Positions 1 to 64,000 of a stretch of DNA of 64,000 nt are shown in pieces. This DNA is from Gemmatimonadota bacterium. Its GTDB lineage: Bacteria > Gemmatimonadota > Gemmatimonadetes > Gemmatimonadales > Gemmatimonadaceae. The notes below the pieces were generated by a model. That model had not been told where the DNA came from and did no database searches. It saw nothing but the letters and a program-made list of their open reading frames with translations. Every line of letters begins with the position of its first letter. Within the stretch, counting starts at the first letter, position 1. The translations under genes were made by a program, and so were the position numbers. The stretch is from positions 124,001-188,000 of the forward strand of contig JAPLKS010000017.1 in assembly GCA_026387915.1 (NCBI GenBank), written 5' to 3'.

Positions 1-38
1 CGCCGTGTCCGGGGGAGCTGCGTTGCATTGGGAGGTGT

Positions 39-55
39 CGAGTCGGGTGGACTCG
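39..55 (-). terminator. small hairpin after the deacetylase gene
   Basis: A 6-bp perfect inverted repeat (cgagtc / gactcg, 5-base loop) lies 3 bases beyond the stop codon of the minus-strand polysaccharide deacetylase gene. No clear T-run follows, so it is at best a weak terminator. Confidence 0.3.
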
Positions 56-57
56 CG

Positions 58-1014
58 CTACTTCTTGGCGCCCGCCGTCACCAGTCGGTCGTTGCGCTTG
101 TCGAGATCGTCCAACGTCTTCTCAAGCTCCGTGCCCACAATCTGAATGCGCGGCAACGAGAGTGGATTGAACTTGCCCGATGAAGGGTTCGGCGCCGCAG
201 CGCCCGACACTTCAAGAATCGCGTCGAAGTTATAGCGGACTTCTTGCCCATTCTTGGGATTGCGCCACACGCCGGACTTGGCCAGCGCACGGTTCCTGGG
301 CCAGATGCCCAACGGCAACGCAAAGGTGCGCACCTTGTAGCCGGCAACCGCGGAATCAATCGCCAGCACGCCACGTGCAATCTGTTCCTGCACCACGGCG
401 TCGCTGTACTTCGCAAGATTGGCGTGCCAGAGCGTGTGATTGCACAGCTCAAAGCCCTGCTCGGCGAGGAACTTCACTTTTTGCAGGCGCCACGCGGTTT
501 TCTGTCCGTCGATGCCTTTGTCGCCAAAGAATGCATGGCCAGCGGAAGCACCCGGCAGCATGCAAAACGTGGCGCGCTTCCCCCAGTCCGGGTGCGCACG
601 ATTGAAGTCGAGCCAAATGCCAACGGCGCTCGCGGGGTCCACTTCGAGCGTGCCGTTTTTTTCGATGTAGCGGAACTGCCCTGGCGACGAATCGTCGAAC
701 GTGAACACCACGGGCGTCGTACCCGCCGGGATGTCGTACTTGCCGTCAATAAACTGCGCGACGGTCACTGGGCGATAGCCGCGCTGATAGAGCAACTCGA
801 GATCGCGTCGGAAATGCTCGACGGAACGCCCCCAGCGACTGTCCTTGTCGCTGACGAGGTGATACTCGAGAATCGGCACGCGGCCGTTGGGGTTCGGGGC
901 GCGGGTGCCGGATTGCGCGGGGGCGCTCGCGGCAGTGAGCGCGAGCGAGACGATGGTGGCAAGGCGGAGTGAGTTCACGCGCGAAAAATAACGACTCGTC
1001 ACGCGAGAAGGCAT
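58..1014 (-). CDS. secreted polysaccharide deacetylase family protein
   Basis: Predicted exported carbohydrate esterase of the NodB/polysaccharide deacetylase family (CE4), which removes acetyl groups from N-acetylated cell-wall or exopolysaccharide sugars. From the ATG at 1014 the product is 318 residues, with a signal peptide ending around ASAPAQS. It has the conserved opening PILEYHLVS, the first metal and catalytic motif TFDDSS (Asp107-Asp108) and the second motif NHTLWH (His194 and His197), spaced as in the family. The reading frame is open upstream to a GTG at 1059, only 6 bases after the DUF1501 stop. That start would add an Arg-rich extension before the signal peptide, so I prefer 1014; a GTG at 978 is also possible. 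No good ribosome-binding site decides it. It is the last gene after DUF1800 and DUF1501 on this strand and may be co-transcribed. Substrate unknown. Confidence 0.8.
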   Translation of the reverse strand: MPSRVTSRYFSRVNSLRLATIVSLALTAASAPAQSGTRAPNPNGRVPILEYHLVSDKDSRWGRSVEHFRRDLELLYQRGYRPVTVAQFIDGKYDIPAGTTPVVFTFDDSSPGQFRYIEKNGTLEVDPASAVGIWLDFNRAHPDWGKRATFCMLPGASAGHAFFGDKGIDGQKTAWRLQKVKFLAEQGFELCNHTLWHANLAKYSDAVVQEQIARGVLAIDSAVAGYKVRTFALPLGIWPRNRALAKSGVWRNPKNGQEVRYNFDAILEVSGAAAPNPSSGKFNPLSLPRIQIVGTELEKTLDDLDKRNDRLVTAGAKK

Positions 1015-1065
1015 CACCCGCGTGTTGGAGGTCGGCAATCTGTTGCGTCGCCGCGCCACTCAGCG

Positions 1066-2325
1066 CTATCCGAGCAACCCCAGCCCCGCACGCGGTGAGA
1101 ACCCAGGAAAGAGCGCGTCCATCTTGGACGCCCCAAGATGGCGCCCTGCTATTTCCGCAAAGACCGTGCGAAAATCGGTCGTCAGCGCGAGGTCGCGCCC
1201 CTCGTACAGTTGCTCCGGCGCCAAGCCGGGCCATTTGCAGTACACCTGCTTCCCCCGCACATGGCCGCCGATCACGAACATCGCGCCGGCGTGGCCATGG
1301 TCGGTGCCGCCATTCCCATTTTGGCGCGCCATCCGCCCAAACTCGCTCATCGTCAGAATCACCACGTCGTCCATACGGTCGCCGAGGTCGGCGGTGAGCG
1401 CGGCAATCGACTTGGCAAAATCGTCAAGCCGCTGCGCGAGCGCACCCGTCACCGCGCCCTGATTCACATGCGTATCCCAGCCGCCGATATCCGCAAACGC
1501 CACTTCGAGTCCGACGTTGCTCTTGATCAACTGCGCGATCTGCTTGAGATGGTTGCCAAAGGGCGACTTGGGATATTCGGCGCTGTTCTGTGGTTGGTAC
1601 TGCAGCGGATTGGCGGACTTGAGCATCTTCACGGCTTCGAACATGTCTTTGCCGGCGCCGTGAATGACGTCGGCCGACCCGGTGCGGTAGAGTGCTTCGA
1701 GCCGCGCGGTTTGATCGCCGCCGCCGCGCACGGTGAACTCTTCGAGCGTGTTCATCGCGACGGTCGGCGCTATGCCGGCTAGGATTCGCGGCGTCTGCTG
1801 TGTCATGGCCACTGCGCGGAACGGCGACGGCTCGCAGGACGCCTCGCAGGTGCCGCTCGTAGCGAGATACCGATTGAGCCAGCCGTCGTTCGTGGCTTTG
1901 AGATCGGGGGTGCCGCTCTCCATGTAATCCTGCGCGTCGAAGTGCGAGCGCGTGCTGCTCGGACTTCCTACGGCGTGGATCGGTGCGAGCAAGCCGCGAT
2001 CCCACAGCGGCTTCAGCGGCGCCAGCGACGGATGCAGTCCAAAAAACCCGTCGAGGTCGAGCGCCGCCGCAGCGCCTTGTCCGCGCAACGGCTCCGGGAT
2101 GGCGATGTTGGGGCGGAGTTGGTAGTACGACTTGTCGCCAAACGGAACGACCACGTTGAGCGCGTCGGCGGCGCCGCGCTGAAAAAGGCAGATCAACACT
2201 TTCCCCTTGGCCGCGGCGGGGAGTTCCATCCCGAAAACCGTGCGCCGCAGGAATGACGGACTGAGCCCCATGGTCGCGAGCGCGAGCGCCCCCGATTTCA
2301 GAAAGTACCGGCGTGGCATCGTCAT
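1066..2325 (-). CDS. DUF1501 family protein, Tat-exported
   Basis: Member of the DUF1501 family (COG4102, related to the alkaline phosphatase/sulfatase fold), found encoded beside DUF1800 proteins; biochemical role unknown. The 419-residue product starts with a twin-arginine signal (RRYFLKSG, then a hydrophobic stretch), so it should be exported folded. Typical family segments are RGAADALNVVVPFGD near the N-terminus, SRSHFDAQDYMESG, the DIGGWDTHVNQG block, the SEFGR block and the TDHGHAG block near the C-terminus; the His and Asp residues in these blocks are likely metal ligands. The ATG at 2325 was chosen because AGAGGAGATA lies just upstream (2331-2340) and the twin-arginine motif follows at once; the longer open frame adds nothing. 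The start is 4 bases beyond the DUF1800 stop, implying translational coupling. A second pair of the same families lies at 56.4-59.3 kb. Confidence 0.85.
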   Translation of the reverse strand: MTMPRRYFLKSGALALATMGLSPSFLRRTVFGMELPAAAKGKVLICLFQRGAADALNVVVPFGDKSYYQLRPNIAIPEPLRGQGAAAALDLDGFFGLHPSLAPLKPLWDRGLLAPIHAVGSPSSTRSHFDAQDYMESGTPDLKATNDGWLNRYLATSGTCEASCEPSPFRAVAMTQQTPRILAGIAPTVAMNTLEEFTVRGGGDQTARLEALYRTGSADVIHGAGKDMFEAVKMLKSANPLQYQPQNSAEYPKSPFGNHLKQIAQLIKSNVGLEVAFADIGGWDTHVNQGAVTGALAQRLDDFAKSIAALTADLGDRMDDVVILTMSEFGRMARQNGNGGTDHGHAGAMFVIGGHVRGKQVYCKWPGLAPEQLYEGRDLALTTDFRTVFAEIAGRHLGASKMDALFPGFSPRAGLGLLG

Positions 2326-2329
2326 GGGC

Positions 2330-4195
2330 CTATCTCCTCTGAAATTCGGGGGACCCAATGGCCAACCCGACGATCTGTGGCAATCCTTTGAGCGGCGGAA
2401 GATTGGCGAGCAAGCGCTGTGCGGCCGCTGCGGGATCGCGTTGCGCCACGGGTGCCGGCCGACCGCCGCGCGGCGGCTGCATCATGTCTGTCGTGCTCGC
2501 GTCAGGCGCCGCGTTCTTGGCAAGCGGGTTGGCACCGCTCGTCAAAATGGCGCGCGTGTCCACTGACACATCACCGCCGAGCAGGGCTCGCACGACGCCG
2601 TCTACCTGCTGATCGAGGGGCGCATTCTTCAGCGCTTCGGCGCCGTTCCACCCGAGCGCCGATGCGCCGGGCACGCGATTCGCCGCTACCGAGATCCCAA
2701 AGTTGATGCGATTCAAAATGCTGCCGGTGTTCATCCACTGATCCGCCGTCTCGGGCCAGCCGTTGGGCGTCTGGTGCCCGTAGATGGGCTGGCCGAGGAA
2801 CGCGACGAGCGCGGCGGTGCGCGGGGTGGAGTCAGGCTGCGCATTCAGCGCGCGCAACGTGCTCGCCACGACTTCAAAAGGCGTTTTTACTTTGCCGCGA
2901 TACGCAGCGCGGGCAAAAAATTCCTGACTCGTGATGATCGTGCGCACGACTTCGCGAATATCACCGTCGGTCGCGGTAAAGGTCTTGGCCGCTCGGTCCA
3001 CCAGCGCGGCGGACGGCGTATCCGCCACAAAGCGCCGAGCGAGTTTGAAGGCGATGTAGTGCGCAGTAGACGGATGGCGCGCGACGATGTCGAGCACCTC
3101 CTCGCCGTCTTCCATCCCACGGCCGGCCGTCAGATGGTGCCCGAGCAGCACTTTGTCGCCAGCGTCGTGCATCTGCGGTTTGAAGGCGAAGGCGCTCACG
3201 GGCGGTCTGAGCAACGTCCAGCCGGTGAGCGCACGCGCGGCGTTGATCACATCGGTCTGCGTGTAGCCACCGTCCACGCCCAGTGTGTGCAGTTCGAGCA
3301 ATTCGCGACCGTAGTTCTCGTTGAGTCCACGCCGGCGCTGCGCTGCCACCGCCTGTTGTACGTTCTGGGGGTTCACTCCCGCCGGCATGGGACGTCCCGC
3401 GCGCTGCCGCTGCTCCAGTGCACGCTGCGCCTGCAGCGGTGTCACACTGGGGATCGGCCGCCCCTGCGCGTTGAGCCGTAGCCGATTGCTATCGACCTGA
3501 CTTTCCCAGTTGTCGAGGTAGAAGAGCATCGCCGGACTCTTCGCGACGGCGCCCAGCAGTGTGCGGAATTTCCCGAGCGCGTTCGGGCGGATGACTTCGT
3601 TCTCGTATTGCGCCAGTAGGTAGTGCTCGACCGGCGCTTTCTGCACATACACACTGAAGTGATTGAGCCAGAAGTCGGTCATCACTTCGTTGAGCTGCCG
3701 TTCGGTGAGGAGGGCGCGGGCCACGCGGCCGCTTTGCAGCTCGGTCAGCAGACGGCGCTGGGCCAGCTGTAACTCGCGGAGTCGCGCACTGTCGGCCTTC
3801 GCCTGCTCGGCGCTCGGCGATTTGCCCAACTGATTGAGCACTGTCTGGGGGCGCGGATATTTCTGCTCCAGTTCGTCCGGCGAGCTGTGATACGTCTCGT
3901 AACTCCCGAAAAACGCGTCGGCGGCGGCATCGGGAATCCGGTCCGGGTGAAGCTGTTCCTCTATCCACCGGTCCACGCCTAGGGTGCGCACGCGGTCAGC
4001 GTCACCGGGTCGGGCTCCGAAAGTCAGGCGGCTCAGGACGTGGCTTACCTGCTGGTCGGCGGTCTGCTCGCGCGCGCCCGCCGCCGAGAATGACGGGCTT
4101 GGGTTGCCGCCGGCAGAAGACTTGGCCGATTGGCCGCACGAACTGGCGGCAACCGCGCATGCGAGCAGTATGACGAGCACTCGAACCTGAGACAC
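2330..4195 (-). CDS. DUF1800 family protein, predicted lipoprotein or secreted
   Basis: DUF1800 (COG5267) protein of 621 residues, the usual partner of DUF1501 proteins; molecular function unknown. The GTG at 4195 was chosen because CGGGAG sits 7 bases upstream and the protein then opens with a short charged stretch, a hydrophobic core and SSCGQS, a possible though imperfect lipobox. Family hallmarks are visible: VSHVLSRLTFGARPGD near the N-terminus, the FWLNHFSVY segment, GLNENYGRELLELHTLGVDGG, the ALTGWTL motif, and GWPETADQWMNTGSILNR near the C-terminus. A Pro/Gln/Arg-rich insert (about residues 250-300) is not typical of the family core. It overlaps no neighbour and is followed 4 bases later by the DUF1501 start. 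A divergent 250-base gap upstream must carry its promoter, but I see no convincing -35/-10 pair. Confidence 0.85.
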   Translation of the reverse strand: MSQVRVLVILLACAVAASSCGQSAKSSAGGNPSPSFSAAGAREQTADQQVSHVLSRLTFGARPGDADRVRTLGVDRWIEEQLHPDRIPDAAADAFFGSYETYHSSPDELEQKYPRPQTVLNQLGKSPSAEQAKADSARLRELQLAQRRLLTELQSGRVARALLTERQLNEVMTDFWLNHFSVYVQKAPVEHYLLAQYENEVIRPNALGKFRTLLGAVAKSPAMLFYLDNWESQVDSNRLRLNAQGRPIPSVTPLQAQRALEQRQRAGRPMPAGVNPQNVQQAVAAQRRRGLNENYGRELLELHTLGVDGGYTQTDVINAARALTGWTLLRPPVSAFAFKPQMHDAGDKVLLGHHLTAGRGMEDGEEVLDIVARHPSTAHYIAFKLARRFVADTPSAALVDRAAKTFTATDGDIREVVRTIITSQEFFARAAYRGKVKTPFEVVASTLRALNAQPDSTPRTAALVAFLGQPIYGHQTPNGWPETADQWMNTGSILNRINFGISVAANRVPGASALGWNGAEALKNAPLDQQVDGVVRALLGGDVSVDTRAILTSGANPLAKNAAPDASTTDMMQPPRGGRPAPVAQRDPAAAAQRLLANLPPLKGLPQIVGLAIGSPEFQRR

Positions 4196-4446
4196 GGCCA
4201 ACTCCCGATCAGGGGTACAGTAGACAGACGCGCGAGCCGAAAATCTGTTAAGCGCCGCGCCATGCAACGGTCGTGTCACGAAGCCCTGTGTGGCGTGATG
4301 AATCGGCGTATTGCGAGGTAGTACAGTTGAGCGTCTAGTAGAAGAACAGGCGAGCGGATCGCGATCTGCTGGAGTGCTCAGTCAACATCCGTCCGTGGAA
4401 CGATGCGCCCGCGTTTTGGCGGACGGCAACCAAGAGGAGGAGCGCG

Positions 4447-4986
4447 ATGGATGTTCTGGTACGACTGGACGAAGGTTCTGAGCCTTCTCCGGTGTGGGCG
4501 AAGGTGAGTTCCGTGCGCGGGTCGCGCTTCAGTGAGCGCCCGTCACGCGATGTGGTCACGCTGTACGGCGTGCCCAGCTCCGAGTCGCTGGCGCTGGCAC
4601 TGGCGGCCGCACTCGAGTCTCGACGCGCCGCCGTACCGGGCGGCAGTCAGACGGAGTCAGCGCGTGTGCTTGGGGTGTTCGCGGATCGCGATGCAGTGGG
4701 CGACGCGGAGTGGCGGGATCAGTCCACGGGGCAGTTGGTGACACACAACCTGCAGATCCCGCTGGCGCTCTTGGTGGAGACCTCCGGAGCCATTCTGAAG
4801 GACTGCGGCCAAGCCATTAGTCGCCTGATTGCCGGACTTCTGATGCCTGATTGGCCGGAAGGCACGTCTCGGGCCATTTCCTTTTCGTTCGCAGGCGGCG
4901 GCGCCTCCACGTTGGTGCCGACTGAGGCCATGTTCGCCTCGCTCCGCGAAGCGGACGGGTTCACATTCGAAGGCGAGGACAACTAG
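4447..4986 (+). CDS. hypothetical protein, 179 aa
   Basis: I do not recognise this protein. It is 179 residues, has no signal peptide or obvious membrane segment and is rich in Ala, Ser and Glu. The ATG is well supported by the purine-rich ribosome-binding site aagaggaggag just upstream. The middle holds a mildly hydrophobic, possibly helical stretch (LALALAAALESRR, then HNLQIPLALLVETSGAILKDC). The C-terminus is acidic. It stands alone between a divergent DUF1800 gene and an EF-G paralogue, with a hairpin terminator after it, so it is probably monocistronic. Coding is supported by the strong ribosome-binding site and the full-length open frame. Confidence 0.65.
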   Translation: MDVLVRLDEGSEPSPVWAKVSSVRGSRFSERPSRDVVTLYGVPSSESLALALAAALESRRAAVPGGSQTESARVLGVFADRDAVGDAEWRDQSTGQLVTHNLQIPLALLVETSGAILKDCGQAISRLIAGLLMPDWPEGTSRAISFSFAGGGASTLVPTEAMFASLREADGFTFEGEDN

Positions 4987-5032
4987 CAGAACGCTACTCT
5001 GTCAGCTGCAGGGGCCCGAAGAGGGCCATCGG

Positions 5033-5057
5033 GGGGCACACTCTATGGGTGTGCCCC
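5033..5057 (+). terminator. hairpin terminator after the 179-aa gene
   Basis: Perfect 9-bp stem ggggcacac/gtgtgcccc (5033-5041 with 5049-5057) with a 7-base loop, 46 bases after the stop codon at 4986. A T-rich stretch follows (ttcgcatttc) but no clean T-run. Confidence 0.55.
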
Positions 5058-5161
5058 TTCGCATTTCACCGAACCGGTGTCGGGGTTTCATCCCTTGACG
5101 CCCCCTTTCCCAGGCGCAAGGCTCAAGAGGTACACAGAGATTTCCCATTCTAGGAGGCAGT

Positions 5162-7273
5162 ATGAAGGAGTATCGCAGTGAGGCCATCCGAAATGTCGCG
5201 GTAGTGGGACACGGGGCGAGCGGCAAAACGACTTTGGTCGACGCTCTTGCCTTCGTGTCCGGCGCCAGCAAGCGGCATGGGAGTATTAAGGATGGTACGA
5301 CCCTCACCGATACCTCCCCCGAAGAGATAGAACGCGGCTACAGCATCGCTCTTGGCTGCGCCTTCGCGGAGTGGAAAGACACCAAGATCAACCTGCTCGA
5401 CACCCCCGGCTTCCTGGACTTTCAGGGCGACGCGATCGCGGCCGTGGCTGCCGCTGACGGCGCGCTGATCACGATCGGATCCGGCACGGGCGTTGAGGCC
5501 GGCACCGAGCGGATGTTCCGCGAAGCCGTCGCGCGCGAAGATCCGGTGCTGTTCGTGGTGCCAATGATGGACAAAGAGCATGCGGATTTTGACGCGGCCT
5601 ATCTGTCCATCAAGGAACGGCTCACGACCAAAGTCGTGCCGGTCGAGATCCCCATTGGTGCAGGCGCCGGGTTCCAGGGGATCATCAATCTTTTCACCAA
5701 GAAAGCGCACGTCTTCAAGCCCGGCACCAAAGCCGGTGAGTACGAAGAAGTGGACATTCCGGCCTCCGAAAAGGCGCGATTCGAGAAATATCACGCCGAA
5801 ATGGTCGAGGCAATTGCCTCCACGGACGATGCGCTGCTCGAGAAGTTCTTTGGTGGCGAAGAGATTCCCGGCGACGAAGAAATGGCTGCCATGAAGGAGG
5901 CGATGAAGCGCCAAGAGCTCTTCCCGCTCCTGTGCTGCTCAAGCCAACTGACGTGGGGCGCGCGCACCGTGCTCGACTTCCTCGTCTCGCTCATGCCGAA
6001 CGCGTACGAGATGGAGGAGGCCCACGCGTTCAAGGGTGCCGAAGGCACCCGCACCGTGGAAATCCACCCGAAGGACAGCGATCCTTTCTGCGCGCTCGTG
6101 TTCAAGACCACCGCCGAGCCGCACGTGGGCGACGTGTCGTATTTCCGGACGTTCGCTGGCACGGTGAACAGCGGGCAGGATGTCTACAACGCCACGCGCG
6201 ATACGGCGGAAAAACTGACCCACCTCGCGGTGCCGCAGGGACGGGAACGCGTGGAAGTGACGCGCTTATTCCCAGGTGACATTGGCTGCGTGGCCAAGCT
6301 CCGCAACACGCACACGAACGACACGCTGTCCACCAAAGAACATCCGGTGCGTTTGCCGCAGGTGGCTTTCCCCGATCCGCTGGTCAACTTTGCCGTGCGA
6401 GCGGTCTCGCACAACGACGAAGAAAAACTGCAGATGGGGTTGCATCGCGTGCACGACGAAGACCCCACGTTCCAGACGCACTTCAACGCAGAAACCCACG
6501 AGACGATCGTTGGCGGGCTTGGCGAGCGGCACATCGAAGTCGCCCTCGCACGCATCACGCGGCAGTTCGGTGTGAAGCCAGAACTCTCAACGCCGCGCAT
6601 TCCGTACCGCGAAACACTCCTCGGGAAAGCCGAGGGGCAGGGGCGTCACAAGAAGCAGACGGGCGGAAAGGGACAGTTCGGCGACTGCTGGGTGCGCATC
6701 ATGCCCGGGCAACGCGGCGCGGGCTACCGCTTCAACGACGAAATCGTCGGCGGCGCCATTCCGCGGCAGTACATCCCGGCCGTAGACCGCGGTATTCAGG
6801 AAGCGGCGGCGCGTGGCGTCCTGGCCGGCTATCCCGTCGTGGATTTTGTGGTCGAGTGCTTTGACGGCTCCTACCACTCGGTGGACTCCAACGAATCCTC
6901 GTTCAAGATGGCCGGCATTCTGGCCTTCAAGACCATCGCGCCCAAGTGCAAGCCGACGCTGCTTGAGCCACTCGACATGGTCGAGGTCTTCACCCCGGAT
7001 CACTATCTGGGCGACGTGATGGGCGACATGAGCTCACGGCGCGGCCACATCCTCGGCACCGAAGCCGAACCCGATATGCCCGGTGTCACGCGCGTCAAAG
7101 CGATCGTCCCGCAGGCGGATCTGCATTTGTACGGCACCAAGCTCTCGAGCCTGACGCACGGGCGCGGCTACTTTGTGCACCGGTTCCACGGCTACGAGAA
7201 CATGCCGGCGGAACACGCGAACAAGGTGATCGAGGCAGCGGCGAAGAACAAGAAAGAGGAGCACGAAGACTGA
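5162..7273 (+). CDS. elongation factor G paralogue (EF-G-2-like translational GTPase)
   Basis: A 703-residue protein with the full domain order of elongation factor G: GTP-binding domain, domain II, then the C-terminal domains III-V (for example GGLGERHIEVAL and the GDVMGDMSSRRGHI segment). The ATG is preceded by taggaggca, an excellent ribosome-binding site. The P-loop is GHGASGKTT (residues 16-24). The other GTPase motifs depart from canonical EF-G: the G3 motif is DTPGF (80-84), replacing the catalytic His of DTPGH with Phe, and the G4 motif is PMMD (134-137) in place of NKxD. These features match the EF-G-2-like paralogues of Thermus and actinobacteria, which also lack the catalytic His, rather than the housekeeping fusA next to rpsL/rpsG. 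It should bind ribosomes, but a slow or altered GTPase is likely. Flanked by hairpins on both sides, so a single-gene unit. Confidence 0.88.
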   Translation: MKEYRSEAIRNVAVVGHGASGKTTLVDALAFVSGASKRHGSIKDGTTLTDTSPEEIERGYSIALGCAFAEWKDTKINLLDTPGFLDFQGDAIAAVAAADGALITIGSGTGVEAGTERMFREAVAREDPVLFVVPMMDKEHADFDAAYLSIKERLTTKVVPVEIPIGAGAGFQGIINLFTKKAHVFKPGTKAGEYEEVDIPASEKARFEKYHAEMVEAIASTDDALLEKFFGGEEIPGDEEMAAMKEAMKRQELFPLLCCSSQLTWGARTVLDFLVSLMPNAYEMEEAHAFKGAEGTRTVEIHPKDSDPFCALVFKTTAEPHVGDVSYFRTFAGTVNSGQDVYNATRDTAEKLTHLAVPQGRERVEVTRLFPGDIGCVAKLRNTHTNDTLSTKEHPVRLPQVAFPDPLVNFAVRAVSHNDEEKLQMGLHRVHDEDPTFQTHFNAETHETIVGGLGERHIEVALARITRQFGVKPELSTPRIPYRETLLGKAEGQGRHKKQTGGKGQFGDCWVRIMPGQRGAGYRFNDEIVGGAIPRQYIPAVDRGIQEAAARGVLAGYPVVDFVVECFDGSYHSVDSNESSFKMAGILAFKTIAPKCKPTLLEPLDMVEVFTPDHYLGDVMGDMSSRRGHILGTEAEPDMPGVTRVKAIVPQADLHLYGTKLSSLTHGRGYFVHRFHGYENMPAEHANKVIEAAAKNKKEEHED

Positions 7274-7312
7274 CCATTGGGGTAAACGAATAACGAAATA
7301 TCGAAAACCATT

Positions 7313-7372
7313 CACGACGAAACACCGCGCGCCCGATCCAATGCTGGACCGGGCGCGCGGTGTTTCGTCGTG
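7313..7372. terminator. bidirectional terminator between converging genes
   Basis: A perfect 23-bp inverted repeat (7313-7335 and 7350-7372, 14-base loop) sits exactly between the converging EF-G paralogue and thyX. A second small hairpin follows at 7374-7392 (acggtaaa/tttaccgt), with cgttttt further on. The symmetry and position fit a terminator used by both genes. Confidence 0.8.
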
Positions 7373-7412
7373 TACGGTAAAACGTTTACCGTTATCCGTT
7401 TTTAACCAACCC

Positions 7413-8168
7413 TCACACCTTGTGGTACGAAATCCGCGCCGCTTCCGCGCGGTCTCCCGCCGTATAAATCTCAAAGTCCGCAAAGAACCCCGGCGCTTCG
7501 TGCTGCAGCACGCGGAGCACGGCCACGGCCATCCGGCGAATCTCGAACTCGGCGGCTTCGCTCGACCGCAGTTCGAGCATGGTGCGCCAGGCGCGGGCGT
7601 TGCCCGTCACGACGATCTTCGTTTCGGTGGAATTGGGCAGCACGCCGCGCGCCGCTTCGCGCGACATTTTGCGGCGGTGCACCTTGTCTTCCACCCAGCT
7701 GTACTTGGTCATCAGTTGATCGACGAGCGCCACGTACGTGGTCTGCGCGCTTTCGACCTGCGCCTTCCAGGCGGCCAGCAGCGTTGCGTCACCGATGATG
7801 GCGGGCGGAATCACAAAGGCCGCGTCGCTCTCGTCTACATACCGCTGCGAGAGCTGTGAGTACGCAAAGCCCGCACGGTGCCGCACCAGTTCGTGCGTGA
7901 GAGAGCGCGAAATCCCCTCGAGGAGCAACGAGTACGACGCGTGTTCCAACACGCTGCCGTGCCCCTGCTTCTTGATGTTCTCGAGATACTCGCGGGTGTC
8001 GCGCTTGGCCGGATTCTTCTGGCTCATGTAGCAAAGACGGCCGGCAAACTCTGCGAGGCGTTCACCATCGGTGCTCTCTCCCATCCAATTCACAGGGAGA
8101 TGCGCGGGCTCGGCAAAGGTCGGGCGCGCGAGCACGGAAATACGAGGAGCGTCAAAGAACTCAGGCAT
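7413..8168 (-). CDS. thyX: FAD-dependent thymidylate synthase ThyX
   Basis: Converts dUMP to dTMP using methylene-tetrahydrofolate and NADPH with a flavin, the alternative to ThyA. The 251-residue product from the ATG at 8168 contains the ThyX signature region RHRAGFAYSQLSQRY, plus LEHASYSLLLEGISRSLTHE upstream and EAARGVLPNSTETKIVVTGNARAW, the conserved substrate-binding block, downstream. The signature has one residue more than the usual RHR-x7-S spacing, apparently by an extra residue just after RHR. The open frame extends to 8267, but the added 33 residues look non-coding (Arg/Pro/Ala-rich) and the family normally begins near MPEFF. Start choice is not fixed by a ribosome-binding site. 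The gene converges on the EF-G paralogue and shares its terminator. Confidence 0.92.
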   Translation of the reverse strand: MPEFFDAPRISVLARPTFAEPAHLPVNWMGESTDGERLAEFAGRLCYMSQKNPAKRDTREYLENIKKQGHGSVLEHASYSLLLEGISRSLTHELVRHRAGFAYSQLSQRYVDESDAAFVIPPAIIGDATLLAAWKAQVESAQTTYVALVDQLMTKYSWVEDKVHRRKMSREAARGVLPNSTETKIVVTGNARAWRTMLELRSSEAAEFEIRRMAVAVLRVLQHEAPGFFADFEIYTAGDRAEAARISYHKV

Positions 8169-8322
8169 GGGCGTGGGAGTCGGAGACGCCAACAATCTAA
8201 AGCGCGGCGCGCCGTGGGAGCAGTCGTCGGCGCTGTTGGCGGGAGCTCGGAGGGGTTGGCGCGCCACTCGGAATGCGCGCCGGCGGGCGTCAGGCAGCCG
8301 TCAGGCAGCCGTCAGGCAGGCC

Positions 8323-9969
8323 TCAGGTAGTTGCCTGTGCGACGAGGCCAAGCCGAAAGGCGGACCAACGCCGCTCGCGCACCACCGTCGCGAGGGCCGC
8401 CGCCGCCTCCTCAGGAAGAGGGGCCAGCGTCGGGTCGTACTTGATCTGGTCAAACGGCCGTGCGCCCTCCGCAGCGATAATCACCCCGGGGTTCAGGATG
8501 CCAGCCGGATCAAAGGCGCGTTTGGTGGCGCGAAACAGCTCCATCGCCAGCGGGCTCCACAGTCTGGGGAGCAAGGGTGCACGGAGCCGCCCATCGCCAT
8601 GTTCGGCAGCAATCGTGCCGCCCAACTGCGCCACCAGCGCAGTCACCTCGGTGAGGACGGCGCCGAGCCGCGGACGCCACGCGGGTTCACGCACGTCCAC
8701 GAGGGCGTTCACATGGGCGTGTGCATCGCCGGCATGGCCGAAGATCACGCAGCGAAAGCCATGGCGCGCAAAGATGGCGCGTACGCCACGGATGTACTGC
8801 GGAAAGTGATCGGGTGGTACCGCGCCATCCTCCACCAGCTGTAGCGACGCAAGATTCGGATCGAGCCGCGCGAGAATCGGGCTGGCGGCGTGGCGTATGG
8901 CCCACAACGCCGTGGCGGCCTCGGTGTGCGGCGCTTCCACCACGAAGGTCGCCCCGCTACCGCGGCAGCAGGCGGCGAGTGCCCGCATGCGATCCTCGGC
9001 GAGTTCGCCGCGTGCACCTTCCGCCTCAATGAGCAGCACCGCTTCGGACGACTCGGGCACGTCCAGCGCCGAGCCTTGCCGTACCACATCGAGAAAGGTG
9101 CGGTCGAGCAACTCCACGGCGCGCGCGCCCAGCTCGGTGCACCGCGTGGCGGCGGAGACCGCGTCTTCGAGCGCGTCGAACGACGCGAGCAGGCTCGCGG
9201 TGGCTTGATCGGCGGGCAAGAGCGCCAGCTCGACGCCCACAAACACCGCGAGTGTGCCTTCGCTGCCCACAAGCAAGTCGACCAGTTCGCCGCTCGCGGC
9301 AAAATCGTCGAGCGCGTACCCGCTGGATTCCTTGCGGACGCCAGAATGCGTGAGGGCGAATCGGGCGTCGGCGAGTCGCGGGGCCACGCGGTCAAGAAAC
9401 TCGGCGACCGCGGGGATGTGGCGCGGCGCCGGTTGGCCGCGTCGGATCCACGCACGGCTCCCGTCTGCGAAGACGCAGTCGAGTCCATGCACCCAAGCGC
9501 GTGTCGGACCGTATCGCAGGGAATGGGCGCCGGCTGCGTTCGTCGCACACATGCCACCGATGGTGCAATACGCGCCGCTCGACGGATCCACCGGAAACCA
9601 GAGCCCGGCATGCGCGGCTGCTGTGTTCAACGCATCGCGCAATGCGCCCGGTCCGCAGGCAATGGTGCCGGTCGCACGGTCGGCGGCGCCAATGGAGTTA
9701 AAGCGAGAGCAGTCCAGCAGCACTCCCTCACCCACGGCGCCATTGGCCATCGAGGTGCCGCTGCCGCGCGGGATCAGCGGAGTGTTGGAGCGCGCGGCCC
9801 ATCGCACGAGTGCCACCAAATCGTCGCCGTCGGCGGGCACCGCCACGGCAGCCGGCACGATGCGCGCAATGCCGGCGCTTTCGCTGTACACCGCTCGCGC
9901 GGGGAGGTCGTCGCGGAAGGTGCCGCGGAAGTGATCGGGGCGCACCCTCACAGAATGCGCAGGCGACAC
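8323..9969 (-). CDS. FAD-linked oxidase, GlcD/D-lactate dehydrogenase type
   Basis: A 548-residue flavoprotein of the PCMH/vanillyl-alcohol oxidase class. Members (GlcD, D-lactate dehydrogenase, D-2-hydroxyglutarate dehydrogenase) oxidise 2-hydroxy acids and pass electrons to quinone or cytochrome. The FAD-binding pyrophosphate loop is PRGSGTSMANGAV (about residues 68-80), followed by the IACGPGALRD and GGMCATNAAGAHSLRYG segments. The C-terminal FAD-oxidase domain shows IFGHAGDAHAHVNALVDV and EHGDGRLR, whose His residues bind metal or substrate, and ends with the family signature KRAFDPAGILNPG. The frame opens at a GTG at 9969; in-frame GTG codons at 9951 and 9945 are possible alternatives. 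No Cys-rich C-terminal Fe-S domain is present, so it is the simple oxidase form. Exact substrate cannot be read. Confidence 0.85.
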   Translation of the reverse strand: MSPAHSVRVRPDHFRGTFRDDLPARAVYSESAGIARIVPAAVAVPADGDDLVALVRWAARSNTPLIPRGSGTSMANGAVGEGVLLDCSRFNSIGAADRATGTIACGPGALRDALNTAAAHAGLWFPVDPSSGAYCTIGGMCATNAAGAHSLRYGPTRAWVHGLDCVFADGSRAWIRRGQPAPRHIPAVAEFLDRVAPRLADARFALTHSGVRKESSGYALDDFAASGELVDLLVGSEGTLAVFVGVELALLPADQATASLLASFDALEDAVSAATRCTELGARAVELLDRTFLDVVRQGSALDVPESSEAVLLIEAEGARGELAEDRMRALAACCRGSGATFVVEAPHTEAATALWAIRHAASPILARLDPNLASLQLVEDGAVPPDHFPQYIRGVRAIFARHGFRCVIFGHAGDAHAHVNALVDVREPAWRPRLGAVLTEVTALVAQLGGTIAAEHGDGRLRAPLLPRLWSPLAMELFRATKRAFDPAGILNPGVIIAAEGARPFDQIKYDPTLAPLPEEAAAALATVVRERRWSAFRLGLVAQATT

Positions 9970-9981
9970 CCCACAAACAAG

Positions 9982-10009
9982 CGGCGGCGCCCACCGCGGG
10001 GCGCCGCCG
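9982..10009 (-). terminator. GC-rich hairpin upstream of the FAD oxidase
   Basis: An 11-bp perfect stem (9982-9992 with 9999-10009, 6-base loop), pure G/C, between the Hsp20 gene and the FAD-oxidase start. Together with the hairpin at 10019-10057 it probably insulates the two genes; it could also sit in the leader of the oxidase transcript. Confidence 0.35.
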
Positions 10010-10018
10010 ACGCTGTCA

Positions 10019-10057
10019 TCACGACGCGCATCACCATTCCGCGGCGACGCGTCGTGA
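10019..10057 (-). terminator. hairpin after the Hsp20 gene
   Basis: A 10-bp perfect stem (10019-10028 with 10048-10057, tcacgacgcg/cgcgtcgtga) lies 11 bases beyond the Hsp20 stop codon, in the right place to end that transcript. No T-run is visible. Confidence 0.45.
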
Positions 10058-10068
10058 GGAATGTGCGC

Positions 10069-10557
10069 CTATTCCTTCACCTGCGCGGACTTGTCCTTCA
10101 CGTTCACCACAATCTTGCGCGGTTGTGCGCTGGCCAGCTTGGGCACCACAATCGTCAGCACGCCATGGTTGAAGGTGGCGTCGATCTTCTCGACGTCCAC
10201 CTGCTCTGGCAGCCGCAGCGAGCGCGAGAACGCACCGGCCACCCGCTCGGATGTGAATACCTGCAACTGCGATTTTTCCTTGTCCTGTGTCGGCAACGTC
10301 GCGCCACGGGTGCCCGCGATGGTCAGCGTCCCATTGGCAAAGCTCACGTCGACATTCTCCGGATGCACCCCCGGAAGATCTGCCTCAACGATGAAGGCTT
10401 TGTCGGTCTGGTAGGTGTCCACGAGCGGCAACCAGAGTTGCGCACGCGCTGGCGCGTCGGTGATGGCCGGGTAGATGCGATCCACCACCGCATCATCCAT
10501 CACGCGGCTGAGCGTGAGCATACGGTCGAGGACGTTGTTGAGGGTTGGGGTGTACAT
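10069..10557 (-). CDS. Hsp20/alpha-crystallin small heat-shock protein
   Basis: A 162-residue ATP-independent holdase chaperone that binds unfolding proteins. The alpha-crystallin domain runs from about residue 43 (WLPLVDTYQTDKAFIVEADLPG) to the end, with the diagnostic A-x-x-x-N-G-V-L-T motif as ATFNHGVLTIVVPK and a short C-terminal extension. The family's I-x-I/V anchor is represented by RKIVVNV. The ATG at 10557 follows a clear ribosome-binding site (GAGGAGG, 5 bases away). The 190-base upstream gap contains no CIRCE (TTAGCACTC-type) repeat and no ROSE-like element that I can recognise, so heat regulation is not evident from the sequence. Confidence 0.93.
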   Translation of the reverse strand: MYTPTLNNVLDRMLTLSRVMDDAVVDRIYPAITDAPARAQLWLPLVDTYQTDKAFIVEADLPGVHPENVDVSFANGTLTIAGTRGATLPTQDKEKSQLQVFTSERVAGAFSRSLRLPEQVDVEKIDATFNHGVLTIVVPKLASAQPRKIVVNVKDKSAQVKE

Positions 10558-10747
10558 ACAGCCTCCTCACGATAGAGATCCGCGGAATCGGCGCGGAGCG
10601 AGTGGCCGGTCGTCCTCCCGTCGACCGCCCAGCGCCTGTATGCGGAGGCGGCCGGTCAACGCAAGAAGGATGCTCGTTCACGCCACTCCGTGCGAGAGCG
10701 TTTCACTCACACAGCGTGCGCGGAACCCTGACTCGCCGTTTGAGGAG

Positions 10748-11824
10748 TTACGCCGTGGCTGGCGACAGCGGCGTGAACGGCCGGTCCTTGACCCGCGCCA
10801 CCAACGCGCGCAACGCGCGATTGCTCACGAGCGCGACGACGCCCGCGACCATGAGTGCGCGCACCTCGCGTCGCGAAATTTTTACCTTTCCGCCCACGCG
10901 CAGCATGTCCGTGGAGCGCGTGAGTTCGCGCAGCGTGGCATAAGCAAAGAGCAGTGGCAACACACAGAACGCGCGAATCGCCACGGCGCGACGCGGCACG
11001 TACAGGAGATACGTGAGCGCGTCGTCGAGGTCAGCCCACGCGAGTTGCACAAACGCACTCACCGCCTCGTGATTGCGCTCACGAAACGATTCCACGAGCA
11101 ACGTGGCCTGCGAACTGCCGTGCGCAGCCAGCGTGGCTTCGGGAATGTAGATCGCATTCTCGTGCGTTGCGTCGTACGCGATGTCCTTGAGAATGTTGAC
11201 CGTCTGCAAGGCCTCGCCGAACTGCCGGCATTTCGTCCACAACTCCGCGAACTCCTCGCGCCCCACGCTCGGCGCGTGCAGTTGCCAGAGCTCGGTGAGC
11301 ATGCAGCCGACGGTGCCCGCGACGTAGTAGCAGTACTCCTTGTACTCGTCCACCGTCTGAATACGAATGCCGGCAGGGTAGAGTCCCACAAACTTCTTCA
11401 TCCCGGTGATCATCTCGCGCACCCAGTGCACCACGCGATCGCGCGAAGCGGCGGGCAACGAACGTAGCAATACGCACACCACATCGGTGTGTCGCAACAA
11501 CGCCACGTGGGCGTCGTCGCCATGAATGTCGGTCACGTGGGCCGGAAAGGCGTCGGCTGCTGCGCGGTCGTCTAGGCAACGCGAGAGCATGTCGAGCAAC
11601 TGTTGTTTGCGCTCGGGTGCTGCAGTGCCGTCGTCCTCGATGGTGTCGGCAATTCGGCAAAGCAAATACGCGGTGAGCACCGCGCGCCCGAGCATGCCAG
11701 GCAGAAAGCGCACCGATATGGCGAAGGTGCGCGAGACCGCCGGCAACGCCTGTCGCCCGTAGCGCAGTGCGTCGTGCACGCGCTGCGGCGAATCAGCAAC
11801 AGATGGGGTGATCGGCGCAGTCAT
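10748..11824 (-). CDS. squalene/phytoene synthase family protein
   Basis: Head-to-head prenyl transferase of the trans-isoprenyl diphosphate synthase class, condensing two farnesyl- or geranylgeranyl-diphosphates to squalene or phytoene. The 358-residue product from the ATG at 11824 contains the first Asp-rich motif DTIEDD and the second as NILKDIAYD, with the conserved YCYYVAGTVG block between them. The YxYxVAGTVG and VNILKD context resembles squalene-synthase-like members more than plant-type phytoene synthase, but I cannot separate the two. A hydrophobic stretch near residues 290-305 (VAIRAFCVLPLLFAYA) is typical. The frame continues upstream to 12121, but that extension is Arg/Ala-rich shadow sequence. 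No HpnC/HpnE or CrtI homologue is adjacent, so the hopanoid or carotenoid pathway context is missing. Confidence 0.85.
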   Translation of the reverse strand: MTAPITPSVADSPQRVHDALRYGRQALPAVSRTFAISVRFLPGMLGRAVLTAYLLCRIADTIEDDGTAAPERKQQLLDMLSRCLDDRAAADAFPAHVTDIHGDDAHVALLRHTDVVCVLLRSLPAASRDRVVHWVREMITGMKKFVGLYPAGIRIQTVDEYKEYCYYVAGTVGCMLTELWQLHAPSVGREEFAELWTKCRQFGEALQTVNILKDIAYDATHENAIYIPEATLAAHGSSQATLLVESFRERNHEAVSAFVQLAWADLDDALTYLLYVPRRAVAIRAFCVLPLLFAYATLRELTRSTDMLRVGGKVKISRREVRALMVAGVVALVSNRALRALVARVKDRPFTPLSPATA

Positions 11825-11874
11825 AACGTGAAGGGTATTCGGCTCGGCAGACCCACACCAGCACCGACCAACCG

Positions 11875-12693
11875 TTAGCGGCGCGGTGCGCCCGCGATGA
11901 CCTCGAGCAGGGCCGCCGCTCCGCTCGACTTGGCCGGTCCGTATTCGAGGCGATCCAGCACTTGCTCCAGCGCCACGGTGGCGTTCGCCAACAGGCGGCG
12001 ATACCCGCGGCGCGTGGCGATCAGCGTGGCGCCGCCTAGCACGAGCAACGGCATCGCGGCGAGCCACGCCGGCACGTTGATAGCAAGCACCGGCGCGCCG
12101 GCGAGCAGAAACGCCGTGCAAGCCGTGGCCGCCGTGGCGAGGCGGCGCGAGCGCGCATCGCGAAAGCTCGCCACCAGCCGCACATGCACGCGCGTGCTAT
12201 CCACCGCGGCGACCGTGGCTGACACGTCCGTTGCGCTGGAGAGGTGGAGGCCGCGTCCGCCAAGCGCGAGCCCGCGTCGTAGCCCGCCAATAAACCCGCG
12301 CTGCGCTTCCCACGAGAGCCGCTCAGGAAATCGGCGCTTGAGCACCAGCACTTCGTCCCGTTGCATCGTGGCGTCGAGCGCCGCGAGCACGCTCTGCGGA
12401 GTCCCAGGAACCACGCGTGCCGCCGCAACGACGGTCGGCCCTGCGAACCACACGCCGAGGCCGCCTTCCGGTGGCACGAGCCCGCGCCCGCGTTCCTCAG
12501 CGAGTGCCTGCCGCAGGTGCTCCGACTCAATGCCCACGTCGGTGCCAAGTTCGAGCAGTTGCGATTCGCTCAACGCTTCTGGGGCGTCGCCGATGGCTGC
12601 CTGCAACTCAGAAGCGCGCGCCAGCACCCGCTCGAGCGCGGCACGGTCGAGCACTACCGGAGCGGAGCCTGGAGGCGTGAGGTCGTCTGCCAT
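11875..12693 (-). CDS. hypothetical protein with two membrane helices
   Basis: I do not recognise this 272-residue protein. The N-terminal third is soluble and helical (ALERVLARASELQAAIG, then a segment like a helical scaffold with SESQLLELGTDVGIESEHLRQAL). The middle is a beta-rich region with VDSTRVHVRLVASFRDAR. Two adjacent hydrophobic segments (about residues 187-206 and 208-226) are followed by a basic loop and a C-terminal amphipathic helix. The ATG has agggattcctg in front, a fair ribosome-binding site. It sits between the prenyl synthase (50-base gap) and a zinc-ribbon protein gene (41-base gap) on the same strand, and may belong to one transcript with them. Confidence 0.65.
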   Translation of the reverse strand: MADDLTPPGSAPVVLDRAALERVLARASELQAAIGDAPEALSESQLLELGTDVGIESEHLRQALAEERGRGLVPPEGGLGVWFAGPTVVAAARVVPGTPQSVLAALDATMQRDEVLVLKRRFPERLSWEAQRGFIGGLRRGLALGGRGLHLSSATDVSATVAAVDSTRVHVRLVASFRDARSRRLATAATACTAFLLAGAPVLAINVPAWLAAMPLLVLGGATLIATRRGYRRLLANATVALEQVLDRLEYGPAKSSGAAALLEVIAGAPRR

Positions 12694-12733
12694 CAGGAAT
12701 CCCTACGAGCGCGGAACGCAGTTGGTGCCAGCA

Positions 12734-13561
12734 TTACGTCGTTGCAGCGCGTCCGCAGGTCACGCAGAACTTCCACTCAGGTTCGAGTTCGGCGCTGCAC
12801 GCGGCGCACTGCCGTACGCGCAGATTTTGCCCGCACGATGGGCAAAAAACAATCTCGCGCCCCTCGGGGAGTCCCTTGCCGCAGTAACGGCATCCCGGCC
12901 GCGCTTCGTGCTGCCGCATCTCCGCATCGGGATGCAGCGGTCGCGGCGCCGGATCCGGCTTGGTGGGCACCACGACACGCGGCGTCGCCGATGTGGCTTT
13001 TGCGCGCGGCTTACTTGGCGCATCGGCCGGTGCCTCATGCGCTGCAGCAGTCGCCACCTCAATGGGCTTCGCCGGTATCGGCTCAGGCGCCACCGGTATC
13101 GGCTCCGTCGGTATCGGCACTGTCGGCAGCGGCGCCGCCGGCAACGGCTCCGACACCGCCGCGACCAATGCCACCGACGCCGGCGTCCCCGCGAGCTCTC
13201 CCTCAATGCGCGTCACCGCGACGCGCACATGCTCCTGCGCCAGCGTCACCTTGGCGTTCAGATACGCGCGGTACGCCGCCAAATCCGGGTTCGGCGACGC
13301 CAGCTCCGACGCGAGATCATCCTGCATCAAGTCGTCGGCAAATACGTAGCCACGCTCGCCGCTCAACAAACGCGTGATCGCGTGTGCGTAGTCGTCGTTG
13401 GTGTCCACGTGCAGGTCGGCGCGCACCTTGCGATACGGCACGAGCGCCACGAGTTCGGCCACTTCGAAGGCGCGGCCGAGGTACTCGGGGCGCGCTTCGC
13501 GCGCAGCACGCACGAGGCGTAGAAACAGGCGGTCCAGCTCGTCGCGAACGGTGTCGGTCAT
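12734..13561 (-). CDS. zinc-ribbon protein with proline-rich linker
   Basis: A 275-residue protein of unknown role. The N-terminal domain (about 1-125) is helical and soluble. The middle (about 130-170) is a low-complexity Pro/Ile/Ala linker made of repeated PIP-x-x-P units; the matching DNA is a cluster of ggtatcggc-type repeats near 13070-13130. The C-terminus holds two Cys4 zinc ribbons in tandem: CRYCGKGL...FCPSCG and QCAACSAEL...FCVTCG, the latter ending 5 residues before the stop. Such double zinc ribbons usually mediate protein contacts. A GTG at 13573, four codons upstream of the ATG at 13561, is an alternative start; neither has a good ribosome-binding site. Confidence 0.65.
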   Translation of the reverse strand: MTDTVRDELDRLFLRLVRAAREARPEYLGRAFEVAELVALVPYRKVRADLHVDTNDDYAHAITRLLSGERGYVFADDLMQDDLASELASPNPDLAAYRAYLNAKVTLAQEHVRVAVTRIEGELAGTPASVALVAAVSEPLPAAPLPTVPIPTEPIPVAPEPIPAKPIEVATAAAHEAPADAPSKPRAKATSATPRVVVPTKPDPAPRPLHPDAEMRQHEARPGCRYCGKGLPEGREIVFCPSCGQNLRVRQCAACSAELEPEWKFCVTCGRAATT

Positions 13562-13603
13562 CGGAGGCTTCACCAGCGCGGGGGACGAACGGAAAGCTAA
13601 CGA

Positions 13604-14224
13604 TTAACGCGGAACAGCAGGGAGCGTGGCGCCCGCGCGAAAACTCTCGCGCGCGGGAAAGGGGCTCGGATCGGCGTGCCGCGCGCCGCGCGAGCGTGTG
13701 GCACTCAGCCACGACTCAAACTCAGACTCCACCAGACCGCCACTCGCCGACTGATCAGCGGCCGCGCGCGTGGCGAGATGATTGGCATACTCGTTCTGGG
13801 CGTGCCCGTCGTGGCCGCGCACCCACTTCCAGGCCACCGCGTGTCCGTCGGCGGCGCGAATGGCGTCGTGCCACATCGCGAGGTTCTCGATGGGGCCGGT
13901 CTTTCGCTTCCAGCCATTGCGCGCCCATCCAAACACCCACTGCGTCATGCCGTCCACGATGTACCGCGAGTCGGTGGTGAAGACCACGCGGCACTGGGCA
14001 CCCTTGGCACCAATGGCGCGCAACGTCTCCGTCACCGACCGCAATGCCATGCGGTTGTTGGTCGTCGAGGGCTCCGACAACCAGAGGTCGCGACGAACCA
14101 GCGCGCCGGTCGCCGGCACTTCGTACTCGATGAGCGCGCCGGCGCCGCCGGGATTATCGCCTTCCTTGCCATTGCCGAGGCAACTCTCGTCGGCAAAGAT
14201 CGACACCAACGCGCCCTCGCTCAC
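13604..14224 (-). CDS. RNase HI-like protein, catalytic residues altered
   Basis: A 206-residue protein with the RNase HI fold, normally cleaving RNA in RNA-DNA hybrids. Recognisable blocks are FADESCLGNG (Asp12), TTNNRMALRS, FTTDSRYIVDGMTQWV (Asp85), GWKRKTGPIENLAMW and GHDGHAQNEYANHLA. Compared with E. coli RNase HI, the catalytic Glu48 (TTNNRME) is Ala60 and Asp134 (ERCDELA) is Asn148, while Asp10 and Asp70 are kept. The protein may therefore be inactive, slow or a nucleic-acid-binding derivative, or belong to a variant clade with compensating residues. A C-terminal tail of about 50 residues (Ser/Arg/Pro-rich) extends past the family core. The ATG overlaps the stop of the 72-aa gene by 4 bases (ATGA), so it is co-translated with that gene and the M20 peptidase. 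Confidence 0.85.
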   Translation of the reverse strand: MSEGALVSIFADESCLGNGKEGDNPGGAGALIEYEVPATGALVRRDLWLSEPSTTNNRMALRSVTETLRAIGAKGAQCRVVFTTDSRYIVDGMTQWVFGWARNGWKRKTGPIENLAMWHDAIRAADGHAVAWKWVRGHDGHAQNEYANHLATRAAADQSASGGLVESEFESWLSATRSRGARHADPSPFPARESFRAGATLPAVPR

Positions 14225-14439
14225 CGGACGACCTCAATGGAATCGGCTTCGTCCACCCACAACGTGAGTGGCTGGCCCGTGGTGGGGTGGCGCGCTTCAA
14301 TGGCTTCGCGGCGATCGCGCAGCACGAGTCGTTCGGCGATCACAATGAAATCGGTACCGCGTCGCCGCACGATAATGCGCGTGCCGCGCCGAATCGCCAG
14401 CTCGAGGGCGTCGTACTCCGCCACGGAGAGTTGCGTCAC
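14221..14439 (-). CDS. hypothetical small protein, 72 aa
   Basis: I do not recognise this 72-residue protein. It is basic at the start (LAIRRGTRIIVRRRGTDFIVIAERLVLRDRREAIEA) and acidic at the end (WVDEADSIEVV), with alternating hydrophobic residues suggesting a small beta-rich fold. The GTG at 14439 was chosen because it overlaps the peptidase stop as GTGA, and its own stop overlaps the RNase HI start as ATGA. This double 4-base coupling between two enzymes is strong evidence that it is a real gene. The charged, strand-rich character would suit nucleic-acid binding, but that is a guess. Confidence 0.65.
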   Translation of the reverse strand: MTQLSVAEYDALELAIRRGTRIIVRRRGTDFIVIAERLVLRDRREAIEARHPTTGQPLTLWVDEADSIEVVR

Positions 14440-15605
14440 GCGCCCACGCCGCACCAATGCCGCACCGTGTGCTCCAGCACCGCGGCGGCCTGCTCAATCT
14501 CGTGCACCATCACGTACTCCTCGGCGGCGTGCGCCAAACCAATGTCGCCGGGGCCAAAACAGACCGCGGGAATGCCGGCGCCGGAGAGCAACGCGGCGTC
14601 GGTCCAGCAGGACAATCCTTCGATCGGCGCGGCGAGTCGGTGCGCGGCAAGTCCGTCGGCAATCGCGAGCACAATCGGGTGCGAGGCCGGAATGTCGTTT
14701 GGCCCCTGCGAAAAATCCACATGCGCGTCCGCGCGGAGTTCCGGCCGGCGCTGCTGCACGCGCGCCACGGCCTCGCGCAGTTCCCGCGCAAAATCCTCCG
14801 GCCCCTCGCCGGGAATTGTGCGGCGTTCAAACTGCACGTTGCACCGGTCGGGGTAGGTCGAGGAGCCAATGCCGCCCGTGATGATCGACGCGTGGAACGA
14901 CGGCCGCCCGAGGAGCGGATGCGTGCGCGTCGTGAGCGTCTCGCGCTGATACGCGTCGAGCTCCGCCACCACCAACGACGCCAACGTGATGGCATCCACG
15001 CCAATGTCATAGCGACTGCCGTGCGCGGCCACACCGTGCACGACGAGCTCGCCCCACGCAAAGCCGCGATGCGCGGGGCAGATGGCGAGGCGCGTCGGTT
15101 CGGTGACAATCGCGGCGTCGGCACGAATGCCTGCGTCAATCACGCGCTTGGTGCCGAGGCTCGTGAACTCTTCGTCGGTCACGGCGGTGACGATGACCTC
15201 GCCCGCAAAGCCCTGCGCCGTGGCGAGCGCCGCCGCGGCGCACATCGCCGCGACACCGCTCTTCATGTCGGTGCTGCCGCGCCCGTAGAGGCGACCATCG
15301 CGAATGGTGGGCTCCCAGGGTGCGTGGGTCATCCCTTCAATGCCCACGGTGTCGAGGTGGCCATTGAGAAGCAGTGACCGGCCTCCGTCGCGCGCGCCGC
15401 CGCGGGCAATCACGTTGGGGCGACCGGGAGCGGATTCCTGCAACTCCACGCGCAGGCCCCAGTCGGTGAGCACGTGCGCGAGCAACTCGGCACACGCTTG
15501 TTCGCCAGGGCCATTCGCCACTAACAACGGGTTGCGCGAATCCACCGCGACGAGGGCGCGCGTGAGGGCGACGGCGTCGCCGAGGGGAATGGAGCGGCTA
15601 GTCAT
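14436..15605 (-). CDS. M20 family metallopeptidase (ArgE/DapE/aminoacylase type)
   Basis: A 389-residue di-zinc amidohydrolase of the M20 family, which includes acetylornithine deacetylase, succinyl-diaminopimelate desuccinylase and aminoacylases. Metal-binding motifs are complete: GHLDTV (His and catalytic Asp), GRGSTDMKSG (bridging Asp), TDEEFTSLGT (general-base Glu and Glu ligand), VTEPT, and a C-terminal CFGPGDIGLAHAAEEYV whose His is the last ligand. The dimerisation domain insert (GVAAHGSRYDIGVDAI) is present. It is the first gene of a tightly coupled set with the 72-aa protein and RNase HI. No arginine or lysine biosynthesis gene is nearby, so the natural substrate cannot be read from context. 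Confidence 0.88.
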   Translation of the reverse strand: MTSRSIPLGDAVALTRALVAVDSRNPLLVANGPGEQACAELLAHVLTDWGLRVELQESAPGRPNVIARGGARDGGRSLLLNGHLDTVGIEGMTHAPWEPTIRDGRLYGRGSTDMKSGVAAMCAAAALATAQGFAGEVIVTAVTDEEFTSLGTKRVIDAGIRADAAIVTEPTRLAICPAHRGFAWGELVVHGVAAHGSRYDIGVDAITLASLVVAELDAYQRETLTTRTHPLLGRPSFHASIITGGIGSSTYPDRCNVQFERRTIPGEGPEDFARELREAVARVQQRRPELRADAHVDFSQGPNDIPASHPIVLAIADGLAAHRLAAPIEGLSCWTDAALLSGAGIPAVCFGPGDIGLAHAAEEYVMVHEIEQAAAVLEHTVRHWCGVGA

Positions 15606-15622
15606 GTGCGGTAGCGGGGCGA

Positions 15623-15649
15623 GAGGGGCGCGCGATCGCGACGCCCCTC
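15623..15649 (-). terminator. hairpin after the phasin-like gene
   Basis: An 8-bp stem gaggggcg/cgcccctc (15623-15630 with 15642-15649) lies 14 bases beyond the phasin-like stop. Its loop is itself palindromic (cgcgatcgcg). Confidence 0.45.
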
Positions 15650-15663
15650 ACACTCCGAGACTG

Positions 15664-16227
15664 TTACTTCTTGGGCGCGGGCTTGGCCTTGGCGGCCGGC
15701 TTAGCAGCTGGCTTAGCGGCTGGCTTCGTTGCCGGCTTCGCGGCAGGCTTTGCGGCCGCCGGCTTCGCAGCTGGTGCCTTTGCCGCGGCCGACGCCGCAG
15801 CGCTCGGCTTGACCGGCAGAAGCGCCTTCGCGGCTGCCGCGGCAGCGGCAACTTTGGCCGCCTTGATGACGCTCGGCGGCGGGGGCAACTTCCCCTTGTT
15901 CTTCTTGGCCCATGACTCTTCCGCTTCGCGGATGAGTTTGTCTGCTTCGTCCTGCGTCATCTGGCCACGGCGCACCATGTACTGCACGAGATCGCGAGCG
16001 CTCTCGATGGCGAAGGCAGTGAGCCCCGCGGCGGCGCTGATGACATCTTTCATGGCGGAGGCCATCTTGCTACCAGCCTCCATGGAAATTTCCTGAGCCT
16101 TCGCTGCCATTTCCGCGACGGTGTCGCGAACGTCAGCACCACGGTGACCGGGGTGCCGGCGAATGGGGGCAGCAGCACCAGTCACCGGTTCGATAATTTC
16201 AGGTGGCTGGGGAATCTTGTCGGGCAT
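15664..16227 (-). CDS. PhaF-like phasin with histone-H1-like Ala/Lys/Pro tail
   Basis: A 187-residue protein resembling PhaF/PhaI (COG3937). These proteins coat polyhydroxyalkanoate granules, and PhaF also binds DNA through a lysine-rich tail. The core has DTVAEMAAKAQEISMEAGSKM, a long Ala-rich amphipathic helix, then ESARDLVQYMVRRGQMTQDEADKLIREAEESW, the family's characteristic helix-turn-helix segment. The last 55 residues are repeats of AAKPA/AKPAAK like histone H1. The ATG at 16227 has GGAGT 8 bases upstream; the longer open frame to 16284 lacks this. No PHA synthase is in this window, so the granule role is inferred from the family. A good promoter lies upstream (16347-16374). Confidence 0.65.
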   Translation of the reverse strand: MPDKIPQPPEIIEPVTGAAAPIRRHPGHRGADVRDTVAEMAAKAQEISMEAGSKMASAMKDVISAAAGLTAFAIESARDLVQYMVRRGQMTQDEADKLIREAEESWAKKNKGKLPPPPSVIKAAKVAAAAAAAKALLPVKPSAAASAAAKAPAAKPAAAKPAAKPATKPAAKPAAKPAAKAKPAPKK

Positions 16228-16346
16228 TTGCACCAACTCCGTGCACAAGCGGGATGCCGGCAAGGACTCGGCATCAAGGACCACGCGGTCGGCCGGCGAC
16301 GGCCGGGAACTTGCTAGCTATTTTCCGCGCGGAGTGATCGGGGGCA

Positions 16347-16374
16347 AGTATACCCTTTAAGACGCGCGTTGCAA
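16347..16374 (-). promoter_or_regulatory. sigma-70-type promoter for the phasin-like gene
   Basis: On the minus strand, TTGCAA (16374-16369), a 16-base spacer, then TATACT (16352-16347). It lies about 120 bases before the ATG at 16227. The -10 matches the consensus at five of six positions. Confidence 0.5.
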
Positions 16375-16417
16375 GTGATGGCGTGACATTGGTAAAATGG
16401 CCCAAATTCGGGCAAAA

Positions 16418-16447
16418 TCGACGTTTTTTTGAACCAAAATGCATAAT
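16418..16447 (+). promoter_or_regulatory. possible promoter for the CoA-transferase gene
   Basis: TCGACG (16418-16423), an 18-base spacer, then CATAAT (16442-16447), 48 bases before the ATG at 16496. The stretch 16376-16495 is notably AT-rich for this genome and carries no gene. Confidence 0.4.
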
Positions 16448-16495
16448 TTACGCGCCATTTGTAGGCCAGTAACAATACACAAATAGGCCACTATC

Positions 16496-17593
16496 ATGAG
16501 TTCGCCCCTAAAAGGACTTCGAGTTCTCGACTTATCCCGCGTTCTTGCGGGCCCTCTTGCCGCCATGATCCTCGGAGATATGGGGGCGGACGTCATCAAA
16601 GTCGAACGGACCGGTAATGGCGACGACACCCGTGGCTGGGGGCCACCGTTTGACGACCGCGGACAGAGCGCGTACTTCCTCTGCTGCAATCGGAACAAAC
16701 TGTCCGTCGCCGTGGATCTCACGATCGGCGCCGATCAGGATTTTCTGCGCACGCTCATTGCCGGCGCCGATGTAGTCATCGACAACTTCCGTCCCGCCAC
16801 GCTTACCGCCTTTGGGCTCGATCCGCTCGCGCTGCTCGAGGCGCATCCACGACTGGTGTGGTGCACCATCTCCGGGTTCGGGCCGTTAAGCGATCGGCCG
16901 GGCTACGATTTTGTGGTGCAGGCGGAGTCGGGGTGGATGGCGATTACCGGTGAACCGCTGGGGGAGCCAATGAAAACCGGCGTCGCCCTCGCCGACGTGA
17001 TCGCCGGACGCGACACCGCGATCGCCATTCTTGCCACGCTCGTTGGCGGGCGGAGCGGCGGTCCGTCGGCGCGACATATGCACGTCTCGTTGCAGCACAG
17101 CGCCATCGCCGCGCTCGCGAATGTGGCACAAAATGCGCTCGTCACCACTGCCGAGGCGCCGCGGTGGGGAAATGCGCACCCGAACCTCGTGCCCTACGAA
17201 CTCTTTGACACGGGCGATAAACCGATCGTGATTGCCGTGGGCACCGACGCGCAGTTTGCCGCGCTGGTCGAGGCGCTCGACATTCCCGCGCTCACCGAAT
17301 CGCGCTTTGCCACCAATGCGGGGCGCCTTGCGCACCGCGAGGCAGTCACGGGCGCCATTCGCCTGCGCATCATCACCGCTGGCTCCGAAGAATGGATGGG
17401 GCGTCTGCGCGATGCGGGGGTGCCGTGTGGTGTCGTGCGCTCCGTGCTCGAGGCGCTGCAAGATGTGGCGGGCTCTGAGCTCACGGGCGTCGCGCCGTTG
17501 GCGCCGGGGACGGTGCGCCGCGTGCCACCGACGCTCAATCAGCACGGCGCGCTCTTGCGCAGTCAGGGCTGGGCGGGCGTCGCACAAGCATGA
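16496..17593 (+). CDS. family III CoA transferase (CaiB/BaiF type)
   Basis: A 365-residue enzyme that moves CoA between carboxylic acids through a covalent Asp-acyl intermediate. The N-terminal CaiB/BaiF signature is PLKGLRVLDLSRVLAGPLAAMILGDMGADVIKVE (in part), followed by GWGPPF, the NRNKLSVAVDL block and DVVIDNFRP, all diagnostic. The GYDFVVQAESGWMAITG segment and GDKPIVIAVGTDAQF further on are also family-typical. The small domain (about residues 190-300) and the C-terminal return to the large domain are complete. The length is slightly short (usual about 380-400) but without truncation. The substrate is not evident: no acyl-CoA dehydrogenase or racemase gene is adjacent. The next gene, an SGNH hydrolase, follows 22 bases later. 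Confidence 0.9.
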   Translation: MSSPLKGLRVLDLSRVLAGPLAAMILGDMGADVIKVERTGNGDDTRGWGPPFDDRGQSAYFLCCNRNKLSVAVDLTIGADQDFLRTLIAGADVVIDNFRPATLTAFGLDPLALLEAHPRLVWCTISGFGPLSDRPGYDFVVQAESGWMAITGEPLGEPMKTGVALADVIAGRDTAIAILATLVGGRSGGPSARHMHVSLQHSAIAALANVAQNALVTTAEAPRWGNAHPNLVPYELFDTGDKPIVIAVGTDAQFAALVEALDIPALTESRFATNAGRLAHREAVTGAIRLRIITAGSEEWMGRLRDAGVPCGVVRSVLEALQDVAGSELTGVAPLAPGTVRRVPPTLNQHGALLRSQGWAGVAQA

Positions 17594-17615
17594 GTCGCGG
17601 GTGTAGAATCCTGTA

Positions 17616-18908
17616 ATGCGATTCTCGTTCTTCCCTCGCGCCGCGCTCGTCGCGCTGGCCGCCGTTGCCCTGACGCTCGCGGCCTGCGAAGGCAAGGACG
17701 CGCACGTCTCCGGCCCAGTCGGCACCAGCGCGTTCACGCGCTACATCGCGATGGGCACCAGCATTTCCATGGGTGTGCAGTCGGCTGGCCTCACCGCCTC
17801 GTTCCAGGCGCAGGCCTGGCCGGCACTCCTCGCCCATCAGGCGGGGGCGAGTTTCGCGATCCCCTTCTTCAATGCGCCGGGATGCACGCCGCCCATCGTC
17901 GCGCCATTGCTGTTGGCGCGCTTTCTCTCGGGCGCGAGTCTCGCGGACGGTGATTCGTCCTGCGCCGGAACCGTCGGCACGGTGGTGCCGCCGCTCAATA
18001 ACGTCGCGCTCAGCGGTGCCACTGCGTGGACGGCGCTCAATCTCACCCCCAAGCTCACCACCACCGTTGGCGCCAAGTACGCCACGAGCGACAAAGCCCG
18101 TTACGCGGCGGTGCTCGCCGCCACGCAATCGCAAGTAACGGCCATGCTCGTGCGCGCCCCATCGCTCGTCTCCGTGGAACTCGGCGCCAACGAAGTGCTG
18201 GGCGCCGCCACCAGCGGTGCGCTGATTCCCGCGACGGCGTACGGCCAAACGGCGCCGTACACGTACGTGCCCGCGTCGGTGTTTGGTGCGGTGTTCACGG
18301 CCATCGCCGATAGTATCAAGAAATCCGGTGCGAAGGCGCTGATCCTGACCGTGCCGAAAGTCACGACCCTCGTGTCCTTGCGCGCCGGGAGCGAGCTCTG
18401 GAACGACCGGCTCGCCCTCGCGTCGTTTGGGGTGGCGGTGGACCCCAACTGTAGTGGCTCCGCGAATCTCGTGTTTACTGCGGCGCTGGTGCCCTCGCTC
18501 GTTGCCCGGGCCCTGGCGACCGGCTCGCCGCAGGCGCTGTCCTGTGCCGATCTACCGCTCACGGCGGACTACGTTCTCACGCCGACCGATGTGACCACGC
18601 TCAATGGCGTGGTGGATCAGATGAACGCGGTGGTCACCTCTCTGGCGCAGCAGAACAAATGGGCGCTGGTGGACATGAACGCCGTCTTCGCCCCCATCGT
18701 CGCCGCACGGGCACCGTATAGCGTGGCCACTCAGCTGTCGTGCGTGTCGCCCTACGGCCAGTTCGTGTCACTCGACGGTGTGCATCCCAATGTGAACGGG
18801 CAGCAGTTGCTCGCTAACGCGGCTGCGCTCGCGCTCAATACCGCCTATAGGTTTACGATTCCAACGGTGCCCGTCCCGTTACAGACGGCCGCGCAGCTGT
18901 GTCCATGA
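17616..18908 (+). CDS. SGNH/GDSL-like hydrolase, lipoprotein
   Basis: A 430-residue predicted lipoprotein: the signal peptide ends in a good lipobox (LTLAAC, Cys at about residue 24). The mature part has the SGNH fold of secreted lipases and esterases. Block I is FTRYIAMGTSISMG, where the usual GDS is GTS but the nucleophile Ser is kept. Block III is SVELGANEVLG, close to GxND. Block V is DGVHPNVNGQ with the catalytic Asp-x-x-His pair. A central disulfide-type Cys pair may be present (GCTPPI, DSSCAGT). The likely role is a surface esterase of unknown substrate. It is separated from the CoA transferase by 22 bases and is followed by an ECF sigma gene 132 bases later. Confidence 0.72.
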   Translation: MRFSFFPRAALVALAAVALTLAACEGKDAHVSGPVGTSAFTRYIAMGTSISMGVQSAGLTASFQAQAWPALLAHQAGASFAIPFFNAPGCTPPIVAPLLLARFLSGASLADGDSSCAGTVGTVVPPLNNVALSGATAWTALNLTPKLTTTVGAKYATSDKARYAAVLAATQSQVTAMLVRAPSLVSVELGANEVLGAATSGALIPATAYGQTAPYTYVPASVFGAVFTAIADSIKKSGAKALILTVPKVTTLVSLRAGSELWNDRLALASFGVAVDPNCSGSANLVFTAALVPSLVARALATGSPQALSCADLPLTADYVLTPTDVTTLNGVVDQMNAVVTSLAQQNKWALVDMNAVFAPIVAARAPYSVATQLSCVSPYGQFVSLDGVHPNVNGQQLLANAAALALNTAYRFTIPTVPVPLQTAAQLCP

Positions 18909-19040
18909 TCAGACCCCCGAACAGTTACCGACGGAATGCCCTGTCGTCATATCAATGTGACGGCACCGGCGGCACGGGTGTTTCGGCATCGGGCGGGTCT
19001 GTCCACAGCGCGTGTGAGAGGTTACACTAGCGCTGTGAAG

Positions 19041-19604
19041 ATGACGCATCCCCCTGAACCGCAGGAACCCCAGGTCGACGCCGATCAAGTGGTGATTGAC
19101 CGCGTGCTGGCCGGTGATCAGCAGGCCTTTGGCATTCTTGTCGCGCGCTACAGCGATCCGCTGTACCGGCACGCGGTGGGGATGACCGGGAGTCCTGATG
19201 ATGCGGCTGATATCCTGCAGAACTCGTTTATCAAGGCGTTTCACCACCTCAGCGAGGTGCGTGGGCGGTTTGATGCCTGGGTCTTCCGGATCGTGGCCAA
19301 CGGTTGCAAGGACTGGCTGAAGAACATCCGGCGGACGCATCTCAGTTACGAAGAAGACGATCAACCGTCTGGATACGAGACGCCGGAAGAAGAGCTGGAC
19401 CGAGGCGAGCTGCGGGGCGATCTGGACGACGCCCTCTCAGCTCTCCCGGCGTCCCTGCGGGAAGCGTTCATCATGAAGCACGTGGAAGGTCGTTCGTATG
19501 AAGAAATGGCCGATATGCTGGGTACCAGCGTCGGCGCGTTGAAGATGCGAGTGCACCGCGCCCGCGAAGCGCTTCAGAAACTCTTGGAGGACCGGTACCT
19601 GTGA
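19041..19604 (+). CDS. ECF RNA polymerase sigma factor
   Basis: A 187-residue sigma-70-family regulator with only regions 2 and 4. Region 2 covers ADQVVIDRVLAGDQQAFGILV through DILQNSFIKAFHHLSEVRG and FDAWVFRIVANGCKDWLKN. An acidic linker (EEDDQPSGYETPEEELDRGE) follows. Region 4 is LPASLREAFIMKHVEGRSYEEMADMLGTSVGALKMRVHRAREAL, a typical helix-turn-helix binding the -35 element. The ATG at 19041 is chosen because the family starts here; a GTG two codons earlier (19035) is equally possible. A near-palindrome GTGTGA-4-TTACAC (19012-19027) lies 14 bases upstream. The next gene starts inside the stop codon, as expected for a regulator of this sigma factor. Confidence 0.92.
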   Translation: MTHPPEPQEPQVDADQVVIDRVLAGDQQAFGILVARYSDPLYRHAVGMTGSPDDAADILQNSFIKAFHHLSEVRGRFDAWVFRIVANGCKDWLKNIRRTHLSYEEDDQPSGYETPEEELDRGELRGDLDDALSALPASLREAFIMKHVEGRSYEEMADMLGTSVGALKMRVHRAREALQKLLEDRYL

Positions 19605-19897
19605 TGCACAACAATCTTGAACCGCGCGACGCCGGGCATATTGAGCCCGCGACCTCGCGCCCCAACGTCGAGCAGGCCGCAATGGCCGATCGTGAAGTGG
19701 AAGTCGCCGGCGCGCACATGTCGGACGCCACGCACGCGTGGCTCGATGGTGAGTCGGTGAGCGACGCGCAGTTGATGGCCGCGGGCAAGGAGTATGAGTT
19801 CTGGAAGCAGATCCAGAGCGAGACGACGAGCCGCCGCAGCATGAAGACGCCGACGCACGTTGCGGCGCAGATCATGAGTGCGATCGCGAAGGGCTGA
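19604..19897 (+). CDS. small acidic protein coupled to the sigma factor (putative anti-sigma)
   Basis: A 97-residue soluble protein whose ATG overlaps the sigma-factor stop (TGATG); a GTG at 19601 is an alternative. The segment MSDATHAWLDGESVSDAQLMAAGKEYEFW resembles the N-terminal opening of anti-sigma factors (Asp-Gly-Glu after a leading helix). It has no zinc-binding H-x3-C-x2-C motif and no membrane segment, so it is not a typical ZAS or membrane anti-sigma factor. It may be a minimal sigma-binding protein. Position, coupling and the LDGE motif support regulatory function, but this is inference. It is followed at once by a strong terminator. Confidence 0.6.
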   Translation: MHNNLEPRDAGHIEPATSRPNVEQAAMADREVEVAGAHMSDATHAWLDGESVSDAQLMAAGKEYEFWKQIQSETTSRRSMKTPTHVAAQIMSAIAKG

Positions 19898-19913
19898 GTT
19901 TTATCTCGAGTGA

Positions 19914-19956
19914 AATGCAGAAGGGGCCGATCCACTGGATCGGCCCCTTCTGCATT
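19914..19956. terminator. terminator between sigma operon and tldE
   Basis: A perfect 20-bp stem with a 3-base loop (19914-19933 and 19937-19956) sits between the converging small sigma-partner gene and tldE. Symmetry and position suggest it serves both strands. Confidence 0.75.
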
Positions 19957-20021
19957 CTGGCCGTCATGCTGATGCGCCGGTGCCGTCGCTCGGCTCTGGA
20001 GCTGAGCGACGGCGCCGGTTT

Positions 20022-21461
20022 CTATACTGCGTCTGAGAGGGAGCTAAAGGTGAACTCGCGCACTTTGATCGCCGGCATCCACGTCGCGCCGCCGGCGCCG
20101 AGCGCTTCGCTCGCGTTCACGCGCACCGCTGGCCCGAGCGCCTCGAGATTGTTCAGGAAGAAGATCGGGCTTTCGTTGAAACGGAAGTTCTTCAACGACT
20201 TGGTCACCTTGCCGTTCTCAATCAAGAACGTGCCGTCGCGCGTGAGGCCCGTGTAAAGAATCGAGCGCGGGTCGGTGGCGCGGATGTACCAGAAGCGCGT
20301 GCACAAGATGCCGCGTTCGGTGCTGCGAATCATCTCGGGCACATTCGACATACCGCCGAGCATGCGGAGCGAGCGCCCGCCGCCTCCACCACCGCCTCCG
20401 CCGCCACCTCCACCGCCGCCGCCACCACCACCGCCAGAACGCGTGGGCTTCACGCCCTGCTTTTGCGCCCAGAAGCGATCGTAGTTGAGGTTCTTGACGA
20501 TGCCGTTCTCAATCCAGACCACTTTCTCGAGTGGCGCGCCATCTTCATCGTAGCCGCCGCCGGTGCTCGGCGAGTCGGCGGGATCGCTCATAAGCGTGAC
20601 GCGATCGTCCACGACTTTCATGCCGATCTTGTTGCCACCGCCCTGGCGGGAGAAGAACGAACGTCCTTCGTCGGCCGAGCGCGCTTGCATGGCACCGGCG
20701 ATCATCTGCACAAGATTGCCAACGGCCGTGGGTTCGAGAATCGTCACGTAGCGGCCGGGCTCAATAGCCACGGGGCTGCGCGACTGTTGTGCTTTTTCGC
20801 TTGCGGTCATGCCCACGCGTTCGGCGTCGATATCGGCAAACGAATCACCGTCGGAGCAGGCCCATCCGGAGCCGGTGCCGTCGGTGGTGCGCACCGTCGC
20901 GGTCATCGTGACGACGGAGCTTGAGTCGTACGCGAACAAGCCCTTGGAGTTGGCGAGGGCGCTGGCGCCGGCGCGGCACTCAATAAAGCCGGTCGCTACG
21001 AGTCCAGCGGCGCGCGCGCGTTCCGTCACCTTCTTGGCAGCGGCGGCGCGTTCGCTCGGGCTCGGCATTCCAATCGCCCGATCTTTTGGCGCGGGGTACT
21101 GATAATCCTGCGTGCCGAGTTCCGGCATACGCTCCGGATTCGGCGGCACGAGCTTGGCGATTTCGTGCGCCTGCTTGGCGGCCGCGGCGAGTGAGGCGTC
21201 GTCCAACCGATTGGTGACGGCGCTCGCGGCGCGGTTGCCGACGAACGCGGTGATGGTGACCGTGGTGTCACGGTTCTCGCCGCTGGTGGTCACTTGGTTC
21301 ACGGCAAAGCGTGTGTCGCCGCGCGCCGAGCTGTTGACGGTGACGCGCGTTTCCTCCGCTGGGGAGAGCTTGAGCACGCGTTGCGTGAGCGCTTCGGCCT
21401 CGGCGCGCGAGAGCACACCGGTGGGGGCGAAGAGCGATTTCGGGGCAGAGAAGTCGCTCAT
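20022..21461 (-). CDS. TldE/PmbA-like subunit of a TldD/TldE metalloprotease, with a poly-Gly insert
   Basis: A 479-residue protein of the TldD/PmbA family, which forms a heterodimeric metalloprotease that processes peptides such as microcins and CcdA antitoxin. This is the TldE-type subunit: the family fold is present (ANSKGLFAYDSSSVVTMTATVRT, SRSPVAIEPGRYVTILEPTAV, LYTGLTRDGTFLIENGKV), but there is no HExxxH, as usual for the partner subunit. It has no signal peptide. A run of 20 consecutive glycines (20376-20435) interrupts it between WAQKQGVKPTRS and RSLRMLGGM. The ATG at 21461 overlaps the tldD stop (ATGA); the longer frame is out. It ends opposite the sigma-operon terminator. Confidence 0.85.
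   Translation of the reverse strand: MSDFSAPKSLFAPTGVLSRAEAEALTQRVLKLSPAEETRVTVNSSARGDTRFAVNQVTTSGENRDTTVTITAFVGNRAASAVTNRLDDASLAAAAKQAHEIAKLVPPNPERMPELGTQDYQYPAPKDRAIGMPSPSERAAAAKKVTERARAAGLVATGFIECRAGASALANSKGLFAYDSSSVVTMTATVRTTDGTGSGWACSDGDSFADIDAERVGMTASEKAQQSRSPVAIEPGRYVTILEPTAVGNLVQMIAGAMQARSADEGRSFFSRQGGGNKIGMKVVDDRVTLMSDPADSPSTGGGYDEDGAPLEKVVWIENGIVKNLNYDRFWAQKQGVKPTRSGGGGGGGGGGGGGGGGGGGGRSLRMLGGMSNVPEMIRSTERGILCTRFWYIRATDPRSILYTGLTRDGTFLIENGKVTKSLKNFRFNESPIFFLNNLEALGPAVRVNASEALGAGGATWMPAIKVREFTFSSLSDAV
20376..20435 (-). repeat. 20-codon glycine run in tldE
   Basis: Sixty bases made only of glycine codons (GGT, GGC, GGA and GGG mixed) in the reading frame of tldE. The codon mix means it is not a pure microsatellite, but it is slippage-prone. 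Confidence 0.9.
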
Positions 21462-23077
21462 GCGCGCCGTCCCGTGTTGATGATGTTGACCTGCGTGAAG
21501 TGCGCGGGGACGCAACCGTGACTCACCGAGTTGCTCTGGCCTGGCTGTCCCTTGGCGTCGCCGAAGGCGCCGCCTAAGTGGTAGCTGCGCGGGCCGCCGA
21601 TGCGGTCCATGGATTTCCAGAAGAGCGGAGTTTGGAACTGATACGCGACGTCCTTGAGCATGCCGACGATCTTGCCGCCTTTCACTTCGTAGAACACTTG
21701 GCCGGCGAACTGGCCGTTGTAGCGCTGCTGATCAATGGAGAAGGAGCCGTCGCCGACGATGGCGATCCCCTTGTCCATTGAGGCGATCATGCTGTCCCAC
21801 GTGTCGTCGTTCTTGCCCGGTTGCAGTGAGACATTGGGCATGCGCTGGAACTGCACGTCGCTCCAGCTCTGTGCGTACGAGCAGCCGTACGAGCGCACGG
21901 GTTTGCCGACTTTCTTGTAATACCAATCGAGCATCGTGGCTTGTTCGCGCGTGGTCTGGTAATCCACGAAGAGGCCGTTTTTGATGATGTCGAACTTCAC
22001 GGGCTGTACGCCTTCGTCATCCCACTTGACGGCGCCGAGCGAGCCCGGCTGGTCGCGGTCGCCGACGATGTTCATCACGTCGGAGCCGAACTTGAGTTGC
22101 CCGAGCACTTTCTCTGGCGGCGCAACGAAGCTGGTGCCTGCGTAGTTGGCTTCGTAGCCCATGGCGCGGTCGAGTTCCGTGGGATGCGCCACGGTTTCGT
22201 GAATCGTGAGCCAGAGGTTGGACGGATGGAGCAGGAGGTCGTAGCGCCCCGGTTCCACCGGCTTGGCGGAGAGCTTGGCGACGGCTTCTTCGGCCCAACG
22301 CGTGGAGTTCTCGCCGAGATTGGCTTTGATCACATGTTCATAGCCGGCGCCTGCGGGCGCGATGTCGTTCGACTGGCGCGTTTGGAAATCGCTGAAGTCG
22401 CTCGAGACGGCGGTGATGCTCATGGAGGGCTGCGTGCGGTAGACCGTTTGCACCGTGTAGGTGCCGTCGCTGGTCATGAGCGTTTTTTCTTCCTTGAGGA
22501 AGAACATTGAGCTCGTGACGTTGCGCACGCCTTTCACTTTGGCGGCGGCGGCGTTGGCGTCGAGCAGCAGCGCGCACTTCTCGGGAATCGAAATGCTCCA
22601 GGGGTCGGTGATGATGGGCGTTTTCCATTCGCCGACCTGATTCCCCGGGGTGGGGGCGAGGTTCACCGGCTTGATCTGACTAAAGCGATTGGCCTTGGAC
22701 TGTTCGATGGCGCTTTTGGCGGCCAGTGCGATGGAGTCTTTGGTGAGCTGGCTTGTGGCGGCAAAGCCCCACGCACCGTCAACAAGCGTGCGAACGCCGA
22801 GCCCGAAGGTGTCGGTGTCGCTGGCGCCCTGCACGATTTTGTCGCGCGTGTTGACGTTCTGCTGGCGGCGCGCGGAGACGCGCACGTCGGCGTAGCTGGC
22901 GCCTGACGCCTTGGCCACGTCGAGGGCGACTTGCATGAGTGCTTTGACGACTGGGTCGCCGGCGGTCGGCATCGGTGCGGCGAACGCGTCGCCGGCGTAG
23001 AGTGCGCGCGAACCGACAGCGGCCGTAGCGGCGACGGCCGCTGTGGTGCGCAGGAAGTCGCGACGTGAGTGTGTCAC
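21458..23077 (-). CDS. TldD-like metalloprotease subunit with Tat signal
   Basis: The catalytic TldD-type subunit, 539 residues from the GTG at 23077. The zinc site is HETVAH (HExxxH) in WLTIHETVAHPTELDRAMGYE; the Cys of SHGCVPAHFTQ near the C-terminus matches the third ligand of E. coli TldD. The N-terminus is a textbook twin-arginine signal: SRRDFLR followed by an Ala/Val-rich core and AFA before the mature part. This is unusual because E. coli TldD is cytoplasmic, and the partner TldE here has no signal. The GTG start was chosen because the Tat signal begins directly after it; 28 further upstream codons look non-coding. It overlaps tldE by 4 bases. Confidence 0.87.
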   Translation of the reverse strand: MTHSRRDFLRTTAAVAATAAVGSRALYAGDAFAAPMPTAGDPVVKALMQVALDVAKASGASYADVRVSARRQQNVNTRDKIVQGASDTDTFGLGVRTLVDGAWGFAATSQLTKDSIALAAKSAIEQSKANRFSQIKPVNLAPTPGNQVGEWKTPIITDPWSISIPEKCALLLDANAAAAKVKGVRNVTSSMFFLKEEKTLMTSDGTYTVQTVYRTQPSMSITAVSSDFSDFQTRQSNDIAPAGAGYEHVIKANLGENSTRWAEEAVAKLSAKPVEPGRYDLLLHPSNLWLTIHETVAHPTELDRAMGYEANYAGTSFVAPPEKVLGQLKFGSDVMNIVGDRDQPGSLGAVKWDDEGVQPVKFDIIKNGLFVDYQTTREQATMLDWYYKKVGKPVRSYGCSYAQSWSDVQFQRMPNVSLQPGKNDDTWDSMIASMDKGIAIVGDGSFSIDQQRYNGQFAGQVFYEVKGGKIVGMLKDVAYQFQTPLFWKSMDRIGGPRSYHLGGAFGDAKGQPGQSNSVSHGCVPAHFTQVNIINTGRRA

Positions 23078-23149
23078 TGGCGGTCCCGTGTGGAAAGTTG
23101 AGATGACCAGCAGAAGATACGGCGCGGACGCTCCACTTGTTGAGGGGGG

Positions 23150-23186
23150 GGCGCCAATCACGGCGGGATTGGCGCCGCTATATATT
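23150..23186 (+). promoter_or_regulatory. inverted repeat and -10 element before the GlcG/HbpS gene
   Basis: A 9-bp perfect inverted repeat ggcgccaat/attggcgcc (23150-23158 and 23168-23176) is followed directly by TATATT (23181-23186), a good -10 box 33 bases before the ATG at 23219. The repeat covers where the -35 element would be, as expected for an operator; the -35 itself is poor. Confidence 0.45.
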
Positions 23187-23218
23187 CGGGAACCTCCCTT
23201 CCCTCGACCCCACCGACC

Positions 23219-23707
23219 ATGCCCCGTCTCTCGTTGCGGTTTGTCGCGATTGCCCTTGCTGCCCTCGTGCTTGGCGGGCTTCCGCGCTCGGCCGCCGCTC
23301 AGCTGGGCGACGCCAAGACCATCACGCTGCAGGCCGCGCGCACGATGCTCGCCGCTGCCGAGGCGGAGGCGAAGCGCAACGGATGGAATGTGTCGATCGC
23401 CGTGGTGGATGCGGCGGGGGAACTCATTGGCTTTGTGCGCATGGATGACGCGTCGCCCGGAAGCGTGGGGATCTCGCAGGCCAAGGCGCGCACGGCTGCA
23501 CGGATGCGCCGGCCGACCAAGGCCCTCGACTCCGTGGTGTCAGCGGGGCGCACGGGGATTTTGTCGTTCGAAGGGGTGGTCGCGGTGGAGGGGGGTGTGC
23601 CGGTGATCGTCGGCGGCAAGTTCATTGGCGCGGTGGGTGCGAGCGGTGCGACCTCAGCGCAGGACGCACAGGTCGCGAAAGCCGGCGTTGAGGCGTTGAA
23701 GCCCTAA
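23219..23707 (+). CDS. secreted GlcG/HbpS family protein
   Basis: A 162-residue protein of the GlcG/HbpS family (DUF336, COG3193). HbpS of Streptomyces binds haem and senses redox stress; GlcG is encoded in glycolate operons and its role is uncertain. The signal peptide ends at RSAAAQ. The core shows ITLQAARTMLAAAEAEAKRNGWNVSIAVVDAAGELIGFVRMDDA, then SISQAKARTAARMRRPT-like helices and GGVPVIVGGKFIGAVGASGATSAQDAQVAKAGV, all diagnostic of the family. A haem-related protein beside the multihaem cytochrome operon is suggestive, though it is on the other strand. An inverted repeat and a -10 box precede it. Confidence 0.85.
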   Translation: MPRLSLRFVAIALAALVLGGLPRSAAAQLGDAKTITLQAARTMLAAAEAEAKRNGWNVSIAVVDAAGELIGFVRMDDASPGSVGISQAKARTAARMRRPTKALDSVVSAGRTGILSFEGVVAVEGGVPVIVGGKFIGAVGASGATSAQDAQVAKAGVEALKP

Positions 23708-23745
23708 CGCCGAATACGGCTCGCTTGGCGAACCGCATTCGGCGT
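23707..23745. terminator. hairpin between the GlcG-like gene and the barrel gene
   Basis: Long imperfect hairpin: acgccgaat (23707-23715) pairs with attcggcgt (23737-23745), and the inner part (cggctcgc / gcgaaccg) continues with one mismatch. It lies between two converging genes. Confidence 0.6.
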
Positions 23746-23785
23746 GAGCTACTTCGGAGCACGCAACAGCGGTCAGCCGTCTCCG

Positions 23786-25456
23786 CTAGAACCGGTAGCT
23801 GATCGAGGCGTACGTCTGTCGGCTCCGGTCAAGCGTGCCGGATTCTGCGTACGTGGAGAGCATGAGGTAGAGGGAGCGTCCGATGCCGATGTCAGCGTCG
23901 GTGCTAGTCCACGTCACGCGTGATGCCCCCGTGCTGCTGAGGGGCGTTGAGGACTCGCGTACCCCAGCACTGTACATCACGTGGAGCGCGCCGAAGGGCG
24001 TGGTTTCAACGGATGCGGACTGCAGGCGACCGGTACTTGCCGGCCCGTCGTACGTGGTCATGCGCACATGCATACCGATCTGCGCGCGGGTGAGTCGCGT
24101 GAGCGACGCCGAGGAGGTCACCGATTGCGTGGCGTCGGTGTTGCCGCCGGTGCTGCGGCGCACGTCGGAGCTGAGTCGCAGCACGCCGAACAGCGACAAC
24201 GCCCCGCCGCCCCACATGCCTTCGCGGAAGCTGTCGTCGAAGATGATTTCCGGGTTCAAGAAATCGCGATACAGTCGCACGTTGCGCCGATTGTCGAGCC
24301 CACCGTACAACGAAAATGCATCGGTGACGGTGAACTGCGCGGTGAGGAACGATGACGTGGGCGTGGTGGACGCGTGTTCTTGCGTGCCTTTCCAACCACG
24401 GTTGAAGTCGAGTTCTTGCGTGGCGTAAATGGAAAGCTTCGGGCCGTTGTAGGTGATGCGGGCGAAGGCGTATTCTCGGTCGATCTGACCACCGGCGTAC
24501 GAACCGACGCCGCCGAGCGTGAGCGACCAGGGCCGCGTTTCATCGCGTGTGTTATGGAGCTGCAGGTATGCGCCGTACTGTCGCGACAGGCTCGAGAGGC
24601 CGAGCGACACGGGGTCCGGTTGCTGCCCGGCGAATGCGCCACTGCTCCAGCGCTGTCCGTCGAGGTCGAGCGCGGCGCCGTCGAACATACCAACGGAGGA
24701 CAATGCCTGCGGGAACTGGCGACCGAGCGCGAGTCGAAGCGGCGAATGATCGGGCGTGTATTGAATCACCGCTTGATAGACGCGCGTCGTTTGTTCGTCG
24801 GGACTTTGCGTGGAAGTGCTCGGGCGTGTAAATGTCGACCGCTGGGCACGCACGTCGAGGGCGATGCCGATGGCCGAGCCGCCGAGGCGTTGTCCGTCGA
24901 GGCGCGCATCGATGCCCGGCTGCGCGAGCGCGACGCCGGCAGCGGGATTCAACAGCAGGTAGCGCAGGCCGATTCGGCCGCGGAGCGAGCCGCCGCTGCT
25001 GGCGCGCATGCTCGTTGGTGTCATCGCGCCGGTCAGAGTGGTCGTACTGGTGGCCAGGCGGGCCGGTGCAAAGCGCACGGAGTCGCCGATTTCGGCCTGT
25101 GCCTCAGCGGTTTGCCGAGTGCACGCCGCGCGTGAGGACGAGATATAGGTCACCACGAGTTCGCCAACGACGGTGCCGCCGCGTATGACGGCGAGTCGCG
25201 ATCCTTCGCGCAGACCTGCGTTGGTGCCGGCCTCAAGATACACCATCGCGCCGCTGAGGTAGCTAACGCGAGTCCACGCCGTCGTGGCGTCGGTCGTCGT
25301 CGTGGTGTCGGCGGTGTGGTTGCCGCGCACCGTGCGCGCGGCAACCGCACCGCCGGACTCCTGCGCGCCGGCGTGCGAGGAAACAGCGACCAAGAGTGCG
25401 ACGGCCCGTGCAAAGACGGGCAGTGTGCCAGTGTAGAGTCGCAGGTGCGCGGTCAT
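23786..25456 (-). CDS. predicted outer-membrane beta-barrel protein of the cytochrome operon
   Basis: A 556-residue exported protein that I do not recognise by family. The signal peptide ends at SHAGAQ. An SH3-like small domain follows (SYLSGAMVYLEAGTNAGLREGSRLAVIRGGTVVGELVV..., about residues 65-130). The remaining 400 residues alternate polar and hydrophobic residues with many aromatics and Gly/Ser/Thr turns, like a transmembrane beta-barrel. The last residue is Phe in SISYRF, the usual outer-membrane assembly signal. The ATG at 25456 overlaps the stop of the 46-haem cytochrome gene (ATGA), so it is translated with it. By analogy with porin-cytochrome conduits (MtrAB, PioAB, Geobacter Pcc) it may be the barrel that lets a multihaem cytochrome cross the outer membrane, but no sequence similarity to MtrB is visible to me. 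Confidence 0.68.
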   Translation of the reverse strand: MTAHLRLYTGTLPVFARAVALLVAVSSHAGAQESGGAVAARTVRGNHTADTTTTTDATTAWTRVSYLSGAMVYLEAGTNAGLREGSRLAVIRGGTVVGELVVTYISSSRAACTRQTAEAQAEIGDSVRFAPARLATSTTTLTGAMTPTSMRASSGGSLRGRIGLRYLLLNPAAGVALAQPGIDARLDGQRLGGSAIGIALDVRAQRSTFTRPSTSTQSPDEQTTRVYQAVIQYTPDHSPLRLALGRQFPQALSSVGMFDGAALDLDGQRWSSGAFAGQQPDPVSLGLSSLSRQYGAYLQLHNTRDETRPWSLTLGGVGSYAGGQIDREYAFARITYNGPKLSIYATQELDFNRGWKGTQEHASTTPTSSFLTAQFTVTDAFSLYGGLDNRRNVRLYRDFLNPEIIFDDSFREGMWGGGALSLFGVLRLSSDVRRSTGGNTDATQSVTSSASLTRLTRAQIGMHVRMTTYDGPASTGRLQSASVETTPFGALHVMYSAGVRESSTPLSSTGASRVTWTSTDADIGIGRSLYLMLSTYAESGTLDRSRQTYASISYRF

Positions 25457-27660
25457 GTGGTGCCTCGCGGGTGACAGGAGTAGCAGGTGGGGCTGTCGTA
25501 CTTGTAGCCCGAACGTCCTTGGTGCGCGCTGTCCATTTTGTTTTTCAGATGGCAGGTCGTGCAGACGAAGGATTTGAAATTCGTCGGCACGGTGTGGCAG
25601 TCGGCGCAGACGCTCCAGCGTCCTTTGTGTTTGCCTGAGTAGATCGGGAAGAATGACCCATCGTGATTGAACGTCGCGCCGCTCCACGTGGTGGTGGTGT
25701 GGCACGAGGCGCAGTCAGTGGGGAAGCTGGCGGCCTTGTGGTTGGGATTTGTGGTGGCGTCGTACTTGGCCTGATGGCAGCCCACGCACACCATGGTCTT
25801 ACCGTGGTACACGCCGTCGCCGTGGCACGAACTACAGGGCGTGCTCACGTGCGCGCCGGTGAGCGGGAATCGCGTGGCAGAGTGGCTGAACGTGGCCGGC
25901 GTCCATGCCGTGGTGGTGTGACAGGTGGCGCAGGTCGTGCCGAAGCCGGCCGCGGCGTGCGGCGGATTCTTCGTAGCGCTGTATTTCGCCTGGTGGCAGC
26001 CGACACAGTCCTTGGTCTTACCGCGGTAGACGCCGTCGCCGTGGCAGTCGGTGCACACCGCCGCGCGGTGCGCCCCGGTGAGCGGAAATGCCGTCGTACC
26101 GTGATCGAAGCTGGCGCCCTTCCACGACGCGGTGCCGTGGCACGAAGCGCAGGCGGTGGGATAGCCGAGCTGCGAGTGCGGCGGAAGCTTGGATGCGGTG
26201 TAATCCTTTTGGTGACACGACACGCACGCGGTCGGCTTGCCTTTATAGACGCCGTCCGCGTGGCACGACGCACAGAGCGCGGCCTTGTGGGCGCCGGTGA
26301 GCGGAAACTGCGTTAGCCCGTGATCGAAGGTGCTCGGCGTCCACGCGTTGGTGCTGTGACAGGTGGCGCAGGCGGTGGAGTAGCCGACTTGGGTGTGCGG
26401 CGGACTCTTTGTGGCACTGTATTTCGCCTGATGGCACGCAACGCATGCGGTGGGTTTGCCTTTGTACACGCCGTCGGCGTGGCAACCGCTGCACAGCACC
26501 GCGCGGTGTGCGCCGCTGAGCGGGAACTGCGTGGCGTTGTGATCGAACGTGCTTGGCGTCCACGCGTTGGCCGTGTGGCAGGTAGAGCAGACGGTGGAGT
26601 AGCCGATCTGTGCGTGCGGCGGATTTTTGGTGTTGTTGTAGTTCGCCTGATGGCAGGAGACGCACGCGGTGGGTTTGCCTTTGTAGACGCCGTCGGTATG
26701 GCAGCGGCTGCACGCCGCCGTCCGGTGTGCACCGACGAGTGGGAACTGCGTGGCGTTGTGATCGAACGTGGCCGGGCTCCAGCCGCTCGTCGTGTGGCAC
26801 GAAGCGCACGAGGTGCCGAATCCTGCTGCGGTGTGCGGGGGATTCTTGGTGGCGTTGTAGTTGCCCTGATGGCACGACGCGCACACGGTCGATTTTCCCT
26901 TGAACACGCCATCGCTATGACACGAGGCGCAGACCGCGGCTTTGTGACCGCCGGTGAGCGGGAACTGGGTGGCGTTGTGATCGAAGGTGCCGCCGCTCCA
27001 CGTGGTGACGCCGTGACAGGTTGAGCAGACGCTCGAGAATCCAAGCTGCGAATGCGGCGGCATCTTCGAGTTCGTGAAGCTTGCCTGGTGACAGGACACA
27101 CAGGCGGTGTTCTTGCCCTTGTACACCCCGTCGCTGTGGCACGAGATGCACAACGCGGCTTTATGCGCGCCGGCCAGCGGGAACTTGGTGGCGTTATGGT
27201 CGAAACTGCTCGGCGTCCACGCCGTGGTGGAGTGACAACTGGCGCAGGTGGCGGGGAAGCCGGCCGCGCTGTGCGGCGGATTCTTGGTGGCGGTGAAGTT
27301 GGACTGATGGCAGCCCGAGCACTCTTTGGTTTTGCCGCGGTACACCGCATCGCCGTGGCACGACGCGCAGGTGGCGGCTTTGTGCGCGCCCGTTAGGGGG
27401 AACTGCGTGAGTGTGTGGTCAAAGGTGCCGCCCATCCACGCGGTGGTGGTGTGGCACGATGCGCACGCCGACGAGAATCCGAGCGCCGAGTGTGGCGGGC
27501 GCGCGGAGGCGTCGAAGTTCTTTTGGTGGCACGACTGGCAGGAGGTCGCCTTGCCTTTGAAGATGTTGTCGCCGTGGCAGCCCGCGCATGAGGCAGCCCG
27601 GTGTGCGCCGGTGTGCGCCGGTGAGCGGAAAGAGCGTGACGTCGTGACTGAATGACCCAC
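25453..27660 (-). CDS. 46-haem cytochrome, C-terminal part after frameshift (30 CxxCH)
   Basis: This frame carries the C-terminal two thirds of a giant secreted multihaem c-type cytochrome. A perfect 10-bp tandem duplication at 27601-27620 separates it from the N-terminal part; genuine coding in this frame starts there (GAHRAASCAGCHGD), and the GTG at 27660 is only the first in-frame start. I count 30 CxxCH motifs in about 715 residues. The sequence is a chain of tri-haem modules, each of about 72 residues with the pattern FPLTGAHKAAxCxxCH, DGVYKGKxxxCVSCHQ, NPPH then CxxCH and TAWTPSTFDH. It ends in a distinct cap with CADCH, CTTCH and CYSCHPRG. The stop overlaps the start of the beta-barrel gene. 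If one repeat unit is removed, the whole gene (25453-28903) reads as a single 1146-residue protein. Confidence 0.8.
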   Translation of the reverse strand: MGHSVTTSRSFRSPAHTGAHRAASCAGCHGDNIFKGKATSCQSCHQKNFDASARPPHSALGFSSACASCHTTTAWMGGTFDHTLTQFPLTGAHKAATCASCHGDAVYRGKTKECSGCHQSNFTATKNPPHSAAGFPATCASCHSTTAWTPSSFDHNATKFPLAGAHKAALCISCHSDGVYKGKNTACVSCHQASFTNSKMPPHSQLGFSSVCSTCHGVTTWSGGTFDHNATQFPLTGGHKAAVCASCHSDGVFKGKSTVCASCHQGNYNATKNPPHTAAGFGTSCASCHTTSGWSPATFDHNATQFPLVGAHRTAACSRCHTDGVYKGKPTACVSCHQANYNNTKNPPHAQIGYSTVCSTCHTANAWTPSTFDHNATQFPLSGAHRAVLCSGCHADGVYKGKPTACVACHQAKYSATKSPPHTQVGYSTACATCHSTNAWTPSTFDHGLTQFPLTGAHKAALCASCHADGVYKGKPTACVSCHQKDYTASKLPPHSQLGYPTACASCHGTASWKGASFDHGTTAFPLTGAHRAAVCTDCHGDGVYRGKTKDCVGCHQAKYSATKNPPHAAAGFGTTCATCHTTTAWTPATFSHSATRFPLTGAHVSTPCSSCHGDGVYHGKTMVCVGCHQAKYDATTNPNHKAASFPTDCASCHTTTTWSGATFNHDGSFFPIYSGKHKGRWSVCADCHTVPTNFKSFVCTTCHLKNKMDSAHQGRSGYKYDSPTCYSCHPRGTT

Positions 27661-28730
27661 CCTTCCACGCGGTGGTGCTGTGGCACAGCTCGCACGTCAC
27701 CGGGAACCCCGATGCGACGTGCGGCGGATTCACCGATTTGTCGAACACCCCTTGGTGGCAGCTGACGCACGTCGATACGCGCCCGCGGAACACACCGTTC
27801 GCATGGCAATCGTTGCACGTGGCCGTGCGATGCGCGCCGGTCAGCGGGAAGCGCGTGACGCTGTGATCATATGGTGCGCCCTTCCACGCTGCGGTGGTGT
27901 GGCAGTCGGCGCACGCGGAGGTAAAACCGAGTTGCGAGTGCGGTGGACGTAGCGAGGCGGCAAAGTCTTTCTGGTGGCACGACTGACACACCGCAGACTT
28001 TCCCTTGAACACATTGTCGGCGTGGCAGCCGCTACAGAGGGCGAGGCCGTGTGCGCCGGTGAGTGGGAACTGCGTGGTGCTGTGATCGAACGTCGCACCC
28101 TTCCACGCCTGCACGCCGTGGCACGTCGTGCACAACGTCGGGAACGCCGAGGCCGCGTGCGGCGGCGCTGCGGTTTTGTTGTAGTCCGGGGCGTGACAGC
28201 TCATGCACGCCATCGGTTTGCCCTTGAACACGCGATCGGCGTGGCATCCCGCACAGTTGACGGCGCGATGCGCGCCCGCGAGTGCAAACTGCGTGAGGTT
28301 GTGATCGTATTTGGCGGAGTGCCAAGTCGAGACGTCGTGGCACGATGCGCAATCCTGTGAAAATCCCGCGCCCTGATGGTCCGGCGAGGTCGCGCTCCGG
28401 AACGTGCCCGCGTGGCAGCCGACGCACGTCGTGGGACGGCCGCGATACTGGCCTTGTCCCGGCACGGATCCGGTGTGGCACCCTTCGCACGAGACACCAA
28501 CGTGTGCGCCGCGGAGCGGAAAGCGGGTGAGTTCGTGGGCACGCGCCATGCGTGCGACGTCTACAAAGCTGCGCGTCGTGTGGCATCGGTCGCACGTGGT
28601 GCCGAACTCGCTCTTGTGTACGTCCGTGTGGCACGACGCACAGCTCGACGTGACGGTCGAGAAGACCAACGACTTGTGGCAGCTCACGCACTCGGTGCGC
28701 TGATGTGCGCCGTCGAGTGGAAAGCGACCC
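25640..28730 (-). repeat. tri-haem module repeat, period about 216-225 bp
   Basis: At least 14 in-frame copies of a unit starting at gccggtgagcgggaa-type sequence on the plus strand (FPLTGAH on the protein), at about 25857, 26078, 26297, 26516, 26736, 26951, 27174, 27390, 27615, 27838, 28058, 28275, 28505 and 28709. Each unit encodes three CxxCH motifs. The central copies are the most alike, which suggests recent duplication or gene conversion. Confidence 0.85.
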
Positions 28731-28903
28731 TCCGCGTGGCGGAAGGTTGAGGCGATGACCGCTGGCTTCCATCCGTCAGCGCGGTGGCACCCACTGCACG
28801 CGCCAATGGATGGACCATGCGGATTGTCGGCGCCTTGTGCGTGTGCGGGTTGACCCGCGAGTGCGAGCACGAGCGCGGCGAGGCCGGCGTGCGACCATGT
28901 CAT
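27419..28903 (-). CDS. 46-haem cytochrome, N-terminal part (signal peptide plus 16 CxxCH)
   Basis: N-terminal part of the giant multihaem cytochrome. The ATG at 28903 overlaps the stop of the 23-haem gene (ATGA) and has GGGAGATC 8 bases upstream. A signal peptide (MTWSHAGLAALVLALAGQPAHAQ, cut after AHA) directs it to the periplasm, where haem is attached to CxxCH. Sixteen motifs lie in about the first 430 residues, in the same tri-haem repeats as the C-terminal part. After HDVTLFPLTGAHR (about 27611) this frame leaves the repeat pattern and runs as nonsense until the stop at 27419, because of the 10-bp tandem duplication at 27601-27620. With one copy removed, 3441 bases (1147 codons) read through. 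The duplication may be real, phase-variable or an assembly error. Confidence 0.8.
   Translation of the reverse strand: MTWSHAGLAALVLALAGQPAHAQGADNPHGPSIGACSGCHRADGWKPAVIASTFRHAEGRFPLDGAHQRTECVSCHKSLVFSTVTSSCASCHTDVHKSEFGTTCDRCHTTRSFVDVARMARAHELTRFPLRGAHVGVSCEGCHTGSVPGQGQYRGRPTTCVGCHAGTFRSATSPDHQGAGFSQDCASCHDVSTWHSAKYDHNLTQFALAGAHRAVNCAGCHADRVFKGKPMACMSCHAPDYNKTAAPPHAASAFPTLCTTCHGVQAWKGATFDHSTTQFPLTGAHGLALCSGCHADNVFKGKSAVCQSCHQKDFAASLRPPHSQLGFTSACADCHTTAAWKGAPYDHSVTRFPLTGAHRTATCNDCHANGVFRGRVSTCVSCHQGVFDKSVNPPHVASGFPVTCELCHSTTAWKGGSFSHDVTLFPLTGAHRRTPGCLMRGLPRRQHLQRQGDLLPVVPPKELRRLRAPATLGARILVGVRIVPHHHRVDGRHL
27601..27620 (-). repeat. 10-bp tandem duplication causing a frameshift
   Basis: Two perfect head-to-tail copies of gtgtgcgccg. 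All other modules of the same gene have a single copy at this position (for example near 26507 and 26727). The extra 10 bases shift the reading frame. Confidence 0.95.
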
Positions 28904-30903
28904 TTCGATCTCCCGGTGGGCACTTTGGCGTGACAGCTTTCGCACGCCCCGGCGAGGGGGCGGTAGATGACGCGTTGTTGAGCGTCGCGGCGATGGCACA
29001 ACGCGCACGCCGTACGCGCGTGCGCGCCAGCGAGCGAGAAGGTCGCGTCGCGATCGTGATTGAATCGGGTCGCAGGGGCAAAGCTCGCGATGCCGTGACA
29101 CGACTCGCAGGCGCCGCCATCCTTGCGGCCGCCGAACTGGCTCCCGTGCGGCGTGTCGTGGCAGGACGCACACCGATCGCGCCGCTGCGTGAAAGGTAGG
29201 GATGCGAGTTTGACTGGTGCCGCGATAAGTGTTGAGCTGGCGCCAACGGATTTCATAGCGTCGTGGCAGGCCACGCACGGCGCGGCCCGATGCGCACCGT
29301 CGAGTGCGAAGGAAAAATTTCCGTGCGACACGACCGTCACCGTCGACGGCCGAAACGCGGTGGCGTCGTGACAGCTGCGGCACCCTTGCGTGTTCGCGCG
29401 CGCGGCATCGGTGGTGAACTGCCCCGCGTGCGGATCGGCGTGGCACGATTCGCACGCGGTTTCCGGAATGGCGATGGCGACCTTCGCCGTGCCGAGCGAG
29501 GCCGCGAGGGTGAGCGCAGGCAGCCCGCGACGCGTGGCCGCGTGGCAGGCGGCGCATGGCACGGCAGCGTGACGGCCCTCGAGCGGCAGGCGTTTCGTGG
29601 CGTGCTGCGCGCGGGAATACGTGCTCGGCTTCCACCCGGCGTCCGTGTGACAGCCCTCGCACGCACCCTTGTCGGCGCTTGCGTTGAGTTGTCCGCCGTG
29701 CGCGTCGGTGTGGCAGGAGGCACACGCGTTGAACGACAGGTGCAGACGCACGGTCTTCGGTCCGCGTGCGTTGGCCGCGCGTGCCACGGCCGTATGACAC
29801 GCGGCACACTTCACCGTTTGATGGCGCCCACGCAACGCAAAGCGCGTCACCTGATGTTTGGCTAATGAAAAGGTGGAGGGCGCGAAGCCACTCACGGTGT
29901 GGCACGTGCTGCAATCCAGCGGCGCGCCGTTCTGCGACGCCTCTCCGGCATGGGCATCGGTGTGGCACGACCCGCACGTGGCGAACGGCGGATTCTTCTT
30001 CATGGTGGGGCCATGGCAGGCTTCACACCGCACCGTGCGGTGCTTGCCGTCGAGTGCATAGCGTGTGCGACTGTGGTCAAACTCCTTGCGGTCCACAATC
30101 GCGAAGCCGCGCGTCACGTGGCAGTCGCCGCACTTTGCTGAGAGACGGCCTTTGTGCGGGTCCTCGTGACAGGCCGAGCATTCTTTGTGGCCAAGCGGTT
30201 TGAAGAGCGGAACCGTGCGGCCGGCGGCCGTCGGCGCGATGTGCAACCGCGCCGCGAGGTGGCACTTGTCGCACTCCACGTCCGCGTGCTTTCCGGTGAG
30301 CGGATAGTCGCTATTGGCGTGGTCGAACTTCGGCGCGGGCTTCCACGCCTTGGCGTCGTGGCACTTGTCGCACGATGCGCCAAGTGAGTTCTGGTGGATG
30401 TCGTCGGCGCGGTGACAGGTGGCGCAGGTCGTTTCGAGCCCCAGCCACCCTGGCGCGGCGTGCCGCGGAAAGAGCGCGACCGCCGGCGACACGCGATTCG
30501 CGGGCGTGTGGCACTTTTCGCATTTGGTCGTTGCATGCTTGCCGTCGAGCGCCCACCCTGCGCGACGGTGATCAAACTTGGCGGCCGATCCTTCGGGCCA
30601 CGCGATGAGCGCGAAGTTCGTGCCCGCGTGATCGGGGTGACAGCTCGCGCACGGTTTGCCACCGGCCTTCATTTCGCGCGCATGCAAGCCGCGGTTCTTG
30701 TCGACGGTCCACGCGAGATCTTTGTGACACGCGAGGCACAGTTGCGCCATTGGCTCTTTGCGGAGCCCGTGGCACTTGATGCAGTTGGCCGGACCTTCGA
30801 GGTTGGCGTGCGCCTTGGCGAGCGCGCCGGGCGAGATCTGCCCGAACGCGCTCGATGTGGCCAGCAGCAGCCACGGGAGCACACGCCACACTCGGCGCAT
30901 CAT
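28900..30903 (-). CDS. 23-haem secreted c-type cytochrome
   Basis: A 667-residue protein with a signal peptide (WRVLPWLLLATSSAFGQ) and 23 CxxCH haem-binding motifs that I counted from CIKCH near the N-terminus to CESCHAKVP near the C-terminus. The pairing of CxxCH with additional His residues (for example FDHRRAGWALDGKH, KFDHANSDYPLTGKH) gives bis-His haem ligation in the doubled-CxxCH/cytochrome c3 style. Modules of the type DYPLTGKHADVECDKCH repeat throughout and are related to, but more diverged than, those of the 46-haem protein. It overlaps the flavoprotein stop and the 46-haem start by 4 bases each. It probably carries electrons across the periplasm between the membrane redox proteins and the larger cytochrome; direction is not known. 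Confidence 0.88.
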   Translation of the reverse strand: MMRRVWRVLPWLLLATSSAFGQISPGALAKAHANLEGPANCIKCHGLRKEPMAQLCLACHKDLAWTVDKNRGLHAREMKAGGKPCASCHPDHAGTNFALIAWPEGSAAKFDHRRAGWALDGKHATTKCEKCHTPANRVSPAVALFPRHAAPGWLGLETTCATCHRADDIHQNSLGASCDKCHDAKAWKPAPKFDHANSDYPLTGKHADVECDKCHLAARLHIAPTAAGRTVPLFKPLGHKECSACHEDPHKGRLSAKCGDCHVTRGFAIVDRKEFDHSRTRYALDGKHRTVRCEACHGPTMKKNPPFATCGSCHTDAHAGEASQNGAPLDCSTCHTVSGFAPSTFSLAKHQVTRFALRGRHQTVKCAACHTAVARAANARGPKTVRLHLSFNACASCHTDAHGGQLNASADKGACEGCHTDAGWKPSTYSRAQHATKRLPLEGRHAAVPCAACHAATRRGLPALTLAASLGTAKVAIAIPETACESCHADPHAGQFTTDAARANTQGCRSCHDATAFRPSTVTVVSHGNFSFALDGAHRAAPCVACHDAMKSVGASSTLIAAPVKLASLPFTQRRDRCASCHDTPHGSQFGGRKDGGACESCHGIASFAPATRFNHDRDATFSLAGAHARTACALCHRRDAQQRVIYRPLAGACESCHAKVPTGRSK

Positions 30904-32342
30904 CCGGCACGCGCCTGATCAGGCGGCAACGGCACGTCTTTCTCCACGATGCGCACCCCGAGCCGCTCGAGGAACGCAAAGGGTGCATCGCCGCCAATGC
31001 GAATGACCACGTGATCGTTCGGCAGAATCGTGGTCTCGCCGTTGTACTCGAGCACGGCGACATCGTTGCGAATTTCCCGCACGGTGCTGCCGAGCATGGT
31101 GCGTACGCGACCGGTGTCGATAAGCCGCTGAAGTTTGGCTTGGTTGCGCTCTTTGATGCGGGAGAACGCCTGGGCGCGATACGAAAGAATGACCTCGGTG
31201 CCCTTCTGGTTGGCGAGCCCAAGCGCCGATTCAACCGCGCTATCGCCGCCGCCCACCACGAGCACGCGCCGCCCAGCGAACGCCTCCATTTCGACGATGT
31301 CGTAAAATACTTTCGCGAGCTCTTCGCCCGGCACGCCAAGCCGGCGCGGCGTGCCACGGCGACCCATCGCAAGGACAACTCGGCGCGCGCGGTGCACACC
31401 GTCGGGCGTCTGAATGCGGAAGACGCCATCTTCGCGCACGACCGTTTCCACGCGCTGTTGCGTCTGCACCTGCAACCCCGTGTTGGCGACGATCGTCTCC
31501 CACACTTGCAGAAGCGTTTCCTTGGAGGCGTCGGCAATCCAGAGGTCGCCGTAGAGCGGAATGTGCACCGGCTCCGCGAGCAGCAGTTTGTGCCGCGGAT
31601 ATTTGCGCACCGTGTCGGAGAGCGAGCCTTGCTCGAGAATCACATAGCTCAGCCCGCAGCGCAGCGCCTCGAGTCCAGCGCTCAGGCCGGCCGGTCCGGA
31701 GCCCACAATCGCAACATCCACCGTGTCGGCATCACCGTCCGTGCGCACAGCGCCCGGAGGGAGGGACCGCGCGACGCCTTCGATGGCCATCTTGCCTTCG
31801 TTGATCGCGTTTTTGATGAGGCCGCGACCGCCCAGTTCACCGACAATGAAGAGGCCAGGGACGTTCGTTTCGAATTGGTCGTCAATCAGCGGCACCTGCA
31901 CGCGATTCACCGCTGAGCCCGTCGTCACGGAGATGGCGCCTACCGGGCAGCCACGCACGCATTCGCCATGTCCTTGGCAGAGCGCGTCGTCCACGACGGC
32001 CAGTTTGCCGCGTAGCGTGATGGCGCCTGGCTCGGGGCAGGCGGCCACGCAGGTGCCGCAACCCACACACATGTCGCCACGCACCATCGCGCGCAGCACG
32101 CCGCCGTCGGCTGTTGCCGGCTTGGAGTTGGGCGCCTGCACCAGTTCAAAGATCTGTTGCGGCACCCCACACCCGGGGCAGAAGGTAGAGCCTTGTGGTA
32201 CTACCACGCGGCACCGCGGGCACGGGCGCCCGCGGACGGCGGCAGGTGCCAACGGTGCGGACGACGGCGCGCCACGGGCGCGCAGGTGGAGCCACACCAT
32301 CAATGCGGTCAGCGCAAAAAAAGCGACGGTTGTTTCGAGCAT
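30900..32342 (-). CDS. membrane-anchored ferredoxin/FAD-NAD(P) oxidoreductase
   Basis: A 480-residue composite flavoprotein. Domains in order: one N-terminal membrane helix (residues 3-18), a zinc ribbon (Cys41, 44, 55, 58), a two-cluster ferredoxin domain, then a thioredoxin-reductase-like FAD/NAD(P) domain with VGSGPAG (about 213-219) and a second Rossmann motif VLVVGGGDSAVES. The first cluster motif is CVGCGTCVAACP (Cys92, 95, 98, 102). The second is CQGHGECVRGCP, where His125 replaces the second Cys. The ferredoxin and flavin domains should face the cytoplasm and exchange electrons with NAD(P)H. The ATG at 32342 lies 8 bases after the cytochrome b stop; the longer frame to 32450 overlaps that gene and is rejected. 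It overlaps the 23-haem gene by 4 bases. Confidence 0.85.
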   Translation of the reverse strand: MLETTVAFFALTALMVWLHLRARGAPSSAPLAPAAVRGRPCPRCRVVVPQGSTFCPGCGVPQQIFELVQAPNSKPATADGGVLRAMVRGDMCVGCGTCVAACPEPGAITLRGKLAVVDDALCQGHGECVRGCPVGAISVTTGSAVNRVQVPLIDDQFETNVPGLFIVGELGGRGLIKNAINEGKMAIEGVARSLPPGAVRTDGDADTVDVAIVGSGPAGLSAGLEALRCGLSYVILEQGSLSDTVRKYPRHKLLLAEPVHIPLYGDLWIADASKETLLQVWETIVANTGLQVQTQQRVETVVREDGVFRIQTPDGVHRARRVVLAMGRRGTPRRLGVPGEELAKVFYDIVEMEAFAGRRVLVVGGGDSAVESALGLANQKGTEVILSYRAQAFSRIKERNQAKLQRLIDTGRVRTMLGSTVREIRNDVAVLEYNGETTILPNDHVVIRIGGDAPFAFLERLGVRIVEKDVPLPPDQARAG

Positions 32343-32350
32343 CGCGTCGC

Positions 32351-33397
32351 CTACCGCAACCAGGTCGCGCCGACGGCGACGACGACCACTACGTGAATCA
32401 CCACCGCCACGAGCGCGGTGATCGCGAATGGGCGGTGCGCCACATGCCAATAGCGAAACACACGGTGCGTGGCCTCAAGCATGCGCGTCTGTTGCATGAG
32501 CGACATCTCGCGGTCCGCCAGCTTGAGCGCTTCGCGAAGCGTCGTGCGCTGGATGGGCCGTCCATCGGGCGCCGCGGCAGACCAGCGACGGCGCAGCTCG
32601 CGGGTGCGGCTCCAGCGCGAGAGGTCATTCGTAAGCAATCGTGTGATCACGCGGAGCACGCCGTCCTGTGCGACGTCGTCATGCGACAGTTGCAGCATCT
32701 GCTCGACCGCATCGACGGAGAGCCCCATCGTGGCGGCGAGGCGGTCGATCAGCTCGCGCCGCTGTGTGGCGACTTCGTCGCGCGTGAGTTCCACGCCGCT
32801 CTTGGCGCGCGGAATGCGCGTGTACAAATACCGCCCCGCTACGCCGCTCGCGATCACAATGAGCATCGCGGTGAGCCCCAATCCAATCACGCCGTCGGAG
32901 CGCCAGGCCGCATGAATCGCGAGGAGCAAGGGCAGGGCCAGCGCCGTCGTCACATGCACGTCGAGCCACTTACCCACAGATCCCGTGAAGGCGAGCGACT
33001 TCCACTTCTTACGCAACGGATACAACCAGAGAAACACGAACACCACAAAGGCGAGCAGTCCCGCGCTTTGCCCCACGAGTCCCGAGGGTCGCAGCCACGC
33101 GTGCCATGGATGCCGGACCCGATCTGGCACCGCGGCGAGGTAGTACTCCGCGCCAGCAATGTTCACGGCGACCAGCGGCAACACGATGATGGCGAGCGCG
33201 AGCCCACCACCGCGACTTTTTGGCGCGGCCGCCGGCCGTTTGGCTGGCGCTGTCGGACGCTCCGCGGGTGCCCGGTGCGGCGGATCGCCGACGGGCTGAG
33301 GATGCGACGCCGGCACCGGTGAGGCTGATGGGTGCGGTAGGTGTACCCGCGGCGGCTGGATAGCCGTCCCGGCATGGGCCGTGCTCTGAGATGACAT
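32351..33397 (-). CDS. di-haem b-type membrane cytochrome-like protein
   Basis: A 348-residue membrane protein, first gene of the multihaem operon. A Pro/Ala-rich, disordered N-terminus of about 62 residues precedes hydrophobic segments at about 65-88, 105-127, 146-163, 170-188 and 323-343. Two of these helices carry pairs of His spaced 14 apart: His148/His162 and His321/His335, the pattern of helices that sandwich two b-type haems. Between helices 4 and 5 is a soluble helical domain of about 130 residues (DEVATQRRELIDRLAATMGLS...). I know no named family for the whole, but the haem-ligand pattern resembles cytochrome b561/ferric-reductase-like proteins. Likely role: electron exchange between quinones and the periplasmic multihaem proteins. 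The ATG is the first in frame; no strong ribosome-binding site. Confidence 0.75.
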   Translation of the reverse strand: MSSQSTAHAGTAIQPPRVHLPHPSASPVPASHPQPVGDPPHRAPAERPTAPAKRPAAAPKSRGGGLALAIIVLPLVAVNIAGAEYYLAAVPDRVRHPWHAWLRPSGLVGQSAGLLAFVVFVFLWLYPLRKKWKSLAFTGSVGKWLDVHVTTALALPLLLAIHAAWRSDGVIGLGLTAMLIVIASGVAGRYLYTRIPRAKSGVELTRDEVATQRRELIDRLAATMGLSVDAVEQMLQLSHDDVAQDGVLRVITRLLTNDLSRWSRTRELRRRWSAAAPDGRPIQRTTLREALKLADREMSLMQQTRMLEATHRVFRYWHVAHRPFAITALVAVVIHVVVVVAVGATWLR

Positions 33398-33548
33398 GCG
33401 ATGTCTGTGGGGGTAGGCTTGCCGTCGCGACGAAGAGTCGAGCGAGGCGCGTGGCTGGTCTCAGCACAGGGGCCACTTGCGTGGCTTCACGCACCTCCGC
33501 GATTCGCGAGGCGTAGAGGGCAAACTCCGTAGAAGTACGAAGCCCCGC

Positions 33549-33564
33549 TGTGACTTACGTCACG
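33549..33564. promoter_or_regulatory. CRP/FNR-family-type operator
   Basis: TGTGA-CTTACG-TCACG matches the CRP half-site pattern TGTGA-N6-TCACA at nine of ten positions. It lies in the 273-base divergent gap between the cytochrome operon (start 33397) and the DinB-like gene (start 33671). I could not identify matching -10 boxes. Confidence 0.45.
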
Positions 33565-33670
33565 TTTTGAAAGAAAAGAAATCGGAATATCCCACCGCAT
33601 TTGCCGCCACTCTTTCGCTGACTGTCAGGCCGAGGCATCTTCCGAGCTCCTCCAATCGCCCCGACACACC

Positions 33671-34210
33671 ATGCCAACGCCCCCTGCTTCCTCCGCGGCC
33701 GCCACCCGCCCAGCCGATGATGAGTTCGCGCCCTACTATGGTGGCTACATCGCCCTCGTCCCTGGCGGCGACGTCCGCGATCATCTGCGCCAACAGCTCC
33801 ACGAGACACTCGCCACGCTCACCGGCGTCGGCGACGACGTCGCCAGCCGTGCCTACGGGCCGGGGAAGTGGACTCTCAAGGAAGTTCTGAGCCATATCTG
33901 CGACGCCGAACGCGTGTTCGCGTACCGCCTGCTCCGCATTGCGCGCGGCGACGAGACCCCGCTCCCTGGTTTCGAACAGGATCATTGGATCCCAACCTCC
34001 GGCGCCAACACGCGCACCCTCGAAAGCCTGCTGATCGAGTTCGCCTCCGTGCGCGCGGCCACCCTCACGCTGCTCGCCTCACTCCCCGACGAAGCCTGGG
34101 CACGCCGTGGCACCGCGAGCGGCAAGCCGGTGTCGGCCCGCGCACTGGCCTACATCACGGCCGGACACGAAAAGCACCACATGCGGATCATTCGCGAGCG
34201 ATATCTGTAG
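33671..34210 (+). CDS. DinB-like protein (DinB superfamily, four-helix bundle)
   Basis: A 179-residue cytoplasmic protein of the DinB/YfiT superfamily, which includes metal-dependent thiol S-transferases and hydrolases using bacillithiol or mycothiol. Despite the name these are not the DNA polymerase IV DinB. The metal-binding His residues fit the family triad: His75 in EVLSHICDAERVFAYR and His166 plus His169 or 170 in TAGHEKHHMRII. Other family segments are GPGKWTLKEVLSHI and the arginine-rich helix ends. No signal peptide. Divergent from the cytochrome operon and convergent with lpdA; a hairpin follows. The exact reaction is unknown. Confidence 0.82.
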   Translation: MPTPPASSAAATRPADDEFAPYYGGYIALVPGGDVRDHLRQQLHETLATLTGVGDDVASRAYGPGKWTLKEVLSHICDAERVFAYRLLRIARGDETPLPGFEQDHWIPTSGANTRTLESLLIEFASVRAATLTLLASLPDEAWARRGTASGKPVSARALAYITAGHEKHHMRIIRERYL

Positions 34211-34230
34211 CCGTCGCGTGGCTGCATGCA

Positions 34231-34266
34231 ACGAGGGGCGATGCGCGTCAGCGCATCGCCCCTCGT
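34231..34266. terminator. terminator between the DinB-like gene and lpdA
   Basis: A perfect 16-bp stem with a gtca loop (34231-34246 and 34251-34266) lies between two converging genes, 21 bases after the DinB-like stop and 20 bases beyond the lpdA stop. Confidence 0.75.
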
Positions 34267-34285
34267 TCGTTTCATCCAACAGTGC

Positions 34286-35695
34286 TCAGATGTGAATCGC
34301 GCGCCCTGTCACCGCGAGCGCCGCTTCCTTCACCGCCTCATTGAGCGTCGGGTGCGAGTGCACCGTGATGCCAATGTCCTCGCTCGTGCCGCGCACTTCC
34401 ATGGCCAGCACGACTTCCGTGAGCAGATCACTCGCATTGGCGCCAATAATATGGCAGCCCAAAATTTCATCCGACTCGGCGTCGCACACAAACTTCACAA
34501 AGCCGCTCGTCTCGGCCATCGTGCGCGCGCGGCCATTCGCGGAGAACGGAAACTTGCCCGTGCGATACGCGCGGCCAGATGCCTTCACTTCCGCTTCCGT
34601 TAAACCAACGGTCGCGATCTCCGGCCAGGTGTACACCACGCCCGGCATGTTGTGATAGTGCATGTGCACCGGCTTGCCAGCGATCACCTCGGCGGCCACC
34701 ACCCCTTCTTCTTCGGCCTTGTGCGCCAAGAGCTTGCCGCCAACGGCATCTCCAATGGCAAACACATTCGGCAGATTCGTGCGCATCCGATCATCCACCG
34801 CAATCTCGCCGCGCGCGCCGAGCGTGAGCCCGAGCGCGGCGGCATCAATGCCGTAGAGCGACGGCTTGCGACCGATGGAGACGAGCACGTAGTCGCCTTC
34901 GAGCGTCTGCGCGGTGCCGTCCTTCTCGATGTCGACCAACACTTTCGTCCCTTCACGACGCCCGCCGACGACTTTCGTGCCGGCGTGCACCGCGAGTCCC
35001 TGCTTCCGGAAGATTCGGTCCGCTTCCTTGATGATCTCGTCGTCGTTGCCGGGCAAGATCGTCGGCGCGTATTCCACCACCGTCACCTTCGCGCCGAGCC
35101 GCCGCCACACGGAACCGAGTTCGAGTCCAATCACGCCGCCGCCGATCACAATCAAATGCTGCGGAACCTGCGGAATGTTCAGCGCGCCCACATTCGAGAG
35201 CACCCGCTCTTCGTCGAACGGAAGAAACGGCAGACCACTCGGTACCGAACCGGTGGCGATAATCACGTGCTTGGCGCGGTAGGTGGTCAGCGCGCCGTCG
35301 TGCCCCTTCACCTCGACCACATTGCCGCTCATAAGCGTGGCCCAACCCTTGGCCCACGTGACTTTGTTCTTCTTGAAGAGAAATTCAACGCCCTTGCAGT
35401 TGGCGGCCACCACATCGTCCTTGCGCTTGAGCATCTGCGCGAGGTTGAGCGTGAGTTCGCCAACCGAAAAGCCGTGCTCCTCTGAGTGCAGTCGCGTCGC
35501 TTCGTAGCGTTCGCTCGACTGCAGCAGTGCTTTCGACGGAATGCATCCGACATTCACGCAGGTGCCGCCTAACGTGCGGTCGCCTTCGACGCACACGGTC
35601 TGCAGTCCAAGCTGCGCGGCGCGAATGGCGGCCACATAGCCGCCGGGCCCGCCGCCAATGACGAGGACGTCTGGGGTCAACAGGGTGTCAGACAT
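34286..35695 (-). CDS. lpdA: dihydrolipoyl dehydrogenase (E3)
   Basis: A 469-residue flavoenzyme that reoxidises dihydrolipoyl groups of 2-oxo acid dehydrogenase complexes and makes NADH. It shows the FAD motif VIGGGPGGYVAAIRAAQLG, the redox-active disulfide GGTCVNVGCIPSK (two Cys five apart), the NAD motif IGGGVIGLELGSVWRRLG, and the second FAD motif NVFAIGDAVGG. The C-terminal dimer-interface catalytic pair is His and Glu of HSHPTLNEAVKEA. Full length and no missing key residue. It follows the E2 gene after a 3-base gap and should be co-expressed with it; no E1 gene (odhA or pdhAB) is in this window. Confidence 0.95.
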   Translation of the reverse strand: MSDTLLTPDVLVIGGGPGGYVAAIRAAQLGLQTVCVEGDRTLGGTCVNVGCIPSKALLQSSERYEATRLHSEEHGFSVGELTLNLAQMLKRKDDVVAANCKGVEFLFKKNKVTWAKGWATLMSGNVVEVKGHDGALTTYRAKHVIIATGSVPSGLPFLPFDEERVLSNVGALNIPQVPQHLIVIGGGVIGLELGSVWRRLGAKVTVVEYAPTILPGNDDEIIKEADRIFRKQGLAVHAGTKVVGGRREGTKVLVDIEKDGTAQTLEGDYVLVSIGRKPSLYGIDAAALGLTLGARGEIAVDDRMRTNLPNVFAIGDAVGGKLLAHKAEEEGVVAAEVIAGKPVHMHYHNMPGVVYTWPEIATVGLTEAEVKASGRAYRTGKFPFSANGRARTMAETSGFVKFVCDAESDEILGCHIIGANASDLLTEVVLAMEVRGTSEDIGITVHSHPTLNEAVKEAALAVTGRAIHI

Positions 35696-35698
35696 GGC

Positions 35699-36946
35699 CT
35701 ACTCGATCAGCATCGAAGCCGGATCTTCCATCAGCTCCTTGAGCCGAACGAGGAAGAGCACGGCCTGTTGCCCGTCAATCACACGGTGATCGTACGAGAG
35801 CGCCACGTACATCATCGGCCGGATCACCACCTGACCGTTCACGGCAATCGGCCGGTCCTGCATCTTGTGCAAGCCGAGAATGCCGACCTGCGGATAGTTG
35901 ATGATCGGCGTGGAAACCAGCGAGCCGAACACACCACCATTCGTGATAGTGAACGTGCCGCCGGTGAGGTCATCCATCGAGAGCTTGCCGTCGCGAGCCC
36001 GCTTCGCCACCGCGGCAATCGCGCGCGAGATGCCAAGGATGCCGAGTTGGTCGGCGTCCTTGATGTTTGGCACCACAAGCCCAGCTTCGCTGGCTACTGC
36101 GATGCCGAGGTTCACATAGTGTTTGTAGACAATAGCGTCGCCATCGATCTGCGCGTTGACCACAGGAAACGCTTCGAGCGCCAGCACGGCGGCCTTGGCG
36201 AAGAACGGCATAAAGCTCAGCTTCACGCCGTGTTCCTTCTCGACCTTTTCCTTCAACCGTTCACGGAGCGACGAGATGGCGCTCATGTCGATCTCGTTGA
36301 ACGTCGTGAGGTGCGCGGTGTTGTGCTGCGCCTGCAACAGATTTTCGGCGATGCGCTTGCGGCGCGTCGTCATTTTCTCGCGAGTTTCGCGCGCGCCCGC
36401 ATTCGCTTGCGGCGCCGAACGCGGAGCGGCCGGCGGCGCAGCAGGCGCTGACGGAGCGGCCGGACGCTGGGCCGCCGAGGCGGCGGCCATCACGTCGGGC
36501 TTGCTGACGATGCCGCCACGCCCAGTACCTGCCACGTTGCCGAGATTCACTCCGGATTCGTCGGCGAGACGGCGTGCAGATGGCGTGCTACGAACGTCGG
36601 CCGCTGGCGTGGCGGGCGTCACCGCGGCAGCCGGTGCGACCGGTGCCACCGGTGCCACCGGTGCAGCACTTGCTCCTGCGGCAGGTGCCGCCGGAGCAAC
36701 AGCCGCCGACACATCTTCGTTTAGCTCGCCCAAAAGGTCGTCCACGCCGACCACATCGCCGTCGTGACGGGCGCGCGAGGCGAGGACGCCCGCTTTGATA
36801 GCGGGCACTTCGACCGTAATCTTATCTGTCTCAAGTTCGACGAGCGTCTCGCCGGCGGCGACGAGATCGCCTTCCTTCTTGAGCCAGCGGGAGACGGTCG
36901 CTTCGGTGATGGACTCGCCGAGTGGCGGAACCTTGATCGCAATCAT
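35699..36946 (-). CDS. sucB: dihydrolipoyllysine succinyltransferase (E2 of 2-oxoglutarate dehydrogenase)
   Basis: A 415-residue E2 transferase with one N-terminal lipoyl domain ([17 protein letters not shown]; lipoyl Lys in [13 protein letters not shown]), an Ala/Pro-rich hinge ([15 protein letters not shown] onward), a peripheral subunit-binding domain ([27 protein letters not shown]), a second Ala/Pro linker and the catalytic domain ending in the HxxxDG motif ([14 protein letters not shown]). The PLGES lipoyl opening and single lipoyl domain favour the succinyltransferase of the TCA cycle over pyruvate dehydrogenase E2. The ATG at 36946 starts exactly at the lipoyl domain; the upstream open frame to 37804 is shadow. 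The linker DNA contains triplet-like repeats near 36600-36700. Paired with lpdA. Confidence 0.92.
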
Positions 36947-37051
36947 TGAATTGATGCCGGGAGCCGAGGATAAGTGCCCGCCGGCCGGCGCCGGCAGGCA
37001 AGCTTCAAATATAACCAGCGATTCCCTCCGGGGGGTCGAAGAGGCACCGTT

Positions 37052-38086
37052 TTGAAGGCGCTCACGATATCCGCTCACGGCGGGTTGGACCAAGTGGTGT
37101 ACGGCGATGTCCCCACGCCGGACGAATGCGCCCAAGGCGAAGTCCGCATTCGCCTCACCGCGGCGGCCCTCAACCATCTGGATCTGTTTGTAGTCGCCGG
37201 CGTGCCGGGGGTCTCGATTGCCCCCAACTGGGTCCTCGGAGCCGACGGCGTTGGCAGCATTGACCAGCTGGGAGCCGGGGTCGCGGGCCTCGCGTTGGGG
37301 GATCGGGTAGCGATTAACCCCGGCATCTCCTGTCGCGAGTGCGAATACTGCCGCGCGGGCGAACATCCCCTGTGCCCCAAGTTCCGGCTTCTGGGCGAAC
37401 ATCGCGCCGGCACCTTTGCGGAATACATCGTGGTTCCGGCCGCCAACGTTCGGCGCATTCCGGATACCGTGCCAGATGCTGTAGCGGCGGCCTTTTCGCT
37501 CGCCACACTCACGGCGTGGCGCATGCTCGTGACCCGCGCCCACATCAAAGCGGGCGAGTCGGTGCTTATTCAGGGGATTGGTGGCGGCGTCGCCATTGCG
37601 GCGCTCCAAATCGCCAAAGCGCGCGGAGCCACCGTGTGGGTCACCAGCAGCAGCGAGCGAAAACTCGCGCAGGCCGCCGCGCTCGGCGCCGACGAAACGC
37701 TCAACTACGCCACCATGGACGTGGCGCGGGAAATTCGCGCGCGCACGGGCAAGCGTGGCGTCAACGTGGTCGTAGACAGCGTGGGAGCGGCCACTTGGTC
37801 GCAATCACTCGGCGCGCTTGGACGCTACGGGCGCCTCGTGACCTGCGGTGCCAGCGCGGGCCCGATGGTCGAAACTGACGTGCGTCGCCTCTTCTGGAAC
37901 CAGTGGTCCATTATGGGCTCGACCATGGGAAGCGACGCGGAGTACGACGCGATTATCGCCGAACTGCACGCTGGCCGGCTGATGCCGCCGGTGGATTCTG
38001 TGATTCCGCTCGCCGAGGGGCGCCGAGCCTTTGAGCGGCTCGCGGCGCGTGAGCAGTTCGGCAAGATTGTGCTGAGTATCGCGTGA
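37052..38086 (+). CDS. zinc-type alcohol dehydrogenase / quinone reductase-like protein
   Basis: A 344-residue medium-chain dehydrogenase. The N-terminal GroES-like domain has [15 protein letters not shown] and the structural zinc loop [15 protein letters not shown] (four Cys). The usual GHE motif that helps bind catalytic zinc is GAD here ([10 protein letters not shown]), so catalytic zinc binding is doubtful. The Rossmann domain shows [23 protein letters not shown] and a conserved [27 protein letters not shown]. The start is taken as the TTG at 37052, which has gaagagg 8 bases upstream and gives the normal N-terminus ([10 protein letters not shown]). It may be an NADPH:quinone or enoyl reductase. 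The next gene overlaps its stop by 4 bases. Confidence 0.8.
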
Positions 38087-38307
38087 CGGAACGCGCGCAG
38101 TTTGACGCCGACGAGCAACGGGTAATGCGTGAGGCGTTTGCGCGCGGCGCCATGCCTGCTTGCCCGCGTTGCGAAGTGCCAATGACCAAACGGTCGATTG
38201 GTGGCGGTAGCTTTGGCCTCGGCTATGCGCGCCAGCGGGAATGGCTCATCTGCCCCAAGTGCCACCGCAGTGCGTTGTTTGACGTGAAGCGCGGGACGCG
38301 CAACTAG
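38083..38307 (+). CDS. small zinc-ribbon protein, 74 aa
   Basis: A 74-residue protein with one Cys4 zinc ribbon: CPRC (residues 27-30) and CPKC (57-60), around a Gly/Ser-rich loop. The N-terminus is a charged helix (DADEQRVMREAFARG). Function unknown. It starts with GTG inside the dehydrogenase stop (GTGA), so it is co-translated with that gene, which supports reality. It could be a structural partner of the enzyme, but this is only context. Confidence 0.7.
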   Translation: MTERAQFDADEQRVMREAFARGAMPACPRCEVPMTKRSIGGGSFGLGYARQREWLICPKCHRSALFDVKRGTRN

Positions 38308-38378
38308 CCAATAGCTCGGCGGTGCCCGTCTGGCCGACCGATGTGTGAACGGATGCAGTAGGGCAACGGAGGATTCCA

Positions 38379-39551
38379 ATGACCGAACGTCCCGTACCGA
38401 TCGCCGCAGCGCCTACCGCCGAAGAAATGCAGCTCCGGCTCGCGAAAGTGCGCACACACATGGCCACCCACTCACTCGACGCGTACGTCGCGGCCTCGCC
38501 TGACAACGTGTTCTACCTGACGAACTTCGCGAACTACGTGCATGAGCGACCGTTCCTGCTGGTGATCACACCAACTGGGCCGCTGCGTTTTGTGGCGCCC
38601 AAACTCGAAGTGCCGCATGTGCGATCGCGCGTGGTTGGCGCGCTCGAAATCGTCGCGTACGCCGAGTTCCCAGCCCTCGCGGGCGGGCGGTGGGAGGACG
38701 CGTTGCGTCCGCTTATTCCGTCAGGCGCGCGCGTCGGAGTGGAGTCCACCTGCCCACTGCAGGTGTACAACGCGATTGCCGGAGAGAAAGTCTGCTACGA
38801 CGCTGTTGACGACGCGCGGATGGTCAAAACTGCGTACGAAATCGGGCGCATTGCCTACGCGGCGACGCTGATCAGCGAGACGATGCAACTCATGTTGCGG
38901 GGCGCGAAGCCGGGGTTCTCGTTGCTGCAATTTGCCGGCGGACTTCAGCAGATGATGATGCCGCGCATTTTGGCGGACCGGCCGCAAACGAACATGCTCG
39001 CGACAAAACTGATGGGGGTATTCCAACCGCCCAGCGTTTCGCACGATCCGCACAACTTTACCAACATCCACATGGTGATGGAGCCTGGCGGCCCGCACGT
39101 GGCAATCCTCAACTGCACCATCAACGGCTATGCGGCGGAGATTGAGCGGTCGTTCTTTGTTGGCGCAGTCCCCGATGCAGCGCGCAAACCGTACGAGGTG
39201 ATGATGGCGGGACGTCAGCTCGCGCTCGAACTCACCGTGCCTGGCGTGCGCATGAGTGAGGTCGATCGTCAGGTGAACGCGTTGTTCCGTCAGGCCGGGT
39301 ACGGCGACAATCTGCTGCACCGGTGCGGTCACGGCATCGGCGTCACGGGGCACGAGGGGCCGTTCTTGGCGGAGGGGGACGATCGGTTTATTGAACCCGG
39401 CATGTGTTTCACTATCGAACCCGGGATTTACATCCCGGGGCTGGGCGGGTTCCGCCACTCCGATACGGTCATCACCACGGCCACCGGCAACGTGCTGCTC
39501 ACGCAGGGATCGGTCGCGCTCCAAGACCTAACGTTCGGCGGCGCACCCTGA
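38379..39551 (+). CDS. M24 (pita-bread fold) protein, metal ligands altered
   Basis: A 390-residue protein of the M24 family (Xaa-Pro aminopeptidase / creatinase fold), with an N-terminal creatinase-like domain (about 20-150; LDAYVAASPDNVFYLTNF) and the C-terminal pita-bread domain. The ATG has ggagg 9 bases upstream. Conserved parts include HRCGHGIGVTGHEGPF and FTIEPGIYIPGLGGFR. Of the five metal ligands of aminopeptidase P, the first Asp is missing and the second is Glu (LNCTINGYAAEIERSF), the His and one Glu are kept, and the last Glu (usually in the R-x-E-D motif) is replaced in FRHSDTV. It may therefore be a metal-free hydrolase like creatinase rather than a peptidase. Confidence 0.8.
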   Translation: MTERPVPIAAAPTAEEMQLRLAKVRTHMATHSLDAYVAASPDNVFYLTNFANYVHERPFLLVITPTGPLRFVAPKLEVPHVRSRVVGALEIVAYAEFPALAGGRWEDALRPLIPSGARVGVESTCPLQVYNAIAGEKVCYDAVDDARMVKTAYEIGRIAYAATLISETMQLMLRGAKPGFSLLQFAGGLQQMMMPRILADRPQTNMLATKLMGVFQPPSVSHDPHNFTNIHMVMEPGGPHVAILNCTINGYAAEIERSFFVGAVPDAARKPYEVMMAGRQLALELTVPGVRMSEVDRQVNALFRQAGYGDNLLHRCGHGIGVTGHEGPFLAEGDDRFIEPGMCFTIEPGIYIPGLGGFRHSDTVITTATGNVLLTQGSVALQDLTFGGAP

Positions 39552-39614
39552 TCGGCGCGTAACGTTCGCGGGGTCCGCTTCCCATCCGACGGTCACGGCG
39601 CGAACTTCGTGCCG

Positions 39615-40817
39615 ATGCCCAATTTTGGCTTCACCGCAATCGACGCCTCCGGCGCACGCCATCGCGGCGTGCGCGAGGCCCCGACCGTCGGCGTGCTCTC
39701 GGCGACACTCGAGCGCGAAGGACTCTTCGTCCTCTCGCTGAGCGACGCGCCCGCGGAGCATGGCTCGACGTGGGGCCGCTCTCCGTTCGGCGACGCGGCG
39801 CTCCTCGAAGGCACGCGGGCGCTCGCGGCGCTCCTGAGTGCGGGGCTGCCACTCGCGCGCACCCTCACGGCCGTCGCGCAACTGGGAACGCCGCAGAGCG
39901 CCGTCGTGTGGCATGCGGTGCGCGCTGCGGTGGAGAGTGGCACCACGCTCACGGAAGCGCTTGGGGCGCACCCGCGATTCTTTCCGCCGCACTACGTGGG
40001 GCTCGTGCGCGCTGGAGAGCGGTCCGGGGCACTGGCCCCGGCCTTTGCCCGCCTCGCCGACGAGCTCGAACGAGATGCGCAGCTGCGGAGTCGCGTGCTC
40101 TCGGCGGCACTGTATCCTGCGATCCTGCTCGTCGCCGGCGGCGCGGCGGTGTTGGTGCTTCTTCTCGTGGTGATTCCGAATTTTGCTGCGCTCTTACCGC
40201 AGACCGGTGCGCCACTTCCTACTTCGACAGCGCTCGTGCTCTCGTTGGGAAGGAGTCTGCGCCGATTCTGGTACCTGATTCCCGGTGGCCTCGTCGCGCT
40301 CGTGGCCATCATTGAGATGGCGCGAGGTTCCACTGACGGGCGCCGGTGGTTGGCGCGCGCGTGGTACGCGTTGCCGCTCATTGGCGGTTGGCGACGCGAT
40401 CTCGCGGCGGCGCGGTTTGCCCGGCTCGCTGGCACCTTGCTGGAGGGCGGGGCGCCGCTGCTCGTCGCGCTGGATGATACCGCGCGCTCCCTCGATGATC
40501 CGCTCGTGCGCGAAAGCGCTGAACGCGTGCACGCCGCCACGCGTGACGGGCAAACACTGCAGCAGGCGCTCGCCGCGGAAACACTTTTTCCACCGATGCT
40601 CGCACAACTCGTGGGCGTGGGCGAAGCGGCGTCGAGCGTGCCCCTCTTTCTGATGAAAGCGGCCCAGCTCTTTGAAGAGCGCAATGAGCGCGCGGTGCGT
40701 CGGCTCGTCACACTGCTCGAGCCGGCAATGATCATCGTGTTCGGTGGCGTCGTCGGGTTTATTGCGCTCGCACTGCTGCAGGCTATTTACAGTGTGAACG
40801 CGGGCTCATTTCGATGA
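39615..40817 (+). CDS. gspF: type II secretion inner-membrane protein GspF
   Basis: Polytopic platform protein of the type II secretion system that links the ATPase GspE to the pseudopilus. The product is 400 residues with two cytoplasmic T2SSF domains (about 70-190 and 270-390) and membrane helices near 165-190, 215-235 and 370-395. It begins MPNFGFTAIDASGARHRG, the family's usual opening, which is why the ATG at 39615 is preferred over the GTG at 39609. The first domain has LEGTRALAALLSAGLPLARTLT and the second FARLAGTLLEGGAPLLVAL, conserved positions in GspF. First gene of a ten-gene operon whose members overlap by 4 bases; gspH starts in its stop. Confidence 0.93.
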   Translation: MPNFGFTAIDASGARHRGVREAPTVGVLSATLEREGLFVLSLSDAPAEHGSTWGRSPFGDAALLEGTRALAALLSAGLPLARTLTAVAQLGTPQSAVVWHAVRAAVESGTTLTEALGAHPRFFPPHYVGLVRAGERSGALAPAFARLADELERDAQLRSRVLSAALYPAILLVAGGAAVLVLLLVVIPNFAALLPQTGAPLPTSTALVLSLGRSLRRFWYLIPGGLVALVAIIEMARGSTDGRRWLARAWYALPLIGGWRRDLAAARFARLAGTLLEGGAPLLVALDDTARSLDDPLVRESAERVHAATRDGQTLQQALAAETLFPPMLAQLVGVGEAASSVPLFLMKAAQLFEERNERAVRRLVTLLEPAMIIVFGGVVGFIALALLQAIYSVNAGSFR

Positions 40818-41302
40818 GGCGGGTCGATGGGCGCCAGCCGACGCAGCGCGGCTTTACGCTGATCGAACTTGTTGTGGTGCTCGCGATTATCGCGATGGTG
40901 CTGGCCGTGTCCGTGCCCGCCTTTGCCGGTCGCGCGGATGCCGCTCGTCCGGGGGACACCGAAGGACTGGTGCGTACCTTGCTGCGCGCCAGACAAACGG
41001 CGGTCGAATCGGCGCGTCTCACTACCGTGATTCTCGATCCCTCGTCCCGACGCGCTTGGGTGCGCACCGATGGCCCCGCACCGGGCGTGGACACGTCGTT
41101 CGTCGTCGCCCTCGCCGATGATGTACGTCTCTCGGCGGATGGCGCGCGCGTCCGATTCGCCTTCTATCCGGACGGTCACGCAGCCGGCGACGCGCTCACG
41201 ATCGCCTCGCCTCGCGGAACAGCGCAACTGCGCGTATCAGCCGCGAACGGCGACCCCATCGTGCACGCGACCATCGTCGCCGGAGTCACGCGTGCTCCGT
41301 AA
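40814..41302 (+). CDS. gspH: minor pseudopilin GspH-like
   Basis: A 162-residue prepilin-like protein. The class III leader is cut by prepilin peptidase in front of Phe of RGFTLIELVVVLAIIAMVLAV (positive leader, Glu5). The C-terminal part is GspH-type: RTLLRARQTAVESARLTTVIL, then a beta-rich globular region. It overlaps gspF by 4 bases and gspI by 11 bases. The long hydrophobic helix with Glu at +5 shows it joins the pseudopilus. The major pseudopilin GspG, which this operon lacks, would have a shorter globular domain with a calcium site; those features are absent here. Confidence 0.85.
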   Translation: MRRVDGRQPTQRGFTLIELVVVLAIIAMVLAVSVPAFAGRADAARPGDTEGLVRTLLRARQTAVESARLTTVILDPSSRRAWVRTDGPAPGVDTSFVVALADDVRLSADGARVRFAFYPDGHAAGDALTIASPRGTAQLRVSAANGDPIVHATIVAGVTRAP

Positions 41303-41684
41303 ACGCCGCGGCTTCACCGTACTCGAGGCGGTCGTGGCGCTCGCGATCATCGGCGTCACATCCGTGGCGGTCCTCGGCGCCTTTGCCGGCGACCTGCGCA
41401 CGGCCCACGCTGCCCGATCGGCGCTCGAAGCCTCCTCGCTCGCACAGTCGCGCCTAGCCCGTCTCGAAATGGCCACGCGGCGCGAGCTCGCCGCACTCCC
41501 CGATTCACTCGCGCACGGCGCGGTTCCTGAGTTCGGTGATCGTTACGCGTGGTCGGCAAGCGCGACGCTCCTAGGCGCGGAGCCGGACCTTTTTGAACTG
41601 CACGTGGTCGTCACCTGGCCCGAGGGATCCACCGCGCTCACGACACGCCGCTTTCGCCCCGCCACACTCGTGGCGCGCCCATGA
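41292..41684 (+). CDS. gspI: minor pseudopilin GspI-like
   Basis: A 130-residue pseudopilin whose GTG start at 41292 is inside gspH (11-base overlap). Leader MLRKRRGFTVLEAVVALAIIGVTSVAVLG has the class III cleavage site before FTVLE. The short beta-rich C-terminal domain (YAWSASATLLGAEPDLFELHVVVTWPEG) fits GspI. Its position between gspH and gspJ also fits. The frame is open far upstream but that part is shadow of gspH. Confidence 0.82.
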   Translation: MLRKRRGFTVLEAVVALAIIGVTSVAVLGAFAGDLRTAHAARSALEASSLAQSRLARLEMATRRELAALPDSLAHGAVPEFGDRYAWSASATLLGAEPDLFELHVVVTWPEGSTALTTRRFRPATLVARP

Positions 41685-42292
41685 CCGCGAAGTCGCGCGC
41701 CGGATTCACCTTGCTAGAACTCGTGGTGGCCCTCGCCATCACCAGCGTCGCGCTCGCCGCGGGCTACGCCGCGCTCGGCTCGCTCGTGGATCGCCGCCAA
41801 GCGCTCGATGCGGACGTACGCGAAGTCACCCGCATTGCGGCGCTGCGGTCGCACCTCACTGAGCTCCTCGCGGGGAGCAGCATTGACGAAGCCGGCACTC
41901 AGTCGTTTCGCGGCGTGGCCTCGCTCCGCGATGGAGTGGAAGACGACGCCATCACTTTTCTCACACGAGCGCACACACCGCTCGGCGACGGGCCAAGCAT
42001 TGTGCGCCTCTTCATTGCGCGCGATGCCGCTGGCCGCCCCCAAGGGCTCGCCGCAGAGTATGCCGCGTGGCACGGGACTGCACACTCGGCGGCCTTGCTC
42101 GACTCAACCGTGCGTGGGCTGAGTGTCCAGTATCGAGCGAGTGTGGTGTCGGACGGTGAGTGGCAACGGACTTGGCTCCAACCGGCACGGCTCCCAGTGG
42201 GTGTGCGTGTGCGTCTGATTGCCGCTGCCGGCAGCTCGCTGCCGCCGCTCGCGCGCGTGCCTATGGTGATCGCCACAGAGGCCGCGCGATGA
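41681..42292 (+). CDS. gspJ: minor pseudopilin GspJ-like
   Basis: A 203-residue pseudopilin with leader MTAKSRAG and the class III site FTLLELVVALAITSVALAAGYAAL. The globular part (about residues 40-203) holds SLRDGVEDDAITFLTRA and a C-terminal VGVRVRLIA segment typical of GspJ. It overlaps gspI and gspK by 4 bases each. With GspI, GspK and GspH it should form the tip of the pseudopilus. Confidence 0.85.
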   Translation: MTAKSRAGFTLLELVVALAITSVALAAGYAALGSLVDRRQALDADVREVTRIAALRSHLTELLAGSSIDEAGTQSFRGVASLRDGVEDDAITFLTRAHTPLGDGPSIVRLFIARDAAGRPQGLAAEYAAWHGTAHSAALLDSTVRGLSVQYRASVVSDGEWQRTWLQPARLPVGVRVRLIAAAGSSLPPLARVPMVIATEAAR

Positions 42293-43233
42293 ACCAGACA
42301 CGCCGTGGCTTCGCGCTCATTGCTGCCGTCTGGCTTATGGTTGCGCTGGGCGCACTCGGACTCGAGATCGCAACGCTCGCCCGCACCCGCCGACTTAGTG
42401 CGGCGAACCGCACAGAAGAAGCGCAATCCGCCGCTGCGGCCGACGCCGGCATAGAGCACGCCAGAGCGCGACTCACACGCTTGGTTAATGAAGTGCCCAC
42501 GACCCCCTCCGGCGTGCCGTTGCGCGATCCATGGTTGGGAGTCGCCGCGCTCATGCGCGACACCGTTCCGCTCGACAACGCGCATTACCACCTGCGCCTG
42601 TCGGACGCGAATGCGCGCGTCAATGTGAACCTCGCGGACGAGGCTACCCTGCAGCGTCTGCTGCGCGCTCTTGGCGCCGAGCCCGAAGCTGCCGCTGGCA
42701 TCGCCCACGCCATCGTCGACTGGCGCGACGCCGACGATGCGGCGGGTGTCGGCGGAAGTGAACAGGAACTGTACCAGCGCGCGGGGTTGCCGGTGCTGCC
42801 GCGCAATGCCCCTCTGGTGCGCATCGAGGAACTACGCGATCTCTATGGTATGACACCGGCGCTGTTTGAGCGGCTGCGTCCATTGGTCTCCGTGGACGGC
42901 GATGGGCGAATCAATGTGAACACCGCCGACGACGCGGTGTTGCGCAGCATGCCCGCATTCACCGATGGCGTGGTTCGCGCGCTCCTGCAGTTGCGTACGC
43001 GCGGCGTGATGATCGCATCATTCGAGCAGCTCATTGCGGTCCTCCCCGTGGGAGACCGGACGTCGCTGCGCGATGCGTTTGCCGAACTCAATGCGCGGCT
43101 GACATTCGACACGCGCCTTGTGACGGTGGAAAGCGAGGGTTGGGTCGACGGGAGCCCGGTGCGAGTCACGCACCGCGTGGAGTTGTCGCGAGGCAACGGC
43201 GCCGTGTTCGCTTCTGCCGGGCGGCTTCCATGA
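42289..43233 (+). CDS. gspK: minor pseudopilin GspK
   Basis: A 314-residue large minor pseudopilin that caps the pseudopilus. The leader is MNQTRRGFALIAAVWLMVALG; unlike the others it has no Glu at +5, which is normal for GspK. Diagnostic features are the two helix-hairpin-helix-like segments typical of GspK: RLSDANARVNVNLADEATLQRLL with AIVDWRDADD, and VDGDGRINVNTADDAVLRSMPAF. It overlaps gspJ and gspL by 4 bases. The longer frame upstream to 42160 is shadow. Confidence 0.9.
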   Translation: MNQTRRGFALIAAVWLMVALGALGLEIATLARTRRLSAANRTEEAQSAAAADAGIEHARARLTRLVNEVPTTPSGVPLRDPWLGVAALMRDTVPLDNAHYHLRLSDANARVNVNLADEATLQRLLRALGAEPEAAAGIAHAIVDWRDADDAAGVGGSEQELYQRAGLPVLPRNAPLVRIEELRDLYGMTPALFERLRPLVSVDGDGRINVNTADDAVLRSMPAFTDGVVRALLQLRTRGVMIASFEQLIAVLPVGDRTSLRDAFAELNARLTFDTRLVTVESEGWVDGSPVRVTHRVELSRGNGAVFASAGRLP

Positions 43234-44450
43234 CGTCGATCGGCGTGGCGCTTACACGCGACCAACTCACGGCTCGCGCGCTCGATGGCACGGGAACCGT
43301 GCATCGCTGGCCACTGCCTGAGACTGCCTCGGCCGACGTGTGGAACGACGCACTCCGTGGTGCGATGCGCGCGTTGCGCGTGGCAGTGCCTAGCGCGCGT
43401 ACGCTCCATGTGTCGCTCCTTCCGCCGCTCGCGGAGGTGCGCATCGTCAGCTTACCGACGGCCGCGCCAGGCCATGTGTTGACGGCGGTCGAGCGAGACG
43501 CCGCAAAATATTTTGCGGTGGGCCACGAACCGCAGTTCGCGTATGTGGAACTTGCGGACGGAGCGCGCGGCGGTGCCTTCGCCCCGCACCTCGTAGCGGC
43601 CGCACCATCACGCGACATCACGGCGATTCTCGCCGCCGCCGCATCGGCTGGCTTTACCGTGGAATCACTCGCACCGGCGCAGCTCGCCTGGGCCGCTGCG
43701 GATCGCACGCACTCCAACGGCACACGCCACGCGGTGCAAGCCCACACGGCGAATCGCGTCGACATTCTCGACGTGCAGCGCGGTGTCATACTCGGCCTCC
43801 GACGTCACCGCGCGGCGGCACAAGACGCCGCAGTGCAACTCATTGCCCGCAACGCCGACGAAGCGAGCGCCCTCGCCGCGCAGTTCGCCAACGTTGGCCG
43901 AACGCGCTCCCTCTGGCCGCCAACGATTCGCGCCGAACGCATCCGCGCCACACAGCGCGCGGCGGTGCGCTGGTGCGCGCTGGCGCTCGGTCTCGTGCTG
44001 ATGGCGGCCGTCGTGTCGTTCGTCGGCGACGCGCGTCGCCTCTCGAGCGTACGCGCCGATCGCGCGTCGCTACGACCACAACTGGAATCGGCGCTCGTTC
44101 TGCGCGATTCGCTGACACAGATGACCACGCGACTCGCGGCCCTCCGCGCCTTGGGCCAGTCGCCGTCGTGGACCGCCGCGATGGTCGCGGTCGGCGATGC
44201 GCTCCCAGCAGACGCGTCCATCATTCAACTGCGAGCGAGCGGCGACACCATCTATTTGAATGGCGAGGCGGACCACGCGGCGGCCACGCTTACGGCGCTC
44301 GCGCAGTCGCCCGCGCTACGCGGCGTGCGGCTCGATGCGCCCATTCAACAAGCAATCGAAAACGGTGAGGTGGTGGGGGAGCGATTCTCCATCACGGCTC
44401 GCATCGCGCCGGTTCCGGTGCGCGGCGCTCTCACGAGGCCATCGCCATGA
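43230..44450 (+). CDS. gspL: GspL/PilM-PilN-type assembly protein
   Basis: A 406-residue bitopic protein. The N-terminal 240 residues have the PilM/GspL actin-like fold without clear ATP-binding motifs (MTSIGVALTRDQLTARAL, then YFAVGHEPQFAYVEL and RVDILDVQRG). A membrane helix at about 249-268 (WCALALGLVLMAAVVSFVG) leads to a coiled coil and a small ferredoxin-like PilN domain at the C-terminus. The arrangement is that of GspL, which anchors GspE to the membrane. It overlaps gspK and the gspM-like gene by 4 bases. Confidence 0.82.
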   Translation: MTSIGVALTRDQLTARALDGTGTVHRWPLPETASADVWNDALRGAMRALRVAVPSARTLHVSLLPPLAEVRIVSLPTAAPGHVLTAVERDAAKYFAVGHEPQFAYVELADGARGGAFAPHLVAAAPSRDITAILAAAASAGFTVESLAPAQLAWAAADRTHSNGTRHAVQAHTANRVDILDVQRGVILGLRRHRAAAQDAAVQLIARNADEASALAAQFANVGRTRSLWPPTIRAERIRATQRAAVRWCALALGLVLMAAVVSFVGDARRLSSVRADRASLRPQLESALVLRDSLTQMTTRLAALRALGQSPSWTAAMVAVGDALPADASIIQLRASGDTIYLNGEADHAAATLTALAQSPALRGVRLDAPIQQAIENGEVVGERFSITARIAPVPVRGALTRPSP

Positions 44451-45046
44451 TGGCCCTCACGGCACGCGATCGCCGCGCCATCAGCATAGGCGTCGCAATT
44501 CTCATTGTCTCGCTCGGCGGCGTTTTTGTCGGCCGCCCGTTGTGGCAACGCCAGAGCGCGGCGCGCGAAACGGTCGCTCGTGAGTTTGAGCTACTCGCGC
44601 GTGAACGTGCGCTGATTGCGATGGCGCCGAGGTTGCCCGATTCGCTCGCCGCGACGCGCACTGCGCTCGCCGTCGAGGAACGCCAAGCAATTGTCGTGAC
44701 GGCCGCGGGAACCGCCGGCATCCGGTTGGCGGAACGCCTCCGCGACGCGGCGCGCGACCAGCATGTGTTGATCACGCAGTCTACGGAAACGCCAGGAGAT
44801 TCGCTCGATGCCGCACTTCGCACCGTGCGGGTGACGGTCCGAGGGGAATCGGATATGCGCGGCGTCCTCGGCTTTGTGCGCGCCGTCGAGTTGGGATCGC
44901 CGCGCGTCCGTGTGCGCACGCTGCAAATCGAACGGGCAGGGCAGAGCGTGCGCGCGCCGAACGCGCCACCGTCCGACGACGTGCTCACGATCACTGCGAC
45001 CTTTGAGGCACCGGTGGTGCTACGCAACGCCCGAGGAGCCCAATGA
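44447..45046 (+). CDS. gspM: GspM/PilO-like assembly protein
   Basis: A 199-residue protein with a membrane helix near the N-terminus (residues 13-30), a coiled coil (LWQRQSAARETVAREFELLARERALIAMAPRL) and a ferredoxin-like periplasmic domain (VLITQSTETPGDSLDAALRTVRVTVRGESDMRGVLGFVRAVELG). This is the GspM/PilO architecture. Sequence identity across the family is low, so the assignment rests on topology and position after gspL. It overlaps both neighbours by 4 bases. Confidence 0.78.
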   Translation: MMALTARDRRAISIGVAILIVSLGGVFVGRPLWQRQSAARETVAREFELLARERALIAMAPRLPDSLAATRTALAVEERQAIVVTAAGTAGIRLAERLRDAARDQHVLITQSTETPGDSLDAALRTVRVTVRGESDMRGVLGFVRAVELGSPRVRVRTLQIERAGQSVRAPNAPPSDDVLTITATFEAPVVLRNARGAQ

Positions 45047-45537
45047 ACGGCCCTTCGGCGCTGCGTTGGCTACGATCGGCGCAGGTCGCGGCCGCGCTCG
45101 CCGCACTCCTGCTGGTGCGCACCGTGTGGAGCGAGACGCAAAGCCTCGCGCTACACGCGTTCCCCGTCGTGCAGCCGACGGCAATCAACTCGGCAGACGC
45201 AGCGTTAGCCCCGATCACGCAGATCGCCATTGATCGCACCGTGTCCCACAATCCATTTTCCCCAGATCGAACGCCGGGTCCTGCGTATCGCGTTGTGAAA
45301 GCAGGCACCGCTCTGCCGCTCGTGACCGCCGCCGAAGTCCGCCTCGTCGGCACCGTCGTGCGCGACGGGGCTCCAAGTTTTGTGCTCTGCCAGGAAGGAC
45401 CGCTTTCCGCGCGCGTCGTGTATCCGGGGCAACGGATCGGCGCGCTCACGCTCTTGAGTGTGCAGGCGGGGAGCGCGACATTCACCGACACCGGTGGGGC
45501 GCGCGTCGTCCTGCGCGTGGCCAAAGGAGGAACGTAA
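45043..45537 (+). CDS. gspC: GspC-like protein (HR domain, no PDZ)
   Basis: A 164-residue protein with an N-terminal membrane helix (about 12-28) and a periplasmic HR-like beta domain: EVRLVGTVVRDGAPSFVLCQ, PLSARVVYPGQRIGALTLLSVQAGSATFTDTGGARVVLRV. This is the minimal GspC, which links the inner-membrane platform to the secretin. It has no C-terminal PDZ or coiled-coil domain, so it resembles short GspC forms. Assignment follows fold and its place before gspD. It overlaps the gspM-like gene by 4 bases. Confidence 0.75.
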   Translation: MNGPSALRWLRSAQVAAALAALLLVRTVWSETQSLALHAFPVVQPTAINSADAALAPITQIAIDRTVSHNPFSPDRTPGPAYRVVKAGTALPLVTAAEVRLVGTVVRDGAPSFVLCQEGPLSARVVYPGQRIGALTLLSVQAGSATFTDTGGARVVLRVAKGGT

Positions 45538-47094
45538 GTGCTCAGTCGTTCACTGCAGTCGTCGGCTTGGCGTCGCGTCGCGAGTGGGTTCGTGGTCGCG
45601 TGGCTCGCCGTCTCCGCCACGACCGTCTCCGCGCGTGCGCAAGACTCAACGGGCGTACGCCGCACCGCGCAGGGCATTCTCATTGATTTTCAGGACACCG
45701 ATATTCGCGCCGTGATCACCGCGCTCTCCGAGGCGGGATCGCTCAATGTGTCGTACACGGATCTGCCCGCCAAGCGTGTGACGTTGCGGCTGCGGCAGCC
45801 GGTGACGCGTGAGAACATACCGGCGCTGCTCAAGAGCCTCGCGCTCTCGAATGGCCTTACGTATTCCGAAGAAGGCGGACTCATTCGGTTGTCCGTGGCC
45901 GCGCCGGCGTCGACGGCCGCGCCCGCCAGCAGCGACATGCGCGACGTACGCCTCTACGTGCATCGTCTCAAACACGCACGCGCCGCGCGCTTGGCCTCCA
46001 CACTGCAAGCCATTTTTGGCGGTGGCCGAACGGGCTCGACCGCCGCCCCAGGGATCAGCACACAGCCGCTGTCCGAACGACTCCGTGCACAGGCCATCTC
46101 GCCATTCGCTGCCGATTCCGTGCGCCGCCTCGCTCCGGAACTGCTCGCCGCCGCGCCGACTCTGTCTGCGCAACTGCGCGGCGATATTCAAATTGTCCCT
46201 GACGAAACCACCAACGCGCTCCTCATTCGCGCACTCCCCGCCGACTACGAAACCATTCGGCAGGCGGTGGAGTTGATGGATCTGCGCCCCATGCAGGCGC
46301 TCATCGAAGTGGTCATTGCCGAAGTGCGCATCACCAATGGCCTCGAAGTGGGGACGTCGGGGAAAGTCGTCGCCGGCAACGGAGCCACGCCGGCCAACAC
46401 GCGCGCCCTCGAGCTGAATAGTTCGGCGGCGAGTGACTTTGTGTTGAGCTTGACGCAGACCAACAAGAATTTCACCGCGAATGTCGCCCTCGCGGCCCTC
46501 GCCTCGCGCGGCGATGTGCGGATTCTTTCGCGCCCACTCGTGTTAGCGCAAAACAACACCGAGGCGCGCATCCTCGTGGGTGAACAGCGGCCGTTCGTGC
46601 AAGTGTCGCGCTCACTCCCCACCGAAAGCGCCGTGCGCGACCAAATCGTCCAGTATCGCGACGTCGCCACCACGCTCACCATCTTGCCGACCATCAATCC
46701 GGACGGCTACGTCAGCCTCCAGGTGCTACAGGAAGTGAGTGCCGCGACCAACGAACAGCAGTTCGGCGCGCCGGTCATCAGCACGCGCGAGGCAAGCACC
46801 CATCTCTTCGTGAAAGACGGACAAACCGCCGTCATCGGCGGGCTCGTCGGTCGGCAAACCGACAAGAGTCGTTCTGGGTTGCCCTTCCTCAGCTCGCTGC
46901 CATTCATTGGCGCACTGTTCGGCACCCAAATCGAAAAAACCTCCACGAGCGAACTCTTTCTCTTTCTCACCCCGCACGTGATCGCGAGCGACGACGATGC
47001 CGACCGCGTGCGCGACTCACTCAAGCGCGAAGGCAGCGATTCCACCGGCGTCACGCCCGCGGAAAAACCCATCGTCAAACCCAACAAGCCGTGA
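45538..47094 (+). CDS. gspD: type II secretion outer-membrane secretin GspD
   Basis: A 518-residue secretin. The signal peptide ends near VSARAQ. N-domains are IDFQDTDIRAVITALSEAGSLNVSYTDLPAKRVTLRL (N1-like) and LYVHRLKHARAARLASTLQAIFGGG (N2-like), followed by TNALLIRALPADYETIRQAVELMDLRPMQALIEVVIAEV. The secretin core contains VRILSRPLVLAQNNTEARILVGEQRPF, TTLTILPTINPDGYVSLQV and VIGGLVGRQTDKSRSGLPFLSSLPFIGALFG, the classic signature. It is shorter than the usual 650-700 residues of GspD, lacking the N0 domain and one N repeat. GTG start at 45538 directly after the gspC stop, with ggagga just upstream. Confidence 0.92.
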   Translation: MLSRSLQSSAWRRVASGFVVAWLAVSATTVSARAQDSTGVRRTAQGILIDFQDTDIRAVITALSEAGSLNVSYTDLPAKRVTLRLRQPVTRENIPALLKSLALSNGLTYSEEGGLIRLSVAAPASTAAPASSDMRDVRLYVHRLKHARAARLASTLQAIFGGGRTGSTAAPGISTQPLSERLRAQAISPFAADSVRRLAPELLAAAPTLSAQLRGDIQIVPDETTNALLIRALPADYETIRQAVELMDLRPMQALIEVVIAEVRITNGLEVGTSGKVVAGNGATPANTRALELNSSAASDFVLSLTQTNKNFTANVALAALASRGDVRILSRPLVLAQNNTEARILVGEQRPFVQVSRSLPTESAVRDQIVQYRDVATTLTILPTINPDGYVSLQVLQEVSAATNEQQFGAPVISTREASTHLFVKDGQTAVIGGLVGRQTDKSRSGLPFLSSLPFIGALFGTQIEKTSTSELFLFLTPHVIASDDDADRVRDSLKREGSDSTGVTPAEKPIVKPNKP

Positions 47095-48641
47095 CCCACG
47101 GCCCGGCCGCCTCTGCCGCCTCTGCCGGCTCTGCCGGCTCGCCGAGCGCCGCTTCGCGGACGCTCGGCGCACTAGATGCGCTCGGCGCGCGCGACGTGCT
47201 CAGCGCCATCGCGCCTGGTGAACTCGACGCGCTCTCACCGCTCACCGACCGTCTCACCACGGCCTGGCTCGAGCATCATCGTCTGCTGCCGGTGCGTATC
47301 GTCGGCGCGTCGCTCCTCGCCGCCACCTGGGGCGACCCCAAAAAGCTCGACGACCAAGCGCTCGACGACCTGCGCCTGTTGTTCGACGTACCCGACATCA
47401 CCCTCGTCATCGCGGACGAAGCCGAACTCCGTCACGCGATGCGGCGCGCCTACGGTGGCGAACGCGTGACCGCCGAAGCGCTCATCGCGGGGCTTGCCGC
47501 CACCGCGCATCACGCCACCGGCGCCGCAGCGATCGACGATCTCGTCAGCCTCGCCAATGACGCACCAGTCGTGCGCCTCGTGAATCTGCTCCTCGTCGAA
47601 GCGCTCGACGCGCGCGCCAGCGACGTGCACCTCGAGCAATACGCCGGAGCGCTACGCGTGCGCTACCGTGTCGACGGTGTGTTGCACGACGCGCCGTCGC
47701 CACCCGCGCAGTACGCCTCCGCCATTGTCAGCCGACTCAAGATTATGGCGGAACTCGATATCGCCGAACGACGTGTGCCGCAGGACGGACGCATTCGTTT
47801 GCCATTGCGCGACCGGCAGGTGGATGTGCGCGTGTCGATCGTTCCCACGCTCAACGGCGAGAGCGTGGTGCTCCGCCTGCTCGACCGTGAGCGCGAACGG
47901 CATAGCCTCAGTGACCTCGGCTGTCCCCCTGAAATCCTCGACGCGCTCCAACACGCGCTCGCACGGCCGCACGGCATTGTCCTCGCCACCGGCCCAACCG
48001 GATCCGGAAAAACCACCACGCTTTACGCCGCTATTCAGCACCTGCAGAGCGGCCGCGAAAAAATACTGACCGTGGAGGATCCCGTCGAATACGAACTCGA
48101 CGGCGTCCCACAGGTGCCGGTCAACGACCGACTTGGCGTCAGCTTTGCCGTGGCGCTCCGAGCGCTCCTGCGGCAGGACCCCGATGTGCTCATGGTCGGT
48201 GAAATCCGCGACGGCGAAACCGCCGAAATCGCCATTCAGGCGGCGCTCACTGGGCATCTCGTGCTTTCCACGCTCCACACCAACGACGCTCCCGGCGCGC
48301 TCACGCGCTTGGTCGATTTAGGTGTGGCGCCATTTCTCATTGCCAGCACCGTCGAGGCCGTACTCGCGCAGCGGCTCGTGCGCCGCGTGTGCGGGTCCTG
48401 CGCCGGACGCGGGTGCGGCGACTGTCGTCAGTCCGGCTACCGCGGCCGAACCGGGCTTTACGAGCTCTTGGTGATGACCGACGCTTTACGCACCGCCGTC
48501 GCCGCCGGCGTCCCCACCAACGAACTCGCGGCCATCGCACGGCGCGACGGCATGCGCGATCTCGCCTCACACGGGGCGGCGCTCGTACGGAGCGGCGTGA
48601 CCACCGCCGAAGAAATCGCCCGCGTCACGCGTCCCGACTGA
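47091..48641 (+). CDS. gspE: type II secretion ATPase GspE
   Basis: A 516-residue hexameric ATPase that powers pseudopilus assembly. N1E-like domain (about 20-140) with LRLLFDVPDITLVIADEAELRHAM; Walker A is ATGPTGSGKTTTLYAAI; the Asp box and Walker B region is LLRQDPDVLMVGEIRDGETAEIA; the His box is LVLSTLHTNDAPGALTRL. A tetracysteine motif is present but compressed (CGSC-x4-CGDC rather than the usual spacing of about 29 between pairs), so zinc binding may be altered. The N-terminus is Ala/Ser/Gly-rich from short DNA repeats (47101-47142). It starts with a GTG inside the gspD stop (GTGA) and is the last gene of the operon. Confidence 0.94.
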   Translation: MTHGPAASAASAGSAGSPSAASRTLGALDALGARDVLSAIAPGELDALSPLTDRLTTAWLEHHRLLPVRIVGASLLAATWGDPKKLDDQALDDLRLLFDVPDITLVIADEAELRHAMRRAYGGERVTAEALIAGLAATAHHATGAAAIDDLVSLANDAPVVRLVNLLLVEALDARASDVHLEQYAGALRVRYRVDGVLHDAPSPPAQYASAIVSRLKIMAELDIAERRVPQDGRIRLPLRDRQVDVRVSIVPTLNGESVVLRLLDRERERHSLSDLGCPPEILDALQHALARPHGIVLATGPTGSGKTTTLYAAIQHLQSGREKILTVEDPVEYELDGVPQVPVNDRLGVSFAVALRALLRQDPDVLMVGEIRDGETAEIAIQAALTGHLVLSTLHTNDAPGALTRLVDLGVAPFLIASTVEAVLAQRLVRRVCGSCAGRGCGDCRQSGYRGRTGLYELLVMTDALRTAVAAGVPTNELAAIARRDGMRDLASHGAALVRSGVTTAEEIARVTRPD

Positions 48642-48709
48642 CGTCCGCAGGGTGCCAATCGTCTAAAGAGTGGTCCCGCTCGCGCCCCTCTTCGACGGAC
48701 GAAGCCCCG

Positions 48710-49930
48710 ATGCCCCGTACCCCGCAGCTCTTCCGCCGCGTCGCCTTGTGCGCCGCGGTGATGCCGTTCGCGTTGCACGCACAGTCGCGCCGCCTCGAAC
48801 TGGCCGATTCCACGCGCAACGGGCCGCGGAATGACGCGCGCCCCGAAACGAGCGTCGCGCCGCGCATCGAGCCACGCACGGAGCCGACCGCTCGCGCAGC
48901 AGTAGGACGCACCGCAGAATCCGCGACCGCGCGTCGCCCAGAACTCACGCAGAACTCCGTGCACCTCGTCCGCGACCAGACCGTGCTCGGCGTCGTGCTC
49001 TACGCGCCGTCCTTTGCCATGGCCGTCGCTGACAAAGGGATTCCCGGCATTGCCACGGCACTCGTCGTGGGAGCGGGGAGCTACTTTGCCGCCTCCGATT
49101 ACGCGGCGCACCACCGCGTGACCGGCGTTGGCAGTGATGCCGCCACCAACGGCGCCGTGCGCGGCGCGATTGCTGGCTGGGCGCTCGCGCAAACCACACA
49201 CGCCGACGTGCACAGCACCTCTGGCGCAATCTTTCTTGGCTCCGCCGCCGGCATGGTCGGCGGATTTATGTCCGGCAACCGGATGACCGAAGGCGAGGCC
49301 GCTGCCACAACCTTTGGCGGCGATTTCCTCGCCGTCCTCGGCTATGGACTGGGCTCCTCACGCGCCAACACGGCGCCCAACGGCCGAGTCGGCGGCGCCG
49401 TTGCCGTGGGCACTGCGCTCCTCGGCGCGCCGCTCGGCTACCTGTATGCCAGTCGCGCGTCGTATCGCGTGACAGCCGGCGACGTGACCACCCTCTGGGC
49501 CTCAGCGGCCATCGGTGCAACCGCGGCTGGAACCTTCATCGCGAACGGCTCACCCACATCACCGACGGTGGCCGCGGTGCTCGGCGCGGGCGCCCTGGCA
49601 GGTGCATTTGTTGGTGACCGCTACCTCGTGCGGACCTACGATCATTCGAGCGTAGAGGGGCAGCTGGTGGCCCTTGGCGCCCTCGGTGGTGGCGTGCTAG
49701 GCGGCGGCGTGAGCCTGCTCACGGTGGCCTCGCACCAGCGCATGAGTGGCGCCACAATGGCCTTTGCGGCAACCGGCGCAGTCGCCGGCATGCTGCTCAC
49801 CGAGCACTATGTGGTGCCGAGGGCCGATGCCGGTCGGATGCTCGGACGGTTGGAGCTCAACCCCGCAGGCTTGCTGGGGATCGCCAGCGGGCGGCGTGGT
49901 GCCTATCCGCTGGGGCGAGTCACCTTCTAG
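48710..49930 (+). CDS. hypothetical Gly/Ala-rich membrane protein
   Basis: I do not recognise this 406-residue protein. It has a signal peptide (CAAVMPFALHAQ), an Arg/Pro/Ala-rich disordered stretch to about residue 85, then eight to ten hydrophobic Gly/Ala-rich segments, with motifs like AAGMVGGFMSGNRMTEGEAAATTFGGDF repeated in type. The small-residue-rich helices resemble glycine-zipper proteins. Its last residue is Phe, but the helices make an outer-membrane barrel unlikely. It follows the type II secretion operon after 68 bases and might be a substrate or accessory protein, without proof. Confidence 0.62.
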   Translation: MPRTPQLFRRVALCAAVMPFALHAQSRRLELADSTRNGPRNDARPETSVAPRIEPRTEPTARAAVGRTAESATARRPELTQNSVHLVRDQTVLGVVLYAPSFAMAVADKGIPGIATALVVGAGSYFAASDYAAHHRVTGVGSDAATNGAVRGAIAGWALAQTTHADVHSTSGAIFLGSAAGMVGGFMSGNRMTEGEAAATTFGGDFLAVLGYGLGSSRANTAPNGRVGGAVAVGTALLGAPLGYLYASRASYRVTAGDVTTLWASAAIGATAAGTFIANGSPTSPTVAAVLGAGALAGAFVGDRYLVRTYDHSSVEGQLVALGALGGGVLGGGVSLLTVASHQRMSGATMAFAATGAVAGMLLTEHYVVPRADAGRMLGRLELNPAGLLGIASGRRGAYPLGRVTF

Positions 49931-49961
49931 ATTTGAGGGCATCATCCCCTCAGGTGTCTCC

Positions 49962-50768
49962 GTGAATTTTGTCGATCGGCTCCAAGCGAGTTTCGCGCAG
50001 CTCTGGGATTTCATTCCCGGGCTGCTCGGCGCCGCCATTGTACTCTTTGCCGGTTATCTCCTCGCCAAGCTCACGCAAAAAGGCGTGGCGCGGTTGCTTC
50101 GGCGCGCGCGCCTCAACGACCTTATGCGAAAGGGCGGGCTGAGTCAGGCGGTGGATCGTCCCGGCTCGCACCTGAATCCCACGCGCCTCATTGCCAACGT
50201 CGCGTTCTGGTTCGTGATGTTCACGATGATGCTCGTGGCGGCCAACGCGCTCGGGCTCGACTCGCTCGGCCAGGTGTTCTCTGAACTCGTGGGCTACATC
50301 CCGAGTGTGATCGCAGCCATCGTGATCGTGATTCTTGGTATTGTGCTCGGCGACTTTGTGGGCGGGCTGATTATGGCCAGCACCAGCGCCCTGCATGGCG
50401 GCCCGACGCTCGCCCGCGCCGGCAAGTTCGGTGTGGTGCTGCTCGCCGTGTTCATGTCGCTGCAGGAGCTCGGTGTCGCGACGAACATCGTCACCACGGC
50501 GTTCGCGATCATCTTCGGCGCCATCGCATTAGCGTTGGCGCTCTCGTTCGGCCTCGGCAACCGCGACCTCGCCGGCGAGATCACCCGCGAGTGGTATGAG
50601 CGCTATAAGGCTGAGCGCGATGCCATCGATCGCGAAGTGAAGATTGAGGAGAATGCCGAGGGCATTGGCGAAGACGATTCCTCGGCGAGCGGTGCTGGTA
50701 ACGGTCCAGAAAACACCGCGCCCCGCGCGCCCCTGACACCGCCACCAGCCCCTCCAACTGGCGCGTAA
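49962..50768 (+). CDS. CmpX/MscS-like transmembrane protein
   Basis: A 268-residue membrane protein of the conserved TM-helix family (PF05552; CmpX, related to small mechanosensitive channels). Four hydrophobic segments are visible: FIPGLLGAAIVLFAGYLLAKLTQ, NVAFWFVMFTMMLVAANALGLDSL, GYIPSVIAAIVIVILGIVLGDFVGGL and FGVVLLAVFMSLQELGVATNIVTTAFAIIFGAIALALALSFGLG. The GLGNRDLAGEI and GD-x-VGG signatures are typical. The cytoplasmic C-terminus is acidic and Pro-rich. The GTG at 49962 matches the start of the family's first helix; the open frame further upstream is inside the previous gene. The ribosome-binding site is weak. Confidence 0.78.
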   Translation: MNFVDRLQASFAQLWDFIPGLLGAAIVLFAGYLLAKLTQKGVARLLRRARLNDLMRKGGLSQAVDRPGSHLNPTRLIANVAFWFVMFTMMLVAANALGLDSLGQVFSELVGYIPSVIAAIVIVILGIVLGDFVGGLIMASTSALHGGPTLARAGKFGVVLLAVFMSLQELGVATNIVTTAFAIIFGAIALALALSFGLGNRDLAGEITREWYERYKAERDAIDREVKIEENAEGIGEDDSSASGAGNGPENTAPRAPLTPPPAPPTGA

Positions 50769-50856
50769 CCGGCAATATCGGGAATCCGCTCCGAACCGCT
50801 CCCGAAGCCATTTTGTAAGTCTCGAACAATCAATGGGTTAGAAGCGCGCACGGGTG

Positions 50857-50885
50857 TTGCTCTCGTGCGCGCGACTCATTAGATT
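50857..50885 (+). promoter_or_regulatory. possible gyrA promoter
   Basis: TTGCTC (50857-50862), a 17-base spacer and TAGATT (50880-50885), 47 bases before the gyrA ATG. The -10 matches four of six consensus positions, so this is tentative. Confidence 0.3.
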
Positions 50886-50931
50886 CACCTTGTCCGGTTT
50901 TGCGGCTAGGCCACCTCCTTTCCCGCCTCTG

Positions 50932-53463
50932 ATGACCGCTCCAAACAACCGCGAGCGCATCCTCCCGCGCCTCATTGACGACGAGATCAAAGAGTCGTTC
51001 ATCAATTATTCGATGAGCGTCATCGTCAGTCGAGCGCTGCCGGATGTTCGCGATGGACTCAAGCCCGTCCATCGTCGCGTGCTCTATGCGATGAACGAAC
51101 TGGGTCTCGTGCCTGGTCGCCCGTACAAGAAGTCTGCCACCGTCGTTGGCGACGTGCTGGGTAAGTACCACCCACACGGCGATCAGTCGGTGTACGACGC
51201 CCTCGTGCGTATGGTGCAGGACTTCTCGCTGCGCTATCCGTTGATTGACGGCCAAGGCAACTTCGGCTCGATGGACGGCGACCCCGCGGCGGCATACCGC
51301 TACACGGAAGCCCGTCTCACGCGCGTGGCGATGGACATGCTCGGCGATATCGACAAGAACACCGTCGACTTTGCGCCGAACTATGACGATCGCCTCGAAG
51401 AGCCGACGGTGTTGCCGAGTGGGTTGCCGAACCTCGTGGTGAACGGGTCGAGCGGCATCGCGGTGGGTATGGCGACCAACATTCCGCCGCACAATCTCCG
51501 CGAAGTGTCGGCGGCGATCGCCATGCTGATCGACAATCCCGACGCCACCATCGACGACGTCCGTCGCCATATCAAGGGCCCGGATTTCCCGACGGGCGCG
51601 TTCATTTACGGCACCAACGGCATCAAGGATTATCTCGAGACGGGGCGTGGCAAGGTCGTGATGCGCGCCCGCGCCGTGATCGAAGAAAATGAAAAGGGCA
51701 ACAAGTCGCAGATCGTCGTCACCGCGCTGCCGTATCAGGTGAATCGCGCGACGCTCGTTGAGACCATCGCCCACCTCGTGCGCGACAAGAAGGTCGAAGG
51801 CATTTCCGACCTCCGCGACGAGAGCACCACCGAAACCCGCATTGTCATTGAGCTCAAGCGCGATGCGATTCCGCGCGTGGTGCTCAATCAGCTGTATAAG
51901 CACACCACCATGCAGGGTACGTTCGGCGTGATCATGCTGGCCTTGGTGCCGGATTCGGTCACCAAGCGCCTCGTGCCGAAGATCATGGGGATGCGCGAGG
52001 TGCTGCTGCACTTCATTGCGCACCGCCACGAAGTCATTGTGCGCCGCACGGAGTTCGACCGCGCCAAGGCCCGCGAACGGGAGCACATCCTCGAGGGGCT
52101 CAAGATCTGCGTCGACAACATCGACGCGGTCATCAAGATTATTCGCGCGAGCGACGACAGTGCGTCGGCGGCCATTGAGCTGCGCACCCGCTTCAAGCTC
52201 AGCGAGAAGCAGGCCGAAGCCATTCTCAACATGCGCCTCGCCAAGCTCACCGGCCTCGAAATTGAGAAGCTGGAAGAAGAGCTGACCGAAGTGCGCGCGC
52301 TCCTGGCCGAACTCGAGGGCATTCTCGCCTCGAAGGAACGGCGCATGAGCATCATGAAAGAAGAACTCGCCGTGGTAACCACGTCGTTCGGCGATGAGCG
52401 TCGCACGCAGATCACGGCCGACGAAGGCGAGTTCACCATCGAAGACTTGATTGCCGACGAGGAGATGGTCGTCACCATCTCGCACTCCGGCTACATCAAG
52501 CGCACCTCGATCTCCACGTATCGCAAGCAGCGTCGTGGCGGCAAGGGCTCACAGGGCGGAGACCTCAAGGCCGAGGACTTCATTGAGCACCTGTTTATCG
52601 CCTCCACGCACGACTACATCCTGTGCTTCACGCAGGACGGCCGCTGCTTCTGGCTCAAGGTGCACGAGATTCCGCAGGCCGGGCGCGCCACGCGCGGCAA
52701 GCCGATCGTGAATCTCATTAACGTCACGCCGGATACCGTCATTCGTGCGATGGTGCCGGTGAAGAAGTTCACCGACACTGAATACCTGCTGTTCTGCACG
52801 CAGCAGGGCACGGTCAAAAAGACCGCGCTCTCCGAGTACTCCAACGTGCGAGTCTCGGGCGTGAAGGGCATCAAGATCGACGATGGCGACCAGCTGATTG
52901 ACGTGCAGGTCACCAGCGGCACCAATGACATCGTGCTGGCCACCAAGCACGGCCTGTCGGTGCGTTTCCACGAGCAGGATGCCCGGCCCATGGGGCGCGA
53001 CACGACGGGCGTAAAGGGCGTCGATCTGGGCGAAGGCGATGCCGTCGTCGGCATGGTCGTCGTGCGGCGCGAAGCCACCTTACTGGTCGTCACCGAACTC
53101 GGGCTCGGCAAGTGCTCGGGCATTGAGGCATACCGCGTCCAGAAGCGCGGCGGCAAGGGCATCAAGACGGTCAACCGCACGGAGCGCACGGGCAATGTCG
53201 TGTCGCTGCTTGAGGTGCTGGCCGAAGACGAAATCATGCTCATCACGCGCGGCGGGCAGATTATTCGCTCCCCAGTCAAGGACGTGCGCGTGGCCGGACG
53301 GAACACGCAGGGGGTGAAGCTCATGAATCTCGATATGGGCGACGTCATCACCGCTGTGGCCCGCGTGGTGCCAGACGACACCGCCGATGGAGACGTCGAA
53401 GGCGCCGATGAGGGCGACGATGCCACGCCGGACAGCCAGTTGGAGTTGAACGCCGAGGAGTAG
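50932..53463 (+). CDS. gyrA: DNA gyrase subunit A
   Basis: The breakage-reunion subunit of gyrase, 843 residues from the ATG at 50932 ([20 protein letters not shown]). The catalytic Tyr is Tyr124 in [12 protein letters not shown]. The QRDR is [25 protein letters not shown]; the position equal to E. coli Ser83 is Gln85, and Asp89 equals Asp87. The isoleucine-wedge and coiled-coil segment ([23 protein letters not shown]) is complete. The C-terminal beta-pinwheel contains the GyrA box QRRGGKG (about residue 533), which marks it as gyrase rather than topoisomerase IV. The tail is acidic ([12 protein letters not shown]). A strong terminator follows. The open frame upstream to 50854 is untranslated leader. 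Confidence 0.96.
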
Positions 53464-53485
53464 GCGGCGGACGGAATAACCGGTG

Positions 53486-53517
53486 ACGGAGAACGGTAGA
53501 AGGCTACCGTTCTCCGT
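53486..53517 (+). terminator. intrinsic terminator after gyrA
   Basis: A perfect 14-bp stem (53486-53499 with 53504-53517), a 4-base loop, and a trailing tttt then ccgttttc. It lies 22 bases after the gyrA stop. Confidence 0.9.
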
Positions 53518-53573
53518 TTTCCGTTTTCGGGGGCCAATTGGTCACCTGCCCTCAATGCGCGTAGATTCGACGT

Positions 53574-54938
53574 ATGACCACCGTCAACCGCCCTTCGCTC
53601 GGAGCCCTGCTCCACGCCCCGCTCGACGCTGCACCGTCGCTCGAGTCGCTGTGGATGCCCTTTACGAATAATCGCGCGTTCAAAAAAGCGCCGCGTATTC
53701 TCGTGTCCGCCAAGGGCATGCACTATACCGACGCCGACGGACGCCAAGTGCTCGACGGCGTGGCTGGCCTCTGGTGCGTGAATGCGGGGCACTGCCGCAC
53801 GCCCATTAACGAAGCCGTCGCCCGCGCAGCCTCGACACTCGACTACGCGCCGCCCTTTCAGATGGGACACTCACTCTCGTTCGCCCTTGCCGAACGGCTG
53901 GCGGAGATGCTCCCCGGCGACCTCGACCACGTGTTCTTCACGAACTCGGGGAGCGAGGCGGTTGACACGGCACTCAAGATTGTGCTCGCCTACCATAAGA
54001 CACGCGGCGACGAGAAGCGCGTCTGCTTTGTGGGCCGTCAGCGCGGCTATCACGGCGTGGGCTTCGGTGGAATCTCGGTAGGTGGACTCCCCACCAACAA
54101 AGCCCAGTTTGCCTCGCAGCTGTTGCCGCACGTGGATCACATCGCGCACACGCACGATCTGGCCCGCAACGCATTCTCCAAGGGACAGCCCACGCATGGC
54201 GCCGAGTTGGCCGATGATCTGGAGCGCCTGATCAAGGAGCGCGGCGGTGATACGATTGCCGCCGTCATCGTGGAGCCGGTGGCTGGTTCCACGGGTGTGC
54301 TCGTTCCGCCGGTTGGGTATCTCGATCGCCTGCGCGCCATCTGTGATGCGCACGGCATTCTGCTCATTTTTGACGAAGTCATCACGGGCTTTGGCCGCAC
54401 CGGTGCGGCCTTTGCCGCCGATCGTTTTGGCGTGATGCCTGACCTCATCTGCGCCGCCAAGGGGCTCACGAACGGCGCCGTTCCGATGGGCGCAGTGTTC
54501 GCGCGTCGCGGCATCTATGATACCGTCGTCGATGGCGCGCCTGCCGGCATTGAGCTGTTCCACGGCTACACGTATTCGGGACATCCGTTGGCCGCCGCGG
54601 CAGGCCTCGCGACGCTCGATATCTACGAAGACGAAGGACTGTTCGAACGCAGCGCTACGCTCGCCCCATACTGGGAAGACGCCGTGCACAGCCTGCGGAG
54701 CCGTCGCAACGTGATTGACGTGCGCAACATCGGGCTCGTGGGAGCGGTGGAGGCAGCACCGCGCGAAGGAAAGCCGGGTGCGCGTGGCTACGAGGTGTTC
54801 TTGGAGTGCTTCAAGCGCGGCGTGCTCGTGCGGCAAACGGGCGACACCATCGCGCTCTCCCCGCCGCTCATCATCGAGAAGACGCACATTCACGAAATCA
54901 TGGACGTGCTCGGCGCCGTGCTGGATTCGGTGGACTAA
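53574..54938 (+). CDS. class III aminotransferase (omega-amino acid:pyruvate type)
   Basis: A 454-residue PLP-dependent enzyme that moves an amino group between an omega-amino acid or amine and a keto acid. The motifs are VFFTNSGSEAVDTALKI, GRQRGYHGVGFGGISVGG, VIVEPVAGSTGVLVPP, ILLIFDEVITGFGRTG and the PLP Lys in CAAKGLTNGAVPMG. The N-terminal LWMPFTNNRAFK, in place of typical LHPFT, matches the beta-alanine:pyruvate transaminase subgroup, which has WMPFTxNRxFK. An annotated beta-alanine or other omega-amine role is therefore likely, though not certain. Its stop overlaps the start of a P1-family peptidase gene (TAATG), so the two are co-translated; the peptidase may release amino acids used by it. 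Confidence 0.88.
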   Translation: MTTVNRPSLGALLHAPLDAAPSLESLWMPFTNNRAFKKAPRILVSAKGMHYTDADGRQVLDGVAGLWCVNAGHCRTPINEAVARAASTLDYAPPFQMGHSLSFALAERLAEMLPGDLDHVFFTNSGSEAVDTALKIVLAYHKTRGDEKRVCFVGRQRGYHGVGFGGISVGGLPTNKAQFASQLLPHVDHIAHTHDLARNAFSKGQPTHGAELADDLERLIKERGGDTIAAVIVEPVAGSTGVLVPPVGYLDRLRAICDAHGILLIFDEVITGFGRTGAAFAADRFGVMPDLICAAKGLTNGAVPMGAVFARRGIYDTVVDGAPAGIELFHGYTYSGHPLAAAAGLATLDIYEDEGLFERSATLAPYWEDAVHSLRSRRNVIDVRNIGLVGAVEAAPREGKPGARGYEVFLECFKRGVLVRQTGDTIALSPPLIIEKTHIHEIMDVLGAVLDSVD

Positions 54939-56221
54939 TGCGCACACCGGCCACCGTGGCGGCGGTCGCATTGCTGCTGGTGGCCGGTGCATCCGCTGCC
55001 TTCGCACAGGGTGGCTCCAAGCCGCGCGCGCGCGACCTCGGCATCTCGGCGCTCATCGGCGGTACGCCGGGCGCCGCCGATGCGATTACCGACGTTGCTG
55101 GCATTGAGGTTGGTCATACCACATTGATCAGCGGAAGCGGGCCGCTCGTGGTGGGGAAGGGGCCGGTGCGCACCGGCGTGACCGTGGTGCATCCGCGCGG
55201 AAAAAAGAACGCCGACCCCGTGTTCGGTGCCTGGTTTACGCTCAACGGCAACGGTGAGATGACGGGTACCACTTGGTTGCAGGAAAGTGGCGTGCTCGAG
55301 GGGCCGATCGCCATCACCAACACGCACAGTGTGGGCGTGGTGCGCGATGCCATTCTCCAGTGGCAGGTGAAGCGCCCTGGTATGCAGCCGTGGGGACTTC
55401 CGGTGGTCGCCGAGACGTACGACGGCGGACTCAGCGACATCAACGGCTTTCACGTGAAGCCTGAGCACGTCTTTTCGGCGCTCGATGGTGCCGCGGCTGG
55501 TACGGTGAAAGAAGGCGTAGTTGGTGGCGGCACGGGCATGACCTGCCTTGGCTTTAAGGGCGGCATCGGGACGGCGAGTCGCAAACTGGATGCATCGCAA
55601 GGCGGCTACACCGTGGGTGTGTTGGTGCAGTGCAACTTCGGCGTGCGTCGCGATCTGCGCGTGGCCGGTGTGCCGGTCGGTGAAGAGATCTCCGATTTGC
55701 AAAACTGTTGGGCGGGCGCAGTGCCGGCAGGTGCGGCGGCGGTGCCCGGACGGCGTCGCTGCGATGATGTGGCGCCGGCCAAGCAAGGCGCGGGTGCGCT
55801 CTCGGCCGCGAGCGCTCACGCCGCGGGCATTGACGAGGCCCCTGAACTCGGCTCCATCATTGTGATTGTGGCCACCGACGCGCCGTTGCTGCCGCACGAG
55901 CTCAAGCGTATTGCCACGCGGGTGTCGCTTGGCGTGGGCCGTGCCGGTGGATTTGGGGGCAATGGATCGGGCGATATTTTCGTGGCCTTCTCCACTGCCA
56001 ATGCGGGCGCGGCCGCTCGCCCAGATTCGGCGACCGTGACGATGCTCAGCAATGGCCGCATCTCCCCGCTCTTCACGGCGACGGTGCAAGCCACCGAAGA
56101 AGCGATTCTCAACGCGATGCTCGCTGCCGAGACGACAACCGGCGCGAATGATTATCGCGTCTACGCGTTGCCGCAGGACCGACTGGTAGCGGCGCTGAAG
56201 AAGTACGGGCGACTGAAGTAG
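54938..56221 (+). CDS. P1 family peptidase (DmpA/BapA-type), secreted
   Basis: A 427-residue autoprocessing N-terminal nucleophile peptidase like DmpA (L-aminopeptidase/D-esterase) and BapA (beta-aminopeptidase). A signal peptide ends at ASAAFAQ. Family blocks are RDLGISALIGGTPGAADAITDVAGIEVGHTTLI, GVTVVHPRG, ITNTHSVGVVRD, VVGGGTGMTCLGFKGGIGTASR and GVLVQCNFGVRRDL. Self-cleavage should occur at Gly-Ser of ELGSIIVIVATDAPLLPHELKR, freeing the Ser nucleophile. The ATG at 54938 overlaps the aminotransferase stop. An omega-aminotransferase paired with a beta-aminopeptidase suggests use of beta-amino-acid peptides such as beta-alanyl dipeptides; this is inference from adjacency and family knowledge. 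Confidence 0.88.
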   Translation: MRTPATVAAVALLLVAGASAAFAQGGSKPRARDLGISALIGGTPGAADAITDVAGIEVGHTTLISGSGPLVVGKGPVRTGVTVVHPRGKKNADPVFGAWFTLNGNGEMTGTTWLQESGVLEGPIAITNTHSVGVVRDAILQWQVKRPGMQPWGLPVVAETYDGGLSDINGFHVKPEHVFSALDGAAAGTVKEGVVGGGTGMTCLGFKGGIGTASRKLDASQGGYTVGVLVQCNFGVRRDLRVAGVPVGEEISDLQNCWAGAVPAGAAAVPGRRRCDDVAPAKQGAGALSAASAHAAGIDEAPELGSIIVIVATDAPLLPHELKRIATRVSLGVGRAGGFGGNGSGDIFVAFSTANAGAAARPDSATVTMLSNGRISPLFTATVQATEEAILNAMLAAETTTGANDYRVYALPQDRLVAALKKYGRLK

Positions 56222-56373
56222 CACGCCCCCGCCCGCGGTGCGCCAGCCGGGGACGCTAGGCCAAATGTTGTCGAGCTTGACCGCGGCCGTCCCCAAGCCG
56301 AAGTTCTGGCGTCCATAACGTACCACCGGAAGTGGAGTCCAACTCCACGTCCCCCAGTTCCGGAGGGTGTTGC

Positions 56374-57984
56374 GTGTCAGAAGACCTGCAGGCCGCGGTG
56401 TGTGAGTCGGAGAGCGGAGCGGCGCCTGAACACGAAGAGAGGCGCGCGCCCAACGAGGATCGCCGCGCGGCGATCGCGGCGGGCGTAGCGGCGGGCGTCG
56501 CGGCGGTCGCAGCGCTGTTCGCGCCATCGGTTGCCGGTGCTCAGGCCAAGACCAAGGGTCCTCGCGCCCCAACTGGGCCGACGCCGCAAACGTCGTCCGC
56601 CACCGTAACACCGCCGTCCATTGATCCTACCAGCGCGTGGGTAAGTCCCGAGTTGCGACTCGCACGCCGACTGTCGATGGGGCTCTCCGACACCGAAGCG
56701 ACTCGCGCCAAGCAAATGGGCTACTCGGCGTATTTGGAGTATCAGCTCAACGCCGATCAAATCGACGATAGTGCGGTCGAAACGTACATCGCCACGAACT
56801 GGCCTTTTACACAACAGTCGGCGACGCAGCTCTACACGCAGGACTCGGGCGTGGTGCAGCAGCACCTGTTGTACTCGTCCATCTATCGTTCGGCCTTTAG
56901 CGCGCGCGCACTGAAGGAGCGCATGGTCGAGTTCTGGAGCGACCACTTCAATATTCAGTGGGACAAAGTCACGTACATGAAGCTGGTGGACGATCGTGAT
57001 GTGATTCGCGCCAATGCGATGACCACCTTTCCGAAACTGCTCAAGGCGAGTGCGCACAGTCCCGCGATGCTCGTATACCTCGATCAAAACACTAGCCGCG
57101 CCTCTTCGCCCAACCAGAATTACGCGCGTGAAATTATGGAGTTGCACACGCTGGGCGTGGACGGTGGCTACACGCAAACGGATGTCGCCGAATTGTCGCG
57201 CGTGCTTACGGGATGGACCGTTTCAGCGCGCGGTGCGGGATTCGTGTTCGACCCCAACCTGCACGACTTCGCGACCAAAACGATTCTCGGCGTGACCATC
57301 CCCGCCGCCTCCACGAGCACTGGCGTGGCGGCGCAGCAGGAGGGCGAGCAGATGATCGATTATCTGCTCAATCACGCCAGCACCGCGAAGTTTATTGCCA
57401 AGAAAATGCTGCGCTATTTTTTGCGTTACGATCCCACGGCGCAGCAGATCACCGATGTGGCCGCATCGTATACCGCCACCGGTGGCGACGTGAAGGCGAT
57501 GCTCCGCGTGGTGCTGTCGCCGGCGAACCTCGCGGCGGCGCCGGCGAAGTTCAAACGGCCCTTTCACCTGGTAGCCTCAACGCTGCGTGCGCTTGGGCCG
57601 ACCGTCGCGCTCGGCGGTTTCGGGAGTGTCCTCTCGCTCATCACGTCGGCCGGGCACCTGCCGTTTGATTGGGCGACGCCTGACGGCTATCCCGATACGA
57701 TTGAGTTCTGGAGCGGGAACATGTTGCCGCGCTGGAACGCGGCCTCGTACTTCGCCAACGCCAATTCGGCGACCACGGTGCAGTTCATCGTGACGCCGTG
57801 GATGACGCCGGCCACGCCGGCCAACATCGTGGCGAATATCAACAAGTATTTGTTTGCCGGCGAGATGTCGTCGCGGCTCGCCGATGAACTCACGGCCTAC
57901 GTCTCGGTGACGCCCACATCCACGACGCGCGTGCGAGAGACGATCGCTCTCGCGCTGTCCTCTTCGTCCTTTCAGTACTACTGA
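56374..57984 (+). CDS. DUF1800 family protein (second copy)
   Basis: A 536-residue DUF1800 protein, function unknown. The GTG at 56374 is supported by ggaggg about 7 bases upstream. The N-terminus is acidic and then has EDRRAAIAAGVAAGVAAVAALFAPSVAGAQ, which looks like a Tat-type or long export signal. Family motifs include ARRLSMGLSDTEATRAKQMGYSAYLEYQL, EFWSDHFNIQWDKV, NQNYAREIMELHTLGVDGGYTQTDVAELSRVLTGWT, NPNLHDFATKTILG-like and GYPDTIEFWSGNMLPRWN. It is shorter than the copy at 2330-4195 and lacks its Pro/Gln insert. A 14-base gap separates it from its DUF1501 partner. Confidence 0.85.
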   Translation: MSEDLQAAVCESESGAAPEHEERRAPNEDRRAAIAAGVAAGVAAVAALFAPSVAGAQAKTKGPRAPTGPTPQTSSATVTPPSIDPTSAWVSPELRLARRLSMGLSDTEATRAKQMGYSAYLEYQLNADQIDDSAVETYIATNWPFTQQSATQLYTQDSGVVQQHLLYSSIYRSAFSARALKERMVEFWSDHFNIQWDKVTYMKLVDDRDVIRANAMTTFPKLLKASAHSPAMLVYLDQNTSRASSPNQNYAREIMELHTLGVDGGYTQTDVAELSRVLTGWTVSARGAGFVFDPNLHDFATKTILGVTIPAASTSTGVAAQQEGEQMIDYLLNHASTAKFIAKKMLRYFLRYDPTAQQITDVAASYTATGGDVKAMLRVVLSPANLAAAPAKFKRPFHLVASTLRALGPTVALGGFGSVLSLITSAGHLPFDWATPDGYPDTIEFWSGNMLPRWNAASYFANANSATTVQFIVTPWMTPATPANIVANINKYLFAGEMSSRLADELTAYVSVTPTSTTRVRETIALALSSSSFQYY

Positions 57985-57998
57985 CCCCGGAGCAATCC

Positions 57999-59291
57999 AT
58001 GAGCGATGAAATCGATTGCGGGTGTCAGGAGTACAACGCGCTGTCACGGCGTGGATTTGTAAAAGGCGCCGCAGTGGCGGCCATGTTCGCCGCAGTGCGC
58101 CCTGAGTGGGTGCCGCGCGTCGTGCTCGCCGACAGTGCGACGAGTACGCGCGACATCATCGTCAACATCTTCATGCGCGGCGGGGCGGATTCGCTGAGCC
58201 TCGTGGCGCCCTTTGCCGATACGAATTACTACTCGAGTCGGCCGACCATCGCGATTCCGCGACCGGACAGCACCAGTGTCAACAAAGGCACGGCGCTCGA
58301 CAATACGTTCATGTTCGGCAAAGGGATGCTCGGGCTCTTGCCTGCATACCAGGCGTCGCAGTTGGCCATCGTCCACGGCAGCGGCCTTACGTATAACTCC
58401 CGCTCGCACTTTGACGCGCAACGATTCATCGAACGCGGTAAGGCCGCCGACCTCACCATCACCTCAGGGTGGCTCGGCCGTCATCTGGCGACCACCACGG
58501 CGCGCACACCGGGCGCGATTCTCCGCGGTGTTGCCGTGTCGAGCGGGCTCCCCGACGGCTTCGACGGCGCGCCGCTCACGCTTCCCATTGCCGATCCCAC
58601 GAACTTCGCCATCGGTGGTAGCGCCACGACCGCCATTGAACGCGGCAACTGGCTTGCGGCCGACTACTTTCTCGACGCCGAACCTGCGCGCTCCAAGGCG
58701 CTCAATGTCACGGCCACGCTCACCTTGCTCCGCTCGCTCAATCTCGGGAGCTATCAGCCGTCCAACGGCGCCGCGTATCCGAACACGAGCTTCGGTCGCG
58801 CGCTCAAGTCATCTGCCGCGCTCATCAAAGCGGATGTGGGGGTCGAGGCGATCGAAGTGGATATCGGCGGCTGGGATACCCACGTGCAGGAAGATCCAAT
58901 TGCCGGCGTTCTGTTCAAGAACATGCAGGATTTTGCCAACAGCATCGGTGCCTTCTGGGCGGACGTGATGCAGGGCAACGGCACCTATACCGTGACGCTG
59001 GTGGCCATGAGCGAGTTCGGTCGCAATGTCAAAGAAAATGCCGACGCCGGCACCGATCATGGCCGCGGCGGCGCCATGTTCGTGATGGGCAAGTCCATCA
59101 ATGGCGGACGCGTGGTGACCAACAACTGGCTCCCGTTGGCCAAGGCAAATCTCGCGGATGGTCAGGACGTTCCGGTCACCATTGACCATCGCGACATCCT
59201 TGCCGAGGTCGCGCTGAACCGCCTCGGCAATCCGAACATCTCGACGCTCTTTCCCAGCTACACGCCCAAAAACTGGAGCATCACGAAGTAG
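57999..59291 (+). CDS. DUF1501 family protein (second copy), Tat-exported
   Basis: A 430-residue DUF1501 protein. The Tat signal is SRRGFVKGAAVAAMFAAVRPEW, starting at about residue 17 after a short Cys-containing leader (DEIDCGCQEYNAL). Family blocks are MRGGADSLSLVAPFAD, SRSHFDAQRFIERG, VDIGGWDTHVQEDP, AMSEFGRNVKENADAGTDHGRGGAMFVMG and YTPKNWSITK at the end. ggag sits upstream of the ATG (accccggagcaatccATG). Encoded 14 bases after DUF1800, in the order DUF1800-DUF1501, as at 2330-1066. The two DUF1501 proteins share family motifs but are not near-identical. Confidence 0.87.
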   Translation: MSDEIDCGCQEYNALSRRGFVKGAAVAAMFAAVRPEWVPRVVLADSATSTRDIIVNIFMRGGADSLSLVAPFADTNYYSSRPTIAIPRPDSTSVNKGTALDNTFMFGKGMLGLLPAYQASQLAIVHGSGLTYNSRSHFDAQRFIERGKAADLTITSGWLGRHLATTTARTPGAILRGVAVSSGLPDGFDGAPLTLPIADPTNFAIGGSATTAIERGNWLAADYFLDAEPARSKALNVTATLTLLRSLNLGSYQPSNGAAYPNTSFGRALKSSAALIKADVGVEAIEVDIGGWDTHVQEDPIAGVLFKNMQDFANSIGAFWADVMQGNGTYTVTLVAMSEFGRNVKENADAGTDHGRGGAMFVMGKSINGGRVVTNNWLPLAKANLADGQDVPVTIDHRDILAEVALNRLGNPNISTLFPSYTPKNWSITK

Positions 59292-59313
59292 CGCGCCGTT
59301 ATGTAGCGCGCCG

Positions 59314-59697
59314 TTAGTTCGCGACGACCGTTCCGATCATGCCGCTGTGCAGCGTGCATTGATACGGGAAGGTGCCCTTGGTGCCGAACGTTCGCGTCAC
59401 GATCTTCGATGCCGTCACGGGAATGTCGGCTGGCGCACCGGTGCGGGCGTCGAAGATCACGTTATGCGCGGTGGACGGAAAATCCCACGACACCGTGCCG
59501 CCCACCGTCACAATGACCTGCACCGGCGCGAACGCGTTGCCGGGCATGCTCACGGTGGCCGTGTTCGACCCGCTCGGCGCGGTGGGCGCTGTTGATTTAT
59601 CGCTGCTCCCGCAGGCGGCGATCCCCAGGAGAGTGGTGGCGATCAACGCGCGCGGCACGAGGCCACTCCAAAGACTCCGATTCACGCGCATCCTCAT
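59314..59697 (-). CDS. cupredoxin (plastocyanin-like) lipoprotein
   Basis: A 127-residue blue-copper protein. The signal ends in the lipobox LGIAAC. The copper ligands are visible: His in PSTAHNVIF, and Cys, His and Met in CTLHSGM, in the C-x2-H-x2-M order of plastocyanins and amicyanins. The VGGTVSWDFPSTAHNVIFD and FPYQCTLHSGMIGTV segments are typical of the plastocyanin domain. It likely shuttles electrons in the periplasm, anchored to a membrane. Its ATG overlaps the stop of the creatininase-family gene (ATGA). No oxidase gene is next to it, so its partner is not known. Confidence 0.88.
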   Translation of the reverse strand: MRMRVNRSLWSGLVPRALIATTLLGIAACGSSDKSTAPTAPSGSNTATVSMPGNAFAPVQVIVTVGGTVSWDFPSTAHNVIFDARTGAPADIPVTASKIVTRTFGTKGTFPYQCTLHSGMIGTVVAN

Positions 59698-60545
59698 TGA
59701 GGGATGGGAGTATGCCGCAACGTCTCAATCTCTTTGAGCATGTCGCGAAGCTGCGCTTCCACTAACTGACGTCCCTTGTCGCGCGTGGCGAGCGTTGCGT
59801 CCCCAAAGATACCGCTCCGGGACCATACCTTGCCTTCGCGCACGGCTTTCGCCGAGTCGGCCGTGAGTCCGCCCTTGCCGTCGTGAAAATCTTTGACGGC
59901 CAGCGACATGTGCACGACTTCGGGGTGCATGTAGAGCATCATCGAGGTTTCCATCTCGTCGGCGTGCGTGCCGCCTTCCTGCCGGCGGATGCGATCCTCC
60001 ACGTCCTTGCCAACGTTCAGGATATCGGTAAAGCGCATCACAATGCCGGTCGCAGCGAGTGAGTCGCGCGCGGGTTCGAGGGCGCGAATGGTGCTCACGC
60101 CGGTGTTGAGCACGTAAAAACGCCGCGGTCCGTGCGCCGCGATGGTGCGAATGATGTCCACGATCATGTCGCGCGCGGTGGGGAGGCGCAGCGTGGTGCT
60201 TCCGGGATACTCCACAAAAGACGGATAAAACGAGTAGTTCACCGTGGGGTACACCACGACGCGCGCCGCTGACTGCACGCGCGCGGCAAAGTACTCCGCG
60301 AGCAAATAGTCGTTGCCGAGCGGGAGCTGTGGTCCGTGCTCCTTGGCTTGTGCGCCAAGCGGAATCACCACCACGGTTCCGCTGTCGAGGAGCCGCGCGG
60401 CCGCGATCCACGACGAGTCGGCGATGCGAACGCCGAGTGGCCGTTGGCGGCGTGGCTGCGCGGTGGCGCGGGTGGGATACGCCGCGCCGAGGGACACAAG
60501 CAGCAACAGGCCGAGCCGTATGCGCCGGGGAGCCAAAATGGCCAT
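59694..60545 (-). CDS. creatininase family protein, secreted
   Basis: A 283-residue member of the creatininase superfamily (cyclic amide hydrolases, including creatininase, MftE and FAPy deformylase). A signal peptide (RLGLLLLVSLGAAYPTRATAQ) sends it to the periplasm, which is uncommon for the family. Metal-binding and catalytic motifs are PLGAQAKEHGPQLPLGNDYLLAEYFAARV (Glu, His, Asp), NGH-like block as VLNTGVSTIRAL, and HADEMETSMML. The ATG at 60545 begins the signal peptide; the open frame continues to 61520 without coding character. It overlaps the cupredoxin gene by 4 bases. Substrate unknown. Confidence 0.8.
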   Translation of the reverse strand: MAILAPRRIRLGLLLLVSLGAAYPTRATAQPRRQRPLGVRIADSSWIAAARLLDSGTVVVIPLGAQAKEHGPQLPLGNDYLLAEYFAARVQSAARVVVYPTVNYSFYPSFVEYPGSTTLRLPTARDMIVDIIRTIAAHGPRRFYVLNTGVSTIRALEPARDSLAATGIVMRFTDILNVGKDVEDRIRRQEGGTHADEMETSMMLYMHPEVVHMSLAVKDFHDGKGGLTADSAKAVREGKVWSRSGIFGDATLATRDKGRQLVEAQLRDMLKEIETLRHTPIPQ

Positions 60546-60638
60546 GGTAGGTCCGAAAGGGGTCGCGGCTAACCTACCTGATGCTTGACGGATGCGTAAG
60601 CGAGAGCGATTCTCGGCCTGTCTCCCTCGGAGTGCGAA

Positions 60639-61196
60639 ATGCGTCGTGCAAAATTGTTGGTCACGCTGGCATGGATGGCGGCTGGCGCGATCTCCGCGCA
60701 GGCCCAACAGGGGCCGACGGTCGTCGTCCTCGTCCGTCACGCGGAAAAAGGAGCCGTTCCGGCGAACGACCCTCCGTTGACGGAGGCGGGCGTTGCCCGT
60801 GCCAAAGCGCTGGTGGCGGCGTTGGCCGACACGCATGTGGATGCGGTGATTGCCACGCCAACGGTTCGGACGCGGGAGACCGCACGGGCGGTGGCCGAGC
60901 TGAGGGGTCTGGCGATTGAGTCCGTAGCGCTCGGCGCCAAGGAGGAACATGTCCGCGCCGTGGCAGACGCGGTGCGGAAGCATGCCGGACAGACCGTGCT
61001 CGTGGTGGGGCACAGCAATACGATCCCCGCGATCATCGGGGCGCTCGGGGGGCCCAAGCTCAGCGACCTCTGCGATGACCAATATTCGAACCTTTTCACC
61101 CTTGTTCTGACGCCAGGTCGGGTGCAGTTGGTCAGGGGGCAGTATGGGGTGCCATCGCCGCCGCCGACCGAAAACTGCGGCAACCCAATGCGCTGA
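60639..61196 (+). CDS. secreted histidine phosphatase, SixA/PGM-like
   Basis: A 185-residue phosphatase of the histidine phosphatase superfamily. A signal peptide ends at AISAQAQ. The catalytic RHG-type motif is VVVLVRHAEKG; a second conserved part is VVGHSNTIPAII, and TPTVRTRETA is the usual Arg-containing segment. These give the two His and two Arg residues of the phospho-His pocket. The ATG at 60639 has cggag upstream. Secreted members are of unknown substrate; phytase or phospho-sugar activity is possible. Divergent from the creatininase-family gene. Confidence 0.85.
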   Translation: MRRAKLLVTLAWMAAGAISAQAQQGPTVVVLVRHAEKGAVPANDPPLTEAGVARAKALVAALADTHVDAVIATPTVRTRETARAVAELRGLAIESVALGAKEEHVRAVADAVRKHAGQTVLVVGHSNTIPAIIGALGGPKLSDLCDDQYSNLFTLVLTPGRVQLVRGQYGVPSPPPTENCGNPMR

Positions 61197-61334
61197 CGGG
61201 GCTTGCGAGCTTTCCATTGAGTCTGCTCTAATGTTGCGGATCGGGTGCCCGTAGGCCAAATTAGACCCGTCTTTCCCTGCATAATCGCGGCCCGTCCTTT
61301 CGGGTCGTTCTCTGCTCGCCGGAGATACAGTCAG

Positions 61335-61574
61335 ATGGCGTCCTTCCGATTCCGAACCGTCGTTCGCACCCTCGCGATCCTCAGCCTTTTCGCTGCAGGG
61401 CGCACGCTGTCGGCGCAGGAACTGGTCGGAGAGCGAGCGCAGAAAGCCGATGCGATCAAAGCGGATCTGCTGAAGCTCTCCGAGCTCGAGCGAAGCTATT
61501 TCGCCCAAAACAAGACACATTTACGGTCGATCTCAAGGCGCTCGGGTTTGCGCCGCAGAGTGGCGCGCTCGTGA
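61335..61574 (+). CDS. secreted protein, N-terminal fragment before a frameshift
   Basis: The first 60 codons encode a signal peptide (TLAILSLFAAGRTLSAQ) and a helix LVGERAQKADAIKADLLKLSELERSYFAQNKT. At ACACA (61515-61519) the frame shifts: two extra bases (CA) send it into SISRRSGLRRR and a stop at 61574. With the two bases removed the reading continues as TFTVDLKALGFAPQSGALV in the frame of the next entry, which gives the usual YFAQNxTFTxDLxxLGF pattern of this type of secreted pilin-tail-like domain. ATG with ggagatac upstream. The full gene, 61335-62665, would encode 442 residues. Confidence 0.6.
   Translation: MASFRFRTVVRTLAILSLFAAGRTLSAQELVGERAQKADAIKADLLKLSELERSYFAQNKTHLRSISRRSGLRRRVARS
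61515..61519 (+). other. CA dinucleotide frameshift site
   Basis: aagACACAttt where a frame-preserving aagACAttt would join the two parts of the gene. 61335-62665 is 1331 bases; minus 2 it is 1329, a whole number of codons (443). Confidence 0.7.
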
Positions 61575-62665
61575 CCATGTCGTATGCGTCGGCGCGCGCG
61601 TGGGCTGCGAATGCCACGCACACTGGCATCGAGCCGTATGTCTGCTTTGCCATTGTGTCGTCTCCGACGGCCAGCGCCGATGTGGACAAGCCATTTTGCA
61701 CCGATTCTCGCCGTGGGAGCGCCGCAACCTCCATCGCCAAGGCTGGCGCAGCTGAGGGGGCAAAGGCGCCCTCGGCGAAGGCCGCTCCAGCCCCGCAAAA
61801 GGCGGTAGTTGCCGCGCCGCCGAAGGCCGACGCGCCCAAGCCGACTCCGGCACCGACGGCGAAGGCGGAAGCCCCGAAAGCCGCCGTTGTTGCGGCCCCC
61901 AAGGCTGCTGATGCCACGGTCGCTCAGGCACCACGCACCAAAACCGCACCTCCCACCACACGGCGAAGCGAGCCCGTGGTTCGCGGCCGGAAGCTGTCCG
62001 CACCGACCCTGCCAGCGCAGGGCGAAGTCGCGGCCGACTCGCGCGCCCAGACCCGCGCCGCATCGACGGTACGCGGGAGCACGACCTCCGAAGCGGTAAG
62101 CGCCTCGGCATTTGCTGAGCGTCTGTCGGCGATCGCGGCTGGTGCGCGAGAAGTACTGGCCGCCAAGGCTCCGGAACTGGCTCGCGATGCCTACGAAAGT
62201 TCCGCCGAATACGCGGGCCGTCGCGCGCAGGCGCTCGCCGTTTATGAGCGTCGCGAAGATGAATTCTTTGCCAAGAACTCACGCACGTTCGTCGTGCAGA
62301 TCACGGCGAAAGACCCCAAGTACGACCCCGATCGCGAAATTCTCGACATTGGCCTCGAAACCGTCGCGCTTCCGATTGCCCGTGACCTTGGGGCCGCGCA
62401 GCTGGCAGTGGCGTGCTACACGCGCCCCGTGTTCTGGTGCAGCCCCGACGGCGGTATGACCTACGAGGCGATGGGCCTCTGGCATGTCGCCCGTGCCAAG
62501 GCGCGCGAGCTTGATGTGTTGCGGGCGCCTATCACGGTTCAAGCGCGCTTTGTGGTGGGGCATCGCGATGATCAGCACGGTGCAGCGGTCACGTTGATTG
62601 GTTTGGAACTCGTGGCCCGCGGACAGGTGCTGGCAAAATGGGATGTCGCATCGGAAACTCGGTAG
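61571..62665 (+). CDS. secreted protein, C-terminal part after a frameshift
   Basis: Main part of a secreted protein of unknown function. Genuine coding in this frame starts about 61517 (TFTVDLKALGF), upstream of the first ATG at 61571. After a short pilin-like globular segment (SYASARAWAANATHTGIEPYVCFAIV) comes a long Ala/Lys/Pro-rich linker (about 100 residues), then a C-terminal domain RTFVVQITAKDPKYDPDREILDIGLETVALPIARDLG with AVACYTRPVFWCSPDGGMTYEAMGLWHVA, which I do not recognise. A hairpin follows the stop. It should be read with the 61335-61574 fragment as one gene. Confidence 0.65.
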   Translation: MTMSYASARAWAANATHTGIEPYVCFAIVSSPTASADVDKPFCTDSRRGSAATSIAKAGAAEGAKAPSAKAAPAPQKAVVAAPPKADAPKPTPAPTAKAEAPKAAVVAAPKAADATVAQAPRTKTAPPTTRRSEPVVRGRKLSAPTLPAQGEVAADSRAQTRAASTVRGSTTSEAVSASAFAERLSAIAAGAREVLAAKAPELARDAYESSAEYAGRRAQALAVYERREDEFFAKNSRTFVVQITAKDPKYDPDREILDIGLETVALPIARDLGAAQLAVACYTRPVFWCSPDGGMTYEAMGLWHVARAKARELDVLRAPITVQARFVVGHRDDQHGAAVTLIGLELVARGQVLAKWDVASETR

Positions 62666-62685
62666 TCGAAATAGCGAATAATTCG

Positions 62686-62709
62686 GAGGGGCGACGTAAG
62701 TCGCCCCTC
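62686..62709 (+). terminator. hairpin after the frameshifted secreted-protein gene
   Basis: A perfect 10-bp stem gaggggcgac/gtcgcccctc (62686-62695 with 62700-62709) and a 4-base loop, 21 bases after the stop. No T-run follows. Confidence 0.6.
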
Positions 62710-62838
62710 TGGTGTATCGGCAAGAGTTTTGGTGATTCCTGTTAGGAACCGTTTGTCGCGCACGTGATGGCCCGAAGTTGCATTCGCTCGTCGCGCTGAC
62801 CGTCGGTCGGTGGCCAGAAACGCCCCCTAATTTTATTG

Positions 62839-63816
62839 ATGCCCAGTATGTCCGCCACACTTGTCGGGCTCGATGAGTTCCGCCGCGCCTCCGAAGGGCT
62901 GCGGGGGATCGCACTGCGTACGCCGCTCGTTCCGTCCGACGCGCTCGGTTCGCGTTTTGGCGTGCCGGTGTATCTCAAACCGGAAATGTTGCAGCGCGCC
63001 GGTGCCTTCAAGTTCCGTGGTGCGTACTGGTTTGTGTCGCAACTCTCGGCGGCTGAACGCGCGCGCGGATTGGTGGCGCCCAGTTCCGGCAATCACGGAC
63101 AGGCGGTGGCACTCGCCGCGCAGTTGTACGGCGTGCCCGCGACCATCGTCATGCCGACCAATGCACCGGTTGCCAAAGTGGAGGGCGCCAAGCGGTTCGG
63201 TGCCCGCGTCGTGCTCGAAGGAACGACCACCGCTGAACGCATGGCCAAAGCCGTAGAGATTGCCGACGGCGAGGGGGCGACGCTGGTGCCACCCTACGAC
63301 CATCCGCGCATTATCGCAGGGCAGGGAACGGTTGGACTCGAAATCGCCGAGGACATGCCGGACGTTGGGATGGTGCTCGTGCCGGTGGGCGGCGGCGGAC
63401 TGTCGAGCGGCGTGGCCACGGCGGTCAAGTTGCTGGCTCCCAATGCGAGGCTCATCGGCGTGGAGCCCGCCGGCTCTCCGAAGTTGACGCGCGCGCGCGC
63501 GGCCGGAGAGCCAGTCGTCATTCCCGCCAATCCGGACGGGCTCGCCGATGGCTTGCTGGCGGTAAAGATTGGGGCGCTTCCCTTTGCGCACCATCGCGAA
63601 TATCTCGACGACGTGGTCACGGTTCCGGACTCCGCCCTCGCCGGGGCGATGCGCTTCCTACTCGACCGTCACAAACTCGTGGCCGAACCGAGTGGCGCCA
63701 TCACCGTGGCGGCGTTGCTCGAAGGCATTGTGACACCCGCCGCGCGGACGGTGTGTGTGCTCTCCGGCGGCAACATCGAATGGAACGGCCTGCAGCGGCT
63801 GCTTGGCAATGGCTAG
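62839..63816 (+). CDS. threonine/serine dehydratase
   Basis: A 325-residue PLP enzyme of fold type II, converting threonine or serine to 2-oxobutyrate or pyruvate plus ammonia, or a serine racemase. The PLP Lys is in RAGAFKFRGAYWF, the substrate loop is APSSGNHGQAVALAAQLYG, and the phosphate-binding Gly loop is PVGGGGLSSGVATA. There is no C-terminal ACT regulatory domain, so it is the short, catabolic-type form. The ATG at 62839 is taken; a TTG at 62836 and an ATG at 62848 are alternatives, and none has a clear ribosome-binding site. Its stop overlaps the receiver-domain gene (8 bases). Confidence 0.88.
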   Translation: MPSMSATLVGLDEFRRASEGLRGIALRTPLVPSDALGSRFGVPVYLKPEMLQRAGAFKFRGAYWFVSQLSAAERARGLVAPSSGNHGQAVALAAQLYGVPATIVMPTNAPVAKVEGAKRFGARVVLEGTTTAERMAKAVEIADGEGATLVPPYDHPRIIAGQGTVGLEIAEDMPDVGMVLVPVGGGGLSSGVATAVKLLAPNARLIGVEPAGSPKLTRARAAGEPVVIPANPDGLADGLLAVKIGALPFAHHREYLDDVVTVPDSALAGAMRFLLDRHKLVAEPSGAITVAALLEGIVTPAARTVCVLSGGNIEWNGLQRLLGNG

Positions 63817-64000
63817 CGGAAAGCGCGTCCTCGTCGCGGACGACAACCTGTCTGAACTCGGCACCATGCGTGCCGTGTTGCAGGAAGCCGGCTTTGACGT
63901 TGTCGCGGTCGCCGCTCGCGTGGAACTCTACGAGGCGCTTGAGTCAACGCCGGTGGATGTTCTACTGCTCAGCATCTCGATGGCTGGTGCCAGTGATCTG
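63809..64000 (+). CDS. receiver-domain protein, partial, phospho-acceptor Asp replaced
   Basis: The first 64 residues of a gene that runs off the end of the window. The start ATG overlaps the dehydratase stop. The sequence KRVLVADDNLSELGTMRAVLQEAGFDVV is a response-regulator receiver domain, with the acidic pair Asp11-Asp12. The phosphorylation site, normally LLD in DxxLLDxxMP, reads DVLLLSISMAG, with Ser55 where Asp is expected. It may be a phosphorylation-independent (pseudo-) receiver. Output domain not seen. Confidence 0.75.
   Translation, partial: MASGKRVLVADDNLSELGTMRAVLQEAGFDVVAVAARVELYEALESTPVDVLLLSISMAGASDL

Follow-up and report, generated by a model that had tools for sequence, protein, structure and literature searches.

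The window analyzed here, a stretch of 64,000 nucleotides, comes from a Gemmatimonadota genome of 3.58 Mb in 23 contigs. Its minus strand carries, from 33397 to 23786, five genes that encode, in this order, a five-helix inner-membrane protein (IMP), an anchored oxidoreductase (FNR), a multihaem cytochrome (MHC) with 23 CxxCH motifs, a second, larger cytochrome built of repeats, and a barrel protein. The IMP and FNR genes are separated by 8 bases, while the remaining three junctions are ATGA overlaps. The sequence thereby bears out a first-pass annotation that had described five minus-strand genes with an 8-base gap and three ATGA overlaps: all five exist, follow each other as stated and are coupled in translation. 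The features are as follows:

32351..33397, minus strand: IMP, di-haem b-type membrane protein, 348 aa, with five TM segments (hydropathy) and motifs
30900..32342, minus strand: FNR, Fe-S/FAD/NAD(P) oxidoreductase, 480 aa (Pfam, AF2, VIA)
28900..30903, minus strand: cytochrome 1, 667 aa, 23 CxxCH, signal-peptide-like N-terminus
27419..28903, minus strand: cytochrome 2, 5' part, with 494 aa and 16 CxxCH in this assembly; stop after the frameshift
27601..27620, minus strand: perfect 10-bp tandem duplication (CGGCGCACAC directly followed by CGGCGCACAC) that splits the cytochrome 2 frame
25453..27600, minus strand: cytochrome 2, 3' part, whose frame is shifted; 30 CxxCH, C-terminal CYSCHPRG
23786..25456, minus strand: predicted outer-membrane beta-barrel, 556 aa, signal peptide (AF2 and VIA)

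A search of Rfam over 23000-34300 gave no match, and a promoter and terminator scan returned signal no better than that of shuffles. Convergent with the barrel gene lies a gene for an HbpS-like secreted haem-degrading/binding protein (23219-23707, plus strand; PF03928, 4e-36); on the Sphingobium plasmid pMSHV, an HbpS-like protein likewise adjoins a multihaem cytochrome. Elsewhere in the window, a TldD/PmbA-type metallopeptidase gene (20022-21515, minus strand) contains a run of 20 glycines at 20376-20435, whose GGN repeat is a possible slippage site.

The five gene products

IMP contains two WX3HX13H motifs, the first in TM3 (W144/H148/H162) and the second in TM5 (W317/H321/H335), as well as an SGxxG motif in TM4 (SGVAG, 184-188). 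The motif residues are invariant in alignments of 18-20 homologues from several phyla. Their presence upholds the earlier description of a di-haem b-type protein with His148/162 and His321/335. No match to IMP was found in Pfam and NCBIfam, and the Pfam FRD family gave none at E 0.01, even though the HX13H pairs are shared with ferric reductases. The charges of the loops suggest that the N-terminus would lie inside and the C-terminus outside, and that TM4 and TM5 would be joined by a long cytoplasmic loop.

The second protein, FNR, starts with a TM helix (residues 2-22) and then a zinc-ribbon-like CxxC pair. It also carries a ferredoxin-like 4Fe-4S pair, the second motif of which is CxxHxxCxxxCP; His125 is invariant and the cysteines are conserved. 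Pfam recognizes Pyr_redox_3 (7e-45) and Fer4_21 (1.5e-8), and residues 205-470 form a YpdA/TrxR-like FAD/NAD(P) domain, for which the AF2 model (pLDDT 80) gives a VIA Z of 22-23 to YpdA. As had been claimed, the gene at 32342-30900 encodes a membrane-anchored ferredoxin/FAD/NAD(P) oxidoreductase of 480 aa. The segment around residues 153-191 matches one that is normally C-terminal in flavoproteins, with weak E-values of 0.02-1 and nearly all matches of the same kind, and it also matches the end of the glutamate synthase small-subunit profile. Because this C-terminal-type FAD segment sits N-terminally (~153-191), the flavin domain of FNR looks circularly permuted.

The AF2 model of the last gene product (pLDDT 80.3) comprises an N-terminal beta domain (60-129) and 22 strands over 157-555. 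Structure prediction thus agrees with the signal-peptide beta-barrel first proposed for the end of the operon. In VIA, the model reached a Z of up to 19 to large barrels (PirA, BtuB) over about 340-370 residues at 4-5 A rmsd; this modelled likeness to large outer-membrane receptors is one of shape, not of function. The barrel had no match in Pfam. MtrB-like porins are absent from the best 50 barrel matches listed, which is compatible with kinship of the barrel to them.

Cytochrome 1 has one haem per 29 aa and matches Cytochrome_C7 in Pfam (2e-29); by sequence it had no match in the PDB. Its motif count and its signal-peptide-like N-terminus agree with the earlier call of a secreted 23-CxxCH cytochrome. 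The N-terminus of cytochrome 2 is also signal-peptide-like and ends in AHA, and no lipobox is visible in the cytochromes. Cytochrome 2 is built from 73-aa repeats of 3 haems with a fixed CxxCH spacing of 32-16-25 aa, or about 25 aa per haem. Its 3' part matches Cytochrome_C7 (6e-33), and its CYSCHPRG C-terminus is common to it and to the Emticicia homologue. Chance occurrence of CxxCH was rejected in view of this regular spacing and of conservation. Cytochrome 1 offers 27 further His for its 23 CxxCH and cytochrome 2 offers 50 for 46 (one 10-mer copy ignored), so bis-His ligation is feasible for both MHCs. Cytochrome 1 is the probable periplasmic wire and cytochrome 2 the probable outer-surface wire.

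As assembled, cytochrome 2 is not a single frame. The 10-bp duplication, which sits inside a slippage-prone three-copy 10-mer array (27598-27627), splits it into parts with 16 and 30 CxxCH; minus one 10-mer copy, the gene encodes 1146 aa with 46 CxxCH and 0 internal stops. The first-pass annotation had bridged the frameshift without noting it. Its 46-CxxCH cytochrome is recovered if one copy is ignored, and its total of 69 haem sites is reached only in the same way. The duplication is absent from every fetched locus of other genomes, and the relatives with a complete cytochrome 2 gene have one open frame each. The outer cytochrome may be truncated in the window's own genome, either through mutation or through an assembly error.

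If the duplication is real, cytochrome 2 would stop after 16 haems, translation of the barrel would suffer, and the system would be decaying in this strain. In favour of such decay, the duplication is perfect, lies in a slippage-prone array and, among the loci fetched, is unique to this genome. However, the frames for the barrel and for the remainder of cytochrome 2 have been kept open and are conserved, and repetitive genes are prone to mis-assembly. The closest relative (96% in IMP) bears on neither view, as it ends at a contig edge before the duplication and the site is not comparable. We regard decay as rather doubtful; it concerns this strain and would be compatible with a conduit in the family at large.

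Conservation and spread of the operon

Among 298 Gemmatimonadota genomes sampled, an IMP match was found in 36, of which 31 counted as full-length-like. FNR was found in 30 and both genes in 28 (28/31 IMP carriers; p about 1e-33, uncorrected for phylogeny). FNR is co-inherited with IMP, and its tree broadly follows the phyla. By IMP and FNR, the nearest relatives of the window's genome are Gemmatimonadota MAGs.

A scan of genome contigs revealed IMP relatives encoded in 544 stretches. The best 80 of the 544 come from Gemmatimonadota, Eisenbacteria, Acidobacteriota, Krumholzibacteriota, Bacteroidota, Calditrichota, Ignavibacteriota and Electryoneota, and with Emticicia they make up 81 loci. The exact order IMP-FNR-MHC-MHC-barrel on one strand is present in 28 of the 81, many others being cut by contig ends. 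The placement of FNR varies: some Gemmatimonadota carry it divergently, and in more distant classes it comes after the barrel. Two of the outcomes that the first-pass annotation had named as refuting it did not arise: the genes are conserved together and in order across phyla, and the last of them encodes a predicted barrel.

The two cytochromes differ in how constant they are. The first MHC carries 23 haems in 41 loci and 20 in 23 loci, which accounts for 64 of the 66 complete relatives, whereas the second ranges from 12 to 73 haems (median 28; 41 loci). Bacteroidota versions of the cluster include outer cytochromes with 73 (L114:14074-19509) and at least 72 CxxCH (L148:15054-20513). Contig C14 of the window's own genome encodes a second, distant IMP-like protein of 289 aa beside a 9-CxxCH cytochrome (L065:5794-7514). 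More multihaem cytochromes, with 18 and 16 CxxCH, are encoded on the same contig (L184:376-5416), a few kilobases off two Cytochrom_C_asm genes (C14:170367-172461).

The cultured Emticicia oligotrophica DSM 17448 carries the full five-gene set in this exact order, directly after ccsA, a cytochrome-maturation gene, on its 100-kb plasmid pEMTOL02 (L068:4198-15996), which suggests that the unit is able to move horizontally. Plasmids were also where we sought proteobacterial PCC3 sequences; that search returned Emticicia and other kinds of IMP cluster instead. On plasmids of Methylophaga, Bradyrhizobium, Alteromonas, Methylocystis and Sphingobium (L176-L180), IMP-like genes stand beside other flavin/Fe-S reductases and, in most cases, a small multihaem cytochrome, hinting at a general module of IMP, flavoprotein and cytochrome.

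A proposed electron path across the envelope

Gene content, order and coupling, the motifs, the predicted folds, conservation and co-occurrence all point to a trans-envelope conduit of the PCC3 type, the inner end of which would be wired to NAD(P)H. We give this reading a probability of about 0.62, and within it we infer both the direction and the substrate. That an NAD(P)-dependent Fe-S flavoprotein and a transmembrane di-haem b protein are conserved as a pair suggests, by analogy with ferric reductases, that electrons would enter at the cytoplasmic face from NAD(P)H and be exported via the wire.

Our model suggests that NAD(P)H would reduce the FAD of the anchored FNR, from which electrons would reach the FNR Fe-S clusters at the cytoplasmic face. 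These would pass them on to the two b haems of IMP, which would be paired as H148/H321 and H162/H335 and stacked across the membrane as in ferric reductase/NOX domains. The 23-haem cytochrome, placed in the periplasm by the model, would then relay electrons by docking to the 22-strand barrel and, through it, to the long repetitive outer cytochrome. The latter could finally deliver them to an extracellular partner, which may be iron/manganese oxides, humics, or another cell. A periplasm-spanning inner MHC and a free outer MHC are what one would expect here, so the fixed (20/23) and variable (12-73) haem counts fit the model.

Net electron flow is probably outward. No RuBisCO was found in the host genome, which encodes cytochrome-c assembly proteins and haem-copper oxidases; this gene content fits a heterotrophic life in which an external sink for electrons would be an option. 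In the opposite case, electrons from Fe(II), Mn(II) or reduced humics outside the cell would enter the quinone pool or, by PMF-driven reverse transport through the flavoprotein, would reduce NAD(P)+. Fe(II) oxidisers are the organisms in which PCC3 was originally described, with flow modelled inward to the quinone pool; a PCC3 inner-membrane gene of Sideroxydans CL21 is up when iron oxidation is possible, and the haem-copper oxidases of the host would provide a sink. However, a host genome without RuBisCO and an NAD(P)-linked flavoprotein that must run uphill make inward flow unlikely here. Of the conduit and extracellular electron transfer proposed at first, a membrane-to-surface conduit stands as the best reading, and it is compatible with either direction of flow.

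The point at which electrons join the conduit can also be seen in two ways. He et al. (2017, PMC5566968) modelled PCC3 as quinone-linked with an external donor, and since direct NAD(P)H export would dissipate membrane energy, quinone-linked entry may hold here as well. Alternatively, the operon could represent a distinct five-gene conduit, spread over at least eight phyla, whose permuted Fe-S flavoprotein and di-haem b protein would move electrons from NAD(P)H straight through the inner membrane to a periplasm-spanning haem wire and so bypass the quinone pool. We propose this only tentatively, as somewhat short of an even chance. If true, the quinone bypass would make the system an envelope-spanning machine like a ferric reductase, not a quinol-linked respiratory chain. 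That the cytochromes serve mainly as an electron store (capacitor) or as a buffer of envelope redox stress, with no true conduit to the outside, would account for their very high and variable haem numbers, and capacitor roles have been proposed for similar proteins (PMC11495043, PMC10734462), but the operon includes a coupled and co-conserved gene for a predicted barrel, which makes this quite improbable.

Comparison with PCC3 and other known systems

PCC3 consists of a porin, an outer and a periplasmic MHC (median 34 and 21 haems) and an IMP (He et al. 2017, PMC5566968; PMC10734462). The IMPs of PCC3 and PCC4 carry SGxxG and two WX3HX13H motifs and have been likened to ferric reductases (He et al. 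2017, PMC5566968). The first-pass annotation had found no named system to match the operon, a view that we revise, as PCC3 fits four of the five parts. The five-helix IMP, SGxxG and both WX3HX13H motifs are all present. The periplasmic MHC of ~21 haems has its counterpart in the 23 CxxCH of cytochrome 1 (20 or 23 in relatives), and the large repetitive outer MHC, with a median of 34 haems, may have its own in cytochrome 2, which has 46 sites only with the duplication ignored. The barrel porin of the PCC3 cluster corresponds to the predicted 22-strand barrel.

PCC3 as published has four components, without a flavoprotein, and occurs in Alpha-, Beta- and Gammaproteobacteria; in contrast, the operon described here has FNR as a nearly constant fifth gene and is found in Gemmatimonadota, Bacteroidota and their relatives. 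Because the fifth gene is present and conserved, we call the operon a PCC3 variant with a fifth gene, not a plain PCC3 member, a likeness drawn from published descriptions and motifs. The flavoprotein is new relative to PCC3 as published, although an association between FNR and PCCs was already noted in 2026. The text consulted (PMC13264449) places a ferredoxin-NADP+ reductase gene near 7/11 group-1 PCCs, the porins of which have ~20 strands; it presents these PCCs as decahaem-centred and makes no mention of a five-gene unit, of the IMP motifs or of conservation across phyla.

PCC4 (He et al. 2017) shares the IMP motifs and has separate Fe-S or other redox genes in its cluster. It has no extracellular MHC and its periplasmic MHCs carry few haems, whereas two very large MHCs are encoded here, which sets the operon apart from PCC4. 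The plasmid IMP-MHC sets of Methylophaga, Alteromonas, Bradyrhizobium and Sphingobium resemble the operon in their make-up of IMP, MHC and redox genes. Their cytochromes are smaller (7 and 10 CxxCH where counted), and their flavoproteins differ, being either Fer2/FAD_binding_6/NAD_binding_1 or cNMP with Pyr_redox and Fer4. Ferric reductases and NADPH oxidases (FRD) share the two HX13H pairs on TM3 and TM5 and the NAD(P)H-FAD input; here, in contrast, a separate Fe-S protein of the TrxR/YpdA-like kind serves as the flavoprotein.

A barrel and a multihaem wire through the outer membrane are likewise found in MtrCAB/MtoAB/PioAB and in the Geobacter OmbB-OmaB-OmcB system. Those systems use cytochromes of 8-12 haems and other inner-membrane partners. 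Plain membership in MtrCAB was rejected, with a score of 52 bits for TIGR03508, the decahaem MtrA/DmsE family, against a curated cut-off of 192, and the cytochromes fall far below the curated cut-offs of the decahaem families.

Very large MHCs are known from Burkholderiales, where proteins with 24 and 49 motifs lie ahead of a porin (PMC7399161), and from Saprospiraceae (PMC11495043), and putative PCCs of new types have been reported in Bacteroidetes (PMC6344600). The five-gene unit as such was not found described in the literature searched. The function of PCC3 is still prediction only (PMC12442390), and hitherto chiefly for iron oxidisers and other Proteobacteria. The cultured, plasmid-bearing Emticicia oligotrophica DSM 17448 provides a host for functional tests. 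Compared with published descriptions, as far as the parts of them consulted extend, the five-gene form is broader and more constant: it occurs commonly among Gemmatimonadota, Bacteroidota and phyla related to them, and it supplies PCC3 with a plausible cytoplasmic source of electrons.
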